Assembly (NCBI GenBank): GCA_027619595.1
Contig: JAQCHP010000008.1
Span: forward strand, 1-64,000
Length of the DNA stretch: 64,000 nt
From: Planctomycetota bacterium
GTDB lineage: Bacteria > Planctomycetota > Planctomycetia > Pirellulales > Pirellulaceae
Reading direction: 5' to 3'
This document shows, piece after piece, positions 1 to 64,000 of the stretch. The notes under the pieces were generated by a model. That model ran no database searches. It saw only the letters and a program-made list of their open reading frames with translations, and was not told where the DNA came from. Within the stretch, counting starts at the first letter, position 1; each line of letters opens with the position of its first letter. The position numbers were made by a program, and so were the translations under genes.

Positions 1-121
1 GTTCTCCTTACACACGCCGGCCACCGCTAGTTATCGCCACCTAGACCTACAATTGCTGACGTGGCCCCTATTAACAGTCATGCCAAGGCACCTGATGCAC
101 TCGATTGACTTTTCTAACTGC

Positions 122-1138
122 TCATACTTGCATTCCTATTTTCGCGGCAATCTTCTCCGCTAGCAACTTAAAGTCTTTGCGTGAATCAGCCACCGCATGT
201 GCATGACTGCCGATCGCACCATCGGCTGAACTCAGGTTGAAGATAGGCTTGCGGTGCTCTTGCGCCATCGGGATCAAACTGCGGTAATGTTTAATCGTGG
301 CTAAACAGTGTGGATCTTGATCTTGCTTGAGGTTCGCAACGGGCGGCTCGTCCAAAACAGCTTCGCGGTACACCGCAGGTATTCGCTGTACCCATTTGTC
401 ATAAGCCTTGACCGGACGATCTAGTCGCACGCCGTGTTGTTGACAAAGATATCCAATTGGCTGCATTTTGCCTGACGGCAGTTGGAAATCAGGAAACTGT
501 TTAGACTCGACGCTGACTTCCCAATTATCAAGTCGCTTTTTCCAGAGACCTTTCCAACTGCGCAGAGTCGGCCCCAGGTTGCTCAATCCTTGGAGGGAAA
601 ACAGATCCGCCCCCAGAGGAATCGCCACATAATCCGTCGCTACCAATACCGATCGATTGATGGCACCTAGGTTCGGCCCGATGTCAACCAACAAGAGCTC
701 CGCTTGGACTTTGGCGGCAGCCACCTGCATTACCTGCCAAAATGAACTAAGTATACGCATGGGACGATAGAGATTGTTGTCACCCATGCTGTTGGGCCAT
801 TCGGCAGACAGAGTATCCTCAAAGCCAGAAAGCCCGACATCGCCTGGCAATAAATAGAGATCGGTGGTGATTTCCTTAAGTTCCGGTTCTGCAATATCAC
901 CCACGCCGGTCAGCGGTTTTACACTCTGATAAATTGTCGATCCGGGAGTCCCCATATCCCAAAGTTCCTCAATTTGGTCATCTTCCAAAAAGGCTGCCGT
1001 GAGATTCGCTTGCGGATCTAGATCGGTTATGACGACACGCTTGCGAAAGTCAGCAAACATCCAGGCAAGGTGATAGATCAACGAGGTTTTTCCCACACCT
1101 CCTTTGTTGTTGAAAAATGTCAGCACAGGAACAGTCAT
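122..1138 (-). CDS. ParA/MinD-like P-loop ATPase
   Basis: A ParA-family ATPase of about 338 residues. The deviant Walker A motif NNKGGVGKT lies at residues 10-18, followed by DLDPQANLT (switch/Walker A' region) and a Walker B-like LLVDIGPNLG. Family members dimerise on ATP and bind DNA non-specifically to position plasmids, chromosomes or protein complexes. I chose the ATG at 1138 rather than the upstream in-frame ATG at 1159, because it overlaps the stop of the preceding gene as ATGA, a classic coupled arrangement, and it brings the P-loop close to the N-terminus as is usual. No ParB-like gene or clustered repeat that could be a parS site is visible nearby, so this is probably an orphan ParA working with its AlbA_2 partner. 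The family call is firm; the role is unknown. Confidence 0.88.
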   Translation of the reverse strand: MTVPVLTFFNNKGGVGKTSLIYHLAWMFADFRKRVVITDLDPQANLTAAFLEDDQIEELWDMGTPGSTIYQSVKPLTGVGDIAEPELKEITTDLYLLPGDVGLSGFEDTLSAEWPNSMGDNNLYRPMRILSSFWQVMQVAAAKVQAELLLVDIGPNLGAINRSVLVATDYVAIPLGADLFSLQGLSNLGPTLRSWKGLWKKRLDNWEVSVESKQFPDFQLPSGKMQPIGYLCQQHGVRLDRPVKAYDKWVQRIPAVYREAVLDEPPVANLKQDQDPHCLATIKHYRSLIPMAQEHRKPIFNLSSADGAIGSHAHAVADSRKDFKLLAEKIAAKIGMQV

Positions 1139-2343
1139 GTTTTGGCTCGCAATGTACAAACAATTGCTGATGGACTCGTTTCAAAAACTGGGGGCGGATT
1201 GCCATTGTCTTGCATTGAACGGCGAGCTGTCGCAATGCCACGCCCGAATGCCTGAACAAACCCAAAGGTTTTTAGAACCATGGCCAGATTAGGGTTTCGA
1301 TAATCGGTGATGCCGGGTTGTCCAAAGTTCTCAGGTGTAACATTACCGTATGGACCACCGGGGCTATTGATTTCTACTCGATCGTTGAACCAATAGACTC
1401 GAATTGGTGCGTTGGTGCTTTCGTAGGTTCGATGGAGCACCGCATTGTAAAGAATCTGCTGCAATGCCGCTTGTGGGTAAGGAGATGTTATTTGGTGGGT
1501 TGGCTGCGATGTGATATCGACTGAAGTCCGATTGTGAGCTTTCAGCTTTTCTTCTGCTCGACGCAGCATCTCCACGATTCCACCACCGATCGACTCTTCG
1601 TCGACTACCGGGTCCGCTAATTCAAATCCATTAATTCTTAGAAACTGGATGTGCGCGCCAGGTAAAAAATCTTGAGGGCTCTTTCCAATTGCTAGTAAAC
1701 CAATCAGGGTTGGAATTGGGTCCTCGATTCCATTGATTAGTCGACACGATGCCAAACGTTCTTCATAGGTTCGATCGTTTGCTTCGAGGATATCACTGGC
1801 GAACGCTTGAGGAAGAAAGTCGTTTTCGAAAATTGATTTCGACAAATCATTCAGATTTGCAGTCGGTACCGGCTGTAGATCGAAAGGCAGGTTCTTGTAA
1901 CGTCGTTTCTCATTAAGTATTCGTTCGTCTTGCGTGCTGGCGGTACCCCGCCGTGGCCCAGTTCGCACCCAGATTCGCCCATCGTATTTTACCGGCGGCA
2001 TATCTGACGGCTGAACGGTGACCACAGCCATTTCCGTATTTTTAAGGGTGCGTTTCTCGACTACCATTGCTGGAAACGGCAGGATTTTTCCATCAGTTTT
2101 CATTTCGGCTATCGATCGAAGCAATTCGTCAGTAATGCGTTCGTGAGATGGAGTACCGTTGTCCTCCGCTCCGATAAACAGGACTCCAGGTTCGTTGTGG
2201 TTTGAAAGATCGTTCGCAAACGCACAAACCGCCTGGCGAGCTTTGGTTGGAGTATCTCCCTTGAACGAACGTTTACGCTCGACGCGATCCGTTTCGGTAC
2301 TGTCAAGCAATTGTTCAAGTTCTAGATCTGTGTATCTTTTCAT
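1135..2343 (-). CDS. AlbA_2 (Schlafen-like) domain protein with C-terminal HATPase-like domain
   Basis: A 402-residue protein. The N-terminal third (roughly residues 10-130) has the AlbA_2/DUF4 signature: an E-x-D-x-x-E-x-K opening (ETDRVERKRSF), an AFAND helix, a GVLFIGAEDNG strand-turn, and IWVRTGPRRGTAS near its end. The C-terminal region (about 290-385) resembles the HATPase_c_4 domain of these 'ATP-binding / transcriptional regulator' proteins, with RVEINSPGG and YRNPNLA motifs. Such proteins are annotated as putative regulators, and AlbA_2 domains also occur in nucleic-acid-cleaving Schlafen-like proteins. It overlaps the downstream ParA-like gene as ATGA, so the two are almost certainly co-expressed. 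A regulatory or defence-type function is inference only. Confidence 0.85.
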   Translation of the reverse strand: MKRYTDLELEQLLDSTETDRVERKRSFKGDTPTKARQAVCAFANDLSNHNEPGVLFIGAEDNGTPSHERITDELLRSIAEMKTDGKILPFPAMVVEKRTLKNTEMAVVTVQPSDMPPVKYDGRIWVRTGPRRGTASTQDERILNEKRRYKNLPFDLQPVPTANLNDLSKSIFENDFLPQAFASDILEANDRTYEERLASCRLINGIEDPIPTLIGLLAIGKSPQDFLPGAHIQFLRINGFELADPVVDEESIGGGIVEMLRRAEEKLKAHNRTSVDITSQPTHQITSPYPQAALQQILYNAVLHRTYESTNAPIRVYWFNDRVEINSPGGPYGNVTPENFGQPGITDYRNPNLAMVLKTFGFVQAFGRGIATARRSMQDNGNPPPVFETSPSAIVCTLRAKT

Positions 2344-2480
2344 TTCTCAATCGCACCACACCAACACGGACTTTGCCGAATGAGATCGGAGGCTCTGTCG
2401 GGATGGCTCAAGCCAAATTGTTTGGAAGATTATTGGAAAGGTTGGTCGAGTATAACGACGACAAAGATAAGCTGCCACGT

Positions 2481-3338
2481 CTACTGGGAGGGAGAGGGGA
2501 GCCATCCGACCAAGTCACGGACACTCACACGCAATTTGGACTGGTTTTTTTCGATTTGGCGGTTCATCCGGTCAACGATTTTTTGCTGCTTGTCTTCCAG
2601 CTTTTCGGCCAGCAGATGCTCAAGCGTACCGCCGATCTCTTCGGCCAAGTCGCCACCAATCTTGCTAATTTTCCGTACGTGATACTCACGCAAATTCAAC
2701 TTGGCCGCGAGTACGCGTGGATGTAACTCAAGGTCTGGCGGAAAGTGGGCCAGATCGAGTTTCGTCCGCAACTCCACTTGGGCCTGCAGTTCCACGACCG
2801 CTTCGGCCTCCATGCTGATACTGTAGAGCTGCACACCGTAATTCCAACGTGATCGTCGCGCCAAGGCATCCACGTGGGCAGTGAAGTCAACATCGAACGT
2901 GATCACTCCGGGCGAAGTCTCCTTGAGATTGTTAATCTGCAGGTGAAGCGAATGTTCCGGGTCGCGCGGTGTAATGCGAAACATCTGCCAAAGTCCGTGG
3001 TTGACCTCCTTCCAGCGACGCTTGGTCTTAACTCTGAGACCATCGTGGTGGACATGGAGCCCATCCCATCGCTTCGCCGTCTTCCCCCATTTGCGAGTAT
3101 CTTCGTAGGTTTCGGGAATATTCTCGAGCAGAAGGCGCCGCACGATTCCCGACAGTCCGTCATCAGGAGCCGCATTTGGGAGCTCCACCGCACTCGACCA
3201 GGGTTCCCGGGGCCAAGTCGGCGACACCCCCTGCGAGGACGGGAATCCCGACGAGGGCGACGCCGCGGGACACGCATTCCAGCCGGACGCCACCACCATC
3301 GAAAGGGCATACAAGGTTAACTCGCATACTTTCCGCAT
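2481..3338 (-). CDS. Secreted protein of unknown function
   Basis: About 285 residues from the ATG at 3338, chosen because it begins MRKVCELTLYALSMVVASG, a plausible signal peptide; the open frame runs further upstream to 3488, but that part does not look like protein. After the signal comes a Pro/Ser-rich stretch, then a domain rich in charged residues and beta-prone segments, and a C-terminal helical part with many Glu/Lys (about residues 215-275). I do not recognise the family. It lies 137 bp upstream of the AlbA_2/ParA pair on the same strand, so co-transcription is possible but not shown. The function is unknown, and export to the periplasm or surface is inferred from the N-terminus alone. 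Confidence 0.6.
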   Translation of the reverse strand: MRKVCELTLYALSMVVASGWNACPAASPSSGFPSSQGVSPTWPREPWSSAVELPNAAPDDGLSGIVRRLLLENIPETYEDTRKWGKTAKRWDGLHVHHDGLRVKTKRRWKEVNHGLWQMFRITPRDPEHSLHLQINNLKETSPGVITFDVDFTAHVDALARRSRWNYGVQLYSISMEAEAVVELQAQVELRTKLDLAHFPPDLELHPRVLAAKLNLREYHVRKISKIGGDLAEEIGGTLEHLLAEKLEDKQQKIVDRMNRQIEKNQSKLRVSVRDLVGWLPSPSQ

Positions 3339-3393
3339 GTCGACTCGCAAATCGGAAGCACTGCTAGCGTAGACGTTTCGTTGATCGCCAACT

Positions 3394-3422
3394 GGCCGGC
3401 TCACCCTGTAGGGTGGCCGGCC
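3394..3422. other. Strong imperfect inverted repeat (hairpin)
   Basis: GGCCGGC at 3394-3400 pairs with GCCGGCC at 3416-3422. Inside it CACCC (3402-3406) pairs with GGGTG (3411-3415) around the loop TGTA, with one bulged T. It sits between the divergent starts at 3338 (minus) and 3582 (plus), so it is not an ordinary gene-end terminator. It could be an operator, an attenuator-like leader element or a dispersed palindromic repeat. Confidence 0.5.
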
Positions 3423-3581
3423 AACTTCGGTGGCAGGTACTTGTACGATTGTCGTCTCAATTCGGCCCACAACTCGACGAATCCGCACCAGAAGGATTAA
3501 AGATCCCAGCTTTCTTCCCTGGAACCAAGGTGCTAGATTCTCTGCCAGAGACAGGTGCCGCCAACCCGAGACGTGAACGTC

Positions 3582-4196
3582 ATGATCCTGATTGTAGATA
3601 ACTACGATTCATTCACGTACAACCTCGTTCAGAGGCTAGGGGAGATTGATCCCAGCTTGGACATCCAGGTCCACCGCAATGATCAGATCACGCCGGCTGA
3701 AATTGAATTGCAAAAACCGAGTCACTTGATCATTTCACCCGGTCCATGTACCCCGAACGAGGCAGGGATTTCCGTCGAATGCGTGCAAAAATTCGCAGGA
3801 AAGATTCCGCTGCTGGGCGTCTGTCTGGGGCACCAATCCATTGGCCAAGCGACCGGCGGTGAAATCGTTCGTGCTGACCAGTTGATGCACGGAAAGACCG
3901 ATCAGATTTATCATGACAACCGCGGAATTTTCGCCGGACTACCCAATCCTTTCGTCGCGACTCGCTACCACAGTCTAGTCATTCGACCCGCATCGTTGTC
4001 GAGCGACTTCGAAATGTCAGCGTGGTGCAATCGCCCCGACGGCACTCAGGAGATCATGGGAATCCGCCATCGGAAGTTTGCCGTGATTGGGCTTCAATTC
4101 CACCCAGAAAGTTTTCTCACGGAATGTGGACCGGAACTCCTTCGCCATTTCCTTCAGATTCAGTCTCCAGTTTCAGTTGGAACCAACAGTCAATGA
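3582..4196 (+). CDS. trpG/pabA: Anthranilate/para-aminobenzoate synthase glutamine amidotransferase subunit
   Basis: Class I glutamine amidotransferase of 204 residues. It starts MILIVDNYDSFTYNL, the diagnostic N-terminus of TrpG/PabA. The nucleophile elbow GVCLGHQS carries Cys81, and HPESF gives His174 and Glu176, completing the triad. It hydrolyses glutamine and passes ammonia to the chorismate-using partner (TrpE or PabB) for tryptophan or folate synthesis; TrpG and PabA cannot be told apart from sequence alone, and many bacteria use one amphibolic subunit. No TrpE/PabB gene lies in the window. The ATG at 3582 fits the family start better than the frame's earlier ATG at 3555. Its stop overlaps the moeA start (ATGA), so it leads a coupled trpG-moeA-lnt run. 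Confidence 0.93.
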   Translation: MILIVDNYDSFTYNLVQRLGEIDPSLDIQVHRNDQITPAEIELQKPSHLIISPGPCTPNEAGISVECVQKFAGKIPLLGVCLGHQSIGQATGGEIVRADQLMHGKTDQIYHDNRGIFAGLPNPFVATRYHSLVIRPASLSSDFEMSAWCNRPDGTQEIMGIRHRKFAVIGLQFHPESFLTECGPELLRHFLQIQSPVSVGTNSQ

Positions 4197-5548
4197 TTGA
4201 CATGACAACGGCGTTGCAGCATTTGCTTGATGCCACTCGACCGCTGGAAAGCGAGCCTTGTGACCTTCGCCGCGCATTGCATCGTGTCACTTGTGAATCC
4301 GTACGAGCACGCTGGGACGCTCCGCCCTTCACAAAATCGCTGGTCGACGGATTCGCCATCCGCAGCCAAGATCTGCGGGACACTTCATCTAACTTTAGTG
4401 TCGTGGGACAAAGAACGGCGGGATCGAACGAAACGCTCAGTATTGGTGCCTATCAAACCGTTCGAATCATGACCGGTGCACAGGTACCGCCAGGCGCCGA
4501 TGCCGTCATCATGCAGGAAAATTCGCAGACCGTATCGGACCCCGGAAACCAACTTCCGAACGACGAACTTGAAGGAACGGATGCAACGCTCCGTTTTCCG
4601 CAAGTCGCCTTACGCGGACCGGCTCGGGAGGGGCTCAACCTGCTTCGTCAAGCCAGCATTTATCGCCTGGGCGATGTCGTAATCCCTGTGGGGCATTACC
4701 TGCGCGCCGCTGAAATCGGCTTGCTCGCTGAAATAGGGCGAGAAGTGGTCGAAGTCTGCCGAATGCCTCAAATTGGTGTGCTCACCACGGGTGACGAACT
4801 TGTGGAGCTTGGGCAGCCGCTGTCGCCGGGAAGGATACACAACAGCAATGGACCCATGATTGCTGCGCTTTGCCGGGAAGTAGAAGCAACTCCACACGAA
4901 CTTGGAATCGTTCACGACGATCAAACCAAGATCGAATCGATCGTCCGTAGTGCCTTGGATCAATTCGACATGGTATTGATTTCGGGAGGTGTCTCCGTAG
5001 GAACAAAAGACTTCATCCCCGACGCGCTCGAGGCGTGTGGTGTAAGGCGTGTGTTCCACGGAGTTAACATGAAGCCGGGTAAACCTCTTTGGTTTGGTGT
5101 ATACGATCGTACATCGCCAGAGGACCCCACTCGCCGCTGCCTCGTACTGGGGTTGCCTGGAAACCCACTGGCTGTTTTTGCTGGGTTTCAGCTTTTTGCC
5201 CGTACGGCAATTCTTATCATGCGTGGGTTCCCCCCGATTTCTTTCGGCGATGAGCCCGACCATGGGGTCGGAAGCGTCAATCCGCAAGTTCATCCTCTCA
5301 GACACCACCCCTTGGGCAAGACGCCACACACGGCGAAACTCGCGGCAGAATATCGATCTTCCTTCGATCGCCCCACCTGGGTTCCTTGTCGCTGGCTAGC
5401 AAAGGGATCTTCGTCGGACGAAATCGATTTGGTTGAATGGTGCGGATCAGCCGACTTACTGTCACTTGCATCCGCGGAAGGACTGGCCCTCTTTCCCACC
5501 GACGTTACGTACAACGCCGGCACGCCAGTCAAGGTTCTACGATGGTAG
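4193..5548 (+). CDS. moeA: Molybdopterin molybdenumtransferase MoeA
   Basis: About 451 residues, the usual MoeA length, from the ATG at 4193 that overlaps the trpG stop as ATGA; the same frame is open back to 4022, but that part only shadows trpG. Recognisable segments are PPFTKSLVDGFAIR near the N-terminus, RIMTGAQVPPGADAVIMQE, TGDELVELGQPLSPGRIHNSN (MoCF/MogA-like domain), ISGGVSVGTKDF, KPGKPLWFG and LPGNPLAVFAGF. MoeA inserts molybdate into adenylylated molybdopterin in the cytoplasm to form Mo-cofactor. No other moa/mog/mob gene and no molybdoenzyme is visible in the window. Its last 7 bases overlap the next gene, lnt. Confidence 0.93.
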   Translation: MIDMTTALQHLLDATRPLESEPCDLRRALHRVTCESVRARWDAPPFTKSLVDGFAIRSQDLRDTSSNFSVVGQRTAGSNETLSIGAYQTVRIMTGAQVPPGADAVIMQENSQTVSDPGNQLPNDELEGTDATLRFPQVALRGPAREGLNLLRQASIYRLGDVVIPVGHYLRAAEIGLLAEIGREVVEVCRMPQIGVLTTGDELVELGQPLSPGRIHNSNGPMIAALCREVEATPHELGIVHDDQTKIESIVRSALDQFDMVLISGGVSVGTKDFIPDALEACGVRRVFHGVNMKPGKPLWFGVYDRTSPEDPTRRCLVLGLPGNPLAVFAGFQLFARTAILIMRGFPPISFGDEPDHGVGSVNPQVHPLRHHPLGKTPHTAKLAAEYRSSFDRPTWVPCRWLAKGSSSDEIDLVEWCGSADLLSLASAEGLALFPTDVTYNAGTPVKVLRW

Positions 5549-7230
5549 GGAAGGACAGCCCCATCCAAAATTCCTCCGCACCAAGCCGCCCGATATTTCA
5601 GTCGGAACGAAATCAGAACACGGCATCGATTTGGGCGAACGCACTTTTGGGCGGGCTCTTGATTTGGCTTTCCTTTCCGCCAGTCAATTGGTCCTGGTTG
5701 GCCTGGGTTGCGCCGATTCCCTGGTTGCGCATCGTGAATGACTCAAGCGTTTTCCGGAAACGCAACTATCTACAGCTGTATTTTGCCGGGTTCATCCACT
5801 GGTTGCTGATGTTGCATTGGATTCGATTGCCTCACTGGACCGCTGTGTTTGGCTGGCTCTTGTTGTCTATCTACCTGGCGATCTATTTGCCGTTGCTTAT
5901 TGGTATCTCAAGATGGATCGTACAACGGACAAAGTTTCAACTGTGGCTAATCGCTCCTTGCGTATGGACGACATTGGAATGGATGCGTGGCTACCTGCTC
6001 ACAGGATTTTCGCTTTGCCTCTGGGGGCATACGCAAGTCCAACACCCAGTATTGATACAGTGTGCCGACCTGGGAGGCGCTTACCTTGTCGGATTCATTT
6101 TGATCTTGGTGGCCGCAACAATTGACCACGCGTACCGATCGAGTTCCTGGTCGCAGAAGATTGTTTCGCTGGTATGTACCGCCAGCATACTGGCGGTGAA
6201 TTGGAATTATGGTTTATCCCGACTCCAAAACACAAGCAATTTCGACCAACAGGGTCCGTTCATCAACGCTACGATCATCCAAGGGAGCATCGACACGACG
6301 TTTGGCTCGCCACCTATTGGAGTTGAAAGTCAGATTGAGCAGTACGTGCGATTGACCGGTGAAGCAATCGCGAATGGTCCCCTGCCTGACATTCTTATTT
6401 GGCCCGAAACCATGTATCCATGGCCGTTGTTGGGCGCTGACGAAGGTGCGCCGATCCCACACGACGAAGCGGCATCGCTTTCCCCCACAGAGATGGCCGA
6501 GATTCAGGCCGATTTCCCGGGATACCTGCAACGACGCAACGCTACCCAGATGAACGCCCTCGTCCATCGTTTTCCCACGCAGTGGATACTTGGCGCTAGT
6601 TGGGCCCAATACCGCGCCGATAAGACAATCGACCACTTCAATTCTGTGTTGCACTTGGATAGCGACGGTCACATCTTGTCACGCTACGACAAGATGCACC
6701 CGGTGATGTTCGGCGAGTATGTCCCGTTGGGCAACGTGTTTCCCTGGCTCTATCGGCTGACCCCTATGCCCTACGGCCTTACGGCTGGCACGAGTCCCAT
6801 CGTGGCCGACGTTCATGGACAGCGACTTTCCACGAGTATCTGCTTCGAAAATACAGTTCCGCACTTGATCGCTTCGCACATTCGCTATTTGGATGCCGCT
6901 GGTACCTCCCCACAAATTCTAGTGACGGTCACCAACGACGGCTGGTTTTGGGGTTCGTCGCTGTTGGACCTGCATTTGGCCTGCGCCGTCTTCCGATCGG
7001 TGGAGCATCATTGCACGGGGCTCGTGGCCGCCAATACAGGACTCTCCGCCTGGATCGATCCTGCCGGCCGCGTCGTAAAGCGAGGCCCACGTCGTCAGAC
7101 CGGAGTTCTCAAAGCAACGATTCCTTCGTATCCCGTCGAAAAGGGAATCTATCGGCGGCATGGTGACGTGTTCTGCGGGCTTTGCGCAGCAGTGGTTTTG
7201 GCGTCCGCCGCATGGGCCGCCAAACGCTAA
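5542..7230 (+). CDS. lnt: Apolipoprotein N-acyltransferase
   Basis: 562 residues from the ATG at 5542, which overlaps the moeA stop by 7 bases. The N-terminal half has five to six hydrophobic segments; the C-terminal half is a nitrilase/CN-hydrolase domain with the triad Glu289 (WPETMYPW), Lys384 (RYDKMHPVMFGEYVP) and Cys434 (TSICFEN). Lnt transfers a third acyl chain to the N-terminal Cys of lipoproteins in the inner membrane. The FGEYVP and ICFEN motifs are typical of true Lnt. The domain is longer than in E. coli, with an insert between the catalytic Glu and Lys. A lipoprotein substrate candidate, the HEAT-repeat protein, lies at 47.2 kb. Confidence 0.92.
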   Translation: MVGKDSPIQNSSAPSRPIFQSERNQNTASIWANALLGGLLIWLSFPPVNWSWLAWVAPIPWLRIVNDSSVFRKRNYLQLYFAGFIHWLLMLHWIRLPHWTAVFGWLLLSIYLAIYLPLLIGISRWIVQRTKFQLWLIAPCVWTTLEWMRGYLLTGFSLCLWGHTQVQHPVLIQCADLGGAYLVGFILILVAATIDHAYRSSSWSQKIVSLVCTASILAVNWNYGLSRLQNTSNFDQQGPFINATIIQGSIDTTFGSPPIGVESQIEQYVRLTGEAIANGPLPDILIWPETMYPWPLLGADEGAPIPHDEAASLSPTEMAEIQADFPGYLQRRNATQMNALVHRFPTQWILGASWAQYRADKTIDHFNSVLHLDSDGHILSRYDKMHPVMFGEYVPLGNVFPWLYRLTPMPYGLTAGTSPIVADVHGQRLSTSICFENTVPHLIASHIRYLDAAGTSPQILVTVTNDGWFWGSSLLDLHLACAVFRSVEHHCTGLVAANTGLSAWIDPAGRVVKRGPRRQTGVLKATIPSYPVEKGIYRRHGDVFCGLCAAVVLASAAWAAKR

Positions 7231-7306
7231 TTTTCCCGATAAATCGGCCCTCTAATCGCTGTATTCACTACGATCGGCCTGAAACAGCCGCGATTGACCA
7301 AACTCA

Positions 7307-7336
7307 TTGACACGCCCCATTTTATGTAACTATACT
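7307..7336 (+). promoter_or_regulatory. Sigma70-type promoter for the coiled-coil gene
   Basis: TTGACA (7307-7312) and TATACT (7331-7336) are separated by 18 bases: a perfect -35 and a near-consensus -10. The start would be near 7343, leaving a leader of about 145 nt before the ATG at 7489. Within that leader CCTGCT (7352-7357) can pair with AGCAGG (7409-7414), and GCCGAGCG (7358-7365) with CGCTCGGC (7430-7437). Confidence 0.65.
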
Positions 7337-7488
7337 AACTTCACTGGATGACCTGCTGCCGAGCGATCTTCGGTGGAGCCCTGGCGTAGTTACCAGAACT
7401 CCATTCGTAGCAGGAAAGCCACGAGGCACCGCTCGGCTGCCGAACGGAACTGTGTCGCAACTTCTTCGGGCACCGACAGGGGCAAGGG

Positions 7489-8319
7489 ATGAATCTCTTA
7501 GGCAAAATCCTCACTGTGAGTATTTTCGTGATGAGCCTCATTTTTATGGTGGCTTCGGTGTCTGTCTTTGCAACACACCGAAACTGGCGAGACTTATCCA
7601 CGAAACTCAAGGAACAAGTGAGCACCGCGCAAAGAAATAATGAGCAATTGGAGACCAAACTGGCAGAGTTGCTCAATCAACTAACCTTGGAACGTGCCGC
7701 GCGGGCATCGGCCATCGCCCAACTTGAAACGCGTTCGCAGGATCTCACCGGTCAATTGCAGCGGGCCACGACGGAACTGCAGAAACTCCAAAGTGAAGAA
7801 GCCGCTCAGATCGCCATGCTCGATCAAGCACAAAAGGCGCAGAGCGGAATTTTAAGTGAAACAACCCGACTACGAGACGATGTCCTCAAGTCGCAACAGG
7901 CGCGCGACGAGCAATTCCGGCGTGCTGTCGACTTGCAAGACCTTTTAAACAAGAACAAGATTGCCCTGGAGGCGGTGGAACAACGCGACCAAGAGTTGTC
8001 CGCTCGTATCGCTAATATGAAGCTCCTCATGGAAAGGGGGGGGCTCGACGAGTCCGATGCGTTGACCGACGTTCCGCCCCGAGTCGACGGAATCGTAACC
8101 GCAGTCCGCGAGAACAACAAACTTGTTGAGATCTCGCTGGGCACCGACGAGGGACTCCGCAGCGGACATGAACTGGACGTATTCCGTTCGGGAGGCACCT
8201 ACTTGGGACGTGTGGTAATTCGTCACACGTCGAGTGACAGATCCGTATCGGAGGTAATTCCGGACTTCCGTCGTGGCTTGATTCGGGAGGGCGATCGTGT
8301 CATCACCAAAGTCCGCTAA
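7489..8319 (+). CDS. Membrane-anchored coiled-coil protein
   Basis: 276 residues. One N-terminal transmembrane segment (about 7-27) is followed by a long coiled coil (about 38-185) rich in Gln, Glu, Leu and Ala heptads. A compact C-terminal domain starts at VDGIVTAVREN and ends in EGDRVITKVR; its pattern of short beta strands and 'GLRSGHELDVFR' turns is reminiscent of MreC-like or barrel-sandwich domains. Proteins of this build are common in planctomycetes and usually lack a function. The ATG at 7489 follows an AGGGGCAAGGG stretch. The last 23 bases overlap a small membrane ORF. A scaffold or cell-envelope role is a guess. Confidence 0.8.
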   Translation: MNLLGKILTVSIFVMSLIFMVASVSVFATHRNWRDLSTKLKEQVSTAQRNNEQLETKLAELLNQLTLERAARASAIAQLETRSQDLTGQLQRATTELQKLQSEEAAQIAMLDQAQKAQSGILSETTRLRDDVLKSQQARDEQFRRAVDLQDLLNKNKIALEAVEQRDQELSARIANMKLLMERGGLDESDALTDVPPRVDGIVTAVRENNKLVEISLGTDEGLRSGHELDVFRSGGTYLGRVVIRHTSSDRSVSEVIPDFRRGLIREGDRVITKVR

Positions 8320-8449
8320 GATCAAATCCAAAATGGATATCTGGTCTGTGATGTTGATCCTTTCCTTACTGGCCACATTGCTCGCCTGTATTTTGCTGTG
8401 GCTCGAGTTAACTCGCTACGGCGCCGCGCCTTGGTGGATAGCGTCTTAA
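8297..8449 (+). CDS. Small membrane protein overlapping the coiled-coil gene
   Basis: A 50-codon frame from the GTG at 8297 (or 38 residues from the ATG at 8333) to the TAA at 8447-8449. It encodes a basic start, one clear transmembrane helix (SVMLILSLLATLLACILLW) and a short tail ending APWWIAS. It overlaps the last codons of the coiled-coil gene in another frame, which suggests translational coupling. The membrane segment and position support a real small gene; no family was recognised. Confidence 0.5.
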   Translation: MSSPKSAKIKSKMDIWSVMLILSLLATLLACILLWLELTRYGAAPWWIAS

Positions 8450-8464
8450 CAGAGATGGCTTGAC

Positions 8465-8512
8465 GAATCGAGCTACGGCCTGAATCGAGCTACGGTTCGT
8501 CAGCAGCTACGG
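8465..8512. repeat. Three tandem repeats of 17-bp period at the 3' end of the amidohydrolase gene
   Basis: GAATCGAGCTACGG occurs at 8465-8478 and 8482-8495, and the shorter AGCTACGG recurs at 8505-8512. The third copy contains the TAG stop (complement of 8507-8509) of the minus-strand amidohydrolase, so the array runs across the gene end into the spacer. Confidence 0.75.
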
Positions 8513-9784
8513 TTCATCGGCAGTTTCTTGCGCCCGAATCCGTTCTGCGACGCCTGGAATGATCCTCGCCGCGTTCTCGTGGTAGATCTTTCGAAGGACC
8601 GCGTCGGGTAGGCCAAGGCCGTAGATATTCCAGAATCCCTGGGGTGGAAAGGGACGCTCAGAATACGGAAAATATTCGTCGTACGTCTCCAAGAATCGCC
8701 AATACAGCGACAAACGTTCACTTGGCCATGGTCCGTCGGTCCCAAACATCACGCGATCAGCGTATTGGATAAGAAACTTGCGCGCCGTATAAGGCTGTCG
8801 TCCCAGTTCACTAATGCGAGATGCTATCTCCACGTTTAAATTCGGATAGCGATCGAGCCATTCAGCCAACTTCCCCAAGTCTTCTGGATTGTTGGCCATA
8901 TGGGCCCCAATGAACGTCGTTTTCGGATGACGTGCAACGATGCGCAGAAAAGCCTCAAGCAGTGCCCCATGCGAAGGAAAATCTCCCCCGTGGAAACTCC
9001 AATCGGGATGACGCTTGAGTTCCTCCCATCGTTCATTCTGAGCATCAACAGGTCGAAAGAAGGCCTCGGGATCGGCGGCGTGAATTAGCACCGGTAGCCC
9101 CAACGTACCGCACGCCTGCCATATCGGATCCCACCGCGCGTCATCCAGTTGAACGAGCGTCCCATCGGGGTTGCGATAGGTCAGCCCCAGTTGTTTAAAT
9201 ACTTTGAGCCCGCTCGCCCCCGCCTGTTTGGCAATTTCTAGCTGTTTAGCTGTACGATGAGCAAAATCATCTCGGTGGCAATCCCAAGTCGAAGGGTCCG
9301 ATTCGCCACCCGTCCCTCGCCAATCGATGTTGGCGAAAATCACGAATCTGTGGCGGTACTTCGTCCACAAGTCAGTTTTGTGCTGCTCAAATCGATCTCC
9401 TAACGTTCCATCCAAACTGACGGCGACGACGACGTGATGCCGATCCAGCATAGCAACGGTTTCGTCCAATTGTGCCGGCAAGTCTTGGAGGCGAACTGAA
9501 AAATGCGTGTGCACGTCGACGACGGGGAACTTGGCATGAGTTCGCCGGCTGGCTGGCACACGCAGCATACTTTGCGGCCGAAATGCGTCGAGTGCCAAAC
9601 GATCGTCCGCCGCAGGTCGCACGTCGGCAGGGGCACCGACTGGCGGCGTCGCCGCCGGTGTCGGCGGCTCAGCGCAACAAGAATTCGCTAGCATCCAGCC
9701 AAGAACAACGCACATCGTCATCAGGCTTGGGAATCCACACGCCATCGACGGCACAATGGGAATCGGACGATTCTGGTAGGTCAT
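8507..9784 (-). CDS. Secreted amidohydrolase (amidohydrolase_2 / TIM-barrel metal-dependent hydrolase)
   Basis: 425 residues from the ATG at 9784 (AAGGA-type site just upstream). An N-terminal export signal (about residues 15-37, ending near ANSCCAE) precedes a TIM barrel. Metal-site motifs are present: VDVHTHFS (HxH) near the barrel start, VLIHAADP in the middle, FIGAHMANNPEDL, and MFGTDGPWPSER near the end. These match amidohydrolase_2 proteins that act on C-N or C-C bonds (uronate isomerase/ACMSD-like relatives). The substrate cannot be read from the sequence. It faces the next gene, a Cache kinase, across a short divergent promoter region of about 220 bp. Confidence 0.85.
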   Translation of the reverse strand: MTYQNRPIPIVPSMACGFPSLMTMCVVLGWMLANSCCAEPPTPAATPPVGAPADVRPAADDRLALDAFRPQSMLRVPASRRTHAKFPVVDVHTHFSVRLQDLPAQLDETVAMLDRHHVVVAVSLDGTLGDRFEQHKTDLWTKYRHRFVIFANIDWRGTGGESDPSTWDCHRDDFAHRTAKQLEIAKQAGASGLKVFKQLGLTYRNPDGTLVQLDDARWDPIWQACGTLGLPVLIHAADPEAFFRPVDAQNERWEELKRHPDWSFHGGDFPSHGALLEAFLRIVARHPKTTFIGAHMANNPEDLGKLAEWLDRYPNLNVEIASRISELGRQPYTARKFLIQYADRVMFGTDGPWPSERLSLYWRFLETYDEYFPYSERPFPPQGFWNIYGLGLPDAVLRKIYHENAARIIPGVAERIRAQETADEP

Positions 9785-10002
9785 TCGTTTCCTTAGGAGG
9801 CTCGAACTGAAAGTCGAAGGCATTGGGGTTGTCTCCTTCGATTGCTGATTGCATCTGCAGCAATTTTTGCCGCGGTTGATTTTTGTCTCAGTCGACGACA
9901 GACTTCAATGGGAGCTGGGGATCAGCTCTGTTACGATACAAAGAACTAAAGACGACATTTTAGCATGGAAAGTGAAAACTCGCTGCCCGCTGCGCGGAAC
10001 TC

Positions 10003-12204
10003 ATGATGAACTTCGATCAAACCCAATCGCAATCGGATCACGATCAGAACCGGGCTAGGGAATTGAGCGAGCGACCGACACGGCCGCCGCTTGAGGTGCC
10101 AGGGTACGAGACTCGACAGTTTCTTGGTTCGGGCGCTTACGGAGAAGTTTGGGTTGCGATCGATAAGAATACTGGGCGTCGAGTGGCCATCAAGTTCTTG
10201 ACGCACCGAACTGCCATGGACTGGGCCCTGCTGTCCGGCGAAGTCGAAAAATTGATCTTTCTTTCGGCAGATCGCTATGTGGTGCAGTTACTGGATGTAG
10301 GCTGGGAAGCGGAGCCACCGTACTACGTAATGGAGTACGTAGAATCTGGATCTTTGGAACAACTCTTGGAGCGGACTCCCAAGTCCCTTTCCGTCGAGGG
10401 GGCCGTGCAACTTTTCCGTGAGATCGTGATTGGCGTCGCCCACGCTCACCGGAAAGGCATCCTCCATTGCGACCTTAAGCCAGCCAACATCCTGCTGGAC
10501 CACGACCGCCGTCCGCGTTTGGCTGACTTTGGACAATCTCGTCTGAGCCACGATCAGCGGCCGTCACTGGGAACCCTTTTCTACATGGCGCCCGAACAGG
10601 CCGACATGCACGCCATTCCCGATGCTGGCTGGGACATCTACGCTCTGGGCGCCGTACTCTATCGCATGCTAACGGGAACGCCACCGTTTCGAGACGATAA
10701 AACCTTGTCCGATCTCGATTCATCAAGCGACCTGGCGGACCGCCTGAGTCGGTATCGCAAATTGATCGAGCAAGCTGTGCGGCCGCGCGCCCATCGGTTG
10801 GTGCACGGCGTTGATCGCATTTTGGCTGACATTGTCGATCGATGCCTCGAGCGAAACCCAGAACTACGATATCGTGACGCACAAGATATACTTGATGCCA
10901 TCGACGAACGCGAACGCAATCATCATCGACGCCCACTCGTGATTCTTGGGATCGTCGGACCACTATTGCTGCTGAGCATCCTGTCGCTGTTCGCTTGGCG
11001 GGGTTACGACCGCGCCATTAGGAATACTGAGCAGGCCATTGCCACAACGACGCAAGGAAGTAATCAGCTCACGGCGAAGTTCGCCGCGGAAGTTGTGTCC
11101 TACCGGATCAGCCATCGTTTTCTGGGGGTAGAAGACGTCGCCAGTCGACCGGAAGTCCTCGCAACTTTCGCCAAAATTCAGCACGATGCGAACATCGGGA
11201 AACTGGTTGAGCAACTGAAACGCACCAACATTCCTGACGGTGAACGCGAGTCCTACCGGAATCAATTTCTGCAAAATGATGTACGCAAGGAATTCGATCG
11301 GCTCCTAGAAAGCTACATGAGCGATTCGACTCTGCCGGAGGCATCAAGTTGGTTCGTCACGGATCGGGACGGACTGCAAATCGCGACAGCATTCGGTACG
11401 CGGCCGGGACAATCGGTTGTTGGAGGAAATTTTAGTTGGCGCAGCTATTTCAACGGCATCAAGGATTACGCTGACGACGAGCGGAAACCGATCTTACAAA
11501 AAACGCACCTATCCGATGTCTTCAAAAGCCAAGCCACGAATACGTGGAAGATTGCCATCTCAACGCCAATCCGAGATCCTTTGAGCCAAGAAAGCGTCGG
11601 GCTGATAGCGCTCAGCGTTGAACTCGGTGCCTTTACCGATTTCGTCAAGACCAAGGATCAATTTGCTGCGATTGTGGACTCACGCGAAGGTGAACATTAT
11701 GGCCAAATCTTGCAGCACCCCCTATTCAATCAAATTCTGGAGACGGAGGCCAAGTTGCCACTCGACATTTTCGACTACCGCGTCCCCTTGGCCGACATGC
11801 TCTCCCGTCCACAACAGATTTATACCGATCCGTTGGGTGAGCATCCACTCGGTCAGGAATTTCGACGGAAATGGATCGCATCCCTGGAACCCGTTCGCTT
11901 GACCGGCGATCGAGACAGCCGAAAGGATCCCTCAGCAGCGGACGAATCGCAAAGTACTGGGCTTGTCGTGTTGGTACAGGACGACTACGACGCCGCCACG
12001 ACGCCGGTCCGACGACTCCACGGAGAACTGTTGCCGCTGGGACTGTGGGCACTCTTGGCGACCACGGTGGCCACCTGTCTGTTATGGCTATTTGTCTATC
12101 GATCGATGCGGGCAAATCGGGCCAAATCGCTCGTGCAAGCGGCCCATGACAACCCGGCATTGCATAATTTGGAGACGATTGAACTTCCCGCACCTTTGCG
12201 TTGA
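10003..12204 (+). CDS. Ser/Thr protein kinase with C-terminal extracytoplasmic Cache-like sensor
   Basis: 733 residues. An N-terminal Hanks-type kinase domain (about 31-300) has the glycine loop FLGSGAYGEV, Lys in VAIKFL, the catalytic loop HCDLKPANIL (His155, Asp157) and ADFGQSR, then MAPEQ. The usual Arg before the catalytic Asp is Cys, so it is a non-RD kinase. A transmembrane segment (about 312-330) leads to a long extracytoplasmic region with dCache features (WFVTDRDGLQIATAFGTRPG, then WRSYFNGIKDY, and ISTPIRDPLSQESVGLIALSV). A second transmembrane segment (about 674-697) and a short cytoplasmic tail follow. It probably senses a small ligand outside the cytoplasm and signals through phosphorylation. 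A second Cache kinase at 60.1 kb has the reverse order. Confidence 0.88.
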   Translation: MMNFDQTQSQSDHDQNRARELSERPTRPPLEVPGYETRQFLGSGAYGEVWVAIDKNTGRRVAIKFLTHRTAMDWALLSGEVEKLIFLSADRYVVQLLDVGWEAEPPYYVMEYVESGSLEQLLERTPKSLSVEGAVQLFREIVIGVAHAHRKGILHCDLKPANILLDHDRRPRLADFGQSRLSHDQRPSLGTLFYMAPEQADMHAIPDAGWDIYALGAVLYRMLTGTPPFRDDKTLSDLDSSSDLADRLSRYRKLIEQAVRPRAHRLVHGVDRILADIVDRCLERNPELRYRDAQDILDAIDERERNHHRRPLVILGIVGPLLLLSILSLFAWRGYDRAIRNTEQAIATTTQGSNQLTAKFAAEVVSYRISHRFLGVEDVASRPEVLATFAKIQHDANIGKLVEQLKRTNIPDGERESYRNQFLQNDVRKEFDRLLESYMSDSTLPEASSWFVTDRDGLQIATAFGTRPGQSVVGGNFSWRSYFNGIKDYADDERKPILQKTHLSDVFKSQATNTWKIAISTPIRDPLSQESVGLIALSVELGAFTDFVKTKDQFAAIVDSREGEHYGQILQHPLFNQILETEAKLPLDIFDYRVPLADMLSRPQQIYTDPLGEHPLGQEFRRKWIASLEPVRLTGDRDSRKDPSAADESQSTGLVVLVQDDYDAATTPVRRLHGELLPLGLWALLATTVATCLLWLFVYRSMRANRAKSLVQAAHDNPALHNLETIELPAPLR

Positions 12205-12357
12205 GGCATTTCCGATATCGACTGATTTTCGTCCCAGGTACCCGCCCGAGGAACCGCAATATCACAATAAAAGTTGTATTTGGTTCTTCTTTAGGTGGCG
12301 ATTTATTGCTAAAATCCCCTGCAACCCCGCCCCATCGCCCAAGCTCTGGAAATTGCC

Positions 12358-13623
12358 ATGCGTTCCCCACTGACTTGCCTCATCGTGTTTTTCTTGCTGC
12401 AATCGCTCGGCAATACCGAGGAAGTCCGCACTGCGGAAGACTGGCCCGATTTTCGTGGTCCGCAGGCGAACGGCCATTCCGCAGCGAAAAATATTCCACT
12501 GCGATGGAGCAACGACGAAGGGATCCGATGGAGAATTCCCCTTCCAGGGCTAGGCTGGTCGACACCGATCGTCTCCCAAGGGACCATTTGGCTAACAACA
12601 TCGCTGGACGAGGGAAAATCACTGCACGCCCTGGCAATCGATAGTGGTTCAGGCAAGATTTTGCACGACATTGCGATCTTCCCCAACAATGAACCGAAAG
12701 AGATTCACGACAAGAACAGCCATGCCTCTCCGTCGGCCGTTGTGGACGGCGACCATGTCTACCTGCATTTTGGAACGTACGGTACCGCATGCGTCGATGC
12801 AACTGGAAACGTCATCTGGCGTCAGAAGCTTGACTACGAGCCCCAACACGGACCTGGGGGCTCGCCAATCATTTTCGAAGATCTCTTGATCCTCAACTGC
12901 GACGGAACGGATTCACAGTTTGTCACGGCTTTGGACAAGCAAAACGGCGAGATCCGCTGGAAAACGTTACGCGCCCATGCCGATCCGGGTCGACTCGATG
13001 GTAGCAAGAGTCCACCGATGGCGTTTTCTACTCCTGTGTTGTGGCACCACCAGGGGACCACACAATTGATCAGTTCAGGAGCCGACCATGTGGCAGGATA
13101 CGACCCTCGTACCGGAGAGGAACTGTGGTGGTCTCAATACGATGGCTATTCCATTGTGCTACGTCCCACAATCCATGAGGACATCGTGTTTGTTTCCTCA
13201 TGTTATAACGACCCCATTCTGTATGCCGTACGTCTCGGGGGCCAAGGTGACGTAACTCAATCGGGAAAGGTCTGGACGCTCGAAAAGGCCGTACCCCATA
13301 GCCCTTCACCGTTGATCGTCGGCCAGGAAATTTACCTCGTGAGCGATAATGGTATCGCCACGTGTCTCGATGCAAAATCGGGCCAACAGCACTGGCAACA
13401 TCGGTTGGGCGGCAACTATTCCGCCTCTCCAATCTATGCCGACGGTCGCATTTATGTCCTCAGCGAAGGGGGTGAAACAACAGTCTTTCAACCGGGATTG
13501 GAATACCTCGAGTTGGCCAAGAATTCTGTCACTGGGCGAACTCTAGCATCGTTCGGCGTCCACGAAAGCTCCCTGCTGCTACGCACCGATACCGAGTTAC
13601 TACGGATCGGAACGGCCCCCTAG
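12358..13623 (+). CDS. Secreted PQQ-type beta-propeller protein
   Basis: 421 residues with a signal peptide (residues 1-about 20, hydrophobic IVFFLLQSL). The motif DWPDFRGPQANG marks the planctomycete 'WPQWRGP' class of PQQ-like propellers, followed by blade motifs such as LHALAIDSGSGKILHD, YLHFGTYGTACVDATGNVIW and TCLDAKSGQQHW. These proteins resemble BamB and quinoprotein dehydrogenases but lack clear PQQ ligands here. The catalytic role is uncertain; protein-protein or carbohydrate interaction in the periplasm is as likely. It lies 153 bp after the Cache kinase gene on the same strand. Confidence 0.85.
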   Translation: MRSPLTCLIVFFLLQSLGNTEEVRTAEDWPDFRGPQANGHSAAKNIPLRWSNDEGIRWRIPLPGLGWSTPIVSQGTIWLTTSLDEGKSLHALAIDSGSGKILHDIAIFPNNEPKEIHDKNSHASPSAVVDGDHVYLHFGTYGTACVDATGNVIWRQKLDYEPQHGPGGSPIIFEDLLILNCDGTDSQFVTALDKQNGEIRWKTLRAHADPGRLDGSKSPPMAFSTPVLWHHQGTTQLISSGADHVAGYDPRTGEELWWSQYDGYSIVLRPTIHEDIVFVSSCYNDPILYAVRLGGQGDVTQSGKVWTLEKAVPHSPSPLIVGQEIYLVSDNGIATCLDAKSGQQHWQHRLGGNYSASPIYADGRIYVLSEGGETTVFQPGLEYLELAKNSVTGRTLASFGVHESSLLLRTDTELLRIGTAP

Positions 13624-13748
13624 GCCACCTGGACCGACGCCCGGAACCGAAAAGTTCGCACTAGTCACGCTGACCCAATTCGCGCTACAATGCGTACATT
13701 CAAGAGCGGCGTCATGATACCGACGTGTACCAACGGAGTGCTAGCAAT

Positions 13749-14315
13749 ATGAAATCCCAACGGATGGCCTTAGTTCTTGTCACTTTTTTTGTCCTTGTCG
13801 GCGGCGAATTACGTAGCCCGGCGAAGGAGGTATTGAGCGGCCCCCAATTGGACGCATCCTTGGGCCCCTTCGAATCGTTCAAGTGTGGTGGCGCTAAAGC
13901 AGACGGTGTCGAAAACGGCGAGCTTGTTTGCTATCGCTCACTTTACAGCAGTCGACCGCAAGTAATTATCTTCGCTCAACGACTCGATGAAATAGAAGAA
14001 TTGGCCAAGAAACTCGACACTCATATGGAGTCTTTCAGTGAATTACGAGTCTTCATCAATGTCCTTGGCAACGACCTGGAAGCCACGAAAAAACGGGCCA
14101 GCGCGTGGAGCGAAAAAATTGCACTCAAGCACGTCGCGGTCGTTGTTCCGTTAGAACATCAATACGGTCCCGAACAGTACCAGTTGAACAAGGAATCCCT
14201 GCTGACAGTCGTGATGGTGCGACGCAGCCGGGTATTTGCCAATCATTCCGTGAATGACGTATCGGATATCAAATCGCTGACCGATGCTGTCATCGCCGAC
14301 CTCGAAAAGTTCTAG
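13749..14315 (+). CDS. Secreted thioredoxin-fold-like protein without CxxC
   Basis: 188 residues from the ATG at 13749; a GTG at 13725 is possible, but the ATG gives a clean signal peptide (MALVLVTFFVLVGG) after a GGAGTG site. The mature part has a beta-alpha pattern: LVCYRSLYSSRPQVIIFAQR, then IEELAKKLDTHMESF, then ELRVFINVLG, then HVAVVVPLEHQYGPEQYQL. This resembles thioredoxin/AhpC-like folds, but no CxxC or peroxidatic Cys context is present, so redox activity is unlikely. Function unknown. Confidence 0.65.
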   Translation: MKSQRMALVLVTFFVLVGGELRSPAKEVLSGPQLDASLGPFESFKCGGAKADGVENGELVCYRSLYSSRPQVIIFAQRLDEIEELAKKLDTHMESFSELRVFINVLGNDLEATKKRASAWSEKIALKHVAVVVPLEHQYGPEQYQLNKESLLTVVMVRRSRVFANHSVNDVSDIKSLTDAVIADLEKF

Positions 14316-14395
14316 ACCGATCAAGCACAACAATCGCCCGCATCGATGTCATGGGGAGATTTTCTCGTGTAGATTAACTTACATGGAGGTACATC

Positions 14396-16159
14396 ATGAG
14401 AGCCCGTTTCTTTTCACACCGTACCGATAGCGCAATTTGCCTTGGCGTTACCATGGCGATCAGTTGGACAAGCTTGGCGGCCCGCCCAACACACGCACAG
14501 GGACAGCGAGCAACCCCCGGACAGTCTGCCAATGGCCAAATCCTAGACGGGTTGTTCCGCGGCATTTTGGAAACGCAATTAGAGCGCGAACGTCAAAGAA
14601 ACCAAGCGAGCTCCAGATCTACTGACCGGGTATCGACTCGTTCGCCGAATGTGCCTGACCGATCTGAGTTTTCCGACAGTGGTGTTTTCTCTCGCCCACC
14701 CAGTAGTTTACCGAATATCCCCCGCACTACGGCCAACAACCGCAGTGCCTATTACCCAGACGCCGGATCGTTACGGTCGTTCCAAGGTGCCGTCGATGGA
14801 TTCGCGCAACAGATCGGCTATCTGCGAACGTTGTTGCAAACACGTGCGAACACACTCTTAGAACTACGTCCGCTGCTACCTGACTTGATGCGAATCAAGG
14901 CGTCGGCCGACACACTCAGTACAGCAAGTCGACGCGCCGTGAGCTACACCGAGGTCTACAATGACTATCTCGAACTGGACTGGCAATGGCGCAACTTGTC
15001 GTACCAGCTTCATCATATATCTGGCCTAGATACCAACTCACAACAAACCATCCGGCAACTGGATGCGTATTGTGATCAAATCGTAGATATCTTGGGGATT
15101 GAACCACAGTTTGATCGCCAGACGATGCTGGAACAGATGACCATGGCAAGGTCGTTTATGGCGATATTGCTTGACGATTTGCAATATGAAATCCCTGCCT
15201 CGCGCCAGAGGGACGCGATTATCAACGAAGGCCGACAACTCCAGGAGCAAATTCGACGAGAAGCCGATTTCGTGCGAAGAGCTCGATACGATGAAATCGT
15301 ACCCCGGTACACCGAATTCGTAGCTTCCTGGCGGCGTTTCAGCGCTAAGCTATTTCCCTACAAGAATCCCCGCCTGAACCGCCAGGTCTCCCAAATTCGA
15401 AAATGTGGCGAGGAAGTCTATCGGTTGCTCTGGATGCCTGCGCCGCTTGACCGGAATTACTTGGGTGTTGTGGCAGATTTCTACGACCAAGAACTCCGCG
15501 AATTCCTGAGCGGTATTTCGGTCAGGGATTTGGCACAACTGAATCCGAATCAGCGACAAGACGCCATGGAAGCTGCCGGAGCACTGGAATCGATGTCAAC
15601 GCGGTTTGCTGAATCGGTACGATCTCGATCTACGATCGCGGACCTTACGTCACAATTCCAGAACGTCAGTCGCGAACGTGAACGGTTGTTTTTGTTATTG
15701 ACTCCCGTCAATTCGGACGCCGGAGCCGCGCGACGTCGAACGATTGAAGCTTACGATCGTGAGCTGCGAGAACTACTGCAGGTACCCGAGGCCCTGGATC
15801 TATCACAAGCAGTTCAACTCGCGTCCGCCATCGAAGGTCTGGCGGACACGCTGAAACAAGATGTCCATCGGTATGGTCCGTATTACCAAGACGGCACCTT
15901 CCGAAACCAGGCGTACCAAGCCGTAGATACCTTCTACCGCCAGGCACAACAATTAAATTCGGCACTGGCAAGCGGAGTGCCTTTGAATGAATTACGCAAT
16001 TACGGTAACACGATGCTGTCAACATGGGATTCCGTCATGCGGATCGTAGCTGCCACGCCACGCAAAGGACTTGATCCAAGCCGGTTTCAACGACTCGATC
16101 AAACTCGGCAAGACATCACTCCGCTGATGGCAGAACTCGCCACAATGGTCACTCTGTGA
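14396..16159 (+). CDS. Large secreted helical protein of unknown function
   Basis: 587 residues starting at the ATG at 14396 after a TGGAGG ribosome site. A signal sequence (about 1-35, ending near THAQG) is followed by a Gln/Ser/Arg-rich low-complexity part (40-115) and a long, mostly helical body with many Arg, Gln and Leu and no long hydrophobic stretch. Repeated 'LxxxRxxLPxLMRI' and 'RxYTEFVASWRRFSAKL' segments suggest helical bundles. I do not recognise the family; it fits poorly characterised periplasmic proteins of planctomycetes. It ends 30 bp from the convergent CxxCH-protein gene. Confidence 0.7.
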   Translation: MRARFFSHRTDSAICLGVTMAISWTSLAARPTHAQGQRATPGQSANGQILDGLFRGILETQLERERQRNQASSRSTDRVSTRSPNVPDRSEFSDSGVFSRPPSSLPNIPRTTANNRSAYYPDAGSLRSFQGAVDGFAQQIGYLRTLLQTRANTLLELRPLLPDLMRIKASADTLSTASRRAVSYTEVYNDYLELDWQWRNLSYQLHHISGLDTNSQQTIRQLDAYCDQIVDILGIEPQFDRQTMLEQMTMARSFMAILLDDLQYEIPASRQRDAIINEGRQLQEQIRREADFVRRARYDEIVPRYTEFVASWRRFSAKLFPYKNPRLNRQVSQIRKCGEEVYRLLWMPAPLDRNYLGVVADFYDQELREFLSGISVRDLAQLNPNQRQDAMEAAGALESMSTRFAESVRSRSTIADLTSQFQNVSRERERLFLLLTPVNSDAGAARRRTIEAYDRELRELLQVPEALDLSQAVQLASAIEGLADTLKQDVHRYGPYYQDGTFRNQAYQAVDTFYRQAQQLNSALASGVPLNELRNYGNTMLSTWDSVMRIVAATPRKGLDPSRFQRLDQTRQDITPLMAELATMVTL

Positions 16160-16189
16160 TGCACACGATCACGCCGAGCGAAACAACGA

Positions 16190-19100
16190 TTATTGTGACT
16201 TGAACACTGGTGCACCCGAGATCCATTTTGCGGCTTCATCGTCTGGAGGACGGTCAAGCGACAAGAACTGAAACAGATCGATCAGCTCCTGACGTGACAA
16301 TTGCTTCTCGATACCCTCAGGCATGAGCGACACGTCGCTGGTGTGATATTCCTCAATGTCACCGCGGGCGATCGTCTCAACCTTGCCACCTTGTATCTTC
16401 AGAACAACGCGTGTGGCCGACTCTTCGACAGGTACCCCTGTCAGAACACGGCCATCGGACGTGACAAGCACCCGAGCTTGATATGCCGGTCCAATGACCA
16501 GTGACGGATCCAACACGTTTTGTAAGAGTTGTTCCCAACTATTGCGACCGTTTCGAGTAATATCCGGACCGACGTCCGCCCCGACCCCGTAGATTTTATG
16601 ACACGCGGCACAGACACGTTGAAACACTTGCGATCCGCGGACCGGTTCGCCCTCAGTAAGCAACATGTCCTCCTGCAATTCTTGTATCACGCTTTGGCGA
16701 TCTTGTCGCGTTCCGGCGCGAATCTGTCCAAATAACCGGACCGCCAAGTTTCGTACTTCAGGCGAATCGGACGATGCCAATCGTTGCATTTGGTGGAAGT
16801 TGATTTCATCTTTACCAACCACGCCGGACTCAACTGCCTGCAACAACTCGAGGCTCCAGGTCGAACGTTGAGAAAGTACTTCCAACACCGTCGACCGCAA
16901 GGAAGAGTCTAACCGGCCGACACGCGAAATCAGCTCCTTAGCTACCGTCGCACTGGGACTACGCGCCCAGGAAAGCAGCAACTGTTGGCGGAATTCATTA
17001 AGGTCCGTAGGATCCGTCTCCGTACGCTCCAGCCACTTGAGTACGACGTCTTGGGCGGCCGATGTATTCCCACCATACAACAATGAATGAAATGCCAGCA
17101 AACGCTCCTCAGCGTCAATGGAACTATCCAAAGCAACCGCCGACACCTGCGGAACAGAATGGCGATCGCCAACTGCTGCAGAAAGCTGGGATATTTCCGA
17201 CAGAACTTCCTGCGGCAATGTCGTCTTAACAATATCGATGGTCCGCCGAATCGCCTGTACGTCCGACGGCGAAAAACCACCATCGATAATGCGACGTGTC
17301 ACTGCGATCAACTGCCCTTTCTGTTCATCAATCTCTAGATTTCCACTCGATATCGCCGACTGAAGTATGCCCGCATAGGCCTCTCCCGTCGTAGCTGGTG
17401 AATCGAACAGTACATTCATCACCCGCGCCGTGTAGAGTCTTCGTGAGTTGCGTGCCGTGGGAGTGTCCGTTGACGAGCGCAAAAAATCCATCAAGGCTTG
17501 AATCCCCAGCTTCGGATTGCTACTCACAATTTTAAGGACGTTCTGCCATGCGACGGCCGGAACCACCGGATCTTGGCTGCAATATCCCCCTAACATCAGG
17601 AGCGTTTGTATCCGCTCTTGGTCGACAGATGGGTTGCCGGCAGGCGATTTGCTGCCAGTCGTAGGGCTGTGGGAATTGGTCTGCTGGAGCTTTCCGATTG
17701 CAATCGCAAATTGCAAGAGGACTCTTTGAGTCATATCGTCAACGGCGTCGTCTTTTTGGTAACGGGCTAGCTCTTGTCGCCAGCGATCCCAGTCCCAATC
17801 GGTCCGCTCCCCCATCCAGCGAATGCACCAAGCGTCCAGAGTGGAATCGTAGGAGACGCCACTCTTACCGAAGGTCTGTAGCGAAACAATCGAATCTGTG
17901 TCCAATTGTTGACCGCCGGAAAGGATCCAGGCAGACCTTAATCTGTCGAGCCGTGAAGCGTTCGTATTGCGCATTTTTGACCTCACCGCAACAACGGTCG
18001 CCGAATCCGATGGTAGTGCAATCAATCTCTCACCCAACAATCGCCGCGCAGTGTGGCGATGGTATTCGCTGGGACCGTGCAGTGACAACTCCGTAAGTTC
18101 AGAGTCGGTTTGTTTTCCCAAATCTTCCGCTGGCTGTGGCCTCGTGTCACCGAATCGAACGCGATACAGTCGACCTCGCCCGCGTTCGATGCCATCGGGA
18201 TCGGCCAGCGCATCCTGATAACAGTGATAGCGATCGTACCAGTCTAAAACATAGAAATGTCCGTCTGGCCCGGTAAACTGCGCTACGGGCATGAACCACG
18301 GATCGTTTGCTGAGAGAAAATCGGCTAACTGAGGTCGATTTGCTTCACCGACCTTGCGAATGACATCATGCTCATCTTTGTCCCAGGCATCGGCACGCGC
18401 CGGGAATCCCGGGTGAGCGGACCCCTGGTACGACGATCGATCACGGGTGATTCGATCGGCATTGATGCATCCGCCGTGGATGTTCCCCATGAGCAGCATC
18501 CGGCGGTAGTCATTCGGATAAGCATCTGTGTCAAACCACGCCATCCCGCAATAGGCAGCTTGCTGATGAGCATGTTGTACGATGGATGGCAAAGGCCAAA
18601 CGTGCGCCGGATAGGAACCTCCTTGGCGCACATAATAGGCAGATTCCACAAGATGCCACAAATGATCCACAACACAAGCCGATACAAAAAAATCGCCTTC
18701 GTCATTGACCACAAGTCCCCACGGATTGCTGGTCCCTTCGGCAAATACTTGAAACTCACGGGTGATCGGGTGGACTCGCCAGAGGGCACAGGTAAATTCC
18801 CATCCCGGGTGGTCCGTGACAAAATTCGGATTGACCTCCGTATACTGCACATGGCTGTGGTTGAACACACCATTGAGGCCGTAGAGCCAACCGTCGGGCC
18901 CCCACATCAATGAATTCGGTAATTCGTGAGTGTCTGTGCGGCCGAACCCCGTCACGACCACGTCCGTAAAATCCGCTTTCAGATCACCATCGGTGTCCCG
19001 CAAGAAAAGAAGGTCGGGTGCGTTGGCTACCCAAACTCCGCCATATCCGACGACAATACCGGAAGGGATATTGAGCCCCTCCGCAAAAACCGTCACGCGA

Positions 19101-19441
19101 TCGATTTGCCCATCACCGTCCGTATCTTCGAGCACTTTGATGCGATCGCGTCCTGGGCCGGCCTCGCGGCGTGGATACTCAAAACTTTCTGTAACCCAAT
19201 AACGTCCCTTTTCGTCCACACAGATGGCAATCGGATTCATGAGATCGGGCTCAGCAGCGACAAGTTCTACCCGAAATCCTGCGGGGACGACCATGCGGTC
19301 GAGTGCTTGCTGGGGCGTGAGTGCCGGCCCGGGAGGGCGAGCGTGCGCACGGGGAACTGTTACCTCCGCAGCTGCACCGCACTGCACCCACGCTACGACG
19401 AGCAGCCAGAATGAAAGTCGTTGTATCCGCCATCGACACAT
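16190..19441 (-). CDS. PVC-type membrane-bound dehydrogenase-like protein with C-terminal haem site
   Basis: 1,083 residues from the ATG at 19441 (GAGAGG upstream), beginning with a signal peptide (LSFWLLVVAWVQCGAAAEV). The N-terminal 450 residues form a propeller of the Pirellula/Verrucomicrobium type, with MVVPAGFRVELVAAEPDLMNPIAICVDEKG-like content and the acidic turn LEDTDGDGQIDR. A middle helical HEAT-like part follows. A cytochrome-c-like domain near residue 945 has the haem motif CAACH and VGADVGPDIT, with a later Met as possible axial ligand. Such proteins are abundant in planctomycetes and are thought to be periplasmic oxidoreductases for sugars or similar substrates. The electron partner and substrate are unknown. 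Confidence 0.9.
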   Translation of the reverse strand: MCRWRIQRLSFWLLVVAWVQCGAAAEVTVPRAHARPPGPALTPQQALDRMVVPAGFRVELVAAEPDLMNPIAICVDEKGRYWVTESFEYPRREAGPGRDRIKVLEDTDGDGQIDRVTVFAEGLNIPSGIVVGYGGVWVANAPDLLFLRDTDGDLKADFTDVVVTGFGRTDTHELPNSLMWGPDGWLYGLNGVFNHSHVQYTEVNPNFVTDHPGWEFTCALWRVHPITREFQVFAEGTSNPWGLVVNDEGDFFVSACVVDHLWHLVESAYYVRQGGSYPAHVWPLPSIVQHAHQQAAYCGMAWFDTDAYPNDYRRMLLMGNIHGGCINADRITRDRSSYQGSAHPGFPARADAWDKDEHDVIRKVGEANRPQLADFLSANDPWFMPVAQFTGPDGHFYVLDWYDRYHCYQDALADPDGIERGRGRLYRVRFGDTRPQPAEDLGKQTDSELTELSLHGPSEYHRHTARRLLGERLIALPSDSATVVAVRSKMRNTNASRLDRLRSAWILSGGQQLDTDSIVSLQTFGKSGVSYDSTLDAWCIRWMGERTDWDWDRWRQELARYQKDDAVDDMTQRVLLQFAIAIGKLQQTNSHSPTTGSKSPAGNPSVDQERIQTLLMLGGYCSQDPVVPAVAWQNVLKIVSSNPKLGIQALMDFLRSSTDTPTARNSRRLYTARVMNVLFDSPATTGEAYAGILQSAISSGNLEIDEQKGQLIAVTRRIIDGGFSPSDVQAIRRTIDIVKTTLPQEVLSEISQLSAAVGDRHSVPQVSAVALDSSIDAEERLLAFHSLLYGGNTSAAQDVVLKWLERTETDPTDLNEFRQQLLLSWARSPSATVAKELISRVGRLDSSLRSTVLEVLSQRSTWSLELLQAVESGVVGKDEINFHQMQRLASSDSPEVRNLAVRLFGQIRAGTRQDRQSVIQELQEDMLLTEGEPVRGSQVFQRVCAACHKIYGVGADVGPDITRNGRNSWEQLLQNVLDPSLVIGPAYQARVLVTSDGRVLTGVPVEESATRVVLKIQGGKVETIARGDIEEYHTSDVSLMPEGIEKQLSRQELIDLFQFLSLDRPPDDEAAKWISGAPVFKSQ

Positions 19442-19540
19442 CGTATTACCTCTCACTGAGCCTGGCGAACTGCCAAACGAATACGTCAAAATGAGAAACT
19501 CTGGGCAGGAGCAATCGTCGGGAAATCCATGCGACCCTGG

Positions 19541-21952
19541 CTAGGGCAATGGCGGGCTCTTTACATAGCGATCAAGCCATTGTGCCATTTCCCAAAGCAT
19601 GTGGTGAATCGATTCGCTGGATTGGTATCCGTGGCTTTCCAAGGGCAACATAACGAGCCGCGCCGTTCCACCCAAGCCTGCCATGGCATTGTAAAGCCGC
19701 TCGCTCTGCAATGGAAACGTACCCGCATTGTTGTCAGCATCGCCGTGAATCAACAACAAAGGCTCGGTGATCTTGTCGGCGTGCATGAATGGAGACACAT
19801 TCGTATAGACCTGCGGCGCTTGCCAAATTGTCCGCTCCTCGGATTGAAATCCAAACGGAGTCAACGTACGGTTGTAGGCACCACTTCGAGCAACACCAGC
19901 TCGAAACAGGTCGGTATGTGCCAGCAAATTTGCCGTCATGAAGGCTCCATACGAGTGACCACCTACGGCAATGCGTGCCGGATCAGCCACACCAAGTCGG
20001 ACAACCTCGTCGACTGCAGCCCGTGCGCCAGCCACCAGTTGTTCTACATAAGTATCGTTGGGTTCAATATCTCCTTCACCCACGATGGGCATCGTAGGAT
20101 CGTCAAGCACCGCATACCCTTGCGTCAAAAACAATAAAGGCGACGCCCAATGCACTCGATCGAATCGATAAGGTGAATTCGTTACTTGGCCGGCTGCGTC
20201 AGCACTCTTAAACTCCTGCGGGTATGCCCACAAAATCAAGGGCAAGGGTCCCTGTTCTTTTTTGTATCCCGGCGGAAGGTAGAGCGTAGCCGTTAGCTTG
20301 ACGCCATCGGCACGTTCATATCGGAGCAATTCCTTGGTGAGCCCCTGGAGTTGCGGACTTGGATGAACAAATTCGGTGACTTGCTGCACGCTTCCATCGA
20401 CCAAGCTGCGAAAAAAGTAGTTGGGGGGTTCGTCGACGGACTCACGACGCGTCAACAAACGCGTGGCTGTCTCGTCCAACAAGGCAACCGGCCGTTCGTA
20501 CGACGGAGCCTCCGAGCGAAAAAGTCGACTCGTTTCACCAGTTCCTAAATTTCGTACATCAACAAAAGGTCGATCGCCCTCGGACGAAGCGCCTTCACCA
20601 AACAAGAATATCGAATTTCCGTCTGCATTAAACTGCAGTACATCGTGCCCCGCCGCGTTGGAGCGCGTCACAGGGACCCCGGGGTCACCGTAACGATCTT
20701 CCCAGGACCGGTCCCATAAAATCTCGGGCTTACCTGCTGGATTTTGCGGCTGCACTCTCCAAGCCCTTGCTTTACGCGTGCTCCACCACCATTCGTGCAC
20801 AATGGCTACTCGATCGTTCCCCCAGTCAATTCGTTCAAATCGTAAAGCGAGTTGCAGAAAATTTTGAGGCGACGTTGTAAACGGCGCCTCCCACACCATG
20901 AACTTGTCACGCCATTCGGCTGGCTGGCTCGCATCTCCTCCGTCCAGTGCTTCGACCCAGTAAAGCGTGGCCGGTGAATCGGAACGCCAGCTATAAGAAC
21001 GGGGGCCTACCGCAACGCTGCCGAATGCAATGGGAATTTGATCCTGTAATGGCAAATCGGCCAAGGTCTTCACGACGTTTCCCTGACGATCCCAAATCTC
21101 GACGCGTTTGGGAAATCGACTGGCGGGAACTGCATACGAAAACGGCGTATGGAGCGTTTCCACCAAGATATACTCGCCATTGGGTGAAGGCTCGAACGAC
21201 GAAATCAGGTCCCCCGCTCCCAACCTTGTGACATCTCCATCAACACTTACACACTCCAATTGAGATTGCAAGTAATACGCAAACAAAGACTCATCGTGCG
21301 AATTTTTGAGCAAGTCCTGATAGGTTCGGGCGGGCGCGACACGACCGAGGCTCTCGTGCACAACAGGGCCATCTGGCACCACCGAAGCCACGGGACAATC
21401 ACCCCGATCTGCCGGTATCGTCAGACACAATAATCGCTGGCTGTCAGGCAACCACTGAAACGGACTCCCAGACACCGCGTTCAATTGCGTCGATAAAGCG
21501 ATCTCTCGTGCGACTGGCGTATCGACGCTGGCAGTCCAAAGACTAAATCCTTTGCCGCTGTTCACGCAAAAGGCGATCCGCTGACCATCGGGTGACCATC
21601 GCGAAAACGCAAGTTTCGAACCGCTGGGAATACCTTGAATTTGGAGCTCAGTAAGGTCCGACAAATTTCGAAACCATATCCTCGTCCCATAGAGTACTCG
21701 ACTCGGACCGTTAATACCGGGTTTGAAACGCAATCCCGCTAAGCGCAGTTCCGGCTCCGCCAATTCGGCCAACGACATCATGCCCGGATACTCCGTCAAC
21801 AATGCCCACTTGAGGTTGGGACTCAGCTTGACGACGGGGGTCAAGGGTGCATCGATCATTGCACCGATCGGGTCGGGGGCACGTTGATACTTACTTTGAC
21901 CAAACGCAAGGGTTGCTGTTGCCATAAGAATTGCTGACGCCAAGCGAAACAA
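19541..21952 (-). CDS. Secreted S9-family serine peptidase
   Basis: About 803 residues. I place the start at the TTG at 21952 because a strong GAGGAGG site lies five bases upstream; the open frame extends to a TTG at 21985. A signal peptide (LASAILMATATLAFGQ) is followed by a WD/PD40-like beta-propeller and a C-terminal alpha/beta hydrolase with the triad Ser667 (GGHSYGAFM), Asp738 (IHGDADNNAG) and His774 (ESHGYQ). The closest group is the glutamyl-endopeptidase or acylaminoacyl-peptidase branch of S9. It probably degrades peptides outside the cytoplasm. The gene stops about 100 bp from the start of the CxxCH gene on the same strand. Confidence 0.9.
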   Translation of the reverse strand: MFRLASAILMATATLAFGQSKYQRAPDPIGAMIDAPLTPVVKLSPNLKWALLTEYPGMMSLAELAEPELRLAGLRFKPGINGPSRVLYGTRIWFRNLSDLTELQIQGIPSGSKLAFSRWSPDGQRIAFCVNSGKGFSLWTASVDTPVAREIALSTQLNAVSGSPFQWLPDSQRLLCLTIPADRGDCPVASVVPDGPVVHESLGRVAPARTYQDLLKNSHDESLFAYYLQSQLECVSVDGDVTRLGAGDLISSFEPSPNGEYILVETLHTPFSYAVPASRFPKRVEIWDRQGNVVKTLADLPLQDQIPIAFGSVAVGPRSYSWRSDSPATLYWVEALDGGDASQPAEWRDKFMVWEAPFTTSPQNFLQLALRFERIDWGNDRVAIVHEWWWSTRKARAWRVQPQNPAGKPEILWDRSWEDRYGDPGVPVTRSNAAGHDVLQFNADGNSIFLFGEGASSEGDRPFVDVRNLGTGETSRLFRSEAPSYERPVALLDETATRLLTRRESVDEPPNYFFRSLVDGSVQQVTEFVHPSPQLQGLTKELLRYERADGVKLTATLYLPPGYKKEQGPLPLILWAYPQEFKSADAAGQVTNSPYRFDRVHWASPLLFLTQGYAVLDDPTMPIVGEGDIEPNDTYVEQLVAGARAAVDEVVRLGVADPARIAVGGHSYGAFMTANLLAHTDLFRAGVARSGAYNRTLTPFGFQSEERTIWQAPQVYTNVSPFMHADKITEPLLLIHGDADNNAGTFPLQSERLYNAMAGLGGTARLVMLPLESHGYQSSESIHHMLWEMAQWLDRYVKSPPLP

Positions 21953-22457
21953 CGTAGCCTCCTCAAGTTTTTGCCACAAATACAAGCGAAATCGTCACTG
22001 TAGTTCGCACATTGTAGACCACGGACGACGTGCGCGCAACCTGCCGACAAAAGCGGCGAATCGCAAGAAAAGCGGAGGTAGGCCCGAGAACGCAATTATA
22101 GAAACTGCGCAAGGATTGTCTCACCGAATCACGGCTGTTGCGTTGGCACGAGGACGACCGCCAGAGCAGTTACCAGAGAATGTTTCGCTTGCGGCGACGA
22201 TGCATTCCGCTTTGCGCCGATCCCGACGACTGGACTTTGGCGCGTGCCGCACTGCGGCGTGGTGGCACTGAGCGCCTTGCTGATTTGGCAAGCGGCCTGG
22301 AAATTTTTGCCGGACTTTCTATCGAATCTTCCAACTGGCCTCGTTCGTGTTCAGCGTGATTCGACATAACGGCAGGTCCCCCAAAATATAAGCGCGGTGA
22401 AGCCAAAAAAATTGCATGGTGACGAGAGTTCTCTCGTCACGTGCACCAGAAAATCGG
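21953..22457. other. Spacer of about 500 bp with one possible small gene
   Basis: Between the S9 peptidase start and the receiver-like gene end. Apart from the possible basic small ORF at 22170-22367 I see no gene, RNA or repeat. Confidence 0.4.
22170..22367 (-). CDS. Possible small basic protein
   Basis: 65 residues from the ATG at 22367, which follows GGGGGACCTGCCGTT, a usable ribosome site. The protein starts MSNHAEHERGQLEDSIES and becomes strongly basic (RRSVPPRRSAARAK, then HRRRKRN). A basic tail could bind nucleic acid, but Arg-rich frames also arise by chance in this DNA. Weakly supported. Confidence 0.3.
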   Translation of the reverse strand: MSNHAEHERGQLEDSIESPAKISRPLAKSARRSVPPRRSAARAKVQSSGSAQSGMHRRRKRNILW

Positions 22458-22979
22458 TTAAGCGGCGACGGTCACCACGCCACCCGCCGCAAGAGCCTCA
22501 TCACAAATCCATTGAAAGCCCGTGTCGTCAGGGAGTCCGGATAAATAAAACCAGACTCCCAACTGCCGAGCCCAAATCTCGTCCGCAGCGTCCAACTCAG
22601 ATCCGAACACAGCCCATACCCCCACACCATCACCGGTGTGAGACTCAAACAAGCTGCGTAGGCCTTCGGCGGCGGCCTTGTCCCCTTGGACATTCACCAC
22701 CACAAAAGAAAACTTCATATGCCGCAAACAATCAAGCGCCACTTCAGCGCTATCCGCCGAAACGCACGACCAACCCGACCTCGGTGCAATCTTTTGGAAA
22801 CCATGGCCGGACAGGTTAACCAAAAGGCAGCTCGGCTGTCCGTTAGAACCAGCGGACCTTTCGCCAAAAGCGGTACTCTCTGGGGCACCTTGTCGCGAGT
22901 TCGCGTCGCGGGCCAAAACCGTCCCACTCTCCAAACCCTTGTCGAACACCTGACGCTGAACCACAAAGTCCTCTCTCAT
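22458..22979 (-). CDS. Receiver-like (pseudo-response-regulator) protein
   Basis: 173 residues from the ATG at 22979; the frame is open to 23096. The second half has response-regulator rhythm: CVSADSAEVALDCLRHMKFSFVVVNVQG, with the strand VVVNVQ where a receiver would have the phosphorylatable Asp, then GVWAVFGSELDAADEIWARQLGVWFYLSGLPD, where the strand and Lys region would be. The central Asp is replaced by Asn, so it is likely not phosphorylated. The N-terminal 75 residues are unlike any domain I know. Downstream of a small ORF on the same strand. A pseudo-receiver in regulation is a moderate-confidence reading. Confidence 0.55.
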   Translation of the reverse strand: MREDFVVQRQVFDKGLESGTVLARDANSRQGAPESTAFGERSAGSNGQPSCLLVNLSGHGFQKIAPRSGWSCVSADSAEVALDCLRHMKFSFVVVNVQGDKAAAEGLRSLFESHTGDGVGVWAVFGSELDAADEIWARQLGVWFYLSGLPDDTGFQWICDEALAAGGVVTVAA

Positions 22980-23319
22980 GAAGCCAAACATCACCGCTAT
23001 CACCGCCATTCCCATCCGGAAGACGGCACACCTACACCACCGCGAATCAACCTGGACCGCAACAACCGACCGCACCGACCGCTCGGAACGGACCACGACC
23101 GGGCGCGACAGAACTTATCGACAACCCAATCGAAAACGGAAACCGGCCGCGATCACATCGAAGCCGCAGTAAAACAGACACGTGGCGCCGGCAACATTCC
23201 TGATCCGACTACGCAGACAGGCCATCTACCTGCCTACACAACCCGAACAAAAAAATCGCCACCACTGCTATTTCAACTGCAGTTCAATCACGGTGTGACC
23301 ACCAGTTTCCACTGCTCGG
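22980..23319. other. Spacer of 340 bp
   Basis: Lies between two small minus-strand genes. The open frame of the receiver-like gene extends into it to 23096, but the extra part does not look like protein. A long plus-strand frame here (22686-23363) has no domain signal. I see no RNA gene or repeat. Confidence 0.4.
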
Positions 23320-23502
23320 TTACCACGCCAACTTCCGTCGACGACGACGGTGGATGCCGTTGACCTGCACGGGTGCCTTGCCACGTCGCGTAGACGTCGC
23401 CCCATTTCGAGCGGCAACCGGTTGCGATTTTCGCCCGTGCTCTAGCGACTTGCCCAAGTGAGTGACTTCCTGTTCGTCGTAGTAATCAATTCGAATGTTC
23501 AT
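23320..23502 (-). CDS. Small basic protein of unknown function
   Basis: 60 residues from the ATG at 23502, which follows AAGGGGACACGGGCT (good GGGG site). It starts MNIRIDYYDEQEVTHLG and ends with an Arg/Lys-rich tail HRRRRRKLAW. The acidic first half and basic tail, and the ribosome site, favour a real gene. It lies upstream of the receiver-like gene on the same strand and may be a partner. No family recognised. Confidence 0.5.
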   Translation of the reverse strand: MNIRIDYYDEQEVTHLGKSLEHGRKSQPVAARNGATSTRRGKAPVQVNGIHRRRRRKLAW

Positions 23503-23894
23503 AGCCCGTGTCCCCTTTATCCAAGGATGTAAACAACCTCCCCCCAAGTGATGGCAGCCGTTTGCCGCGCACCCTCTCCGTCCATATTCAGCTGTGGGGG
23601 GCAAATCACACAGCTGTGACTCACCGGATAAAGCAACTACAATGCCAGCCCTGAACAAATATCGCAAGTCATTTAAATCAAACAACTTACAGATTTTGAA
23701 GCAGGTCAGCGACGGCGTATCGATTCACTGAAATGGGGAGACCCGCTCACGCTAGAATTGCTTAACTCATTATTGAAAAAGCAGTTACGCCGAAATCACC
23801 ATTTTGGTGCGGTCTCACCAATTTGGTGAAAAACGCAAAGGCTAATTCTCACCGACGACCGCCAATCGGGCTCACCGCTGACCACACCAGTTCT
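23503..23894. other. Intergenic region of about 390 bp
   Basis: The part nearest 23503 probably holds the promoter of the small gene at 23320-23502. A short direct repeat, CACCATTTTGGTG then CACCAATTTGGTG (about 23799-23830), each nearly palindromic, could be a regulator binding site. No gene is seen. Confidence 0.45.
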
Positions 23895-25118
23895 TCAGGC
23901 AACTCGCGTCAACGTAAGAAACGCCAGTTCCGGGGGACACCAAAATCGCAATGGACGCGTCCCGGATAAACCGCGGCTAACATGCATTACCGTCGGCGGG
24001 CAAGAGAACGTCCCCGAAGCGTAATCGACACCAAAAAGACTCGGGCTGAGGACCGGCCCTAAGATCGGAAAACGGACCTGACCGCCATGGGTGTGCCCGG
24101 CCAAGAGCAAATCAACCCGCTGCTTTTTGGCCCAAACAATTTGATCGGGAGAATGGGATAACACAATCGTAAACGCTTCGGCGAGCCGAGGGTCATTCGC
24201 TCGAAATTCGTGAAGGTCGACCGCCGGTCGGAACCAGGGCAATTCATTGCCGGCAAGCAATAAAGGCGATTCGCCGCGCCACAGCACCGCAGGCTGCGAT
24301 CCCAGGTCTGTCAGCCCCAGGCCACCCATCAACGCGCGCAAGGCCGTCACATCTCGCACCCGTTGATCGTGGTTTCCAAGTACAAACCACACGCCATGCG
24401 GCGCTCGTAGTCGCCCTATCGTTCGCTGGAGCCAGGGAATACAGCGGTCCTTGTCCACGATATCGCCTGTAATCACGATCAAGTCGGGGCGCCCCTGATT
24501 GGTGAGATCTACAATCTCATGAAAAAACGCCTCCGACAACTGACCCGTCAGGTGAAGATCTGACAGGTGAGCGAGTCGCAACCCTTCCCATTCGTCCGGC
24601 AGACGAGGGACCAACAGACGCTTTTCATGAACGCCAAGCTGCAGGATCTGATTGCCGGGTATTTTGGCGAGCAGATCGGTCCAGCCGTCGGCAGGTAAGT
24701 GGGTTCCCGCCCTCTTTTGAAGATTTACCGTTTTCGTATCGTTTGCCAACAGCCCAACATTTCCCCGGCTGGCCGACTTTCGCTGGACCCATCTCACCAG
24801 CCCCCACAGGAGCCCAACCTGGCCGAGGGCAAAATAGCTACCCGCGGCAAAGGCGATCCCGCGATCTCGACCGAAAAACGCCGCGGAATCTCGTGGCAAG
24901 ACCGCAGTTAGACCATACCCCAGCGCGAAAACCGGTACAAGAATCTGCCAACTCCACCAAATTGCGTCCCAGCGACGCTGAATATCGTGCCGAATACCTA
25001 GTCCGTGCACCCGGTTGATCACGCCAACACCAAGGGCAACATGGCCAAGAAGAGCCAACCCGCCAATAACCAGGTAGCCCATCACAAGATATCCCACCAA
25101 GTCCCATGGAATACCCAC
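23895..25118 (-). CDS. Membrane metallophosphoesterase (calcineurin-like)
   Basis: 407 residues from a GTG at 25118; three or four transmembrane segments in the first 110 residues, then a calcineurin-like phosphoesterase domain with all five metal-binding motifs: LSDLHL, VITGDIVD, LGNHD, VLSHSPD and LAGHTHGGQ. The family includes UDP-2,3-diacylglucosamine hydrolase-like and other membrane-associated phosphoesterases. The membrane anchor suggests a lipid-linked or envelope substrate, but it is not LpxH itself. It follows the sensor gene by 18 bp on the same strand, so the two are probably one operon. Confidence 0.88.
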   Translation of the reverse strand: MGIPWDLVGYLVMGYLVIGGLALLGHVALGVGVINRVHGLGIRHDIQRRWDAIWWSWQILVPVFALGYGLTAVLPRDSAAFFGRDRGIAFAAGSYFALGQVGLLWGLVRWVQRKSASRGNVGLLANDTKTVNLQKRAGTHLPADGWTDLLAKIPGNQILQLGVHEKRLLVPRLPDEWEGLRLAHLSDLHLTGQLSEAFFHEIVDLTNQGRPDLIVITGDIVDKDRCIPWLQRTIGRLRAPHGVWFVLGNHDQRVRDVTALRALMGGLGLTDLGSQPAVLWRGESPLLLAGNELPWFRPAVDLHEFRANDPRLAEAFTIVLSHSPDQIVWAKKQRVDLLLAGHTHGGQVRFPILGPVLSPSLFGVDYASGTFSCPPTVMHVSRGLSGTRPLRFWCPPELAFLTLTRVA

Positions 25119-25136
25119 CTACGACCCGCTCGAGCT

Positions 25137-26846
25137 TCAAGCACCAGCAGGCTCCACTCCCAGTACACATTCTACGGTCTGGATCAACTGATCGAGCCGG
25201 AACGGCTTGTGCAAGACGGCATGCGCGGGCAGACCCTCCTGTCTCGCTTTGACAATGGCGTGGCCTGGATCGTAGCCAAATCCGGTCATGAGGACTACGG
25301 AGAGCTTTGGCGAAACGTCCCGCAGTTTGACAAAAAACTCGAACCCGTTCATATCGGGCAAGCGAATATCGGCGATCACAACGTCGTACTCTTCTGCGGG
25401 TCCGCACGAGCGCACCATGAAGATGGCTTCGTTACCACCCTGAGCCGTCTCAACGACGCATCCGAGCCGATCGAGCAGGTGGTGAGCCGCAGAACGAACC
25501 CCTTCGTCGGAGTCCACGACGAGCACACGGCGCCCACTGAGGGCCGGGTGGGACGGAGGCTGGGGGACATTCGGCACCGCTTCCGCTGGTGTCATCTCCT
25601 GCCCAACTTTATGGATAAGCTGCTTGATATCGCGGGCGTTTCGCAGGATCCGGTGGAGCCTTTGTTCGACCGACGGCTCATGCCCAATGTAACGCTCCAT
25701 GATATTGACAGCATCATTGAGGATCTCGTCGACCGGGAGGGCAACTTCACGGTGAATCGCTTCCACACTTGCTTGAGCCGTATTGACTTGCTGGGCCACA
25801 AGCAATTCCCACGTATTTAACGCGGAAGCCACATCCCTTGAAAAGATCTCCAAGAACTGAAGATCACTTTCAGAAAAGGCATGTGGTTCGGGACTCTCCA
25901 CGTTGAAAGTACCGATCACTTGATCATGTAACGACAGCGGCACCGTCAGAGAACTCTTTGCGCCGCGACACCCTTCGATATAAAGGGGATCCTGCAACGT
26001 ATCCTCGCAGAGATAACTCTTTCCCGTCGCGGCCACGAACCCGGTTACACCATTGTCGCGCAAACGAGCATGAAGCGGTCGATCGGCGGCCTCGGGTTCG
26101 ATCCCTAACGACAACAGCGGAACGAGTCGACCGGTGCCTTGTTCCAGAAGTCGGATCTCTACGACGTCAAAGTTCAAGAGATCCTTCGTGTAGTGGAGGA
26201 TGTTCGACTTGAGCAGCTCGATGCGTTCCTCCACACTGAGGTGAAAGACTTCCTCCGCCGTCAAATCGGCCAATTCCATGCCCGCCTTATGGATCGCTTC
26301 GAGCTTCTGTTGCTGCAGAACTTCTTTCGTCACGTCGCGCACCGTCACGACTAAATGACGCATCGGACCGTCGGCAGTTTCAACCGGTGCCGCATGCACC
26401 TGAAAGTGTCGATTATCCGAGCATTTAAGCGTCGAACTGGTAGGACGTCCTCGGTGGAGTGCGGTGTGGAAGGGACAGAAATCCGGTCCCAGAATTTCAA
26501 TTTTGCCAAATAGGGTGTAAAAACTCTGCCCCAAAACAGGAGCACCCCGTGCCCATTCGGTAAGGCACCGATTGGCCCATTCGACACGATTTTCCGCATT
26601 CAGCAACACGACCCCGTCGGGCATCGCTTGCAGAATCTGCTCGTTCCGCACAATCCGCTCGATCGGATCGCCGTCAGTTTGGGCGGCCAAATAGACGCCC
26701 GATATCTGCTGACTCGAAGTATCACGAGAGTAGGTGAGTGGATTGGACACGTGCACTAGGTCGCACTTTTCGCCCAATTCCTCTAGTAGCTTTACCCCTT
26801 GGTCCGCTGCTTCCCCGATACAGACAATTCTCGGTTTTGCGGACAC
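25137..26846 (-). CDS. PAS-GAF-receiver signalling protein with a kinase-like linker but no ATPase
   Basis: 569 residues, GTG start at 26846 preceded by an AAGGAG site. An N-terminal segment of about 75 residues is followed by a PAS domain (VLLNAENRVEWANRCLTEW), a GAF domain (about 215-355, IRLLEQGTGRLVPLLSLG), a helical stretch (IHREVALPVDEILNDAVNIME) that resembles a histidine-kinase dimerisation helix, and a C-terminal receiver domain (VLVVDSDEGVRSAAHHLL, then VVIADIRLPDMNGFEF with the phospho-acceptor Asp, VLMTGFG, and the Lys in LHKPF). No catalytic ATPase domain follows, so it may be a phosphorelay intermediate or a sensor that depends on another kinase. A tandem repeat sits in its 5' region. 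Confidence 0.85.
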   Translation of the reverse strand: MSAKPRIVCIGEAADQGVKLLEELGEKCDLVHVSNPLTYSRDTSSQQISGVYLAAQTDGDPIERIVRNEQILQAMPDGVVLLNAENRVEWANRCLTEWARGAPVLGQSFYTLFGKIEILGPDFCPFHTALHRGRPTSSTLKCSDNRHFQVHAAPVETADGPMRHLVVTVRDVTKEVLQQQKLEAIHKAGMELADLTAEEVFHLSVEERIELLKSNILHYTKDLLNFDVVEIRLLEQGTGRLVPLLSLGIEPEAADRPLHARLRDNGVTGFVAATGKSYLCEDTLQDPLYIEGCRGAKSSLTVPLSLHDQVIGTFNVESPEPHAFSESDLQFLEIFSRDVASALNTWELLVAQQVNTAQASVEAIHREVALPVDEILNDAVNIMERYIGHEPSVEQRLHRILRNARDIKQLIHKVGQEMTPAEAVPNVPQPPSHPALSGRRVLVVDSDEGVRSAAHHLLDRLGCVVETAQGGNEAIFMVRSCGPAEEYDVVIADIRLPDMNGFEFFVKLRDVSPKLSVVLMTGFGYDPGHAIVKARQEGLPAHAVLHKPFRLDQLIQTVECVLGVEPAGA

Positions 26847-27208
26847 CCCTAAGCTCCTTCATCTATGCAAAGGTCGTGAGCACTGCCTGCGGCCCGGTAA
26901 GCACTGCCTGCGGCCCGGCAAGCACTGCCTGCGGCCACGGAAGTTTTGATTCGCTGTTGTATCATAGATCGGTTGTTCGGAGGAAACAAGTCTATTGTGT
27001 GCGCCATAACTCGTGCAAGCATCTCCAACAGCACTATCGATCGATTCGGCAGTCGTTACGCACCTGAAAGATTGGCCCGTCAGATCCCGATATAACAACC
27101 ATGGACCGGTCCGTCCATTATTTGCCGTCGGCCGGGAGATTGACGTGTAACTTCGACTCGGTTCTGACCCCCGCCCATTGAATCTCCACACTGAACGAGG
27201 TAAATGCC
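26847..27208. other. Divergent intergenic region with tandem repeat
   Basis: Separates the PAS-GAF-receiver gene (minus) from a small membrane protein gene (plus). Apart from the 21-bp triple repeat, no gene is seen. Promoters for both genes must lie here. Confidence 0.5.
26879..26941. repeat. Three tandem copies of a 21-bp unit
   Basis: Units at 26879-26899, 26900-26920 and 26921-26941 share AGCACTGCCTGCGGCC followed by CGGTA, CGGCA or ACGGA. The copies differ only in the last six bases. They lie 33-95 bp upstream of the GTG start of the sensor gene, in its leader or promoter. Possible roles are a regulator array or a simple expansion. Confidence 0.85.
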
Positions 27209-27484
27209 ATGTGGCGTTCGTTGTTCTCCGCTGTCGGTATCATGCTGTTGATCGTGGGCGTGCAATTTTTTCTTGTGGACGAAGCGATCCTGGCCGATTC
27301 CGTTCTGGAACGCCGCGATTCCATCGGACAAAACTGGTTAGGAAACGACGCTGACGTCGCGTCCGACTTGCTGCCCACCACCCGGCGCAACTTCTCACCT
27401 CCCGAATGGGCACCGTACAGCCTTCTTTCTTCGGGCGCCGTCGTGCTTCTTTACACGCTGGGAATGAGGTCCCGCGGGGGCTGA
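27209..27484 (+). CDS. Small membrane protein with two transmembrane helices
   Basis: 91 residues starting at the ATG at 27209 after an AGGTAAATGCC stretch. The N-terminal helix (SLFSAVGIMLLIVGVQFFLV, residues 4-23) is followed by an Asp/Asn-rich loop of about 40 residues and a second helix (PYSLLSSGAVVLLYTLGMR, about 69-87). The loop would be extracytoplasmic. No conserved family is recognised. Function unknown. Confidence 0.6.
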   Translation: MWRSLFSAVGIMLLIVGVQFFLVDEAILADSVLERRDSIGQNWLGNDADVASDLLPTTRRNFSPPEWAPYSLLSSGAVVLLYTLGMRSRGG

Positions 27485-27644
27485 CCCGGTCTCCGCTGCG
27501 ATCAAGCCAAAAAATTGTCGGGAAAACCTGGTTTCCGTCGCACCACCAGCGTTGTACGATAAAACCCTCAGGACGTAATGTCCCATGGCCAATGCCTTCG
27601 TACCAATACCAACCTCTCCTTAACGTCCAATCAGGAATTTCCCC

Positions 27645-28754
27645 ATGATGTCAACCAAGCGCCGCGAAGTACTCCAAATGATCGGTGGATCGCTCGTATT
27701 ACCCCTCGTGGGCGGCTCGACCACCCAACTGCAAAACGTTCAAGCAGCATCCCCTACGGCCAAGGGTGGCGGCAAGAAAATCAAAATTGGCCAAATCGGC
27801 GTGGGGCACGCTCATGCCACCAAGATATCCGCCTTCCGCGAATCTGGAGAATTCGAGGTCGTTGGCATCGTCGAAGCAGACCCGGAACTGCGCAAGACGG
27901 CAGAATCCAACGCGGCCTATAAAGACCTGACTTGGATGACCCAAGAGCAACTATTGAACGTACCCGACTTGCAAGCAGTACTGGTCGAAACTCGCGTCCG
28001 CGATTTGCTGAAAACAGCCGAAGTTTGCGTCGACGCAGGAAAGCATATCCATCTCGATAAGCCCGCCGGAGCCAACTTGCCACATTTTCAACGCATCGTC
28101 GCAGCTGCCGCCCAAAAAAATCTACTGATTCAATTGGGATACATGTTCCGCTATAACCCTGCCGTGGTTCTGCTGCGGGAATTCCTCCAAAAGGGGTGGC
28201 TGGGCGAAATATTTGAAGTCCACGCCGTGATGAGCAAAGTGGTGGGCCCCGAGAGTCGAACGCAACTCGCAGAGTTTAAAGGAGGCATGATGTTCGAATT
28301 GGGAGGCCACATCACTGACCTCGTGGTCGGCATTCTGGGAAAACCAACGCGAGTAACGCCGTTTCCGCAACACGCCGCGTCCGTAAAGGATTCACTCGTC
28401 GACAACGCCCTGGCCGTCTTCGAATATCCGCACGCAAGTGCCACGGTGAAATCGAGCGCCATGGAAGTGGAAGGATTTGCCCGCCGCCATCTCGTCGTAT
28501 GTGGCACTGAAGGAACGTTTCACATTCAACCGCTCGACAATCCGAAGGTGCGTCTTGCCCTGTCGAAGCCGCGCGATTCGTACAAGGCCGAGTACCAAGA
28601 CATTAGCTTTCCAGAATACATTCGCTACGTTGGCGACCTAGCCGATATGGCCCAGATCCTACGGGGCGAAAAAACTACGAACTTCAACTACGACCATGAC
28701 CTGGCAGTCCAAACCACGTTATTGCAAGCGTCTGCCATGCCACTAAATGGCTAG
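27645..28754 (+). CDS. Gfo/Idh/MocA family oxidoreductase (exported)
   Basis: 369 residues with a twin-arginine-type N-terminus (KRREVLQMIGGSLVLPLVGG). The Rossmann fold starts at IKIGQIGVGHAHATKI, and an EKP-like DKPAGANL follows in the region that normally carries the catalytic Lys. A GGMMFELGGHITDLVVGILG segment fits the C-terminal half. These enzymes oxidise or reduce sugars or inositols with NAD(P). Tat export of such cofactor-binding oxidoreductases is common in planctomycetes. The substrate is not readable. Confidence 0.88.
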   Translation: MMSTKRREVLQMIGGSLVLPLVGGSTTQLQNVQAASPTAKGGGKKIKIGQIGVGHAHATKISAFRESGEFEVVGIVEADPELRKTAESNAAYKDLTWMTQEQLLNVPDLQAVLVETRVRDLLKTAEVCVDAGKHIHLDKPAGANLPHFQRIVAAAAQKNLLIQLGYMFRYNPAVVLLREFLQKGWLGEIFEVHAVMSKVVGPESRTQLAEFKGGMMFELGGHITDLVVGILGKPTRVTPFPQHAASVKDSLVDNALAVFEYPHASATVKSSAMEVEGFARRHLVVCGTEGTFHIQPLDNPKVRLALSKPRDSYKAEYQDISFPEYIRYVGDLADMAQILRGEKTTNFNYDHDLAVQTTLLQASAMPLNG

Positions 28755-28896
28755 CGCGAAATCCGGCCATCTCCTCCGCGATCGTTTAACTGCGACGCGC
28801 AGGAGTCCGCTGCGAACAATGCCACCCGTCAATCGGGACCGCTCTGAAAACGACCAACAACACGACTTCTTCTAAAGCCATTCGAATAGCAACAAA

Positions 28897-31278
28897 CTAT
28901 TGAACCGTTTGGCAATCGGGCCTCAACTTACGAAACCGGTCGACTGCTTGTGCACTCACCGGAGTCCGCATCAGTCGCAGAACCTGTAGAGCTTCTAAGG
29001 ATGCCATCGATTCTAGACCTTCATCGGTAATTCGGGCACCGGTAAGATCTAATTCTCGCAGTCCCCTTATCCGTACGAGCGATGAAACGCCTCGGTCCGT
29101 AATCAATGGCCCGGAAAACCCCTCGGAATAAACCAACGACAAACGCGTTAATCCGGTGCGCTGCACGAGATATTCAAGACCCTCGTCCGATATCGGCATC
29201 AGACTCAAATCGACCTCCTTTAGTGACCTAAAATCTCCCAACATCGCCATTCCTTCGTTCGTTACTTCGTTTCCGTATAGGCTTAGTACCTCGAGCTGTT
29301 GCAATCGGGTCAGTTCTCGCAATCCAGCATCGGTAATTCGAAATTTCTCGAAGCCCGACTTCTTCAAGATGAGTTGATGCAAACCTGCCAGCTGCCCGAT
29401 AGCAGCACACGTCGCGTCGACGATACCATCGCAAGCCTCAAGATCAAGTAACGCCAATCTATCGAGCCCTATCAGTTGTTGCACACCGACCGACGAAATC
29501 TGTGTCCCAGCAAGACTCAGAACATGCAATGAGTCAATCTGGGATACCGCATCCATCGCTGAATCCGTAACGAAATGACACAATTCCAAATTGAGGCCAA
29601 CTACCTTGTGTTTCAAGTCATCCTGTAACTGCGCAACCCCAGCATCCGAAAACCGCGTCCCTGCGAGACTCAAGAACAGTCGATTCGGTGAGGCCTGTAG
29701 TAATTCCAATAGAGATGCCGTCAACGTTCCGTCAGTCTTGAGATGCGAGTTTGTCAACCCAATCAACAGTACCTTCGAATTGGTTTCGACATCAACTTGC
29801 GAAATAGCACTCCGATAAAAAGTGTCGCGACCGGCACGCGCCGCAGTGCCGCCTGACCGCCAGTTCGCCGGATCGAATACCTCAATCGTGCCATGTCCGC
29901 GCTCCACGGCACCCTGAAGCCTTACTGATGCTGACTCATCATCTACCTTCTCTTGCTTGTCATCATTTCCTGGCGATGCTCCAATCTGATAACACCACAA
30001 ACGGTCCTGCTCACGCAGGTACAGCACTCCGTCGGCGACCACGGGATGCGCCCAGCTATCACCACCAGCGCCAGGTATCTCTAGCGTCCCACGTACTTGA
30101 AATCCCTGGTGATCCGCCTCCACTAACGCCACGACGCCGTTTTGATAACGGAGGTACAGTCGCCCATCGGCATACATGACCGAGGCCGAACCGACCCCGG
30201 GACCGCGACGCTTCCATAAGACACTTCCTGAGCGAAAATCGAGACAGGTTGGCAGGCCATTATTGTTCCCATGTCCGCCAAAAAGGTAGTCACCCACTTT
30301 GACGATACCACCGTGGTGATTTTGAAATTGGCTCGCCGTCAGCGTGTAGACCTCCTCAATCTTCACCGGCGATTCTGACTCTGATGGAGTCCGCTCCGCT
30401 ATAATTTTCAACAAGACACTGCCGGCGGAATACCCATTTGCCGCAAAAACGTACTCGTTGTCGACGACCGGAGTGGGAATATTAGCAATATCATTGGCGA
30501 TAGGGTTGTAAGTCCACAGTATTTGACCATTGCGCACATCGATTCCGATCAGCCCGCGACCAACAAGCTGGACGTACTGCCGAACTCCGGCCGCTTCCGT
30601 CACGACAATTGACGAGAAACCGGCGCCATCTTTTCCAGCAGGACCAACCTCCGCCATCTTTGACTGCCAATGGACAGCACCCGTCAACTTATCAAGTGCT
30701 ACGACGACGGCATCGCTCCCTCCTGGCGTACACACCAACAATGGCCCGTCGACCAAAGGGGACTCGCCGAATCCGCGTCCCGACATCGGCTTTCCACCAA
30801 GATCTTCTACTAGGTGTTTCTGCCATTCAACTTCGCCACTCTCACAACGCAGACAGACAAGCCGTCCGTCAGGGTCGAGCGCATACAAATTGGCTCCGTC
30901 GATTGTTGGTGTGGAACAAGGATTACGCGAGGTCGATCCAATTTTACGCTGCCAGAGAACTGCGTGAGTCAACACATCAACAGCAGTCGCGACCACGTCC
31001 GTTTCGTTGAGCTTACCCAGCGAAAACAGTCGGCCATCTTGCACGACAACGCTGGAATAGCCACTTCCCAACCCCTCAAATTGCCACGCCAGAGTCGGTC
31101 CCCCTTCGGGCCAGGATGGCATGAGCCCCTTCTCCAAGGAAAACGCGTTGCGATGTGGTCCACGCCATTGCGGCCAATCGTCCGCATGGCCGAAACCAGC
31201 GATCCCGAAAATGCCGGCGGAGAGAAACGCCACAAACCAATTTCGGTCACAGATGTTTCCCATTGCTCTACTTCGCAT
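28897..31278 (-). CDS. Secreted PQQ-type propeller fused to leucine-rich repeats
   Basis: 793 residues (ATG at 31278, which overlaps the MFS stop by 11 bp; an ATG at 31263 would avoid the overlap). A signal peptide (FVAFLSAGIFGIAGFGHA) precedes DDWPQWRGPHRN, the propeller opening, then blade motifs such as LYALDPDGRLVCLRCESGEVEW and LRYQNGVVALVEAD. From about residue 520, planctomycete-type leucine-rich repeats appear: SVGVQQLIGLDRLALLDLEAC, then LRELTRLQQLEVLSLYGNEV, SDEGLEYLV and TDEGLESMASLEALQVLRL. Such repeats usually bind proteins. The fusion suggests surface recognition joined to a propeller. It is likely co-transcribed with the MFS gene upstream. Confidence 0.88.
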   Translation of the reverse strand: MRSRAMGNICDRNWFVAFLSAGIFGIAGFGHADDWPQWRGPHRNAFSLEKGLMPSWPEGGPTLAWQFEGLGSGYSSVVVQDGRLFSLGKLNETDVVATAVDVLTHAVLWQRKIGSTSRNPCSTPTIDGANLYALDPDGRLVCLRCESGEVEWQKHLVEDLGGKPMSGRGFGESPLVDGPLLVCTPGGSDAVVVALDKLTGAVHWQSKMAEVGPAGKDGAGFSSIVVTEAAGVRQYVQLVGRGLIGIDVRNGQILWTYNPIANDIANIPTPVVDNEYVFAANGYSAGSVLLKIIAERTPSESESPVKIEEVYTLTASQFQNHHGGIVKVGDYLFGGHGNNNGLPTCLDFRSGSVLWKRRGPGVGSASVMYADGRLYLRYQNGVVALVEADHQGFQVRGTLEIPGAGGDSWAHPVVADGVLYLREQDRLWCYQIGASPGNDDKQEKVDDESASVRLQGAVERGHGTIEVFDPANWRSGGTAARAGRDTFYRSAISQVDVETNSKVLLIGLTNSHLKTDGTLTASLLELLQASPNRLFLSLAGTRFSDAGVAQLQDDLKHKVVGLNLELCHFVTDSAMDAVSQIDSLHVLSLAGTQISSVGVQQLIGLDRLALLDLEACDGIVDATCAAIGQLAGLHQLILKKSGFEKFRITDAGLRELTRLQQLEVLSLYGNEVTNEGMAMLGDFRSLKEVDLSLMPISDEGLEYLVQRTGLTRLSLVYSEGFSGPLITDRGVSSLVRIRGLRELDLTGARITDEGLESMASLEALQVLRLMRTPVSAQAVDRFRKLRPDCQTVQ

Positions 31279-32515
31279 TGTCTAGCATGGAGTTTGATTT
31301 CGAGCGTCGCATCGACAATGCCTCGTATCCGACGCCTTCCAACAACGGACTAACGCGTTTTCGCCACACGACCACTTGCAGTAAAATGATTGCCACAAGG
31401 ACAACCGCCGCAAGGATATAGGGTGCGCGGAAATCAACATACGACCCCAATATCCCGCCCATGACCGTGCCAGTAGCCATCCCTGTTGCCAAAGTCGCTT
31501 CATGCACGCCGGCCGCCATGGCTCGTCCCTCATCCTTCGTGCCCGCCGTGCTGTAGAACAATCCGGAAAAATAGTTGTATCCGATCAACTGGCCTAACAG
31601 AATGAGTCCGGCGAGCAGCATGCCGTACGAATTCGCAAAAGCAATAACGGAAAGTCCGACCACGGCAAGACACTGCGACACAACTGACGTACGGAATCGA
31701 TAGTGCCATCCATCCCAGCGATGCAAGAAGAAATAGGTGGCAATAATCGCCGATCGCCAACACGCCAGCAATATCCCATGCTGTTCTGGCGCGATACCAA
31801 TTCGCACTGCCAAGTCGGGAAGCAGGTGAAGTACCATACTTCCACCAAACATCCCCCCAAGATTCGCGATCCAGCCGAGCTGCTTAAACGCAACGGCTAA
31901 GTCAATCGACTCACTCCGCGACCACGATTTGGCAGATGACGTAACTCCTAACGGTACCACTTGTCGAACGGCCATCTGGGCCACGACGATATTCACAAAT
32001 CCGATTGCCCCTGCGACACCGTAAACCCAATTGAAGCCTATCCGAAACAGCGAACCAGCCGTCAGCTGCCCACACATCATCCCGACATTCCAGGCCACAC
32101 AATAGAGAATCAACGTGCGACTGACACCACGTCGATTCGTATGTGCGTCTTCGCCTTGATTCAACCAGCCAATGAGGGGTGGATAGAGACAACCTAAACC
32201 AACGCCAAGCAGCCAGTAACAAGGAAAAAACCAACAACTTTGCACCGGCAACCACGCACATCCGATGATGCTTGCCTCGATAGCGATGGCACCTCCCAGA
32301 AACAGATACCGACTGTCAATCCGCCGCGACATCAGGCCGCTACCAATACTCGCGACGCCCGAGCTGAAAGAAAATGCCGCACCGACAATCCCTAGCCACC
32401 AAGTTTCGCTGTGGGCCTCAGCAAGGCCGCGCGACACAGCGAAAATAACAACAAATGCGGCAAAGTCTGTTAATCCGCACACAAGATAGAGCAGCGGATT
32501 TAAGGCAATTTTCAT
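31268..32515 (-). CDS. MFS transporter
   Basis: 415 residues with about twelve hydrophobic segments, a GxGLGCLYPPLIGW stretch, and a central loop near residue 195. Gene order and topology fit a Major Facilitator Superfamily permease. The substrate class is not clear from the sequence; the neighbouring divergent AGE-type epimerase suggests an amino sugar or other sugar, an inference. It starts at the ATG at 32515, 165 bp from the start of the epimerase gene on the other strand, so the two may share a regulatory region. Its stop overlaps the PQQ-LRR start. Confidence 0.85.
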   Translation of the reverse strand: MKIALNPLLYLVCGLTDFAAFVVIFAVSRGLAEAHSETWWLGIVGAAFSFSSGVASIGSGLMSRRIDSRYLFLGGAIAIEASIIGCAWLPVQSCWFFPCYWLLGVGLGCLYPPLIGWLNQGEDAHTNRRGVSRTLILYCVAWNVGMMCGQLTAGSLFRIGFNWVYGVAGAIGFVNIVVAQMAVRQVVPLGVTSSAKSWSRSESIDLAVAFKQLGWIANLGGMFGGSMVLHLLPDLAVRIGIAPEQHGILLACWRSAIIATYFFLHRWDGWHYRFRTSVVSQCLAVVGLSVIAFANSYGMLLAGLILLGQLIGYNYFSGLFYSTAGTKDEGRAMAAGVHEATLATGMATGTVMGGILGSYVDFRAPYILAAVVLVAIILLQVVVWRKRVSPLLEGVGYEALSMRRSKSNSMLDNAK

Positions 32516-32679
32516 CGATTAACGAACCTCATACGGCGAATCGCGACCCACGATCCTGCCCCTACATTACGCTGATCGCACACGTCCCTTAGCCAGCTTT
32601 CGCACTGTGCACGGAGGTGGTAGCTTATGCGGGAAATACCCGCTTGAACACTAGTGCACCATAAGAATAGGAAACGGGC

Positions 32680-33909
32680 ATGGCACGTCTCAATATTTCC
32701 CAAGCGGCGGATCGCTCCTCGCTGGCAGACTTTTACCGAAAGACTCTCACGGATGACGTGATGCCATTTTGGTTGAAGCACGGCATCGACCGACAAAACG
32801 GTGGGATCATCACGTCGCTGAATCGCGATGGCTCGATTCTCGACACCGACAAATCGATGTGGTTTCAAGGGCGTGCGGCTTGGATGTTTGCAACCCTCTA
32901 CAACACGCTGGAACCGCGTGAAGAATGGCTCGAAGCCGCTCAATCTTGTGTCGACTTCACGCGGCGACATGGATATTCCACCGACGGGAAAATGTACTTC
33001 ACCGTTTCCCGGGAAGGAGCGCCCTTGCGGATGCGACGCTACGTCTTCAGCGAAACCTTTTCATCTATCGCCAACGCGGCCTACGCCAAAGCAACAGGAG
33101 ATGCCAACGCAGCCGCCGATGCCGTGAAGAATTTCGCCACCTTTCTCCACTATTCGTTTGAACCGGGAATCATGTCGCCAAAATTTGAACCGACCCGCCC
33201 GATGCGAGGTATCGGCCCCCTCATGATCGGAATCGCCACCGCCCAGGAACTGCGAGAAAATTTGGGCGATGTCGTGATCGCCGATCGAAAATGCACCGAG
33301 TGGATCGACCATTTCATCACCGAAATCGAACGCTACTTCTTCAAGCCAGACCTCAGGGCGCTCATGGAATCGGTCGGACTCCAGGGCGAAATCATCGACC
33401 ACCACGACGGTCGAACGCTCAACCCTGGTCATGCCATCGAATGTGCATGGTTCGTGATGCATGAAGGTGCCCTTCGTCAGGACCCGCAATTAATCCAAAT
33501 GGGCACCACAATTCTGGATTGGATGTGGGATCGCGGATGGGACCAAGAATATGGGGGGTTGCTCTACTTTCGAGATCTCAGAAATCTACCTGTCCAAGAA
33601 TACTGGCATGACATGAAATTCTGGTGGCCGCACAATGAAGCCATCATTGCGACACTGCTGGCATATGAACTCACCGGGAACGCGAAATACGCAAACTGGC
33701 ACCAGCAAGTGCACGACTGGAGCTTCCAACACTTCGCCGATCCAGAATTTGGCGAATGGTACGGCTACCTGCATCGCGACGGCCGAATTTCGTCACCCGT
33801 CAAGGGGACCATGTACAAAGGTCCCTTTCACTTACCTCGCATGCTGTGGTACGCCAACCGCAGACTAAGTTCCGCCTCATTTGGTACGGCTGGATGCGGT
33901 ACTTCATGA
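32680..33909 (+). CDS. AGE-family N-acylglucosamine 2-epimerase-like protein
   Basis: 409 residues, an alpha-toroid (alpha6/alpha6 barrel) protein. Motifs seen are SMWFQGRAAWMFATLYN near residue 64, the catalytic-type His251 in NPGHAIECAWF, WWPHNEAIIATLLA, and His384 in GPFHLPRMLW; these are the two His positions needed in the AGE family. The family interconverts N-acetylglucosamine and N-acetylmannosamine, or epimerises other sugars (mannose or cellobiose 2-epimerases). It starts at the ATG at 32680. Divergent MFS and convergent Gfo/Idh genes support carbohydrate metabolism. It overlaps the convergent oxidoreductase stop by 6 bp. Confidence 0.88.
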   Translation: MARLNISQAADRSSLADFYRKTLTDDVMPFWLKHGIDRQNGGIITSLNRDGSILDTDKSMWFQGRAAWMFATLYNTLEPREEWLEAAQSCVDFTRRHGYSTDGKMYFTVSREGAPLRMRRYVFSETFSSIANAAYAKATGDANAAADAVKNFATFLHYSFEPGIMSPKFEPTRPMRGIGPLMIGIATAQELRENLGDVVIADRKCTEWIDHFITEIERYFFKPDLRALMESVGLQGEIIDHHDGRTLNPGHAIECAWFVMHEGALRQDPQLIQMGTTILDWMWDRGWDQEYGGLLYFRDLRNLPVQEYWHDMKFWWPHNEAIIATLLAYELTGNAKYANWHQQVHDWSFQHFADPEFGEWYGYLHRDGRISSPVKGTMYKGPFHLPRMLWYANRRLSSASFGTAGCGTS

Positions 33910-35202
33910 GATGGACGGCAATTCGAAACCCTTGCGGTATTCACGAGTTAGCAATTGATTTGCTTCCGCGTCGTGGGGAAAAGTTTCGGTCTGCGGATCA
34001 AATTCCAACCGTCGGCCGGTCCGATAGGCGATATTTCCTAGGTGGCAGAGCAACGATGATTGATGACCTTCTTCAATATCCGCCAACAAGTCTTCGTGAC
34101 GACGACTCTTAATGGCATCGATAAAATTCTGGAAATAGACGGGGGTATCGGTCCAAGGTTGCTTGAACGATGGCCCCGTCTCGTCCTTGAAGAAGACTCG
34201 ATATCCATCGCGATCAATCATCATATACCCGGTTTCGCCAAAGAAAATATTGTCATTGTCCTTGCGATGGCCCTGCATACGGTACGGAGAAAAATCACGT
34301 TGCTCGTACACATACAACAGGTCCTCATACTCCCACGTGACCACCATCGTGTCGGGAGTCTCTTGGGCATCGCCGCGCGAAGCCAACTTAGCACCACTGC
34401 AAGAGACCGCTTTGGGAATTCCCAATCCAGCTCCCCAACGACCCAGATCAATCTGATGAACCCCGTCGTTGCCTAAATCGCCCGTTCCATAGTCCCACAT
34501 CCAGTGCCACGCACTATGGAAGTGATTTGGATTAAAAGGGCGCTTTTTGGCAGGCCCCAGCCAAAGATCGTAGTCAACGCCTGGCGGAACGGGTCCGTCC
34601 GGCCTGACCTCCACACGGCCCCGCTTTTGGTTGTTGATCGACTTCACCATCAACAGCTTGCCAATCACCCCCTCGCGTAATAGCTTCCAAGCCTCTTGGT
34701 AGTGGGGCGTTCCCCGTAGAATCGTCCCGTGCTGAACAATCCGGCCGTACTTGCGGGCAGCCTTGACTGCCAGCCGTCCCTCGGAGATGTTGTGGGAGCA
34801 TGGCTTTTCGACGTAGACATCTTTTCCTGCTAGACAAGCCTGGATCGTAATGGGAGCATGCCAATGATCGGGGGTGGCGATAGCAATCGCATCAATATCG
34901 GATCGGTCCAGAAGCCTGCGGTAGTCAACTACCGCTTCCGGCCGACGACCGGACAATTCGGCGATCCGATCACATAACGGACCCGAACGGTTCGCATCGA
35001 CGTCACAAACTGCGACGAGCTGACTTTCCGGCAGTTTACTGAACCACTGAGCAAGGTTCGCACCGCGTCCGCTCCCCAACACGGCAACATTCACCTTCTC
35101 ATTGGGAGATTCCGCCGCGCGACCAACGGTCGCTCCCGCTACGGTAGTCGTCGCGATGGCCGCTAAACTACGGCTTAAAAAGTCCCTGCGCTGCATCGAC
35201 AT
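33904..35202 (-). CDS. Gfo/Idh/MocA family oxidoreductase with twin-arginine signal
   Basis: 432 residues from the ATG at 35202, preceded by AGGGGA. The frame is open to 35544, but the N-terminal stretch there lacks domain features. The start MSMQRRDFLSRSLAA is a Tat signal. Rossmann motif VNVAVLGSGRGANLAQWF, the catalytic region VEKPCSHNISEGRLAVKAARK, then a C-terminal domain with DYGTGDLGNDGVHQIDLGRW and SYDPD-like turns. The sequence WHAPITIQACLAGKDVYVEKP is typical of Gfo/Idh/MocA enzymes that oxidise sugars. It ends 6 bp inside the convergent AGE gene. Confidence 0.9.
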   Translation of the reverse strand: MSMQRRDFLSRSLAAIATTTVAGATVGRAAESPNEKVNVAVLGSGRGANLAQWFSKLPESQLVAVCDVDANRSGPLCDRIAELSGRRPEAVVDYRRLLDRSDIDAIAIATPDHWHAPITIQACLAGKDVYVEKPCSHNISEGRLAVKAARKYGRIVQHGTILRGTPHYQEAWKLLREGVIGKLLMVKSINNQKRGRVEVRPDGPVPPGVDYDLWLGPAKKRPFNPNHFHSAWHWMWDYGTGDLGNDGVHQIDLGRWGAGLGIPKAVSCSGAKLASRGDAQETPDTMVVTWEYEDLLYVYEQRDFSPYRMQGHRKDNDNIFFGETGYMMIDRDGYRVFFKDETGPSFKQPWTDTPVYFQNFIDAIKSRRHEDLLADIEEGHQSSLLCHLGNIAYRTGRRLEFDPQTETFPHDAEANQLLTREYRKGFELPSIS

Positions 35203-35640
35203 GGCAAATCCCCTGGTTGCTACCGATCCGCCGCTTGGCAACTTCACCGCGCGACTTTCACTGACTCGCTTCACAGCCTCTAGAGCACGAGGCACGCCGA
35301 TCCTAAACCATTTTTCGGTCTCCAGCAAGCAATGGGAAACCGCCGTTACTCTCCGGAGAACGAGCTGACGACTGCGCCCAACGCACCAACCTGGGCACAC
35401 TCCGCGCCCCAACCCGCACACAAAATATGCGGCGCATGTTGTCTCATTCCCGCCGACTTGTGGCCCCATTGGCGATGACATTCGCTTCTGCTTGGCTGTC
35501 TTGCGATCCATTTGTTTTCCCATGTTTTCGCTACCATCCCGCAAAGTATCGGTACGATAGTTGCTCGTAATTCAAATGGGGACGCGTGCTGATGTCGTAG
35601 CACGCCCAAAAAAACAAGACGCATTTACAAGGAACATACG
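35203..35640. other. Divergent intergenic region of about 440 bp
   Basis: Separates the Gfo/Idh gene from the Hsp20 gene, both starting outwards. I see no gene, RNA or strong repeat. Promoters for both are expected here; no clear sigma32-type or CIRCE-like motif was recognised. Confidence 0.4.
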
Positions 35641-36099
35641 ATGGCGAATTCACTGGTACCTCGTCGGCGAAGTCCACTGGCATTAGCTTGGCGTGAGCCG
35701 TTTCCGCGATTGGGAGACCTGGAAGATGTTCTTTCCAGATTTTGGGGGAATGGGGAAGGTTGGGTCAATGATGCAACGACACCGTCCATCGACCTATCAG
35801 AAACGGAAAAGGCAGTGGAAGTAAGAATGGATCTGCCGGGCGTCAAGGCGGAGGAGATCGACGTTCAGGTCCATGCAAATCTTTTGACGATCAGTGGCGA
35901 GCGCAAAGAGGAGAAAGAAGAGAAGGGCCGCACGTTCCACCGAGTAGAACGGCGTGAGGGATCGTTTTCGCGGACTGTTTCGCTGCCGTGCGAAGTTGAC
36001 GAGAGCAAAGTCGCGGCGGAGTACAAGGACGGCGTCTTACATGTTACAATGCCGAAGTCCGCTGGAACCGAGGTTCGTAAGATCAAGGTGAAGGCGTAG
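35641..36099 (+). CDS. Hsp20/alpha-crystallin small heat shock protein
   Basis: 152 residues starting at the ATG at 35641 after AAGGAACATACG. The alpha-crystallin domain runs from about residue 47 (PSIDLSETEKAVEVRMDLPG) to 140, with the diagnostic GVLHVTMPK near the end. The N-terminal arm includes ARG/PRO-rich RRRSPLALAWREPFPRLGD. A short C-terminal KIKVKA tail completes the fold. It is an ATP-independent holdase that prevents aggregation. Neighbours are unrelated, and no heat-shock operator was identified. Confidence 0.93.
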   Translation: MANSLVPRRRSPLALAWREPFPRLGDLEDVLSRFWGNGEGWVNDATTPSIDLSETEKAVEVRMDLPGVKAEEIDVQVHANLLTISGERKEEKEEKGRTFHRVERREGSFSRTVSLPCEVDESKVAAEYKDGVLHVTMPKSAGTEVRKIKVKA

Positions 36100-36186
36100 T
36101 GCGGTGTCAAGCATCTCTTTGAGGGTTGGCTTTCACGCAAATGACGCTGCTTCATGTTCGGCAACCATTTTTGGGGAGACCATGAA

Positions 36187-36486
36187 ATGAACGAGTTCCC
36201 ACCCATTCAGCATGCCATCAAGCCGGTGCTTGAAAAATCGCTGGCTGATCCGACAGGCGACGAATCGTGTTGCGAGGCGCTCGACCGAGATGCAATCGGT
36301 GAGCTGAGTTCGGACCTGCTCGATCGCATGACGTGCGAAGAGCTTGCTCGCATTATTCGGGCGTCAGGGGTAGCGGAATTGGAACGCTGGGACTGCGAAG
36401 GACATCTCGGCCTGTACGACCGGACAACCCTCGTCCGGCTCGCCCACATCGCTCGTCGCTGCTGCCAACATCACGATGCCCCGTAG
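36187..36486 (+). CDS. Small acidic protein of unknown function
   Basis: 99 residues from the ATG at 36187, with GGGGAGACC upstream. It begins MNEFPPIQHAIKPVLEKSLAD and has a Cys pair near residue 30 (ESCCEALD) and another near the C-terminus (RRCCQHHDAP). A central helical stretch (LLDRMTCEELARIIRASG) resembles a transcription-regulator helix, but no domain can be assigned. Follows Hsp20 by 87 bp; possibly in the same transcript. Confidence 0.55.
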   Translation: MNEFPPIQHAIKPVLEKSLADPTGDESCCEALDRDAIGELSSDLLDRMTCEELARIIRASGVAELERWDCEGHLGLYDRTTLVRLAHIARRCCQHHDAP

Positions 36487-36542
36487 CAGACGGAGCCCTG
36501 TAGGAAGACAGACCGAGGGCTCTGAAGTGCCGGTGGCTGTGT

Positions 36543-36998
36543 CTAGAGGGCCTGAGCGCTCGTACGCGCGGCAATCGTACGCGGCGTTTCCCGCCGAAGC
36601 AATTGTCCGACCTGCATGAAGTTCTCTGTGAGCCATACGAGTATGTCGTCGAGGCTCACCAGACCGACGAGCCTCCCGCCATCGTCGACCACCGGCAGTC
36701 GACGGAAGGGACCGCTACGCATCAGCGACAGGCACGCTTCAATCGTTGCCGCCTCGGTAACGCGTCGCGGTTCTGGTGTCATGACCTGTCCCACCGACGT
36801 CGTGCCAGGGTCGCACCCCACAGCGAGCACCCGTTCGACCAAGTCGCGGTCTGTTACGATCCCGACTGGGTGCATATTGTTATCGACGACCACCAAGGAG
36901 CCGACAGCCCTCTGCCGCATCCGCTCAGCCGCCTCCCAAACACTCTCCTGTGAACTGGCAAGGTCTACGTTACGAACACACAATCGTGCAATGGTCAT
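36543..36998 (-). CDS. Protein with two CBS domains
   Basis: 151 residues from the ATG at 36998, with a GGAG site 11 bases upstream; the frame extends to 37160, but that part lacks domain features. Two CBS domains: one about residues 5-65 (SVWEAAERMRQRAVGSLVVV, then HPVGIVTDRDLVERV) and one about 70-130 (ATIEACLSLMRSGPFRRLPV, then RLVGLVSLDDIL). CBS pairs bind adenosyl nucleotides (AMP/ATP/SAM) and tune a partner. No enzymatic domain is attached. It follows the Cys-rich duplicated gene on the same strand. Confidence 0.88.
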   Translation of the reverse strand: MTIARLCVRNVDLASSQESVWEAAERMRQRAVGSLVVVDNNMHPVGIVTDRDLVERVLAVGCDPGTTSVGQVMTPEPRRVTEAATIEACLSLMRSGPFRRLPVVDDGGRLVGLVSLDDILVWLTENFMQVGQLLRRETPRTIAARTSAQAL

Positions 36999-37089
36999 GG
37001 GAAGCTCCATTTGCGAGAAAAGCGAACCTTCGGTCATTTGCCTAGAACCAGGAGCAAATTCAGTGCCATTTGCCAGCATCCCGTGAGGT

Positions 37090-38220
37090 TCACTCAACAG
37101 GCAGATCGACCACAACGCTCTTGTCCGAGGCAAAGCGGCGGGACTTAGGTGTCGGAACATTCGCGGAACCGTGACTCGATTCTCGGTCTTCCACTCGTCC
37201 CAGCCAAATCTCGCGCCAGTACGAAACGACGGCCCGCGGACAATTCAAGCGACACGACGCGTTTTCGGCGACACAGTGGATCCCTTCCAACACCAGACAT
37301 GGCTCTTTCATAGCGATCATCTTCCCGGTCGATTCTTCGATGATCTTCGTCACGCAGCGTTGCACCCGCACGACCCGACCGCAATATTGGCTCATTTCTT
37401 CGGCGTCAAACCTGAGGCCACGGTTCCTGCTGCTGGTATCCAGAGTCGTCTCGATCTCCGCCAAATCCTTCACGCGAACTAGCTCGCCCGGCAACAGATT
37501 AAGCCGGCCAGTTGGCGTCCGATGCCCCTTAGGAACTCGTCCAGCAACCGACGGCGTGGGGCGACCGGTCAGCAAACGATGTGCTCGATCGCTGACGAAC
37601 TTGACCAACCGGTAACCACGAGATGTCCGATTCAGACAGCCGCGCAGCGTCCCGAGGAACAACACGCGCACAACACGCTTCACTGAGTGGTTTCCCGTCG
37701 AGATATCGAGCACGTATTGGCGCAGGTCCCACCAGGGCAAATGCTCGGTTGCGTCGTAAAGTCGAGTCGCCTGACAAACGTAGTGCAACTCCTCGTTGAC
37801 AATACGTTGTGTATTGGAAAGGCATTGCGAATCGGAAAGGTGCGAATCGGAAATGATTGGCAATTGGCCAGAAGACATTGGCAATTGGCCAGAAAACTCT
37901 GCCGAGGACGCCGGCATCGAACCGGGCAACTCGTCGTTAGCGGCTGGCTTCAGCCATGCATCTTTCCAAAAAAGATAGCACGATGCACCGCAACCACCGT
38001 GAGCCGAACCATCACATCGCAAGCCTTCCAAATGAACCGTGGACCGAAGCCGGCGCCCTCCCGAATTGTGAACGGTATCACAGGTCTTGTGCGCCACCGC
38101 GCCGACCCGGAAACGCTGTCCGCAAAACCGAAGCATCTCTGGCATGAAGGGCAATCCGTCGAAGCAACCGTCGCCATCCAGGGTCGAGAGGATCTCGTCC
38201 TGGCAGCGCACTTCCACCAC
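37090..38220 (-). CDS. Duplicated Cys-rich domain protein of an exopolysaccharide-cluster-associated type
   Basis: 376 residues from a GTG at 38220. Two related domains, about 1-90 and 230-350, share a recognisable pattern: 'EM..(F/Y)CG...RV', a Lys-rich core, 'LEG..C' and a final '(F/Y)W.(D/E).WL'. The first reads PFMPEMLRFCGQRFRVG, TVHLEGLRCDGSAHGGC, YLFWKDAWL; the second RFDAEEMSQYCGRVVRV, LVLEGIHCVAENASC, SYWREIWLG. I recall similar domains next to exopolysaccharide or natural-product genes, but no function is known. Just before the start, the same frame still reads QFRTGDVV, which matches the second domain's lead-in, yet no ATG exists before an upstream stop. Either the start is a rare codon or there is a frameshift. 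Confidence 0.6.
   Translation of the reverse strand: MVEVRCQDEILSTLDGDGCFDGLPFMPEMLRFCGQRFRVGAVAHKTCDTVHNSGGRRLRSTVHLEGLRCDGSAHGGCGASCYLFWKDAWLKPAANDELPGSMPASSAEFSGQLPMSSGQLPIISDSHLSDSQCLSNTQRIVNEELHYVCQATRLYDATEHLPWWDLRQYVLDISTGNHSVKRVVRVLFLGTLRGCLNRTSRGYRLVKFVSDRAHRLLTGRPTPSVAGRVPKGHRTPTGRLNLLPGELVRVKDLAEIETTLDTSSRNRGLRFDAEEMSQYCGRVVRVQRCVTKIIEESTGKMIAMKEPCLVLEGIHCVAENASCRLNCPRAVVSYWREIWLGRVEDRESSHGSANVPTPKSRRFASDKSVVVDLPVE
37826..37894. repeat. Short in-frame tandem duplications inside the Cys-rich gene
   Basis: TGCGAATCGGAAA occurs at 37826-37838 and 37841-37853 (15-bp period), and ATTGGCAATTGGCCAGAA at 37856-37873 and 37877-37894 (21-bp period). Both keep the reading frame and make the linker read as Gly/Ser/Asp-Gln-Leu-Pro repeats between the two Cys-rich domains. 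Confidence 0.8.
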
Positions 38221-38551
38221 ATCACCCGTGCGAAATTGGGAAACGGGCCATGTAAGGAACGAGCGGTCCCATGTCTGATTGTATCGGAACGGTTTGATAG
38301 ATATTGTCCTTCCCTAACGCGCAAACCGACAGCGATTTGTGGAGGCGAATGGCGCAATGTAAACGATTGCACCTTGTAATGCAACCGTCTCCTCTGGCGT
38401 GAAAGACGCTCCATGCCGGACAAAGGGCGATGGTGCGCTGCGCAATGTACATCCCACGACGAAAGAGGCACGCGCTACTCTCAGCGCCCCGATGCGCTGA
38501 GAGCCAGAGACGACCAAACAATCTCATCCTGAGAAAATGGCACCAATCGTT
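38221..38551. other. Spacer of 330 bp
   Basis: Between the Cys-rich gene (starting at 38220, minus) and the end of the PEP-CTERM gene (38552, minus). Contains the hairpin at 38478-38503 and the poorly defined upstream part of the Cys-rich gene. No other gene is seen. Confidence 0.4.
38478..38503 (-). terminator. Inverted repeat downstream of the PEP-CTERM reading frame
   Basis: CTCTCAGCGC (38478-38487) pairs perfectly with GCGCTGAGAG (38494-38503) around a 6-base loop. It lies about 50 bp past the stop at 38552, where the shifted C-terminal frame ends, which supports that frame being the true gene end. No T-run follows on the minus strand, so intrinsic termination is not certain. Confidence 0.45.
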
Positions 38552-38840
38552 CTACAAGCTGAATCGGCGCCGGAATGCCGCACATGCCAAGCCGCCCACT
38601 GTCAGAAGCGCCATGCCGCTTGGCTCAGGAATTAAGCATTCGTGCGTGAAGTATCCGTGGATCTCTATGGGAACCGGCCCCCCGTCAATGTGTAAACTCA
38701 CTTGTTGCGGACAGAAAGGAATTTCGTACATGGCCATCACCGGAATCGGCCCGCCAGTCGGGTCGGGAATGAGCGGAATCAGAATCGGTGGGCTGAATTC
38801 TGGACCAGCCGCGCCAAGCCAATCAAATTGGAATAGGTCA
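38552..38840 (-). pseudogene. Out-of-frame C-terminal segment of the matrixin-like protein, with PEP-CTERM motif
   Basis: In the frame shifted relative to the main gene, this stretch reads on without a stop from about 38840 to 38552. It includes DWLGAAGPEFSPPILIPLIP, IPVMAMYEIPFCPQQVS and IEIHGYFTHECL. It then ends PEPSGMALLTVGGLACAAFRRRF: a PEP motif, a hydrophobic helix and an Arg cluster, the PEP-CTERM sorting signature. No such ending exists in the main frame, which stops at 38779. A one-base deletion near 38838 would join the two. Either a real frameshift or a sequencing error. Confidence 0.6.
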
Positions 38841-40683
38841 TCACGACAAGCTGGTAGTCGCCCGGAGGAAGCAATTTTGCAAATCCGGAATGGGACTCAC
38901 CGACTACGCTGCTCAGTCGTAGCCCAACACCTCCCGCCTGGTCCAACAATCGCAATTCGACAGACTTGATTGGGTACCCACCGGCGGGCACGTCCAAGAC
39001 AAAGTGAACAAGTTGCCAAGTCGGAACATGCAGTGAATGTACAGACGACGCGTTCTGCGAAGTCAGCGTGCCCAGGGCAAGTTCCTGCATCAAGACCGCT
39101 TGATCTCCCAACGCGATGTCAAGCCTATAGTTACTCGACACGGCCGCCGAAAGGCCCGGCGAAGCGACCACACGCAATGTATACCGGCTGTTCGGCGTCA
39201 GGCCCGTCGCTTGCACAATCAAGTCCCTACCATTGTTCACCAATACTTCTGTCGGGTAAACCGCGCCCAGTGAGTCGACTAACTCAAGGGTCTCCACCGA
39301 TAACAATCCATCCACCCCGCGTACCCGAAATGAACCGACCCAAGGCTCGACCGACGCCGGGGTATCGATGCGATAGGCATCAATGTCTGTGACGTTCGAG
39401 ATGCTGGCCGACGCTCGAAATCGCGTCCCAACAGTAAATCCAGGGACAGGCGTCAGAAAATTGGCCGACAATACATCGTCGTCGGTATGGAGTTCGTCGT
39501 TGAAGAGCCCTGCAGATTCTCCATCTTCGGGCAGAAAGATATTCTGTATCTGATCTTGAGTTAAACCTCGTAATCGCCCATCCGTAAACGTATCCAGAGT
39601 ACTTAAGCTCGTTTGCAGCACACCATCTAAAGTTACGGCCAAGACATATTCGCCAATTGCGTAGGGATCTGCAGCCACCGCAGAAATCCGCAGGAAGTAG
39701 TTCCCCTCTTCCGGTGTCGTCCATGTGATTGACAATCGCGATCCGAATACCTCCACCGTCTCGGCAAATGCCATCTGTACCCCAACTTCATCGTGCAGCG
39801 AAATCTGTGGCCGCAAGACACTCACACCGGAGGTACGTAAACTTGCCGTCACTAAGCCGGCGTATGTCACTGGAACCTCAAATTTGAACCAATCGACATC
39901 GTTATTATCGGTCAAGTCACCGTGTAGTATCAGCGGCGTGGCCCCCGTGAACCCGTCGTCGTCGGAGTAGCGAATTTCACTCGCCATTGTGAGTATTCCA
40001 TTCGGATCGTGGGCGTCTTCCAGATCATGGACTCGACTACCGTAGACCAACTGCAGGGCAGCAATATCGTTGGCGGTCGGGACAACCGCCGAAGGAATAA
40101 CCCCTGCTGAGTACAAGGGTGACTGTGGATCCTGATTGTCAGGCAATCCGAAGATATTCCCGGCTTCGTGCAGAGCAACGCGGTAGATTTCGTCGGCGTT
40201 TGCAAATGCAAATTCGCTGTTGAACAGCAAATCGCCGGCCCACGTCCCCGCTACAACGTCCTGCGTCACGGATATTGCGAATACATCCTGCCGCATCGGA
40301 ATGGCGCCCACTCGAATATCGCCAAACCGACCATCTCCCTGTGTAGCTCCGTCGGACCCCAAAGGCTGTCCACCATCCAACACAACGCCGATATCGGCGT
40401 TGGTATATTGCGCCCATGTTTGAAAAGCACGAACTACGTGTTCCTGCCAATTTGACGTACCAGTTATTTGATTAAACTGAGCAAACATCGCACTATTCTG
40501 TCCGGCAATATCGGTACCATCCGGCACAAAACTCAACGTCAAGTCGGCCGTAGCCCCCCAGTCCAAGGGCACAGCAGAAAAGGCGTAACGAGGCTCGAAA
40601 GTCTCGAACCTTCGAACTGCGCGTCGAGTTTTCTTCGTACGACGTTTCCGGCGCAATAGGAAGTTGAATACCTGAGTTATCAT
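38779..40683 (-). CDS. Secreted matrixin-like protein with degenerate zinc site (frameshifted at C-terminus)
   Basis: 634 residues from the ATG at 40683. Residues 27-38 (RFETFEPRYAFS) match the LEPR-type motif found near the N-terminus of large secreted planctomycete proteins. The matrixin-like part (about 50-215) includes AFQTWAQYTNADIGVV. Its metal motif reads HEAGNIFGLPDN: His172 and Glu173 are kept, but the second His is Asn176 and the third Asp182. A later DIAALQLVYG matches the matrixin C-terminal helix. Following domains are beta-rich and C-terminal peptidase-like (PPC) segments (YFLRISAVAADPYAIGEYVL). The main frame stops without a sorting signal; the PEP-CTERM is in the next frame. 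Confidence 0.75.
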   Translation of the reverse strand: MITQVFNFLLRRKRRTKKTRRAVRRFETFEPRYAFSAVPLDWGATADLTLSFVPDGTDIAGQNSAMFAQFNQITGTSNWQEHVVRAFQTWAQYTNADIGVVLDGGQPLGSDGATQGDGRFGDIRVGAIPMRQDVFAISVTQDVVAGTWAGDLLFNSEFAFANADEIYRVALHEAGNIFGLPDNQDPQSPLYSAGVIPSAVVPTANDIAALQLVYGSRVHDLEDAHDPNGILTMASEIRYSDDDGFTGATPLILHGDLTDNNDVDWFKFEVPVTYAGLVTASLRTSGVSVLRPQISLHDEVGVQMAFAETVEVFGSRLSITWTTPEEGNYFLRISAVAADPYAIGEYVLAVTLDGVLQTSLSTLDTFTDGRLRGLTQDQIQNIFLPEDGESAGLFNDELHTDDDVLSANFLTPVPGFTVGTRFRASASISNVTDIDAYRIDTPASVEPWVGSFRVRGVDGLLSVETLELVDSLGAVYPTEVLVNNGRDLIVQATGLTPNSRYTLRVVASPGLSAAVSSNYRLDIALGDQAVLMQELALGTLTSQNASSVHSLHVPTWQLVHFVLDVPAGGYPIKSVELRLLDQAGGVGLRLSSVVGESHSGFAKLLPPGDYQLVVMTYSNLIGLARLVQNSAHRF

Positions 40684-40790
40684 CACCGACACTCCAAATT
40701 GCGCCACCAAACGCCGGCCAAATCACCAGCCTGTTCGCCCCATCGCATCGAGTCACAAGTTGCGTTACGAAACTACGTTTTCAGGCAGCA

Positions 40791-42734
40791 CTAACTTGCC
40801 GTAAGGTCCGCTACAGGACGCTGCAGCACGGCCGCTGCCCGTAAAACTTCCTGAAATTCAGGGTCCTCTCGCATTGGTTCTAGGTCTGGATCACGGGGCA
40901 CAAGCCGCAACCACGAATTGTCCTGCCGCAGAGTTTCTGCCAAGAAAGCCACCGCATTGCGTCGATAGGATGCCAAAACGGTTTCGTCAATTTCGCCATG
41001 GTCTGTTCGGGAAAGTTGAGCATAAATACAGGCGACTTGGTAGCTCACCGCTGGTGTGCGGGAGGCTTGTATCGCAAGCTTCGCATCGCGAATCGCCGGT
41101 TCATGTACTCCACGACGCGCCTGCAACACACCACGCCCCGCCAAGGCGGTCGCGTTTTGAGGATCCAGCTTTAACATGTGATCCAATACTGCCAAGGCGG
41201 CTTCGGCGTCTCGCAATTCGTCGGCCAACAGGTGTGCCAGGTTCTGCAACAATCTCCGCGAATGAGGATAGAGTTTTCTCGCCTCTTCAAGATCCCGCCG
41301 CGCGCCTGCTGGGTCCTCGGGTAACCGGGCCAAACCGCGCGAAATCCACCCTTCTTCGTCGGTGGGCCTGAGTGACAATCCCCGTTCGCGATCTTCTTCC
41401 GCACGATCCAATTTGCCTAATTGCCGCCAGCACCGCGCACGTAACAACAACCAGCGTCCGTCCTCATCCCCTTCCGCTTTGTCAATGGCCTGCGTTAAAT
41501 CGGCAACAGCCTCGACAACATGCTTCTGTTCGTAACGGGACAAGGCCCGATTCACGTGAGAGTGCAAGTGGTTCGGACGTTGGCGCAATACCTCACTAAA
41601 GTCATCCTCTGCACCGTCTGCGTTCTTGGCCTGTAAACGCGCGATTCCTCGAAAGAAATAGATCTGGTACGGAGCGTTTACTTGCGGCCACAGCGCGATA
41701 CATCGCGTATAGCACAGTTCGGCGTCATGCAACTGCCCTCGCGACGCATAGGCGTGTCCTAACAGCAACCAGGTATCAACGTCCTTAGGACGCTCCTGTG
41801 ACAACGCTTCAGCAAGGGGTATCGCCTGTTCATATTTCTCCTGACCTACCAATCGGACGGACAATAAATAGCGATCCAGCCATTCCTTGGGTAGCACGGA
41901 TTGCACCGCCGTGTCGTTGTCGTCTCTTCCGTTCGTCGTCTCTTCGGATCCGTCTGGCAATCCCAAGGTATGCAAATCTTGTTTCTGTAGATCAAAGACC
42001 ACCGACCGCTGCATTGGGTCGTGCTGCGACAAAAGCTGTCCGCGCTGATTGAACTGCAAAGCCAATTCGACATGTTTACTCGACTCTTCACCCTGAGTTT
42101 GTTGAGTCATCCGTGCCTGGTCGGACGCTAACAAATACAGAATCTCTCGGATCGACTCCCGGACGGCGACGCGCTCACTCTCGGGCAAGTCAACAAAAGG
42201 GTGCTGCGCTTCCCAATCATCTCGGCCGGCATTCCACAGCTTAAGAGCCTGCTGAGCAACATCAATTCCCTCTCGACGAATCTCGACATCGCTGCCGAGC
42301 AAACTCAATTGGGAACTCGCTTCACGAGCGACATTTTGAAAAACTCCGAACGTTTGCAACGCCGAATAGCGTGCCAACTGTTGCGAACGCACGCCCAACA
42401 ACGCCCCGAGACAAATAATGAACATCCCCGCAACCGTAGACAAACTTGCCATGGATGTCGCTCGCGGATGTCGCCGCCACCACTTTTTAAGTCGCTCGGT
42501 TAACGACGTATTGGGCGCATATCGCATCGGCAAGTCACGGACGTGACAGTCCAGATCCTCCAAGAGTTCGTGTGCTGTTTGATATCGCTGGTCGGGAAGC
42601 GGCGCGAGACATCGATTCACGATCGATTCAATCGATCGACTCAAACTGGCGTCACGCGCGCAGAGATGGGACGACAGCACGATCTCGCACCATTCCCGGA
42701 ATCGTACTTTCCGGCAATCCATCCGGCGCATCAA
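40791..42734 (-). CDS. C-terminal part of a split Ser/Thr kinase: kinase tail, membrane segment, TPR repeats
   Basis: 647 open codons. The usable part starts about residue 30 with the end of a kinase C-lobe (ASLSRSIESIVNRCLAPLPD, then RYQTAHELLEDL and RYAPNTSLTERLKKWWRRHPR, a planctomycete kinase hallmark). A transmembrane helix follows (VAGMFIICLGALLGVRS, about 100-118), and then TPR-like repeats (DVDTWLLLGHAYASRGQLHD, DLTQAIDKAEGDEDGRWLLL, DEEGWISRGLARLPEDPAGA). The first ~30 codons shadow the upstream kinase gene; the two frames join at about 42655, so this and the entry at 42652 are one gene. Confidence 0.85.
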   Translation of the reverse strand: MMRRMDCRKVRFREWCEIVLSSHLCARDASLSRSIESIVNRCLAPLPDQRYQTAHELLEDLDCHVRDLPMRYAPNTSLTERLKKWWRRHPRATSMASLSTVAGMFIICLGALLGVRSQQLARYSALQTFGVFQNVAREASSQLSLLGSDVEIRREGIDVAQQALKLWNAGRDDWEAQHPFVDLPESERVAVRESIREILYLLASDQARMTQQTQGEESSKHVELALQFNQRGQLLSQHDPMQRSVVFDLQKQDLHTLGLPDGSEETTNGRDDNDTAVQSVLPKEWLDRYLLSVRLVGQEKYEQAIPLAEALSQERPKDVDTWLLLGHAYASRGQLHDAELCYTRCIALWPQVNAPYQIYFFRGIARLQAKNADGAEDDFSEVLRQRPNHLHSHVNRALSRYEQKHVVEAVADLTQAIDKAEGDEDGRWLLLRARCWRQLGKLDRAEEDRERGLSLRPTDEEGWISRGLARLPEDPAGARRDLEEARKLYPHSRRLLQNLAHLLADELRDAEAALAVLDHMLKLDPQNATALAGRGVLQARRGVHEPAIRDAKLAIQASRTPAVSYQVACIYAQLSRTDHGEIDETVLASYRRNAVAFLAETLRQDNSWLRLVPRDPDLEPMREDPEFQEVLRAAAVLQRPVADLTAS

Positions 42735-43998
42735 AGGGAAGCTCGCCCGTCAACATCTGGAACAAGAGAACCCCCAACGAGTAGATGTCACTTCGTGCAT
42801 CGACCGAACCGGACCGCAAGATCGCACGCAGATGCTCCGGTGACATGTAGGGCAGTGTCCCTCCCACAAATTTGTTTCCCGTATCGTCGGATTGGTCATC
42901 CGCCAAATTAAAATCCAGAATCATCGGTAAGCCCTCATCAGTAATGAGGATATTGGCCGGCTTGAGGTCACGGTGCAAAATCCCTCTTTCGTGAGCGTGT
43001 GCCAGCCCGTCAGCAAGGCAGGCGGCGTACCACGAACATGTCGACTCATGCGATAGGCTACGTAAATGTTTGCTCGCGTCCGCTTCGCGATGGGACGTGT
43101 CGGACGAGGACGACCGAATGCCTGCCCGAGCGATAACCGGTTCCATGCTCCGTGATACATCATGGAGATAAGTGACGATTTCTGCTCCCGTTCCTAGCCG
43201 CGCAGACGGACCGCGCGATCGTAGATACTCCGATAAAGTTACCGTCCCTAGATAGGGCATGCACACCATTTGATAGGGTGAATTTTGGTGTACTGAATAA
43301 ACCGGCACAACATGCGTGTGTTGCAGTCGAGCCAACCGATCGGACTCACGCCATACACTCGTGGTTACTTTGACAACAACGAGCCGTCCCGCCAACGACC
43401 TCTGTCTCGCCAAATAGACGCGGCCGAATTTCCCCTCGCCCAACTGCTGCACAATTTCGAAATCCGCTACCAGCTGACCCGGCATGAGTAGATTGGGAAT
43501 CAACAGTCGTTGCTGACCGTCAACGGCCGTGGAACCTCGCAGCGCTGTTTCCACCGCGAAAGCCGGGTGAGTCTCGGAGGGAACGGTGCGTGGCGACAAT
43601 TGAGACTTGTGCCCTGCATCCCCGACGTGCGTCCGCGGCCAATTGCTGGTGTCAATCCCGTACTTGCTTGTGTACGTTGCTGGTTCGACGGCATCGCCCC
43701 GCAGACAACGTAACCGGTATTCTTCTAAGGCGACCTGCTGCAAGACGCGCGGCCGATTCAGGAGATCCGAGAAGTGGCTTCGATACGATTCTAACGAGAC
43801 AAGTGAACTGTCTCGCTGCCAATTCTTCTCAAAGTCAACGCACAACAATTCACAACAGATCGACTCATAATCAGGGTGTTCCCGAGGAGGGAAGAAAGCG
43901 TCAACGGACACCGAACCAGCACACGCATAAGCGGACTCGTACGCGTCGACGATATCGTCGAGTGACGCAACATGCAATGAATCAGTTGGACTGGCCAT
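42652..43998 (-). CDS. N-terminal part of a split Ser/Thr protein kinase
   Basis: 448 residues, ATG at 43998, overlapping the sigma-factor stop by 17 bp. An N-terminal region of about 170 residues of unknown fold precedes the kinase domain: QQLGEGKFGRVYLA, the Lys of VVVKVT, HRDLKPANILI, DFNLADD (DFN in place of DFG, known in this subgroup) and SPEHLRA. It stops early in the C-lobe at PSLRA, followed by TGA in a CGCGCGC run (42655-42661). The remainder continues in another frame (see 40791). With the frame restored the protein would be about 1,060 residues: kinase, membrane helix, TPR. Confidence 0.85.
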   Translation of the reverse strand: MASPTDSLHVASLDDIVDAYESAYACAGSVSVDAFFPPREHPDYESICCELLCVDFEKNWQRDSSLVSLESYRSHFSDLLNRPRVLQQVALEEYRLRCLRGDAVEPATYTSKYGIDTSNWPRTHVGDAGHKSQLSPRTVPSETHPAFAVETALRGSTAVDGQQRLLIPNLLMPGQLVADFEIVQQLGEGKFGRVYLARQRSLAGRLVVVKVTTSVWRESDRLARLQHTHVVPVYSVHQNSPYQMVCMPYLGTVTLSEYLRSRGPSARLGTGAEIVTYLHDVSRSMEPVIARAGIRSSSSDTSHREADASKHLRSLSHESTCSWYAACLADGLAHAHERGILHRDLKPANILITDEGLPMILDFNLADDQSDDTGNKFVGGTLPYMSPEHLRAILRSGSVDARSDIYSLGVLLFQMLTGELPFDAPDGLPESTIPGMVRDRAVVPSLRA

Positions 43999-44593
43999 CG
44001 ATCAACCCACTTAGTCTTTCTCGAACCCCTTGCAACACACGCTCAACCGTCCGTTTGGAACGCTCGGTAAGCGTAGCGATATCTTCCACGCGGTGTCCGT
44101 CAATCCGAAGCTCAATCATACGACGCTGCACTTCGGGTATCTCACCGAGCACCGATTCAATAACCATTTGCAATGCCGAATAGGCGATTTCATCCCCTCC
44201 CATCCCCTGAGCCACCTCGGCCAACTCCGTCCCCCCCACGGTGCGTTTCACATCACATTTCTGAGCCCGATGATGGACGGCCAATCCGCGAATTTTATTG
44301 AGTGCCAAAACCAACAGAAGCTGCCATAACTCATCGCCCGGTGGCACATCGTACAGCCCCTTCTGTGCACGCCGGAAAAAAGTCCTAAAGACCGACTGGA
44401 CAACGTCCTCGGCATCAAATCGAGTCGCCATCTGAGGGGAAGTCTGGGACGACGCCAATGCCTGAAGGCGAGCCGCGTAGCGAAGGTAAAGTCGCGTCGC
44501 AGCGTCTTCTTCACCCGCCCGGAATCGCCGTAACAGCGAGTGGTCGGTGCGAGATTCAACGTCCTTCGGCTGCATGTTTCGCTCGCTGTTCAT
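43982..44593 (-). CDS. ECF-type RNA polymerase sigma factor
   Basis: 203 residues from the ATG at 44593, preceded by GAGGGGAAC; the frame extends to a TTG at 44638. Sigma region 2 includes SLLRRFRAGEEDAATRLYLRY and FDAEDVVQSVFRTFFRRAQ; region 4 includes RRMIELRIDGHRVEDIATL and SKRTVERVLQGVRERL, a DNA-binding helix-turn-helix. ECF sigma factors paired with Ser/Thr kinase-TPR genes are common in planctomycetes, where phosphorylation may replace anti-sigma control. It overlaps the downstream kinase gene, so they are surely co-transcribed. Confidence 0.92.
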   Translation of the reverse strand: MNSERNMQPKDVESRTDHSLLRRFRAGEEDAATRLYLRYAARLQALASSQTSPQMATRFDAEDVVQSVFRTFFRRAQKGLYDVPPGDELWQLLLVLALNKIRGLAVHHRAQKCDVKRTVGGTELAEVAQGMGGDEIAYSALQMVIESVLGEIPEVQRRMIELRIDGHRVEDIATLTERSKRTVERVLQGVRERLSGLIDGQSN

Positions 44594-44941
44594 TGTTCCC
44601 CTCTTTGAGGAGTCAAATTCCGACCGCTCGTCCGCCAAAGAAAATCCATTATACGCGAAGCCTCACCTAGCCCACCGAAAAGAAGGCCGGCCCGGGTTTA
44701 TCTAAATTACGCATAGCATTAACTTCGCCAACAGACCTATTTACCTAAATTCACAATAGGGTCCCCGCCCGCTTTCGGCTTGGAGAACGGTGCCTCGAAG
44801 CTACGAACCGCACAGTAACAATTTTTTTGGAAAAATCTTCTGGAACAATTCTTTGGCGGTACTTGGCATCTTAATCAACTCTTGACAATACGACGACTCG
44901 CACTCGGGTCATTCCGCTACTGCCACCTGGGACCACGACAC
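44594..44941. other. Divergent intergenic region of about 350 bp
   Basis: Lies between the sigma factor (minus) and the dockerin/PEP-CTERM gene (plus). AT-rich near 44700-44760 and 44820-44860. No gene or repeat was recognised. Confidence 0.4.
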
Positions 44942-46717
44942 ATGTTCTGCTTCCGCTACAAGCTGCTAGTCCTGGCAACGGCCGGCTGTTTCTGTCCTTC
45001 CAGCGCGTGGTGTCAAGTTTCTTGGACGAACCCGGCGACCGGCGTCGGAGCCGGCGATTGGTTCGCACCGACCAATTGGAACGTCGGAATCGTCCCCACG
45101 ACGTTGGATAACGCCTTAATCAACAACGGAGGTGAGGCGCGTGCTACGGTCGCGACTTCCCCCTCTGGCGGCGTCGGCGTAAATCGTCTGGAAGTGGGCC
45201 GCAACAACGGGACTGGCACGTTTACGTCGACCGGAGTAAGCGTTGCTGTCGATTCGGACTTCGATGTGGGCGAGATCGGCGGAACGTTTGCCCTCGGCCC
45301 GATCACCGTATCGAGCAACGGCCGCATGACAATTCGAGACGCAGCATCGCTGACGATAGGGCTGGTGGGCGATGGGGACCTGGACGTTGGGCAAGGGGGT
45401 GCCAGTCTCGGCGCTACCGCTCATAGTCGCGGCGTCGCAACCATCGAGCGAGTCGGCGCCGTGACGGTGGCTGGAGACATTGACATAGGTCAATTGTCAG
45501 CCGATGCAACTTCGACGACCTCGGCCGCTGCCACACTGACGGTCAATACGGTCAACTCGTTATCGATTTCCGGCGACCTTGATGTGGGACCAGTCGGAGG
45601 CGTTGGCAATAGCAGCTCACAAGCAATCGCCAACATTACAGGTGTCACCAGTCTCGTAATCGGTGGTGGCATCGATGTGGGAACGGCCAGCGGTTCGACC
45701 GGCGGCACGAACGCGGCGAATGGCAAGCTGACAATAACTGACTCGACCGTCGCACTGGGTTTGGGAGATCCTCTCTTGCCACGCGGCGTCAACATTGGCA
45801 ACGCTTCTGCCGGTGCGGGTCAACGTTCACACGCAATCGGCGAAGTCAACCTGACACGCGTGGCGCTGGACTCTGCAGGGAGCATCGACATAGGTAGCCT
45901 CACCGGGTCCCTAGGAAACGCAAGTAACTCGTCGAATGGTCTGTTTACGGCTGATCGTTCCAGTATTACGGCTGCGTCGGTTCGGATTGCAACCATTGAT
46001 CCCGGTGTCGTGGGGAGCGCCGCAGCGACAATGACTCTCCGTTCCACGTTTGCAGATATATCAGACACATTCAACTTGGGGGACGGCGCCATCCTGCGCA
46101 TGGAACTAGGTGGTCTGGTGCGTGCCGCGTCGGCACCCGCCGGCGGCGTCTACAGTGCTATTGACGCCGAAACTGCCTTGTTGGACGGCGACCTTGTGGT
46201 ATCTCTGGCAGGAGGTTTCCAGCCTCAGGTAGGCCATCGTTTTGAATTGATTCAAGCGAATCTCTTCGGTGCGTTTGATTCGCTGGTACTCCCTCAGCTC
46301 GCCGCGGGGCTTGACTGGTTCATCGACTCGAGTGCCACCCGGTTGGCAATCCAAGTCGTGCCGGCCGGAGACTACAACGCCAACGGGCTTGTCGATGCAG
46401 CCGACTTTTCCATCTGGCGTGACTCGCTGGGGTCGACGACGCAACTTGCCGCCGACGGCAATCGCAATGGGGTCGTGGATCAGAATGACTATACAATTTG
46501 GCAGACGAACTTTGGCATGTCGGGTTCCGGTGGCGCCACCGCACTCTCTTTACCTGAGCCGTCGGGCACTTTTCTTCTGTCGTTCTTGCTGTGTGGAATC
46601 TTCCCCCGACCTACGAAGGGCCGTCTGCAGTATTCGGTCCACAACAGCGGGCAGGTTGGGGATTCCAGATCTTGCCTTACATCGAAGGGCAAGCGATTCA
46701 AGATGCCGGTGCCGTAA
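44942..46717 (+). CDS. Secreted beta-rich protein with dockerin-like repeat and PEP-CTERM, 3' end disrupted
   Basis: 591 residues from the ATG at 44942 (the frame continues to a TTG at 44882). A signal peptide (LLVLATAGCFCPSSAWC) precedes a repetitive Gly/Asp/Val/Ser-rich beta-helix-like part with recurring DIDVG, DLDVG and SIDIG turns. Near residue 490 are two Asp-rich, Ca-binding-type repeats: DYNANGLVDAADFSIWRDSLG and DGNRNGVVDQNDYTIWQTNFG, the dockerin pattern. Then LPEPSGTFLLSFLLCGIF, the beginning of a PEP-CTERM; instead of the usual Arg cluster it runs into PRPTKGRLQYSVHNSG, a frame of the adjoining DUF1559 gene. The true end may be lost. Confidence 0.7.
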   Translation: MFCFRYKLLVLATAGCFCPSSAWCQVSWTNPATGVGAGDWFAPTNWNVGIVPTTLDNALINNGGEARATVATSPSGGVGVNRLEVGRNNGTGTFTSTGVSVAVDSDFDVGEIGGTFALGPITVSSNGRMTIRDAASLTIGLVGDGDLDVGQGGASLGATAHSRGVATIERVGAVTVAGDIDIGQLSADATSTTSAAATLTVNTVNSLSISGDLDVGPVGGVGNSSSQAIANITGVTSLVIGGGIDVGTASGSTGGTNAANGKLTITDSTVALGLGDPLLPRGVNIGNASAGAGQRSHAIGEVNLTRVALDSAGSIDIGSLTGSLGNASNSSNGLFTADRSSITAASVRIATIDPGVVGSAAATMTLRSTFADISDTFNLGDGAILRMELGGLVRAASAPAGGVYSAIDAETALLDGDLVVSLAGGFQPQVGHRFELIQANLFGAFDSLVLPQLAAGLDWFIDSSATRLAIQVVPAGDYNANGLVDAADFSIWRDSLGSTTQLAADGNRNGVVDQNDYTIWQTNFGMSGSGGATALSLPEPSGTFLLSFLLCGIFPRPTKGRLQYSVHNSGQVGDSRSCLTSKGKRFKMPVP

Positions 46718-47232
46718 TTGCCATCGGTAGCGTGCTACCCACAATGTTCTGTCCGTCACGCCGTGACCAGCAGGTGTTCGACCGATCGGACAAATACCTT
46801 CCTGCTCTGACCGGCACGCGGATCAAGCACGCCATGACGGACTACGCCGCCGCCAACCGAGAACTCACTGGCATTGTGCAACGGTTCAGGAACATGAAAC
46901 ACGCCGACGTATTGGATGGAACGTCTCACACACTTCTGGCGGCTGACAAACGCCTCAACCTTGACAAGCTCGGACAAGAGCAAGACGACGATAACGAAGG
47001 CTACACCGTAGGCTGGAACGAGGACACAATCCGCAAGACCAGCGATCCGCCAGAGCCCGACGTATTCGATGACGATTCCGACGGCGAAAAACTGTTCGGC
47101 TCGTCCCACCGTGCGGGTATCAACGCGGCCTATGTGGATGGCTCCGTTCGCTCAGTTGGATACGACATCGATGGCAAGATTTTCAACGCCAGCGGAGCCA
47201 TCGAAGACGGAACAATTCCCCAGGGATCCTGA
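46591..47232 (+). CDS. DUF1559 (planctomycete prepilin-like) protein lacking its N-terminus
   Basis: 213 codons from a GTG at 46591. The recognisable part starts at about codon 4: LPPTYEGP, QQRAGWGFQILPYIE, then TMFCPSRRDQ and LLAADKRLN, DDNEGYTVGWNEDTIRKTSD and GSSHRAGINAAYVDGSVR near the end, all typical of DUF1559. The normal N-terminus, a type IV prepilin signal with a GFTLVELLVVIAIIG-type helix, is absent, and the frame upstream of 46591 meets a stop at once. The gene begins inside the end of the PEP-CTERM gene, so this looks like a deletion that joined two genes, or an assembly join. It may still be translated, but without export. Confidence 0.7.
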   Translation: MWNLPPTYEGPSAVFGPQQRAGWGFQILPYIEGQAIQDAGAVIAIGSVLPTMFCPSRRDQQVFDRSDKYLPALTGTRIKHAMTDYAAANRELTGIVQRFRNMKHADVLDGTSHTLLAADKRLNLDKLGQEQDDDNEGYTVGWNEDTIRKTSDPPEPDVFDDDSDGEKLFGSSHRAGINAAYVDGSVRSVGYDIDGKIFNASGAIEDGTIPQGS

Positions 47233-47235
47233 ACC

Positions 47236-47793
47236 ATGCAAAACTTTCGTATCAATTCAACGTCACTCCTGCTCACTGCCTGGTTATTGTCACTTTCCGG
47301 CTGCCAGTCGAATGTAGCGCAACTCATTGAGCAGTTGCGTTCCACGGAAGCCGACGAACGTCGCGAGGCAGCACGCAGTCTGGAAGAGCTGGGCGAAAGT
47401 GCTGCCGACGCGCTCCCACAACTCGCCATGGCGTTGCGTGATACGGACTCCAAGGTACGGTACCGCGCTGCGAAGGCGATCAGCAAGCTGGAAGAGGCCG
47501 CTGCTCCCGCTGCGCCGGACATCGCCGCAGCTCTCCAAAGTGCCGACGATGAAACGAAATACTACCTCCTTAAGGCGCTCGGAAATATCGACTCCGCCGG
47601 CGAGCCCGCGCTGCCTCTCCTTTCCGCTGCTTTGCAAAGCCCGAACGCCGACCATCGTTACTATGCCGCCAAGGCGCTGTCGCGCATGGGCGCGGTGGCG
47701 AAACCTGCCGTTCCCGCGCTTGAAAAAGCGAAACAAGATCCGGAAGAGAAAGTGCGGAAAATGGCCACTGAAGCACTGGAAACCATTCGTTAA
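47236..47793 (+). CDS. HEAT-repeat lipoprotein
   Basis: 185 residues from the ATG at 47236, four bases after the DUF1559 stop. The lipobox LSLSGC (Cys near residue 23) marks it as a lipoprotein. The rest consists of about five HEAT/PBS-lyase-like repeats: ADERREAARSLEELGESAADALPQ, SKVRYRAAKAISKLEEAAAP, ETKYYLLKALGNIDSAGEPALP, DHRYYAAKALSRMGAVAKPAVP. Such repeats form binding surfaces. It is only 21 bp before the glycosyltransferase operon on the same strand, so it may be its first gene. Confidence 0.85.
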   Translation: MQNFRINSTSLLLTAWLLSLSGCQSNVAQLIEQLRSTEADERREAARSLEELGESAADALPQLAMALRDTDSKVRYRAAKAISKLEEAAAPAAPDIAAALQSADDETKYYLLKALGNIDSAGEPALPLLSAALQSPNADHRYYAAKALSRMGAVAKPAVPALEKAKQDPEEKVRKMATEALETIR

Positions 47794-47814
47794 TCCAATA
47801 ATTGGTACCGACCC

Positions 47815-49131
47815 GTGTACGACCTTATTCCATCATCTGGTATCGCGACCCCTTCCATGGCCAACTCGGTCCGAATTGACGCAGCAGTCGGTTCCATGGC
47901 GCAGCGAACGATGCGAGTCTCGCTCTATTCACACGACACCATGGGATTGGGACATTTACGCCGCAATCTCCTGATTGCTGAAGCACTTGCGGCGCCAGCG
48001 ACGAATGCGTCGAGCCTATTAGTCACAGGTGCACACGAGGCCAACTTCTTTCGTCTTCCGCAGCGAGCCGATCTGTTGACCTTGCCCCGTTGGCGCAAGG
48101 ACTCGGTCGGCGACTATCGGTCGGCTCAACTCATGCTTGAACGCGACGATCTCCGGCGGCTGAGAACCGATTCCATTCGATCCGCTCTCGAAGCCTTTCG
48201 GCCGCACCTACTGATCGTCGACAAGGTGCCCACCGGTGCATTTGGGGAACTGCTACCAACGCTCGAACGACTCTCTGCGCAAGGTTCAACACGCATCGTG
48301 CTCGGACTGCGAGACGTTTTGGACGACCCAAAAAGCGTGGCCGTCGAGTGGCTTTGCCCGGGGAACGTCGAGGCCATCGAACGGTACTACGATTCGGTCT
48401 GGATCTACGGAGATCCACAAGTCTATGACGCCGTATTAGAGTATTCACTCCCAAACTCCATCGGCTCCAAGGTTACCTATACCGGATTCATCGACCAAAC
48501 GAGCCGCGTGGCCGACCAATCTTCCAAGCTTCGCGGTGTACTCGACTCGCTGCTGAACGACACGCCGATGGTGCTCTGCACAGTGGGGGGAGGCCAGGAC
48601 GGAGCCGGCCTTGCGGCAGAGTTTATTCGCGCCTTCCCAGAAGATGGTCGGCAGGGGGTTCTGGTGAACGGTCCCTTCATGCCCGATGACGTCGCTGCCA
48701 CCCTGCGCTCCGCGGCCAGCCGGAAGAAGGGTCTGCACGTATTCGACTTCGTGCCGGAAGTCGACTTGCTCGTGGAACGTGCCGAACGCGTCGTCGCGAT
48801 GGCGGGCTACAACACGGTCTGTTCGCTGCTGTCGTTCGGCAAACCGTCACTCCTGGTTCCACGCGTTCAACCGCGTTGTGAGCAGTGGATCCGTGCGAAA
48901 AGCCTTGCCGATCGTGGCGTTGTCCACACAATTCACCCCAGTGAACTCTCCACCGACCGCCTGCGCGAATGGATCGTATCCGATCATCCCGCACGCCCGA
49001 CCGCGGAACACCAAATTAATCTCGCCGGACTCGCAAACATCGGGCGGCTTGCATTGTCGCTTGTCAGCGAAGCCACCCATCATCGTGGAATCGCGAGAAC
49101 CGATAGCTCCATCGCCACAAAGGAAACCTGA
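47815..49131 (+). CDS. MurG/COG4671-like glycosyltransferase (GT-B fold)
   Basis: 438 residues if started from the GTG at 47815; the ATG at 47896 or 47911 gives the more usual start MRVSLYSHDTMGLGHLRRNL, with the GT-B donor-domain motif HxxxGxGH. The C-terminal half has VLCTVGGGQDGAGLAAEF, RKKGLHVFDFVPEVDLLV, and MAGYNTVCSLLSFGKPSLLV, the MurG-like acceptor-end motif. COG4671 proteins are predicted to act on membrane or polyprenyl-linked glycans; no biochemical role is established. Its stop overlaps the next start (TGATG). Confidence 0.88.
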   Translation: MYDLIPSSGIATPSMANSVRIDAAVGSMAQRTMRVSLYSHDTMGLGHLRRNLLIAEALAAPATNASSLLVTGAHEANFFRLPQRADLLTLPRWRKDSVGDYRSAQLMLERDDLRRLRTDSIRSALEAFRPHLLIVDKVPTGAFGELLPTLERLSAQGSTRIVLGLRDVLDDPKSVAVEWLCPGNVEAIERYYDSVWIYGDPQVYDAVLEYSLPNSIGSKVTYTGFIDQTSRVADQSSKLRGVLDSLLNDTPMVLCTVGGGQDGAGLAAEFIRAFPEDGRQGVLVNGPFMPDDVAATLRSAASRKKGLHVFDFVPEVDLLVERAERVVAMAGYNTVCSLLSFGKPSLLVPRVQPRCEQWIRAKSLADRGVVHTIHPSELSTDRLREWIVSDHPARPTAEHQINLAGLANIGRLALSLVSEATHHRGIARTDSSIATKET

Positions 49132-50426
49132 TGCGTACATCACTCCGACGCGGCAGCGCTGTGTCTCCTTCCAATGGGTCTCCTTCCAATGGGTCCCCGT
49201 CCAACATTGCCTATGTGCTCAAACGCTATCCACGATTTTCCGAGACGTTCATTGTGAACGAGTTGTTGGCTCATGAGCGGGCTGGAACTCAGTTAAATGT
49301 CTATTCCCTACGCCCCTTGGTCGACACGCACTTTCAACCGGCAATTGCCCGTGTGCGTGCGCCCGTACGGTATTTGGCTTCAGGCAGTGTGCGGCCGGGA
49401 GAGTTTTGGGCGCAACTCGAGCCCTGGTTGCGGGACCACCCCGCATCGGTGGCTGCGTTGGCCGGCGCGATCGACGCCGAGGGGATCGACGTCTACCAAG
49501 CAATTGAGTTGGCTTCCGACGTCGTCCGGCGGCAGATCGACCATATTCACGCTCATTTCGCCACCAGCGCGACAACCGTTGCCCGTCTGGCTTCGCTGCT
49601 GACTGGGGTTCCCTACTCATTTACAGCGCATGCCAAAGACATCTATCACGAAAGCGTTGATTCCTCAGCGTTGCGACAGAAAATCGCGGACTCCGCCGTC
49701 GTGATATCCGTTAGCGACTTCAACGTATCGTACTTGCGCAGCGAGTACCCCGATCAGGCTGATAAGGTGGTCCGTGTCTTTAATGGCCTCACTTTGGACG
49801 ATTTTCCCTTTGCGAAGCGGACCAAAAATGACAGGCAGCCGCCACTTGTCCTAGCAGTCGGGAGGCTTGTGGAAAAGAAGGGATTCGACGATCTCGTGCA
49901 GGCCTGTGCATTGCTCCGTGAACGGGGGCATACCTTCCGCTGCGTCATTGTTGGAGGTGGGGAGTTGGCAGGTGCGTTGCAGCGGCAGATCGATGAGGCA
50001 GACCTGGGTGGGATCGTTCAATTGGCCGGACCCGTTCCTTTGGATCGCGTGCGTCAGCTCATGGGAGACGCGTCGATGCTCGTCGCGCCGTGCGTTACCG
50101 CTTCCTCCGGCGACCGCGATGGAATGCCGACCGTGTTGTTGGAGGCGATGGCCTGTGGCACACCATGCGTGGCAACAGACGTTACCGGAATTCCCGAGAT
50201 TATTCACAACCGCGTGACAGGTTTGCTCGTCCCAGAACGCTCGCCGCACGACCTAGCGGGAGCCATAGCTGAGTTGCTCACCAGTCCAGCGCTCGGACAT
50301 CGCCACGCATCGGCCGCTCGAGCACGCATTGAGCACGATTTCGACGTCGACCGCAATGCGGCCCTGCTGCGTACCTTATTCGCTTCGGCGTCGCATGCTG
50401 CGAGATCGCTCGCGGAGGCCGTTTGA
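49131..50426 (+). CDS. GT4-type glycosyltransferase (WcaL/EpsD-like)
   Basis: 431 residues, ATG at 49131 overlapping the upstream stop. After a Ser/Asn/Gly/Pro linker, the sequence IAYVLKRYPRFSETFIVNEL is the N-terminus of WcaL-type enzymes that act in exopolysaccharide synthesis. Other motifs: HFATSATTVARLASLL, YSFTAHAKDIY, LAVGRLVEKKGFDDLVQA (GT1/GT4 C-terminal domain) and DGMPTVLLEAMACGTPCVAT, the donor-binding ExxxxxxxE region. Retaining enzymes of this type add hexoses from NDP-sugars. The stop overlaps the next gene's ATG. Confidence 0.9.
   Translation: MRTSLRRGSAVSPSNGSPSNGSPSNIAYVLKRYPRFSETFIVNELLAHERAGTQLNVYSLRPLVDTHFQPAIARVRAPVRYLASGSVRPGEFWAQLEPWLRDHPASVAALAGAIDAEGIDVYQAIELASDVVRRQIDHIHAHFATSATTVARLASLLTGVPYSFTAHAKDIYHESVDSSALRQKIADSAVVISVSDFNVSYLRSEYPDQADKVVRVFNGLTLDDFPFAKRTKNDRQPPLVLAVGRLVEKKGFDDLVQACALLRERGHTFRCVIVGGGELAGALQRQIDEADLGGIVQLAGPVPLDRVRQLMGDASMLVAPCVTASSGDRDGMPTVLLEAMACGTPCVATDVTGIPEIIHNRVTGLLVPERSPHDLAGAIAELLTSPALGHRHASAARARIEHDFDVDRNAALLRTLFASASHAARSLAEAV
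49163..49207. repeat. 15-bp tandem duplication at the 5' end of the second glycosyltransferase
   Basis: GTCTCCTTCCAATGG is repeated exactly at 49163-49177 and 49178-49192, followed by a diverged copy at 49193-49207 (GTCCCCGTCCAACAT). It encodes SPSNG repeats at the start of the protein, after the first few residues and before the catalytic fold. Confidence 0.8.
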
Positions 50427-51619
50427 TGCGCATTGCGTACGTATCGCTCTACCGCGGCGTTCCTGTATACGGCGGAAAAGGATGTTCTTTGCACGTTCAA
50501 GAAGTATTGCGAGTCTTTCTGTCGCGAGGCGATGATGTCTCGCTCTTTGCCGTAAATGTGGGAGGTAGGACTCCTGAGGGCCTGGAAGCAGTACAGCTGC
50601 ACGAGATTCCAATGGCCCCCGCTGAGCACACGACGGAACGCGAACGCTGCCTGCGTGAGGCCAACGAACGAGCACAATCGATGTTAGCGAATGCAGGGCC
50701 CTTCGACCTGGCCTATGAACGGCACGCCCTGTGGTCAAGCGCCGCCGCTGAGTATGGGTCCGCGTACGGTGTGCCGTCGATCATCGAGGTCAACGCGCCG
50801 CTGGTGGACGAACAGTTAGCCCATCGCGAGCTCAACGATCGAATCGCCGCGGAAGCCGCCACGCGACGATGTTTCGCCGTCGCCCGAGTCGTGGCATGTG
50901 TATCAGCGGAAGTCGGTCGCTATGCGCAACGGCATGGGGCATCGCAGGAAAAGATTATGATCGTTCCCAATGGCGTACGCACCGATTGCTTCACTCCATC
51001 GGATCCGGACATGCGTCATAAGCAGGCGTATAGGATCGGATTCGTCGGCTCACTCCGCCCCTGGCACGCCGTAGGAGATCTCATCGAAGCCTTTTCACTA
51101 ATCAAGACGCGTGAATCGGATCGACCTGCTGAGTTGGTCATCGTGGGAGACGGTCCCATTCGGGACTCACTGGAACAGAGAGTCTCTAGGTTGCCCTGCA
51201 ACATCCAAAGTGCAATTCACTTTACCGGACACATCGCCGCCGACCAGATTCCTTCCCGTCTCAGGCGGTTCCATGTCGCAGTTGCCCCCTACGCGGCCGA
51301 CGAGGAATTCTACTTCTCCCCATTGAAGTTATATGAATATCTGGCGACTGGGTTACCAGTCGTCGCCGCGTGCACCGGGCAATTGTCGGCGATTATCGAA
51401 AACGGCCGTAACGGAATGCACTACGTTCCGGGGGACTGCGTGTCGCTCGCTGCAGTTCTCGAGCGTGTCCGAGACGATCGACCCCTGGCAATTGCGCTCG
51501 GCGTCGCCGCCAGGAACGATGCGGTGACCCACCACCGTTGGGAACAGCGCGTACAGCAGATGTTAAACGCTGCCATCCCGCGCAACATTGTGCCCCTTGC
51601 TCTAACAAGGGCGACATGA
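50426..51619 (+). CDS. GT4-type glycosyltransferase
   Basis: 397 residues from the ATG at 50426 that overlaps the upstream TGA as TGATG. N-terminal domain MRIAYVSLYRGVPVYGGKGC contains the GGKG donor-loop feature; the C-terminal GT4 domain includes RIGFVGSLRPWHAVGDLIEA, FVIVGDGP-like LVIVGDGPIRDSLEQ, and YEYLATGLPVVAACTGQLSAI. Its stop overlaps the ABC transporter start by ATGA. Together with the preceding transferases it probably assembles a short oligosaccharide. Confidence 0.9.
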   Translation: MRIAYVSLYRGVPVYGGKGCSLHVQEVLRVFLSRGDDVSLFAVNVGGRTPEGLEAVQLHEIPMAPAEHTTERERCLREANERAQSMLANAGPFDLAYERHALWSSAAAEYGSAYGVPSIIEVNAPLVDEQLAHRELNDRIAAEAATRRCFAVARVVACVSAEVGRYAQRHGASQEKIMIVPNGVRTDCFTPSDPDMRHKQAYRIGFVGSLRPWHAVGDLIEAFSLIKTRESDRPAELVIVGDGPIRDSLEQRVSRLPCNIQSAIHFTGHIAADQIPSRLRRFHVAVAPYAADEEFYFSPLKLYEYLATGLPVVAACTGQLSAIIENGRNGMHYVPGDCVSLAAVLERVRDDRPLAIALGVAARNDAVTHHRWEQRVQQMLNAAIPRNIVPLALTRAT

Positions 51620-53424
51620 TGAAAGCTCAAGCGCGAATCACGAAGGCCCTCCCGGCATTCAGTAGCATGGTACGCCATTTTGCCCCGGATGTGGCTGCAC
51701 AGCGGTGGCGCATTTTGGCCGCGATCGCCACGATGCTGGCCGGTGTCGCCATGCAGTTGCTGGAGCCCTGGCCGCTTAAATTCGTCATCGATGCGTTAAC
51801 CGTCGATCCAATGGCGCGATCGTCCGCACAAAACTGGTTCTCTCTGGAAACGACCCTATTCCTCTCTGCGGCAGCTTACGTCGCAATCGTCACGCTGCGG
51901 GCCACGGCTGAATATCGCGAATCGGTCGCGTTTGCGGTGATCGGGAACCGCGTCGTGTCGCGCATCCGGACAAGGCTGTATCGGCAGCTTCAAATGTTGC
52001 CGTTGTCGTTTCACCATCGATCACGACAAGGCGATCTGTTGGTGCGGATGCTCGGCGACGTCAAAATGCTTCGTGAGGTAGCCGTCACCGCGGTACTCCC
52101 GTTGATCGGAGGAGTTTTAGTACTGTGGGGAATGACGGGAGTCATGCTGTGGCTGAATTGGCGACTCGCTCTCATCGCCATTGTGGCCATCCCGTTCTTT
52201 GCCTTGTCGACGCTGCGACTCGGAAAACGCATTCACGAAGCAGCTCGAGATCAGCGCAAGCGCGAAGGTGCCGTAGCGGCGATGGCGGCTGAAGCCATTG
52301 CGTCGATTCAAGTGGTGCAGGCACTTTCACTTGAGTCACAGTTCGAGGACAGTTTCAACACAAGCGACGAACAGAGCGCCCGCGACGAGGTCAAGACCCG
52401 CAAGCTCACCGCGAAACTATCGCGCTGGACGGATGTCTTGATTGCCGCGGCGACCGCCATGGTGCTTTGGTACGGTGGACGCCAAGCGCTGGCCGGTTCA
52501 CTTTCGCCAGGCGACCTGATCGTCTTCTTGACCTATCTGAAACGGGGACTGCGACCACTACAAGATATGGCTCGCTACGCGGCTCGACTTTCCAAGGCAA
52601 CTGCTGCCGGAGAACGAATTATCGAACTGCTCGACGCGAAGTCCGATGTCGCCGATCGACCTGGCGCCACGGACGCCCCTCAGCTACGTGGTGCCATAGA
52701 ATTCGACACCGTTACCTTTGAGTACGACTCGGGCGTCACGGTGCTCGATCAATTCAGCGTCAACATAACGCCCGGCGAATTTGTTGCGATCGTCGGTCCG
52801 TCGGGCGTTGGCAAATCGACCATCCTTAATCTTCTGTCTCGGTTCTATGAGCCAACACGAGGAGCAATTCGCATTGATGGCCACGACGTTCATGATTGGA
52901 CTATCACTTCGGTGCGAAGCCAGATGAGCATCGTGCTGCAGGACACAGTGCTCTTTGCGGCCAATGTGTGGGACAACATTGCCTTCGGTGCACTGGGGGC
53001 CAGTCGTGCGGCGATCAAACGAGCAGCTAAGTTGGCCGAGGCTGATGATTTTATCCGCAATCTCCCGCGAGGCTATGATACCGTCCTAGGCGAACGCGGA
53101 GTCAACCTCTCACAGGGACAGCGTCAGCGGATCGCCATTGCTCGGGCACTGGTCCGCAACGCACCCATTGCACTACTCGACGAGCCCGCCACAGCGCTCG
53201 ACCAACAGCAAAAACGTCTCGTACGTGATGCGCTCCATCGGCTTGCACAGGGGCGCACGACCGTACTCGTGACGCACGACCTAGCAGACGCGCAACGGGC
53301 CGATCGTGTGCTCGTGTTGGAACACGGACAGGTGGTCGAACATGGCGCTCCGCACAAACTACTATCGCTGGGTGGTCGCTTCGCCGAGATGTATCGGCTG
53401 CAGACCATGTCGACCGACGCTTGA
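51616..53424 (+). CDS. MsbA-like ABC exporter (fused permease and ATPase)
   Basis: 602 residues from the ATG at 51616, which overlaps the previous stop as ATGA; the open frame extends back to 51538. Six transmembrane helices lie in about residues 20-300. The ATPase domain has Walker A GPSGVGKST with Lys400, the Q-loop near VLQDTVLFA, the LSQGQRQR signature (Ser499), Walker B IALLDEP (Asp522, Glu523), and an H-loop VTHDLADA. This is the half-transporter layout of lipid A/MsbA and glycolipid exporters. A glycoconjugate built by the three transferases is the natural substrate guess. Confidence 0.93.
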   Translation: MMKAQARITKALPAFSSMVRHFAPDVAAQRWRILAAIATMLAGVAMQLLEPWPLKFVIDALTVDPMARSSAQNWFSLETTLFLSAAAYVAIVTLRATAEYRESVAFAVIGNRVVSRIRTRLYRQLQMLPLSFHHRSRQGDLLVRMLGDVKMLREVAVTAVLPLIGGVLVLWGMTGVMLWLNWRLALIAIVAIPFFALSTLRLGKRIHEAARDQRKREGAVAAMAAEAIASIQVVQALSLESQFEDSFNTSDEQSARDEVKTRKLTAKLSRWTDVLIAAATAMVLWYGGRQALAGSLSPGDLIVFLTYLKRGLRPLQDMARYAARLSKATAAGERIIELLDAKSDVADRPGATDAPQLRGAIEFDTVTFEYDSGVTVLDQFSVNITPGEFVAIVGPSGVGKSTILNLLSRFYEPTRGAIRIDGHDVHDWTITSVRSQMSIVLQDTVLFAANVWDNIAFGALGASRAAIKRAAKLAEADDFIRNLPRGYDTVLGERGVNLSQGQRQRIAIARALVRNAPIALLDEPATALDQQQKRLVRDALHRLAQGRTTVLVTHDLADAQRADRVLVLEHGQVVEHGAPHKLLSLGGRFAEMYRLQTMSTDA

Positions 53425-53469
53425 GCGAGCGGATCTCAACACAACACTCCAAGGCAGTCCCTTATACCC

Positions 53470-55788
53470 ATGCTGAACGATGCCGATGCACTTCTGGTCG
53501 AACACGACCCCGCCTTGCCTGTGCTCAGCGTCCTGCTCGACCCCGACGCACTCCGCGTTCGCGTAGCACGCATGCTCGTTTCGTCCGAAGTCCGAGACAT
53601 TGCTGTTGACTATGTGCGGTACAAGCCAGCCACCAGTTGCTTGGTTCGAGTGCGAATCGATACGTCAGACGGCGAACTTTTTGGCTATGCAGTTGGTTTT
53701 GCGGACGTCGCACGCGCGAAAGGCCGTTACCGCGAAGCAAGCGTCACCTGCGACCGTGAATTGGTCTTGTTCCTCTTTCCAGAGGACCGGCACATTGAGT
53801 CGCTTTCAAGATGGGGATGTCACCAGCTTCGGACAGCGTTGTTGGAGCGTGTCGGACTTCCTACGGATGGAGTGGATCCGTACTCCGGTTCCGTCTTGCG
53901 CCATAATCCTGAACGGCGGTTCGTCGCGTGCGTCATGAAGAAGGAACAACCGATCGCCACGCTGCGGTTATACAACCGTGCAGGGTTTGCGCAGGCGAAA
54001 CGGCGGTTCCGGGCTCTGCGGAGCCCGGTTCCCGAACTGAAGTATCTCGGGGCCTCCGACCGCCATGCGGCGATTGCCACACAGTGGGTCGAGGGGTACT
54101 CGCCCAAGGTGACGTCGCTTCTGGCTTCGTTACCAGCCGTAGCCGACCGCCTTGGCCGGTTGCATGCCTGGGAACGTTCCAAGCTGCCTCGACTCCAACG
54201 TAACCGTTGGCCACTTCGTGTCCGAGGGGCTGTCGAGTCGATTGCAGCGATTTGCCCTGCGTTGGCCGCTTGTTGCACCGAAATGACGGAGCCTCTCTTA
54301 GCGATCCTAAGTTCGCAATCTAAACGACGGAATACTTTGCATGGCGACCTGCATCTAGATCAACTCTTGGTCGACTCCGCCACCGGCGAGATCGCGCTGC
54401 TCGATTTCGACCATGCGTCTCTCGGACCGCCGGAGTGGGACTTGGCAAATCTGGCAGCCGATTTGTGGCGGCGTGATGCGATCTCGCCGCTCGGCATCCC
54501 CGTGCAGAAGCTCAACGACACTCTGCTGGCGGCCTATCCTTTTCCAATCGACGTCAGCCTAATGCGCCACCTGACGGCACTTCGATTGGTGGAGCTGGCC
54601 GTCGAGCCCTTTCGACGACGCCATAGGGACTGGCCGCAGATTGCGCAGCGGCTCGTTGATTGCGCAACGCAACTTGTCGAAATCACAACGACACTGTTTT
54701 CACCACGCGCCGCAGCAATGGTCCGCGTGGCAGCCCCAGTCGAGATGTTTGCTGACGCCGCTTTACCGCACCTGCGATCTGCTCTCGATCCAGTTGTGGC
54801 AACCGACTTCCTGGCGACGCTGCCATCGTGCGACAGGCAAGAATCTGGGATTGTCTTGCAGAGCATCCGCGGGCTACGGCACAAACTTGGCAGACGGGCG
54901 CTTATTGAATACCAGGGGTTATCGCTTCCGTCGAACGTGCCAGCGACCGTGCTCGGCAAACTAGAGTCCAAAGAGCGCAGCGCCATGCGGCTACGCCATC
55001 AAGTCACGTTATGGAATGCGGGTTTCTCAACAGACTCGACCGACGGCATCTGTGTCGCCCGCCCATGGGGTGAGATCCCTCAGTTAAAGTTGTGGCTACA
55101 ACATCGGATGCCGGGCCAGGAAGTAACTCGCTTGCTCGACGGACCGGCGGCAGAGCGAGTGCTGTCCCGGATTGCCGCAGCCCTAGCCAAGCTGCACCAT
55201 GCCAACTTGGCCGTGGAGCGAACCCACACACATGACGACGACGCGGAATTAATTGCCGAACGGTTAAATCGAGCGGCAAACTTGGTACCTGAGCTGAGCA
55301 AACGGCTGGGCCACCTCCGTTGGCGTAGTGTGGAGCTAACGCGTACCTTGCAGCCACCGGAGACGACATGCATCCATCGCGACTTTCATCTCGGACAGGC
55401 ACTCGTAGATGGTGACCGTGTGGTGTTGCTCGATTTCGATTTATTGTGTCGTGGCGACGCGGCACTTGATCTCGGAAACTTTGTGGGTTGCCTGAGTGAC
55501 CATGGCGTGCGTGCAGGTTGGACGAACGTTTTCCTGCGGCGGCTGAAGCGGAAGTTTTATGCCGGGTATTGCCGCCCCGTCGACCGATCCTTCTGGCACC
55601 GGGTCGCATGTCATGAAGCGTTGACGCTCGCGCGGCACATTTACATTTGCTTACTCCATGCCGACCGCCAAAATTGGGTAGAAACCTTGCTTGAGATGGC
55701 CGAACAAGCCGTTCAGGACTGCTGGGGAGTGCTTGGCAGTACCGATTCGCATCGTGTTGCACCGGAGGCACTCGACGACGCGGACTAG
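53470..55788 (+). CDS. Tandem aminoglycoside-phosphotransferase/maltokinase-like protein
   Basis: 772 residues from the ATG at 53470, 45 bp after the ABC gene. Two APH-type domains: the first with HGDLHLDQLL (His291, Asp293) and LLDFDHASLGPPEWDLANL; the second with HRDFHLGQALVDG (His636, Asp638) and VVLLDFDLLCRGDAALDLGN. The Gln after the loop and the DFD element match maltokinase-like relatives rather than classical APH enzymes. Both loops look complete. The likely activity is ATP-dependent phosphorylation of a sugar hydroxyl, one domain possibly regulatory. Two complete copies in one polypeptide are unusual. Confidence 0.85.
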   Translation: MLNDADALLVEHDPALPVLSVLLDPDALRVRVARMLVSSEVRDIAVDYVRYKPATSCLVRVRIDTSDGELFGYAVGFADVARAKGRYREASVTCDRELVLFLFPEDRHIESLSRWGCHQLRTALLERVGLPTDGVDPYSGSVLRHNPERRFVACVMKKEQPIATLRLYNRAGFAQAKRRFRALRSPVPELKYLGASDRHAAIATQWVEGYSPKVTSLLASLPAVADRLGRLHAWERSKLPRLQRNRWPLRVRGAVESIAAICPALAACCTEMTEPLLAILSSQSKRRNTLHGDLHLDQLLVDSATGEIALLDFDHASLGPPEWDLANLAADLWRRDAISPLGIPVQKLNDTLLAAYPFPIDVSLMRHLTALRLVELAVEPFRRRHRDWPQIAQRLVDCATQLVEITTTLFSPRAAAMVRVAAPVEMFADAALPHLRSALDPVVATDFLATLPSCDRQESGIVLQSIRGLRHKLGRRALIEYQGLSLPSNVPATVLGKLESKERSAMRLRHQVTLWNAGFSTDSTDGICVARPWGEIPQLKLWLQHRMPGQEVTRLLDGPAAERVLSRIAAALAKLHHANLAVERTHTHDDDAELIAERLNRAANLVPELSKRLGHLRWRSVELTRTLQPPETTCIHRDFHLGQALVDGDRVVLLDFDLLCRGDAALDLGNFVGCLSDHGVRAGWTNVFLRRLKRKFYAGYCRPVDRSFWHRVACHEALTLARHIYICLLHADRQNWVETLLEMAEQAVQDCWGVLGSTDSHRVAPEALDDAD

Positions 55789-55843
55789 ATCTTCGTGCGA
55801 TCCTATCACATGCGATTGCGAATTTCACACCAAGCACACACGC

Positions 55844-56197
55844 ATGTCTGTCCAAGAAACGTGCTACAGGCCGCTTCTGGTTGTGAACAGTGTCCTACCG
55901 AGACAAGCTCGGGGAGTCACGGTTGCCGTTTCACATCCAGCCGTAAACGGACAAGACGCAGAGGGTCATTGCCTAGCTATCTCAGTATCCGATCAGGCTG
56001 CCTATTTTATCGCCGCGAAACAACGGAATCCGTTATTCGACAATGTCACGCTTATAGAGCGTCTGCGGCCGGGCCTCGTGGTTTCCCAAAACGCCATTTT
56101 TTGGCAGATCTTGCGACCGGAATGGGCCCTTGGCTGTCGTGACTCGTTGAAGTCAGGTGGTCCTCGCCAACCGAAACTGATTTTCGCTCCGACTTAA
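55844..56197 (+). CDS. Possible small hypothetical protein
   Basis: 117 residues from the ATG at 55844, about 55 bp after the tandem kinase stop. It has a balanced amino-acid composition (MSVQETCYRPLLVVNSVL, then HCLAISVSDQAAYFI and TLIERLRPGLVVSQNAIFW) with short hydrophobic segments. No ribosome site is convincing and no family is recognised. It may be a real last gene of the cluster or a chance frame. Confidence 0.27.
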   Translation: MSVQETCYRPLLVVNSVLPRQARGVTVAVSHPAVNGQDAEGHCLAISVSDQAAYFIAAKQRNPLFDNVTLIERLRPGLVVSQNAIFWQILRPEWALGCRDSLKSGGPRQPKLIFAPT

Positions 56198-56212
56198 TCG
56201 CGCTGTTTAATA

Positions 56213-56248
56213 TGTCCGGCCAAGAAATCGTGTCCGGCCAAGAAATCG
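56213..56248. repeat. 18-bp perfect tandem duplication
   Basis: TGTCCGGCCAAGAAATCG is at 56213-56230 and again at 56231-56248. It lies in the spacer, not in a supported gene. Confidence 0.85.
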
Positions 56249-56553
56249 GCATGAAAGTGCGTCAGGATTGCGTATTGAATGCGGCACTCCGCTCTAGCCG
56301 GTCATGCACGTACTCCGAAACGTCACACTGGGGATCAACCCCCACTGTCGTGTTGGACTTTTCATCTGTAGCCAAACAGGAATCGCGTGACAAATATACG
56401 AGATCATACTGCTTGATTTTAGTGATCGGTCCTCGTTTGTTGGATGCTGCACGAATCCCTCTTGATATTCGGAAAGGTCCGACATCCAGATGCATGAACT
56501 ACGGCCGCTGCAAGTCTGGTGAAACACTTGATGATCGATCAAACGCCGTAAGT

Positions 56554-57039
56554 CTATTCTTGATCCGGAGTGAAACCAGCTTTCAGGAGATCTTTGTAAC
56601 CGGCGGCAAGGGGTCGCACGTCGTATCCATACTCTTGAAGAACACGAGCCGCTTTCAGGGCCCTACGCCCCGACTTGCAGTGACAGTAGATAATCTTATC
56701 CTTCGGGAGAGCCTCCGCGATTTTGCCGCGGGATTTCCCTCCTTCCAATACGCTAAGTGGCACGAGAACCGCGCCCTTCAAGTGCCCCTCGCTCCATTCA
56801 TCTTTTTCTCGCACATCGACAAGGACCGCCTTCTTGTCAGAAATATTGTGCTTTACGACATCAAGCCCATCGCGAGTATGTTCAATGGGTGCGGACAGTG
56901 CCGCCTGCGATCCCATAACGAGTGCCAGCAAGAAGACGACATTCCAACCCACACAACTCGAACCTATTCTTTGATTCCAGGGCGTTCTAGCCAGACACAT
57001 GGCGATTCCGCACGCATCCAATACACCGGCGAAGTTCAT
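56554..57039 (-). CDS. Secreted rhodanese-domain protein
   Basis: 161 residues from the ATG at 57039, preceded by AAAGGGAGCAGGA. A hydrophobic export segment (WNVVFLLALVMGSQAALSA, about 32-50) is followed by a single rhodanese domain: VDVREKDEWSEGHLKGAVLVP, IAEALPKDKIIYCHCKSGRR with the active-site Cys in the CxCKSGRR loop, then AGYKDLLKAGF. Rhodaneses transfer sulfane sulfur, for example to cyanide or a protein acceptor; the exported kind may act in periplasmic sulfur or redox chemistry. Downstream of hemerythrin on the same strand. Confidence 0.9.
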   Translation of the reverse strand: MNFAGVLDACGIAMCLARTPWNQRIGSSCVGWNVVFLLALVMGSQAALSAPIEHTRDGLDVVKHNISDKKAVLVDVREKDEWSEGHLKGAVLVPLSVLEGGKSRGKIAEALPKDKIIYCHCKSGRRALKAARVLQEYGYDVRPLAAGYKDLLKAGFTPDQE

Positions 57040-57102
57040 TCCTGCTCCCTTTTAATTTAGACAACCGGACACACCACCAAGAGAATATCTGCGACGGACT
57101 GC

Positions 57103-57354
57103 TCACTTTCCGTCGGCTTCGTACCTCTTGGCAACTACCGCCGCCAAGAATACGAATCGAAACACACCCCAGGACAGGGCTGTAATCGCACGAGCCTTTG
57201 CCAATTCACCAATGGCATGTCTTGCAGAGGGCAACATCCATGCCAAACACAATCGGTCGCGTACATGACCTTCGGCCGCGCGCCAGTTCGCACACCAAAG
57301 AGTGCATGCGTGCAAAGAAAGTATATCGGCGGAACTACCCTTCTCCCCCTTCAT
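57103..57354 (-). CDS. Possible small membrane protein
   Basis: 83 residues from an ATG at 57354, overlapping the last codons of the hemerythrin gene and followed by the rhodanese gene. A hydrophobic C-terminal segment (AITALSWGVFRFVFLAAVVA) could be a transmembrane helix. The gene order (hemerythrin, small ORF, rhodanese) suits a small partner protein. No family is recognised and chance is possible. Confidence 0.3.
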   Translation of the reverse strand: MKGEKGSSADILSLHACTLWCANWRAAEGHVRDRLCLAWMLPSARHAIGELAKARAITALSWGVFRFVFLAAVVAKRYEADGK

Positions 57355-57823
57355 CACGAAGAAATGCGTCTTGAACCAAACGTATTTCTTCGTCGCTATG
57401 GGCCTCCAGCTCGTCCAAGAGGCCGATCAGGTTGTGACAAAGGAGTAACCCGGGACCGTCATCACAGCTAGTAATGCGGTCCATATCGCTTACCGCCTGG
57501 CCAAGCACTTCCCGGAAATTGTCGTGTTGTTGTCGTAATTTGCTAACTCGATGCGTCAAATGGGGTCGAGTCTTGGCAAGCTGCCACATATAACCGTCCT
57601 CTTCCTCCAAACGCAGCAAGTGCTCGAGATGCCGTTGCAGCGAACTTACGATGAACCGCAGCGAACTGACTTTCCGAGCGCCCCCATCCGCGGAAGGACT
57701 CCATCCCACAACAGCCCGCAGCGACTCCATGATATGCCTGAGAATCTGGTGCTCCAATAGCATCTGCTCAGTGATACTTGCGGACGGATTACTTCGAACA
57801 GGTGGAACAACGTTCATCGACAT
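57335..57823 (-). CDS. Hemerythrin-like cation-binding protein
   Basis: 162 residues from the ATG at 57823; the frame is open to 57940 but adds nothing recognisable. The four-helix hemerythrin pattern is clear: EHQILRHIMESL (His), SSLQRHLEHLLRLEEEDGYM (two His, Glu), LRQQHDNFREVL (His) and ELEAHSDEEIRLVQDAF (His and acidic ligands). Such proteins bind O2 or iron at a di-iron centre and act in oxygen sensing, iron repair or nitrosative stress. Neighbouring rhodanese and small membrane genes suggest a redox or sulfur context. Confidence 0.87.
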   Translation of the reverse strand: MSMNVVPPVRSNPSASITEQMLLEHQILRHIMESLRAVVGWSPSADGGARKVSSLRFIVSSLQRHLEHLLRLEEEDGYMWQLAKTRPHLTHRVSKLRQQHDNFREVLGQAVSDMDRITSCDDGPGLLLCHNLIGLLDELEAHSDEEIRLVQDAFLRDEGGEG

Positions 57824-57906
57824 GACACACCCCTCCAATCTCAAACAACCGTAATCTGGAAACGGGCAACGCCTCGTCCCCCAATGTACCATTTGGCCAC
57901 CAAACG

Positions 57907-57934
57907 AAACCACCCCAGTTCGCTGGGGTGGTTT
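57907..57934 (+). terminator. Strong 12-bp stem with UUCG loop
   Basis: AAACCACCCCAG (57907-57918) pairs perfectly with CTGGGGTGGTTT (57923-57934) around TTCG, a stable tetraloop on the plus strand. It lies upstream of the hemerythrin start, with no plus-strand gene leading into it, so its owner is unclear. A TTTG/CACATTTT stretch follows. It might also be read on the minus strand or be part of a small RNA. Confidence 0.45.
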
Positions 57935-57940
57935 GCACAT

Positions 57941-58801
57941 TTTGGGATGTCAGGCTGTCGACGACCAGTCGCAAATCACGCACACATCCACGGCCCTCAC
58001 GGCGGAACGGCGGCGCAAAAGCCCGCACACATTCCCTCTCGGACAAGTGCACACAATCACAAAACCGATCTTACCGGCAGCACCCCATCGAATTGACCTA
58101 ACTCTCGAGCAGGTACCACACCTATTGTCGCGTGACACCCCCTCATGAATACCAACCTGGCGGACTCTGCATTCATGCACCCCCCTTCGTGAAATAGGCG
58201 GCGGCTCATCAACTGCGCACGTTGATCTTCTGAAACTGAATCATGTTGCTTGCATCATCGCCGTCGAAGACCGATCTGAATGCCGCTCACATAAACTTGG
58301 AATTGCCCACAAACCCAAAGACAATCAAACGCAGACAATCAAACGCAGACACTGCACCAAAAAAAACTGCACCCTAACGTACATCGCAGTCAGATCAGGA
58401 AGAGTAGGGGTAACAACCCGCAATTGTACGACACAAGATGCTGATTCAAACACAGATTGCGGTCGCTACACCGTCATTCTACCAACGCTTTGCAAGCTGT
58501 CTAGCAAAATCATATTTTTTTTCTGCATCGCAGTTGCCATCGCATTCAATCCGGCAAACCAGACGCTCGGCTCACGTTGGTTACCGCAAAATCACCTCGG
58601 ACTGACCAATCTTACTCGATTCCGACATGTGCCCAACCGTGGCACGGGATGGCGCTGCCGGTCGCTGGTACGGTTGTAGGGACTTTCCCGTCCTCCGGAC
58701 CGCTGCAACTGCTTGTTTTTCCGCCCCATTTGCGTGAACCAGCCTAATCCAGGTAGAATGAGGCGATTGGGGTTAAATGCACGTCGGATAAAGAACAATT
58801 T
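57941..58801. other. Intergenic region of about 860 bp
   Basis: Between the hemerythrin gene and the TPR gene. No supported gene. Contains the 14-bp tandem duplication and the A-rich tract near 58360. It likely holds the promoter of the TPR gene close to 58760. Open frames of 60-110 codons here have no domain or ribosome-site support. Confidence 0.45.
58319..58346. repeat. 14-bp perfect tandem duplication
   Basis: AGACAATCAAACGC is repeated exactly at 58319-58332 and 58333-58346 in the spacer, followed by AGACACTGCACC and, after an A-run, ACTGCACC. Confidence 0.8.
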
Positions 58802-60076
58802 ATGGCAAAGCAAAATGTTGAGGAGACGGTCCAACAGTGGACCGAGGCCATCCTTCGCAATCCCAAGGACGCCAGTGCCTACTGCAATCGGGGCAATGCC
58901 TGGTTGCGAAAGCATGACTTCGACAAGGCCGTGGAAGACTTCAGTGACGCGATTCGGCTCGACGCCTCACTCGCCGCCGCCTACATCAACCGCGGCTATG
59001 CTTGGGCAGCTAAACAAGACTACGACAAAGCCATTTTGGATTACAACGAAACCCTGCGACTCGACCCACAACTGGCTTGGGCTTACTGCAATCGGGGCAT
59101 CGCCTGGGCCGCCAAGCAGGAAATCGACAAGGCGATCAACGATTTCAACGAAGCAATTCGGTACGACCCGCAGGACGCCTTGGCCTATAACAATCGCGGC
59201 GACGCATGGATGCAAAAAAAGAACTACGAACTGGCGATCCACGACTATGACATGGCAGTCAAGTTACAGCCACACCTTGCGTCAGCGATCCGCAACACGC
59301 CGGGAATCACCGATGCATTTCTCGCGGCTGGTATTGCCAGTGCCGCGCGAGAAGACTACGACCAAGCGATCGCCTATTATTCGACAGCCCTTGAAATCGA
59401 ACCACTGTCCAGCGACACCTACTGTCATCGTGGAGTCGCACTGCTCAAGCAGCAACAATTGGACAAGGCAATCGACGATTTCTGCCACGCGATTCGGCTC
59501 AATCCCAAAAATGCAATCGCTTATAACCACCGCGGTAATGTTTGGCTGCGAAAACACGATCATGGTAAGGCGAGTGACGACTTTCATGCGGCGATTCGAA
59601 TTGACCCACAATTCGCGGCTGCACAGGTCAATTGTGGCTACCTATGGGCCGCGAAACAGGAGTACGACCGCGCTATCCGTGCCTACAACAAAGCGATTCG
59701 GCTCGACTCCAATGATGCCATCGCGTACTACCATCGCGGATTCGCTTTTCTCAAGAAGCAAGACTACCCCGTCGCCATCGAAAATTTTCACGAAGCGATT
59801 CGGCTTGACCCAACACTTGCCTGGGCCCACTGCAATCGAGGCGTCGCCAGGGCGGCTCAGCAAGACTTCCACTCTGCGATCGAAGATTTTGATAACGCGA
59901 TTCGGCTTGACCCACGTCTCGCATTTGCCTACGACAGTCGCGGTTTGGCATGGCTGGAAGTCAAGGAATACGACCGCGCCGCAGAGGACTTTCGTAAAGC
60001 GATCGATCTTTCACCAGAAGACCCGCGAGCCTTTGGACATCTGGAATTGGCATTAGCTAGAAAACAGAAGCCGTGA
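58802..60076 (+). CDS. TPR-repeat protein
   Basis: 424 residues from the ATG at 58802. About eleven tetratricopeptide repeats of 34 residues fill the protein, each with AYxNRGxAW...DxAIxDFxxAIRLDP consensus, for example AYCNRGIAWAAKQEIDKAI and AYYHRGFAFLKKQDYPVAIE. One repeat (about 155-195) is degenerate (IRNTPGITDAFLAAG). No signal peptide, so it is cytoplasmic. TPRs mediate protein-protein contacts. It ends 35 bp from the convergent Cache-kinase gene, a possible functional partner since TPR proteins and kinases often pair in planctomycetes (inference). Confidence 0.9.
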   Translation: MAKQNVEETVQQWTEAILRNPKDASAYCNRGNAWLRKHDFDKAVEDFSDAIRLDASLAAAYINRGYAWAAKQDYDKAILDYNETLRLDPQLAWAYCNRGIAWAAKQEIDKAINDFNEAIRYDPQDALAYNNRGDAWMQKKNYELAIHDYDMAVKLQPHLASAIRNTPGITDAFLAAGIASAAREDYDQAIAYYSTALEIEPLSSDTYCHRGVALLKQQQLDKAIDDFCHAIRLNPKNAIAYNHRGNVWLRKHDHGKASDDFHAAIRIDPQFAAAQVNCGYLWAAKQEYDRAIRAYNKAIRLDSNDAIAYYHRGFAFLKKQDYPVAIENFHEAIRLDPTLAWAHCNRGVARAAQQDFHSAIEDFDNAIRLDPRLAFAYDSRGLAWLEVKEYDRAAEDFRKAIDLSPEDPRAFGHLELALARKQKP

Positions 60077-60111
60077 GCAATCGAACCGCAAACGAATGTC
60101 AGTGCCAGCCG

Positions 60112-62334
60112 TTACGAACCCAATTCCATCGTTTGATCATGCTGTGTCTTGGAATCGGACGATTTTCTCGCGTTGACAGCCGTACTCGCTGGCGATCTTT
60201 CGTAGCGACTCCACCACGCGTCGGCGTCCTCTACCGTCCATTCCTCGACGTCGCGGCACTTCTTTAGCAATTGCGCCAAGTCGCGAGCCGTTTGCGGGCG
60301 CTTTGCCCTCGTTTTTTCTAGGCAACAGAGCAGTGCATGCTCTAAGCCATTGACCACCGGCTGACCCAATTGGGTCGAGGGTGGCACCGGAGTTTCGTCC
60401 ACATGTTTTTGGCAAAGCTCGCTCAGACTCGACGCATTAAAGACCGGTTTCCCTGTCAGAAGGAAGTAGCCCACGGCGCCGAGGGCGTAAAGATCGCTTC
60501 GCCCATCGACCGACATCGGCGATTGAATCGCTTCCGGCGACATATAAAGCGGCGTCCCTGCCATGCCAGCCTGCAAAGACGACTGAACTGAAGAATTTTC
60601 ATCAGTCGCTTTCACCAAGCCGAAATCTAGTACTTTGACAACATCCGGCTCTCCGCCTCGACGGCTTAACATGATATTCGCAGGCTTTATGTCGCGGTGG
60701 ACCAACCCCTGCGCATGGGCTTCGAACAAGGAACCACAAACCTGTAACAATATGGATATGACACGTCCTTCTGGCTGCGGGCCAAATGTGTCTACCAAAT
60801 CTTGCAATGTGATACCATCAAGATATTCCATGGCATAATAAAATACTCCCTCGGGAGTTCGCCCAAAGTCGTAAATCGCGATCGTACTCGGGTGGTTCAA
60901 TCGACATGTAATCTGTACTTCTTGCTCAAAACGCTGAATCGATACGTCGTTCATCTTGTCGGCGTCCAGCAACTTAATCGCGGTGGACCGCCGAAGCATC
61001 GCATGCTGTCCCTTGTAGACGACTCCCATCGCGCCAGCACCCAATTTTTCGCCCAGCGTATATTGACCCAATTGCTTCGCCTCAATCGCCGCATTCTGAG
61101 CCTCCCTGCGCATGCGTGCCACGACAAGAGAAAACAGAAAAATGGCAACCGAACTAGCAATTAACAGGGTATACAGCGCCGCGAATGTCCGCTGAAGTAT
61201 GGTAAGGGGCCTATATGCCTCGGCACGATCGATTTCCGTCGTCAGCCCCATACCGTACTCGGGCATCCACGTCCAAGCACCAAGCACCATCGCACCGCGG
61301 TAATCACGATAACCCTCCACGTCGAAACCTGAATTCCCCTTGATCGCATCGGCGGCCATCTTGGTCAGTGGCAGTTCCGACCTGCGCTGCTTGGGACGGT
61401 GGCCGAGCGTGATATCGCCAAGCGGGTCGCGCAAGGAAATGTTGAGGATCGATCGCGAATTGGGTATGTCAGGCAAGACACCCAAGAGAATCAGAGCTTC
61501 GTCAAATCGGCTATTGGACACCATCAACCCTTGGTGATCAAACGCATACGTCTCCCCCGTCTCTCCAATTCTTCCCAATTGCAGAATCTCAGTAAATTCC
61601 ATCTCCGGACGAATTTGTAGGGCCAATGCGCCCACAACCCGAAATCCTTCGTCGCGAATGGGCACGCAGGCCCACATCGTTGGCACGCCGGTTCGCAATT
61701 CCCCCTGCTCGTCGCTTATCGCTAAAGCGCTTGGAAACGGAGCAGACACCACCGAGTCCCCCTTGAGCACTCTCGATAAAAATCCGTCGTAGGATCGAAC
61801 GTCACTACGACCGACGAGAGAGTCATGCGACGATGCCACAATTCGCTTCGACTGGTCAGCGACAAAAAAGCCGACAAATCCTCGCGAACCTGACATGGGC
61901 GCAATTAGCTTGCCCACCTCGCTTTGGATACTTTGGCGATCCAACTCACCACCCGAAGACTGTTTTGTCGAATCGGAGTCAAGCAAGCGATAGATTGCTC
62001 GCCGTACCAGTAGGTCATTTGCAACTCCCTCCGCATTGGATGCCTGCCCTTTTAACCATCTCTCCAACATGGCCTTTTCAGTCGTAAGGAGTGTCTCCAA
62101 CTGAGACCGAAAATTTTCCTTCATTGTGGATTCGATGGCGAATCGTACCCACAATCCAACGGCCAAAAGTACGGCGACTGCGATGATTGGCCAAATCCAA
62201 ATCTGCTGACGAAGGACCGTTGCGGTCCGACTGACCGTCCGGCCAACGCTTGACTGCATCCAAGTCATATGGACTTGAGGATGCGATGACGCCTTCTTGC
62301 TCCGATTAAATCGAAATAGACTCAGGAAATTCAT
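60112..62334 (-). CDS. Ser/Thr protein kinase with N-terminal Cache sensor
   Basis: 740 residues, ATG at 62334. A transmembrane segment (IWPIIAVAVLLAVGLWVRF, about 45-66) leads to an extracytoplasmic dCache-like region (EKAMLERWLKGQASNAEGVA, then GFVGFFVADQSKRIVAS and GYRDYRGAMVLGAWTWMPE), a second transmembrane segment (about 385-408), and a C-terminal Hanks-type kinase: EKLGAGAMGVVYKG, Lys in TAIKLL, HRDIKPANIML, VLDFGLVKA and MSPEAI. The order Cache then kinase is standard; the gene at 10 kb has it reversed. The likely role is ligand sensing outside and phosphorylation inside. It starts 160 bp from the next gene. Confidence 0.9.
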   Translation of the reverse strand: MNFLSLFRFNRSKKASSHPQVHMTWMQSSVGRTVSRTATVLRQQIWIWPIIAVAVLLAVGLWVRFAIESTMKENFRSQLETLLTTEKAMLERWLKGQASNAEGVANDLLVRRAIYRLLDSDSTKQSSGGELDRQSIQSEVGKLIAPMSGSRGFVGFFVADQSKRIVASSHDSLVGRSDVRSYDGFLSRVLKGDSVVSAPFPSALAISDEQGELRTGVPTMWACVPIRDEGFRVVGALALQIRPEMEFTEILQLGRIGETGETYAFDHQGLMVSNSRFDEALILLGVLPDIPNSRSILNISLRDPLGDITLGHRPKQRRSELPLTKMAADAIKGNSGFDVEGYRDYRGAMVLGAWTWMPEYGMGLTTEIDRAEAYRPLTILQRTFAALYTLLIASSVAIFLFSLVVARMRREAQNAAIEAKQLGQYTLGEKLGAGAMGVVYKGQHAMLRRSTAIKLLDADKMNDVSIQRFEQEVQITCRLNHPSTIAIYDFGRTPEGVFYYAMEYLDGITLQDLVDTFGPQPEGRVISILLQVCGSLFEAHAQGLVHRDIKPANIMLSRRGGEPDVVKVLDFGLVKATDENSSVQSSLQAGMAGTPLYMSPEAIQSPMSVDGRSDLYALGAVGYFLLTGKPVFNASSLSELCQKHVDETPVPPSTQLGQPVVNGLEHALLCCLEKTRAKRPQTARDLAQLLKKCRDVEEWTVEDADAWWSRYERSPASTAVNARKSSDSKTQHDQTMELGS

Positions 62335-62494
62335 TTCGCACTTGAGGAGTTACTCGACCGACGGTCGAGCGGTAAGGATGTAACGCTTGCCTCGCAATGG
62401 CAATTGATCCCCTCCATCATGCTTTGCAGTCAAGCACTCCGCAAGCAAATCCCCTCGTTCTCGACCCTACCAGGAGGGGGGCAAATTCCGTTCC

Positions 62495-63040
62495 TTACAC
62501 GCCCGCGGGCCAAAATACCGCGAAAATACCTCCGGCAATCGCAGCAAAAACGACCGACTCGATCACGTGCCCCACAATTCGACAATGAAACCACACAGCG
62601 TGAGGCACAATGGCCGACAAGAACGTCATCAGCCCCGCTGTCGAGACAAAGCGAAATACATCCATAAACCCAGCACCCGGTCGCACACCCAGGGTGGCGA
62701 GATAGGCCAAACAAAAACTGACCACGAGAAAATAGACAAACGTCCAACCGAGGTTCTTCCCCATGTTCACGTCGGAAAAAATCGTAATTACGCCACTCGG
62801 ACCCGACTTCCATTTTTTCTGGAATTCCTCACTCTTCATCTGTTCTGGTGTGTCGCACGCCGGAAACATATAGTTGCCGGGCGGAAGCCCCATTCGGCTG
62901 ACCGCCGCAAGAAATTCGTCCTCCTGCGGAATCTTGATCCAATCCTGCTTGTGAAGCTGTAAGATCATCCAGGACAAAAAACTGGCAAAAAACAACGCCA
63001 CGGCCGACAGAACAATCGGTAGCCAAAGATTCGCCAACAT
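62495..63040 (-). CDS. Membrane protein of unknown function
   Basis: 181 residues from the ATG at 63040, which follows a GGAG site (TTGGAGACCG); the open frame extends to 63292, but the extra part is not protein-like. Four hydrophobic segments: LPIVLSAVALFFASFLSWMI, WTFVYFLVVSFCLAYLATLG, FVSTAGLMTFLSAIVPHAVW and VFAAIAGGIFAVFW. A cytoplasmic or periplasmic loop between the first two has the conserved-looking MGLPPGNYMFPACDTPEQMKS segment. Seen widely in planctomycetes; no function is known. Confidence 0.7.
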   Translation of the reverse strand: MLANLWLPIVLSAVALFFASFLSWMILQLHKQDWIKIPQEDEFLAAVSRMGLPPGNYMFPACDTPEQMKSEEFQKKWKSGPSGVITIFSDVNMGKNLGWTFVYFLVVSFCLAYLATLGVRPGAGFMDVFRFVSTAGLMTFLSAIVPHAVWFHCRIVGHVIESVVFAAIAGGIFAVFWPAGV

Positions 63041-63152
63041 TTTTCGGTCTCCAAGGAAAGGGGAAAAACGGTTCGACACGACATTGTGACCTTGTGAACG
63101 ACGGAGTGCAATCGATATCCTCCCCCGTCTACCCCGATTCGGAAAAAAACAT

Positions 63153-64000
63153 ATGTGGCAACCTGGTAAGCGTATCCCGACGAATCTCATCACAGGATTT
63201 CTCGGTGCGGGTAAGACGACCGCCATTCGCACCCTCCTCGACCAACGGCCAGCCGGCGAAAGGTGGTCTATCTTCGTGAACGAATATGGCATGGTCTCGA
63301 TTGACCACGCCCTTCTCGAGTCCGAAGCGGACGAAGTTCAGGTCCAGGAACTCGGTGGAGGCTGCTTTTGTTGCACCATGGCCTACGCTATGGAACCATT
63401 GCTGGCCCAATTCATTCGCCAAACGAAACCCGATCGACTTCTCATTGAACCAAGCGGTGCCGGACATCCGGCGCGCGTCATTGACACCTTACGCAGCGAT
63501 AAGTGGCGGACAAGCATCGATCTGCGGGCAACTATCTGCTTAGTTGACCCCAAAGACTTCGATAATCCGAGATGTACAAACATCACCGTATTTCATGACC
63601 AAATTCAAATGGCCGACGTCGTCGTGTTAAATTGGCTCGACGTACGAGACCCGAAGCTCGTCCAACGTTGCAGGCAGTGGATTGAACAACTCGATCCCCC
63701 CAAACTTCTGATTGCCGAGACAAGCCTGGGCCAGCTACGGCCCGAATGGCTCGATCTGGAATCAACCGTAGTTCGCACGCCTCAGTTTGCCACAGAACCA
63801 ATCGAATCAACACGTACCACCGACGTTCAACTGCAGCACGCTCTTCCCATTCAGGTGAAGCCCGATTCCCACGAGACTCGACGGGTGATTGCCCTGAATC
63901 AGCCACCGTCACCAGGGAAACCGCTGCGACTCGACAACGAAGGACTCGGTCAATGGGCGTGCGGATGGATTTTTTCTCCGCACGACACGTTCGATCGGAA
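63153..64000 (+). CDS. CobW/COG0523-family GTPase (partial, runs off the window end)
   Basis: Translated from the ATG at 63153, in a frame open to the window end at 64000 (282 codons seen). Motifs: the P-loop GFLGAGKTTAIRTLL, the switch-type VNEYGM, the metal-binding GGGCFCCT (CxCC), then VVVLNWLDV in the place of the usual NKxD guanine motif. COG0523 proteins are GTP-dependent metallochaperones, often for zinc, cobalt or iron. An Asn-Trp-Leu-Asp replacement of NKxD is mildly unusual. It is divergent from the membrane protein gene, across a 112-bp spacer. Confidence 0.9.
   Translation, partial: MWQPGKRIPTNLITGFLGAGKTTAIRTLLDQRPAGERWSIFVNEYGMVSIDHALLESEADEVQVQELGGGCFCCTMAYAMEPLLAQFIRQTKPDRLLIEPSGAGHPARVIDTLRSDKWRTSIDLRATICLVDPKDFDNPRCTNITVFHDQIQMADVVVLNWLDVRDPKLVQRCRQWIEQLDPPKLLIAETSLGQLRPEWLDLESTVVRTPQFATEPIESTRTTDVQLQHALPIQVKPDSHETRRVIALNQPPSPGKPLRLDNEGLGQWACGWIFSPHDTFDR

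Follow-up and report, generated by a model that had tools for sequence, protein, structure and literature searches.

On the minus strand of the window (the whole stretch of 64,000 nucleotides that was analysed), the gene of an ECF sigma factor is followed by a frame encoding a protein kinase, which starts with an ATG at 43998 and ends, with ...VVPSLRA as the last residues of its product, at a TGA at 42654-42652. A second frame on the same strand, free of stops from 42749 to its own stop at 40793-40791, carries ASLSRSIESIVNRC... and TPRs, and its offset relative to the kinase frame is +1 or, equivalently, -2. Right before the TGA of the kinase frame stands a CGCGCGC run. The frames, their coordinates, the run at 42655-42661 and the PSLRA-TGA end had all been described correctly in the earlier note on this DNA. 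The features are as follows.

43982..44638, minus strand: ECF sigma factor (Sigma70_ECF, PF07638) with FDAEDVVQSVFRTFF; its 3' end and the start of the kinase frame share 17 bases
42652..43998, minus strand: kinase half, 448 aa, with an N-terminal region and a protein kinase domain that follows the Pfam model to about position 201 of its 263; K210, D344, N349 and D362 are kept
42655..42661: CGCGCGC run before the TGA at 42652-42654; probable indel site, within a homology interval of about 42653-42679
40791..42749, minus strand: second frame, stop-free until 40793, encoding the last part of the kinase C-lobe (beginning near 42650), a membrane helix and TPRs
42390..42446, minus strand: predicted membrane helix SLSTVAGMFIICLGALLGV, 19 residues, mean Kyte-Doolittle value 2.1

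Pfam models place Pkinase in the kinase frame and TPRs in the second frame, and the domain in the kinase half stops at model position 201 of 263, whereas it reaches position 253 in an intact relative (L036). The end of the C-lobe was assigned to the second half by alignment with relatives; given only the first 43 residues of that half, Pfam did not recognise it. The catalytic Lys (K210), the HRD Asp (D344), the Asn (N349) and the DFG-type Asp (D362) are all retained in the kinase half and are conserved in 24, 23, 24 and 24 of 24 relatives, respectively. The DFG motif reads DFN in the window and in 20 of the 24 relatives (with H in three and G in one as the last letter), a conserved trait of this kinase family (L011-L044). 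The residues expected of an active Hanks-type kinase can thus be read in the sequence, while a complete C-lobe in a single frame is missing from the window. The second frame encodes a C-lobe Arg that is conserved in all 25 rows of the alignment, the window included. With the catalytic residues undamaged in the first half and this Arg present in the second, neither half looks decayed. Homology (best pair of matches) confines the break to about 42679-42653, an interval that contains the CGCGCGC run at 42655-42661, the probable site of the indel. The next gene downstream (38779-40710, minus strand) encodes a secreted-looking protein with the sequence HEAGNIFGLPD, which we take to resemble the zinc motif of metalloproteases, except that N replaces the second H.

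In relatives, the two halves belong to one gene. A first search of 98 genomes, including the window's own, found matches at E <= 1e-60 to the kinase half in 16 of the 97 others and to the second half in 14, giving 33 loci that represent 24 distinct genes (nine loci repeat a gene). When one sequence for each of these 24 genes was aligned with the two window halves joined by an X, the open frame was found to continue across the junction in every one of the relatives (24/24), with residues aligning on both sides, and the distance from GELPF to ESIV was 34-45 residues in the relatives (41 in 14 of them) and 39 in the window, counting the X as one residue. A second set, sharing some members with the first, comprised 80 loci (L185-L264), which were the best 80 of 151 in an alignment query, and includes the cultured Lacipirellula limnantheis (L194), Bythopirellula polymerisocia, Botrimarina colliarenosi, Adhaeretor mobilis and Limnoglobus roseus. 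Matches to both window halves lie in the same open frame in 79 of these best 80 loci; in the 80th (L236), the match is followed by only 58 residues before the contig stops, leaving 79 loci that could be evaluated. In six of the 79 (L193, L197, L205, L226, L228 and L251) the match to the second half covers its first 75 to 99 residues only, i.e. the end of the C-lobe and the membrane region rather than the TPRs, and in five others (L209, L215, L222, L235 and L264) it starts beyond residue 258, still in the same open frame.

A split gene was found in none of the 79 evaluable loci (of the best 80 of 151) and in none of the 24 distinct relatives aligned. In all, 75 distinct ORFs, one from each of 75 of the 80 loci, match both halves of the window collinearly across its two frames, which puts the split beyond chance. 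The kinase and TPR regions thus show both homology and collinearity with single ORFs of the kinase-TM-TPR family; the one uninterrupted frame present in 79/79 evaluable loci is absent from the window. Judged by homology, the kinase frame and the second frame are one planctomycete gene, since an open frame spans the junction in 24/24 relatives and both halves share a frame in 79/80 loci. The view put forward in the earlier note, that a small indel located at the CG run or close to it has cut a single kinase-TM-TPR gene, is therefore borne out. The best match to the kinase half in the 97 related genomes is 43% identical, none is reported above 47%, and no close relative suited to a substitution-rate test was found among them. 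A scan of genome contigs with a single protein returned no relative.

The gene itself is of an ordinary, known kind of planctomycete membrane kinase. Planctomycete Ser/Thr kinases with C-terminal TPR arrays are described in PMC11032199, and the window shares with them a Pkinase domain, one membrane helix and then TPRs, which relatives carry in one frame. It differs from them in that the two frames are separated by one indel.

An ECF gene lies at most 400 bp upstream of the kinase gene in 63 of the best 80 of 151 loci, and an ECF match stands beside 21 of the 24 genes of the first set, so that the neighbourhood pointed out in the earlier note is a conserved one. Four of the 17 other loci (L202, L212, L246 and L251) begin less than 250 bases from a contig end and could not show an ECF gene, in L232 the ECF match is about 2.5 kb upstream, and in the remaining 12 of these 17 none was found upstream. 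The ECF gene and the kinase gene form an operon-like pair.

The pair resembles ECF43, ECF59 and former ECF60 (EcfP type), in which, according to PMC8103513, the ECF gene adjoins a Ser/Thr kinase gene, much as the window's ECF gene lies directly upstream of the kinase. The same paper describes kinase-activated ECFs of the EcfP type as being without the acidic DAED motif; EcfP has STTA at this position and phosphorylation is needed to restore the charge (PMC8103513). The ECF of the window, in contrast to EcfP (former ECF60), retains an acidic DAED rather than an uncharged, Ser/Thr-bearing replacement, and most of the 66 ECFs that were read from the 80 loci have an acidic variant at these four letters, DPED (28 ECFs) and DAED (six) being examples. 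An EcfP-type mechanism is not expected here because of these two observations. If the kinase acts on the ECF, our guess would be that it phosphorylates another site of the sigma factor.

Whether the break reflects biology has to be considered against the assembly from which it comes, a draft of 5.18 Mb in 281 contigs that is 96.4% complete. In a survey, 706 kb of this assembly (40 stretches plus the window) were compared with ORFs of relatives, and a place was scored as split when a single query ORF had collinear matches in two different frames. Among 160 homologous stretches (183 kb), the window included, there were six distinct split places (from seven bins, two of which both belong to the window), the five others being three clear and two weak cases.

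L085 (G000:C74:1-20000), 16842-16869, plus strand: clear; dehydrogenase E1 fusion, broken at position 92 of the 124 in the Transketolase_C model
L183 (G000:C250:1-20000), 2703-2715, minus strand: clear; proline dehydrogenase, split between Pro_dh model positions 231 and 234
L088 (G000:C74:60001-80000), near 2545, minus strand: clear; second kinase gene, with a run of nine G (G9) at the break
L091, near 17684: weak; the query ORF has no Pfam match and the assembly's own stretch contains a stop
L097, near 12735-12827: weak; short matches to one query having only a PEP-CTERM match

No split was found in 219 homologous stretches (244 kb) of two single-contig relatives, of which 2.0 Mb were taken, nor in 251 stretches (348 kb) of the other planctomycete loci, i.e. 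the 80 loci, a control that cannot count as an independent random sample, having been chosen as relatives of the split kinase gene and sharing contigs with some genomes of the first search. Because it had been selected for being split, the window was excluded from the main tests. Without it, the excess over the pooled controls gave one-sided Fisher p values of 0.016 for the three clear cases (3/159) and 0.001 for all five (5/159). When only the two single-contig genomes served as controls, p was 0.074 for the clear cases, which is not significant, and 0.013 for all five. An earlier, smaller survey had found four places in 94 stretches of the same assembly vs 0/165, 0/102 and 0/61.

The evidence behind each place varies. 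The splits in L085 and L183 are each supported by one relative ORF and that in L088 by two, plus five ORFs of the same assembly. The relative of the dehydrogenase gene (L126) reaches Transketolase_C position 109 and continues with lipoyl and ACP-synthase-III domains in one ORF of 1163 aa; this E1/lipoyl/ACP-synthase-III-like domain order is itself an unusual fusion. The second Pro_dh piece of L183 scores 22.3 bits, below the cut-off of 27. A further candidate, an own-to-own match at 8813-8896 of L091, was dropped as a split because its downstream piece starts with its own ATG and reads as a separate gene. Runs of at least eight identical bases numbered 49 in the 706 kb of the assembly vs 40 in the 2.0 Mb of the two relatives. 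In-frame stops were found at three places in the assembly vs two and one in the controls, several of them poorly aligned; of the three, one lies in a repeat protein and two are weakly aligned, and they may leave room for real pseudogenes. One in-frame stop, NGNDGDDSI*GDDGND, was seen in L089 (G000:C74:80001-100000, about 3315, minus strand), in a protein that is presumably Ca-binding-repeat-like.

The excess of frame breaks elsewhere in the assembly points to indel error, although genome decay could also produce such an excess. The two frames of the window are thus probably the product of a single sequencing or assembly indel in the draft, one that would have fallen in or beside CGCGCGC. In the cell the gene would then probably be intact and encode a single protein of about 1,070 residues, a membrane-anchored Ser/Thr kinase with a cytoplasmic kinase domain, one membrane helix and then TPRs, which by analogy with the published planctomycete kinases would be in the periplasm. 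Such an error is the likelier cause, because other frame breaks occur in unrelated genes of the assembly. Counted against it is the finding that simple repeats do not mark all of the other clear splits, the place in L085 having no long run. Of the interpretation offered in the earlier note, an interrupted kinase gene next to an ECF gene therefore stands, but the proposal that a broken kinase would alter sigma control finds no support, the ECF having kept its DAED and the other frame breaks favouring error.

A real and recent frameshift in this strain or population is the strongest competitor, though a rather unlikely one. Short dinucleotide repeats can slip in vivo, and slippage in the short CG repeat would have made the gene a young pseudogene encoding a truncated kinase that lacks its membrane helix and TPRs as well as the last part of the C-lobe. 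If the split were real, this truncated kinase would probably be inactive. That both frames are otherwise intact is what a very recent event would leave behind, and genome decay could account for the clear splits in three other genes. However, several single frame breaks accompanied by few clear nonsense changes fit indel error in a draft at least as well, and a real frameshift is here judged from one assembly.

Programmed frameshifting, which had been named as an alternative in the earlier note, is very unlikely. In this scheme a P-site tRNA on GCG would re-pair two bases back on an identical GCG with UGA in the A site, and both the short kinase and the full-length fusion would be made. CTG CGC GCG TGA does permit perfect -2 re-pairing, and a predicted 8-bp stem-loop starts 13 nt past the TGA. 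The frame offset and the possible re-pairing site recall the -2 frameshifting documented for phage Mu and arteriviruses in PMC5009743, but here the split is not conserved (0/79 evaluable relatives among the best 80 of 151) and the downstream structure is not unusually stable. Shuffled versions of the 62 nt that follow the stop fold just as well (z 0.26; 116/200 at least as stable), 333/2000 synonymous recodings of the following 66 nt reach at least the observed stability (-18.1 kcal/mol, against a mean of -14.4 with an sd of 3.8), and no AGGAGG-like stimulator was seen by eye just upstream. There is similarly very little to recommend a CG run that is real and used as a switch, whether by -2 slippage of the GCG-decoding tRNA at the UGA or by variation in run length; if true, the gene next to the ECF gene would alternately yield a truncated, soluble kinase and the complete membrane-bound one. 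Stable fission into a kinase and a membrane-TPR protein made from two starts is scarcely credible either, for although candidate in-frame starts exist past the junction (e.g. ATG at 42527 and 42452), none of 24 relatives has Met in those two columns (by eye), the break lies within the C-lobe of the kinase and not at a domain boundary, and no split occurs in the 79 evaluable loci of the best 80 of 151.

Since a dehydrogenase fusion, a proline dehydrogenase and a second kinase gene are split in the same assembly, the main lesson of the split kinase gene is one of caution: without the reads, a gene that is broken between frames in this draft should not be taken for real biology. The intact family is of moderate interest and of a known kind, a widespread ECF-kinase-TPR pair in planctomycetes.
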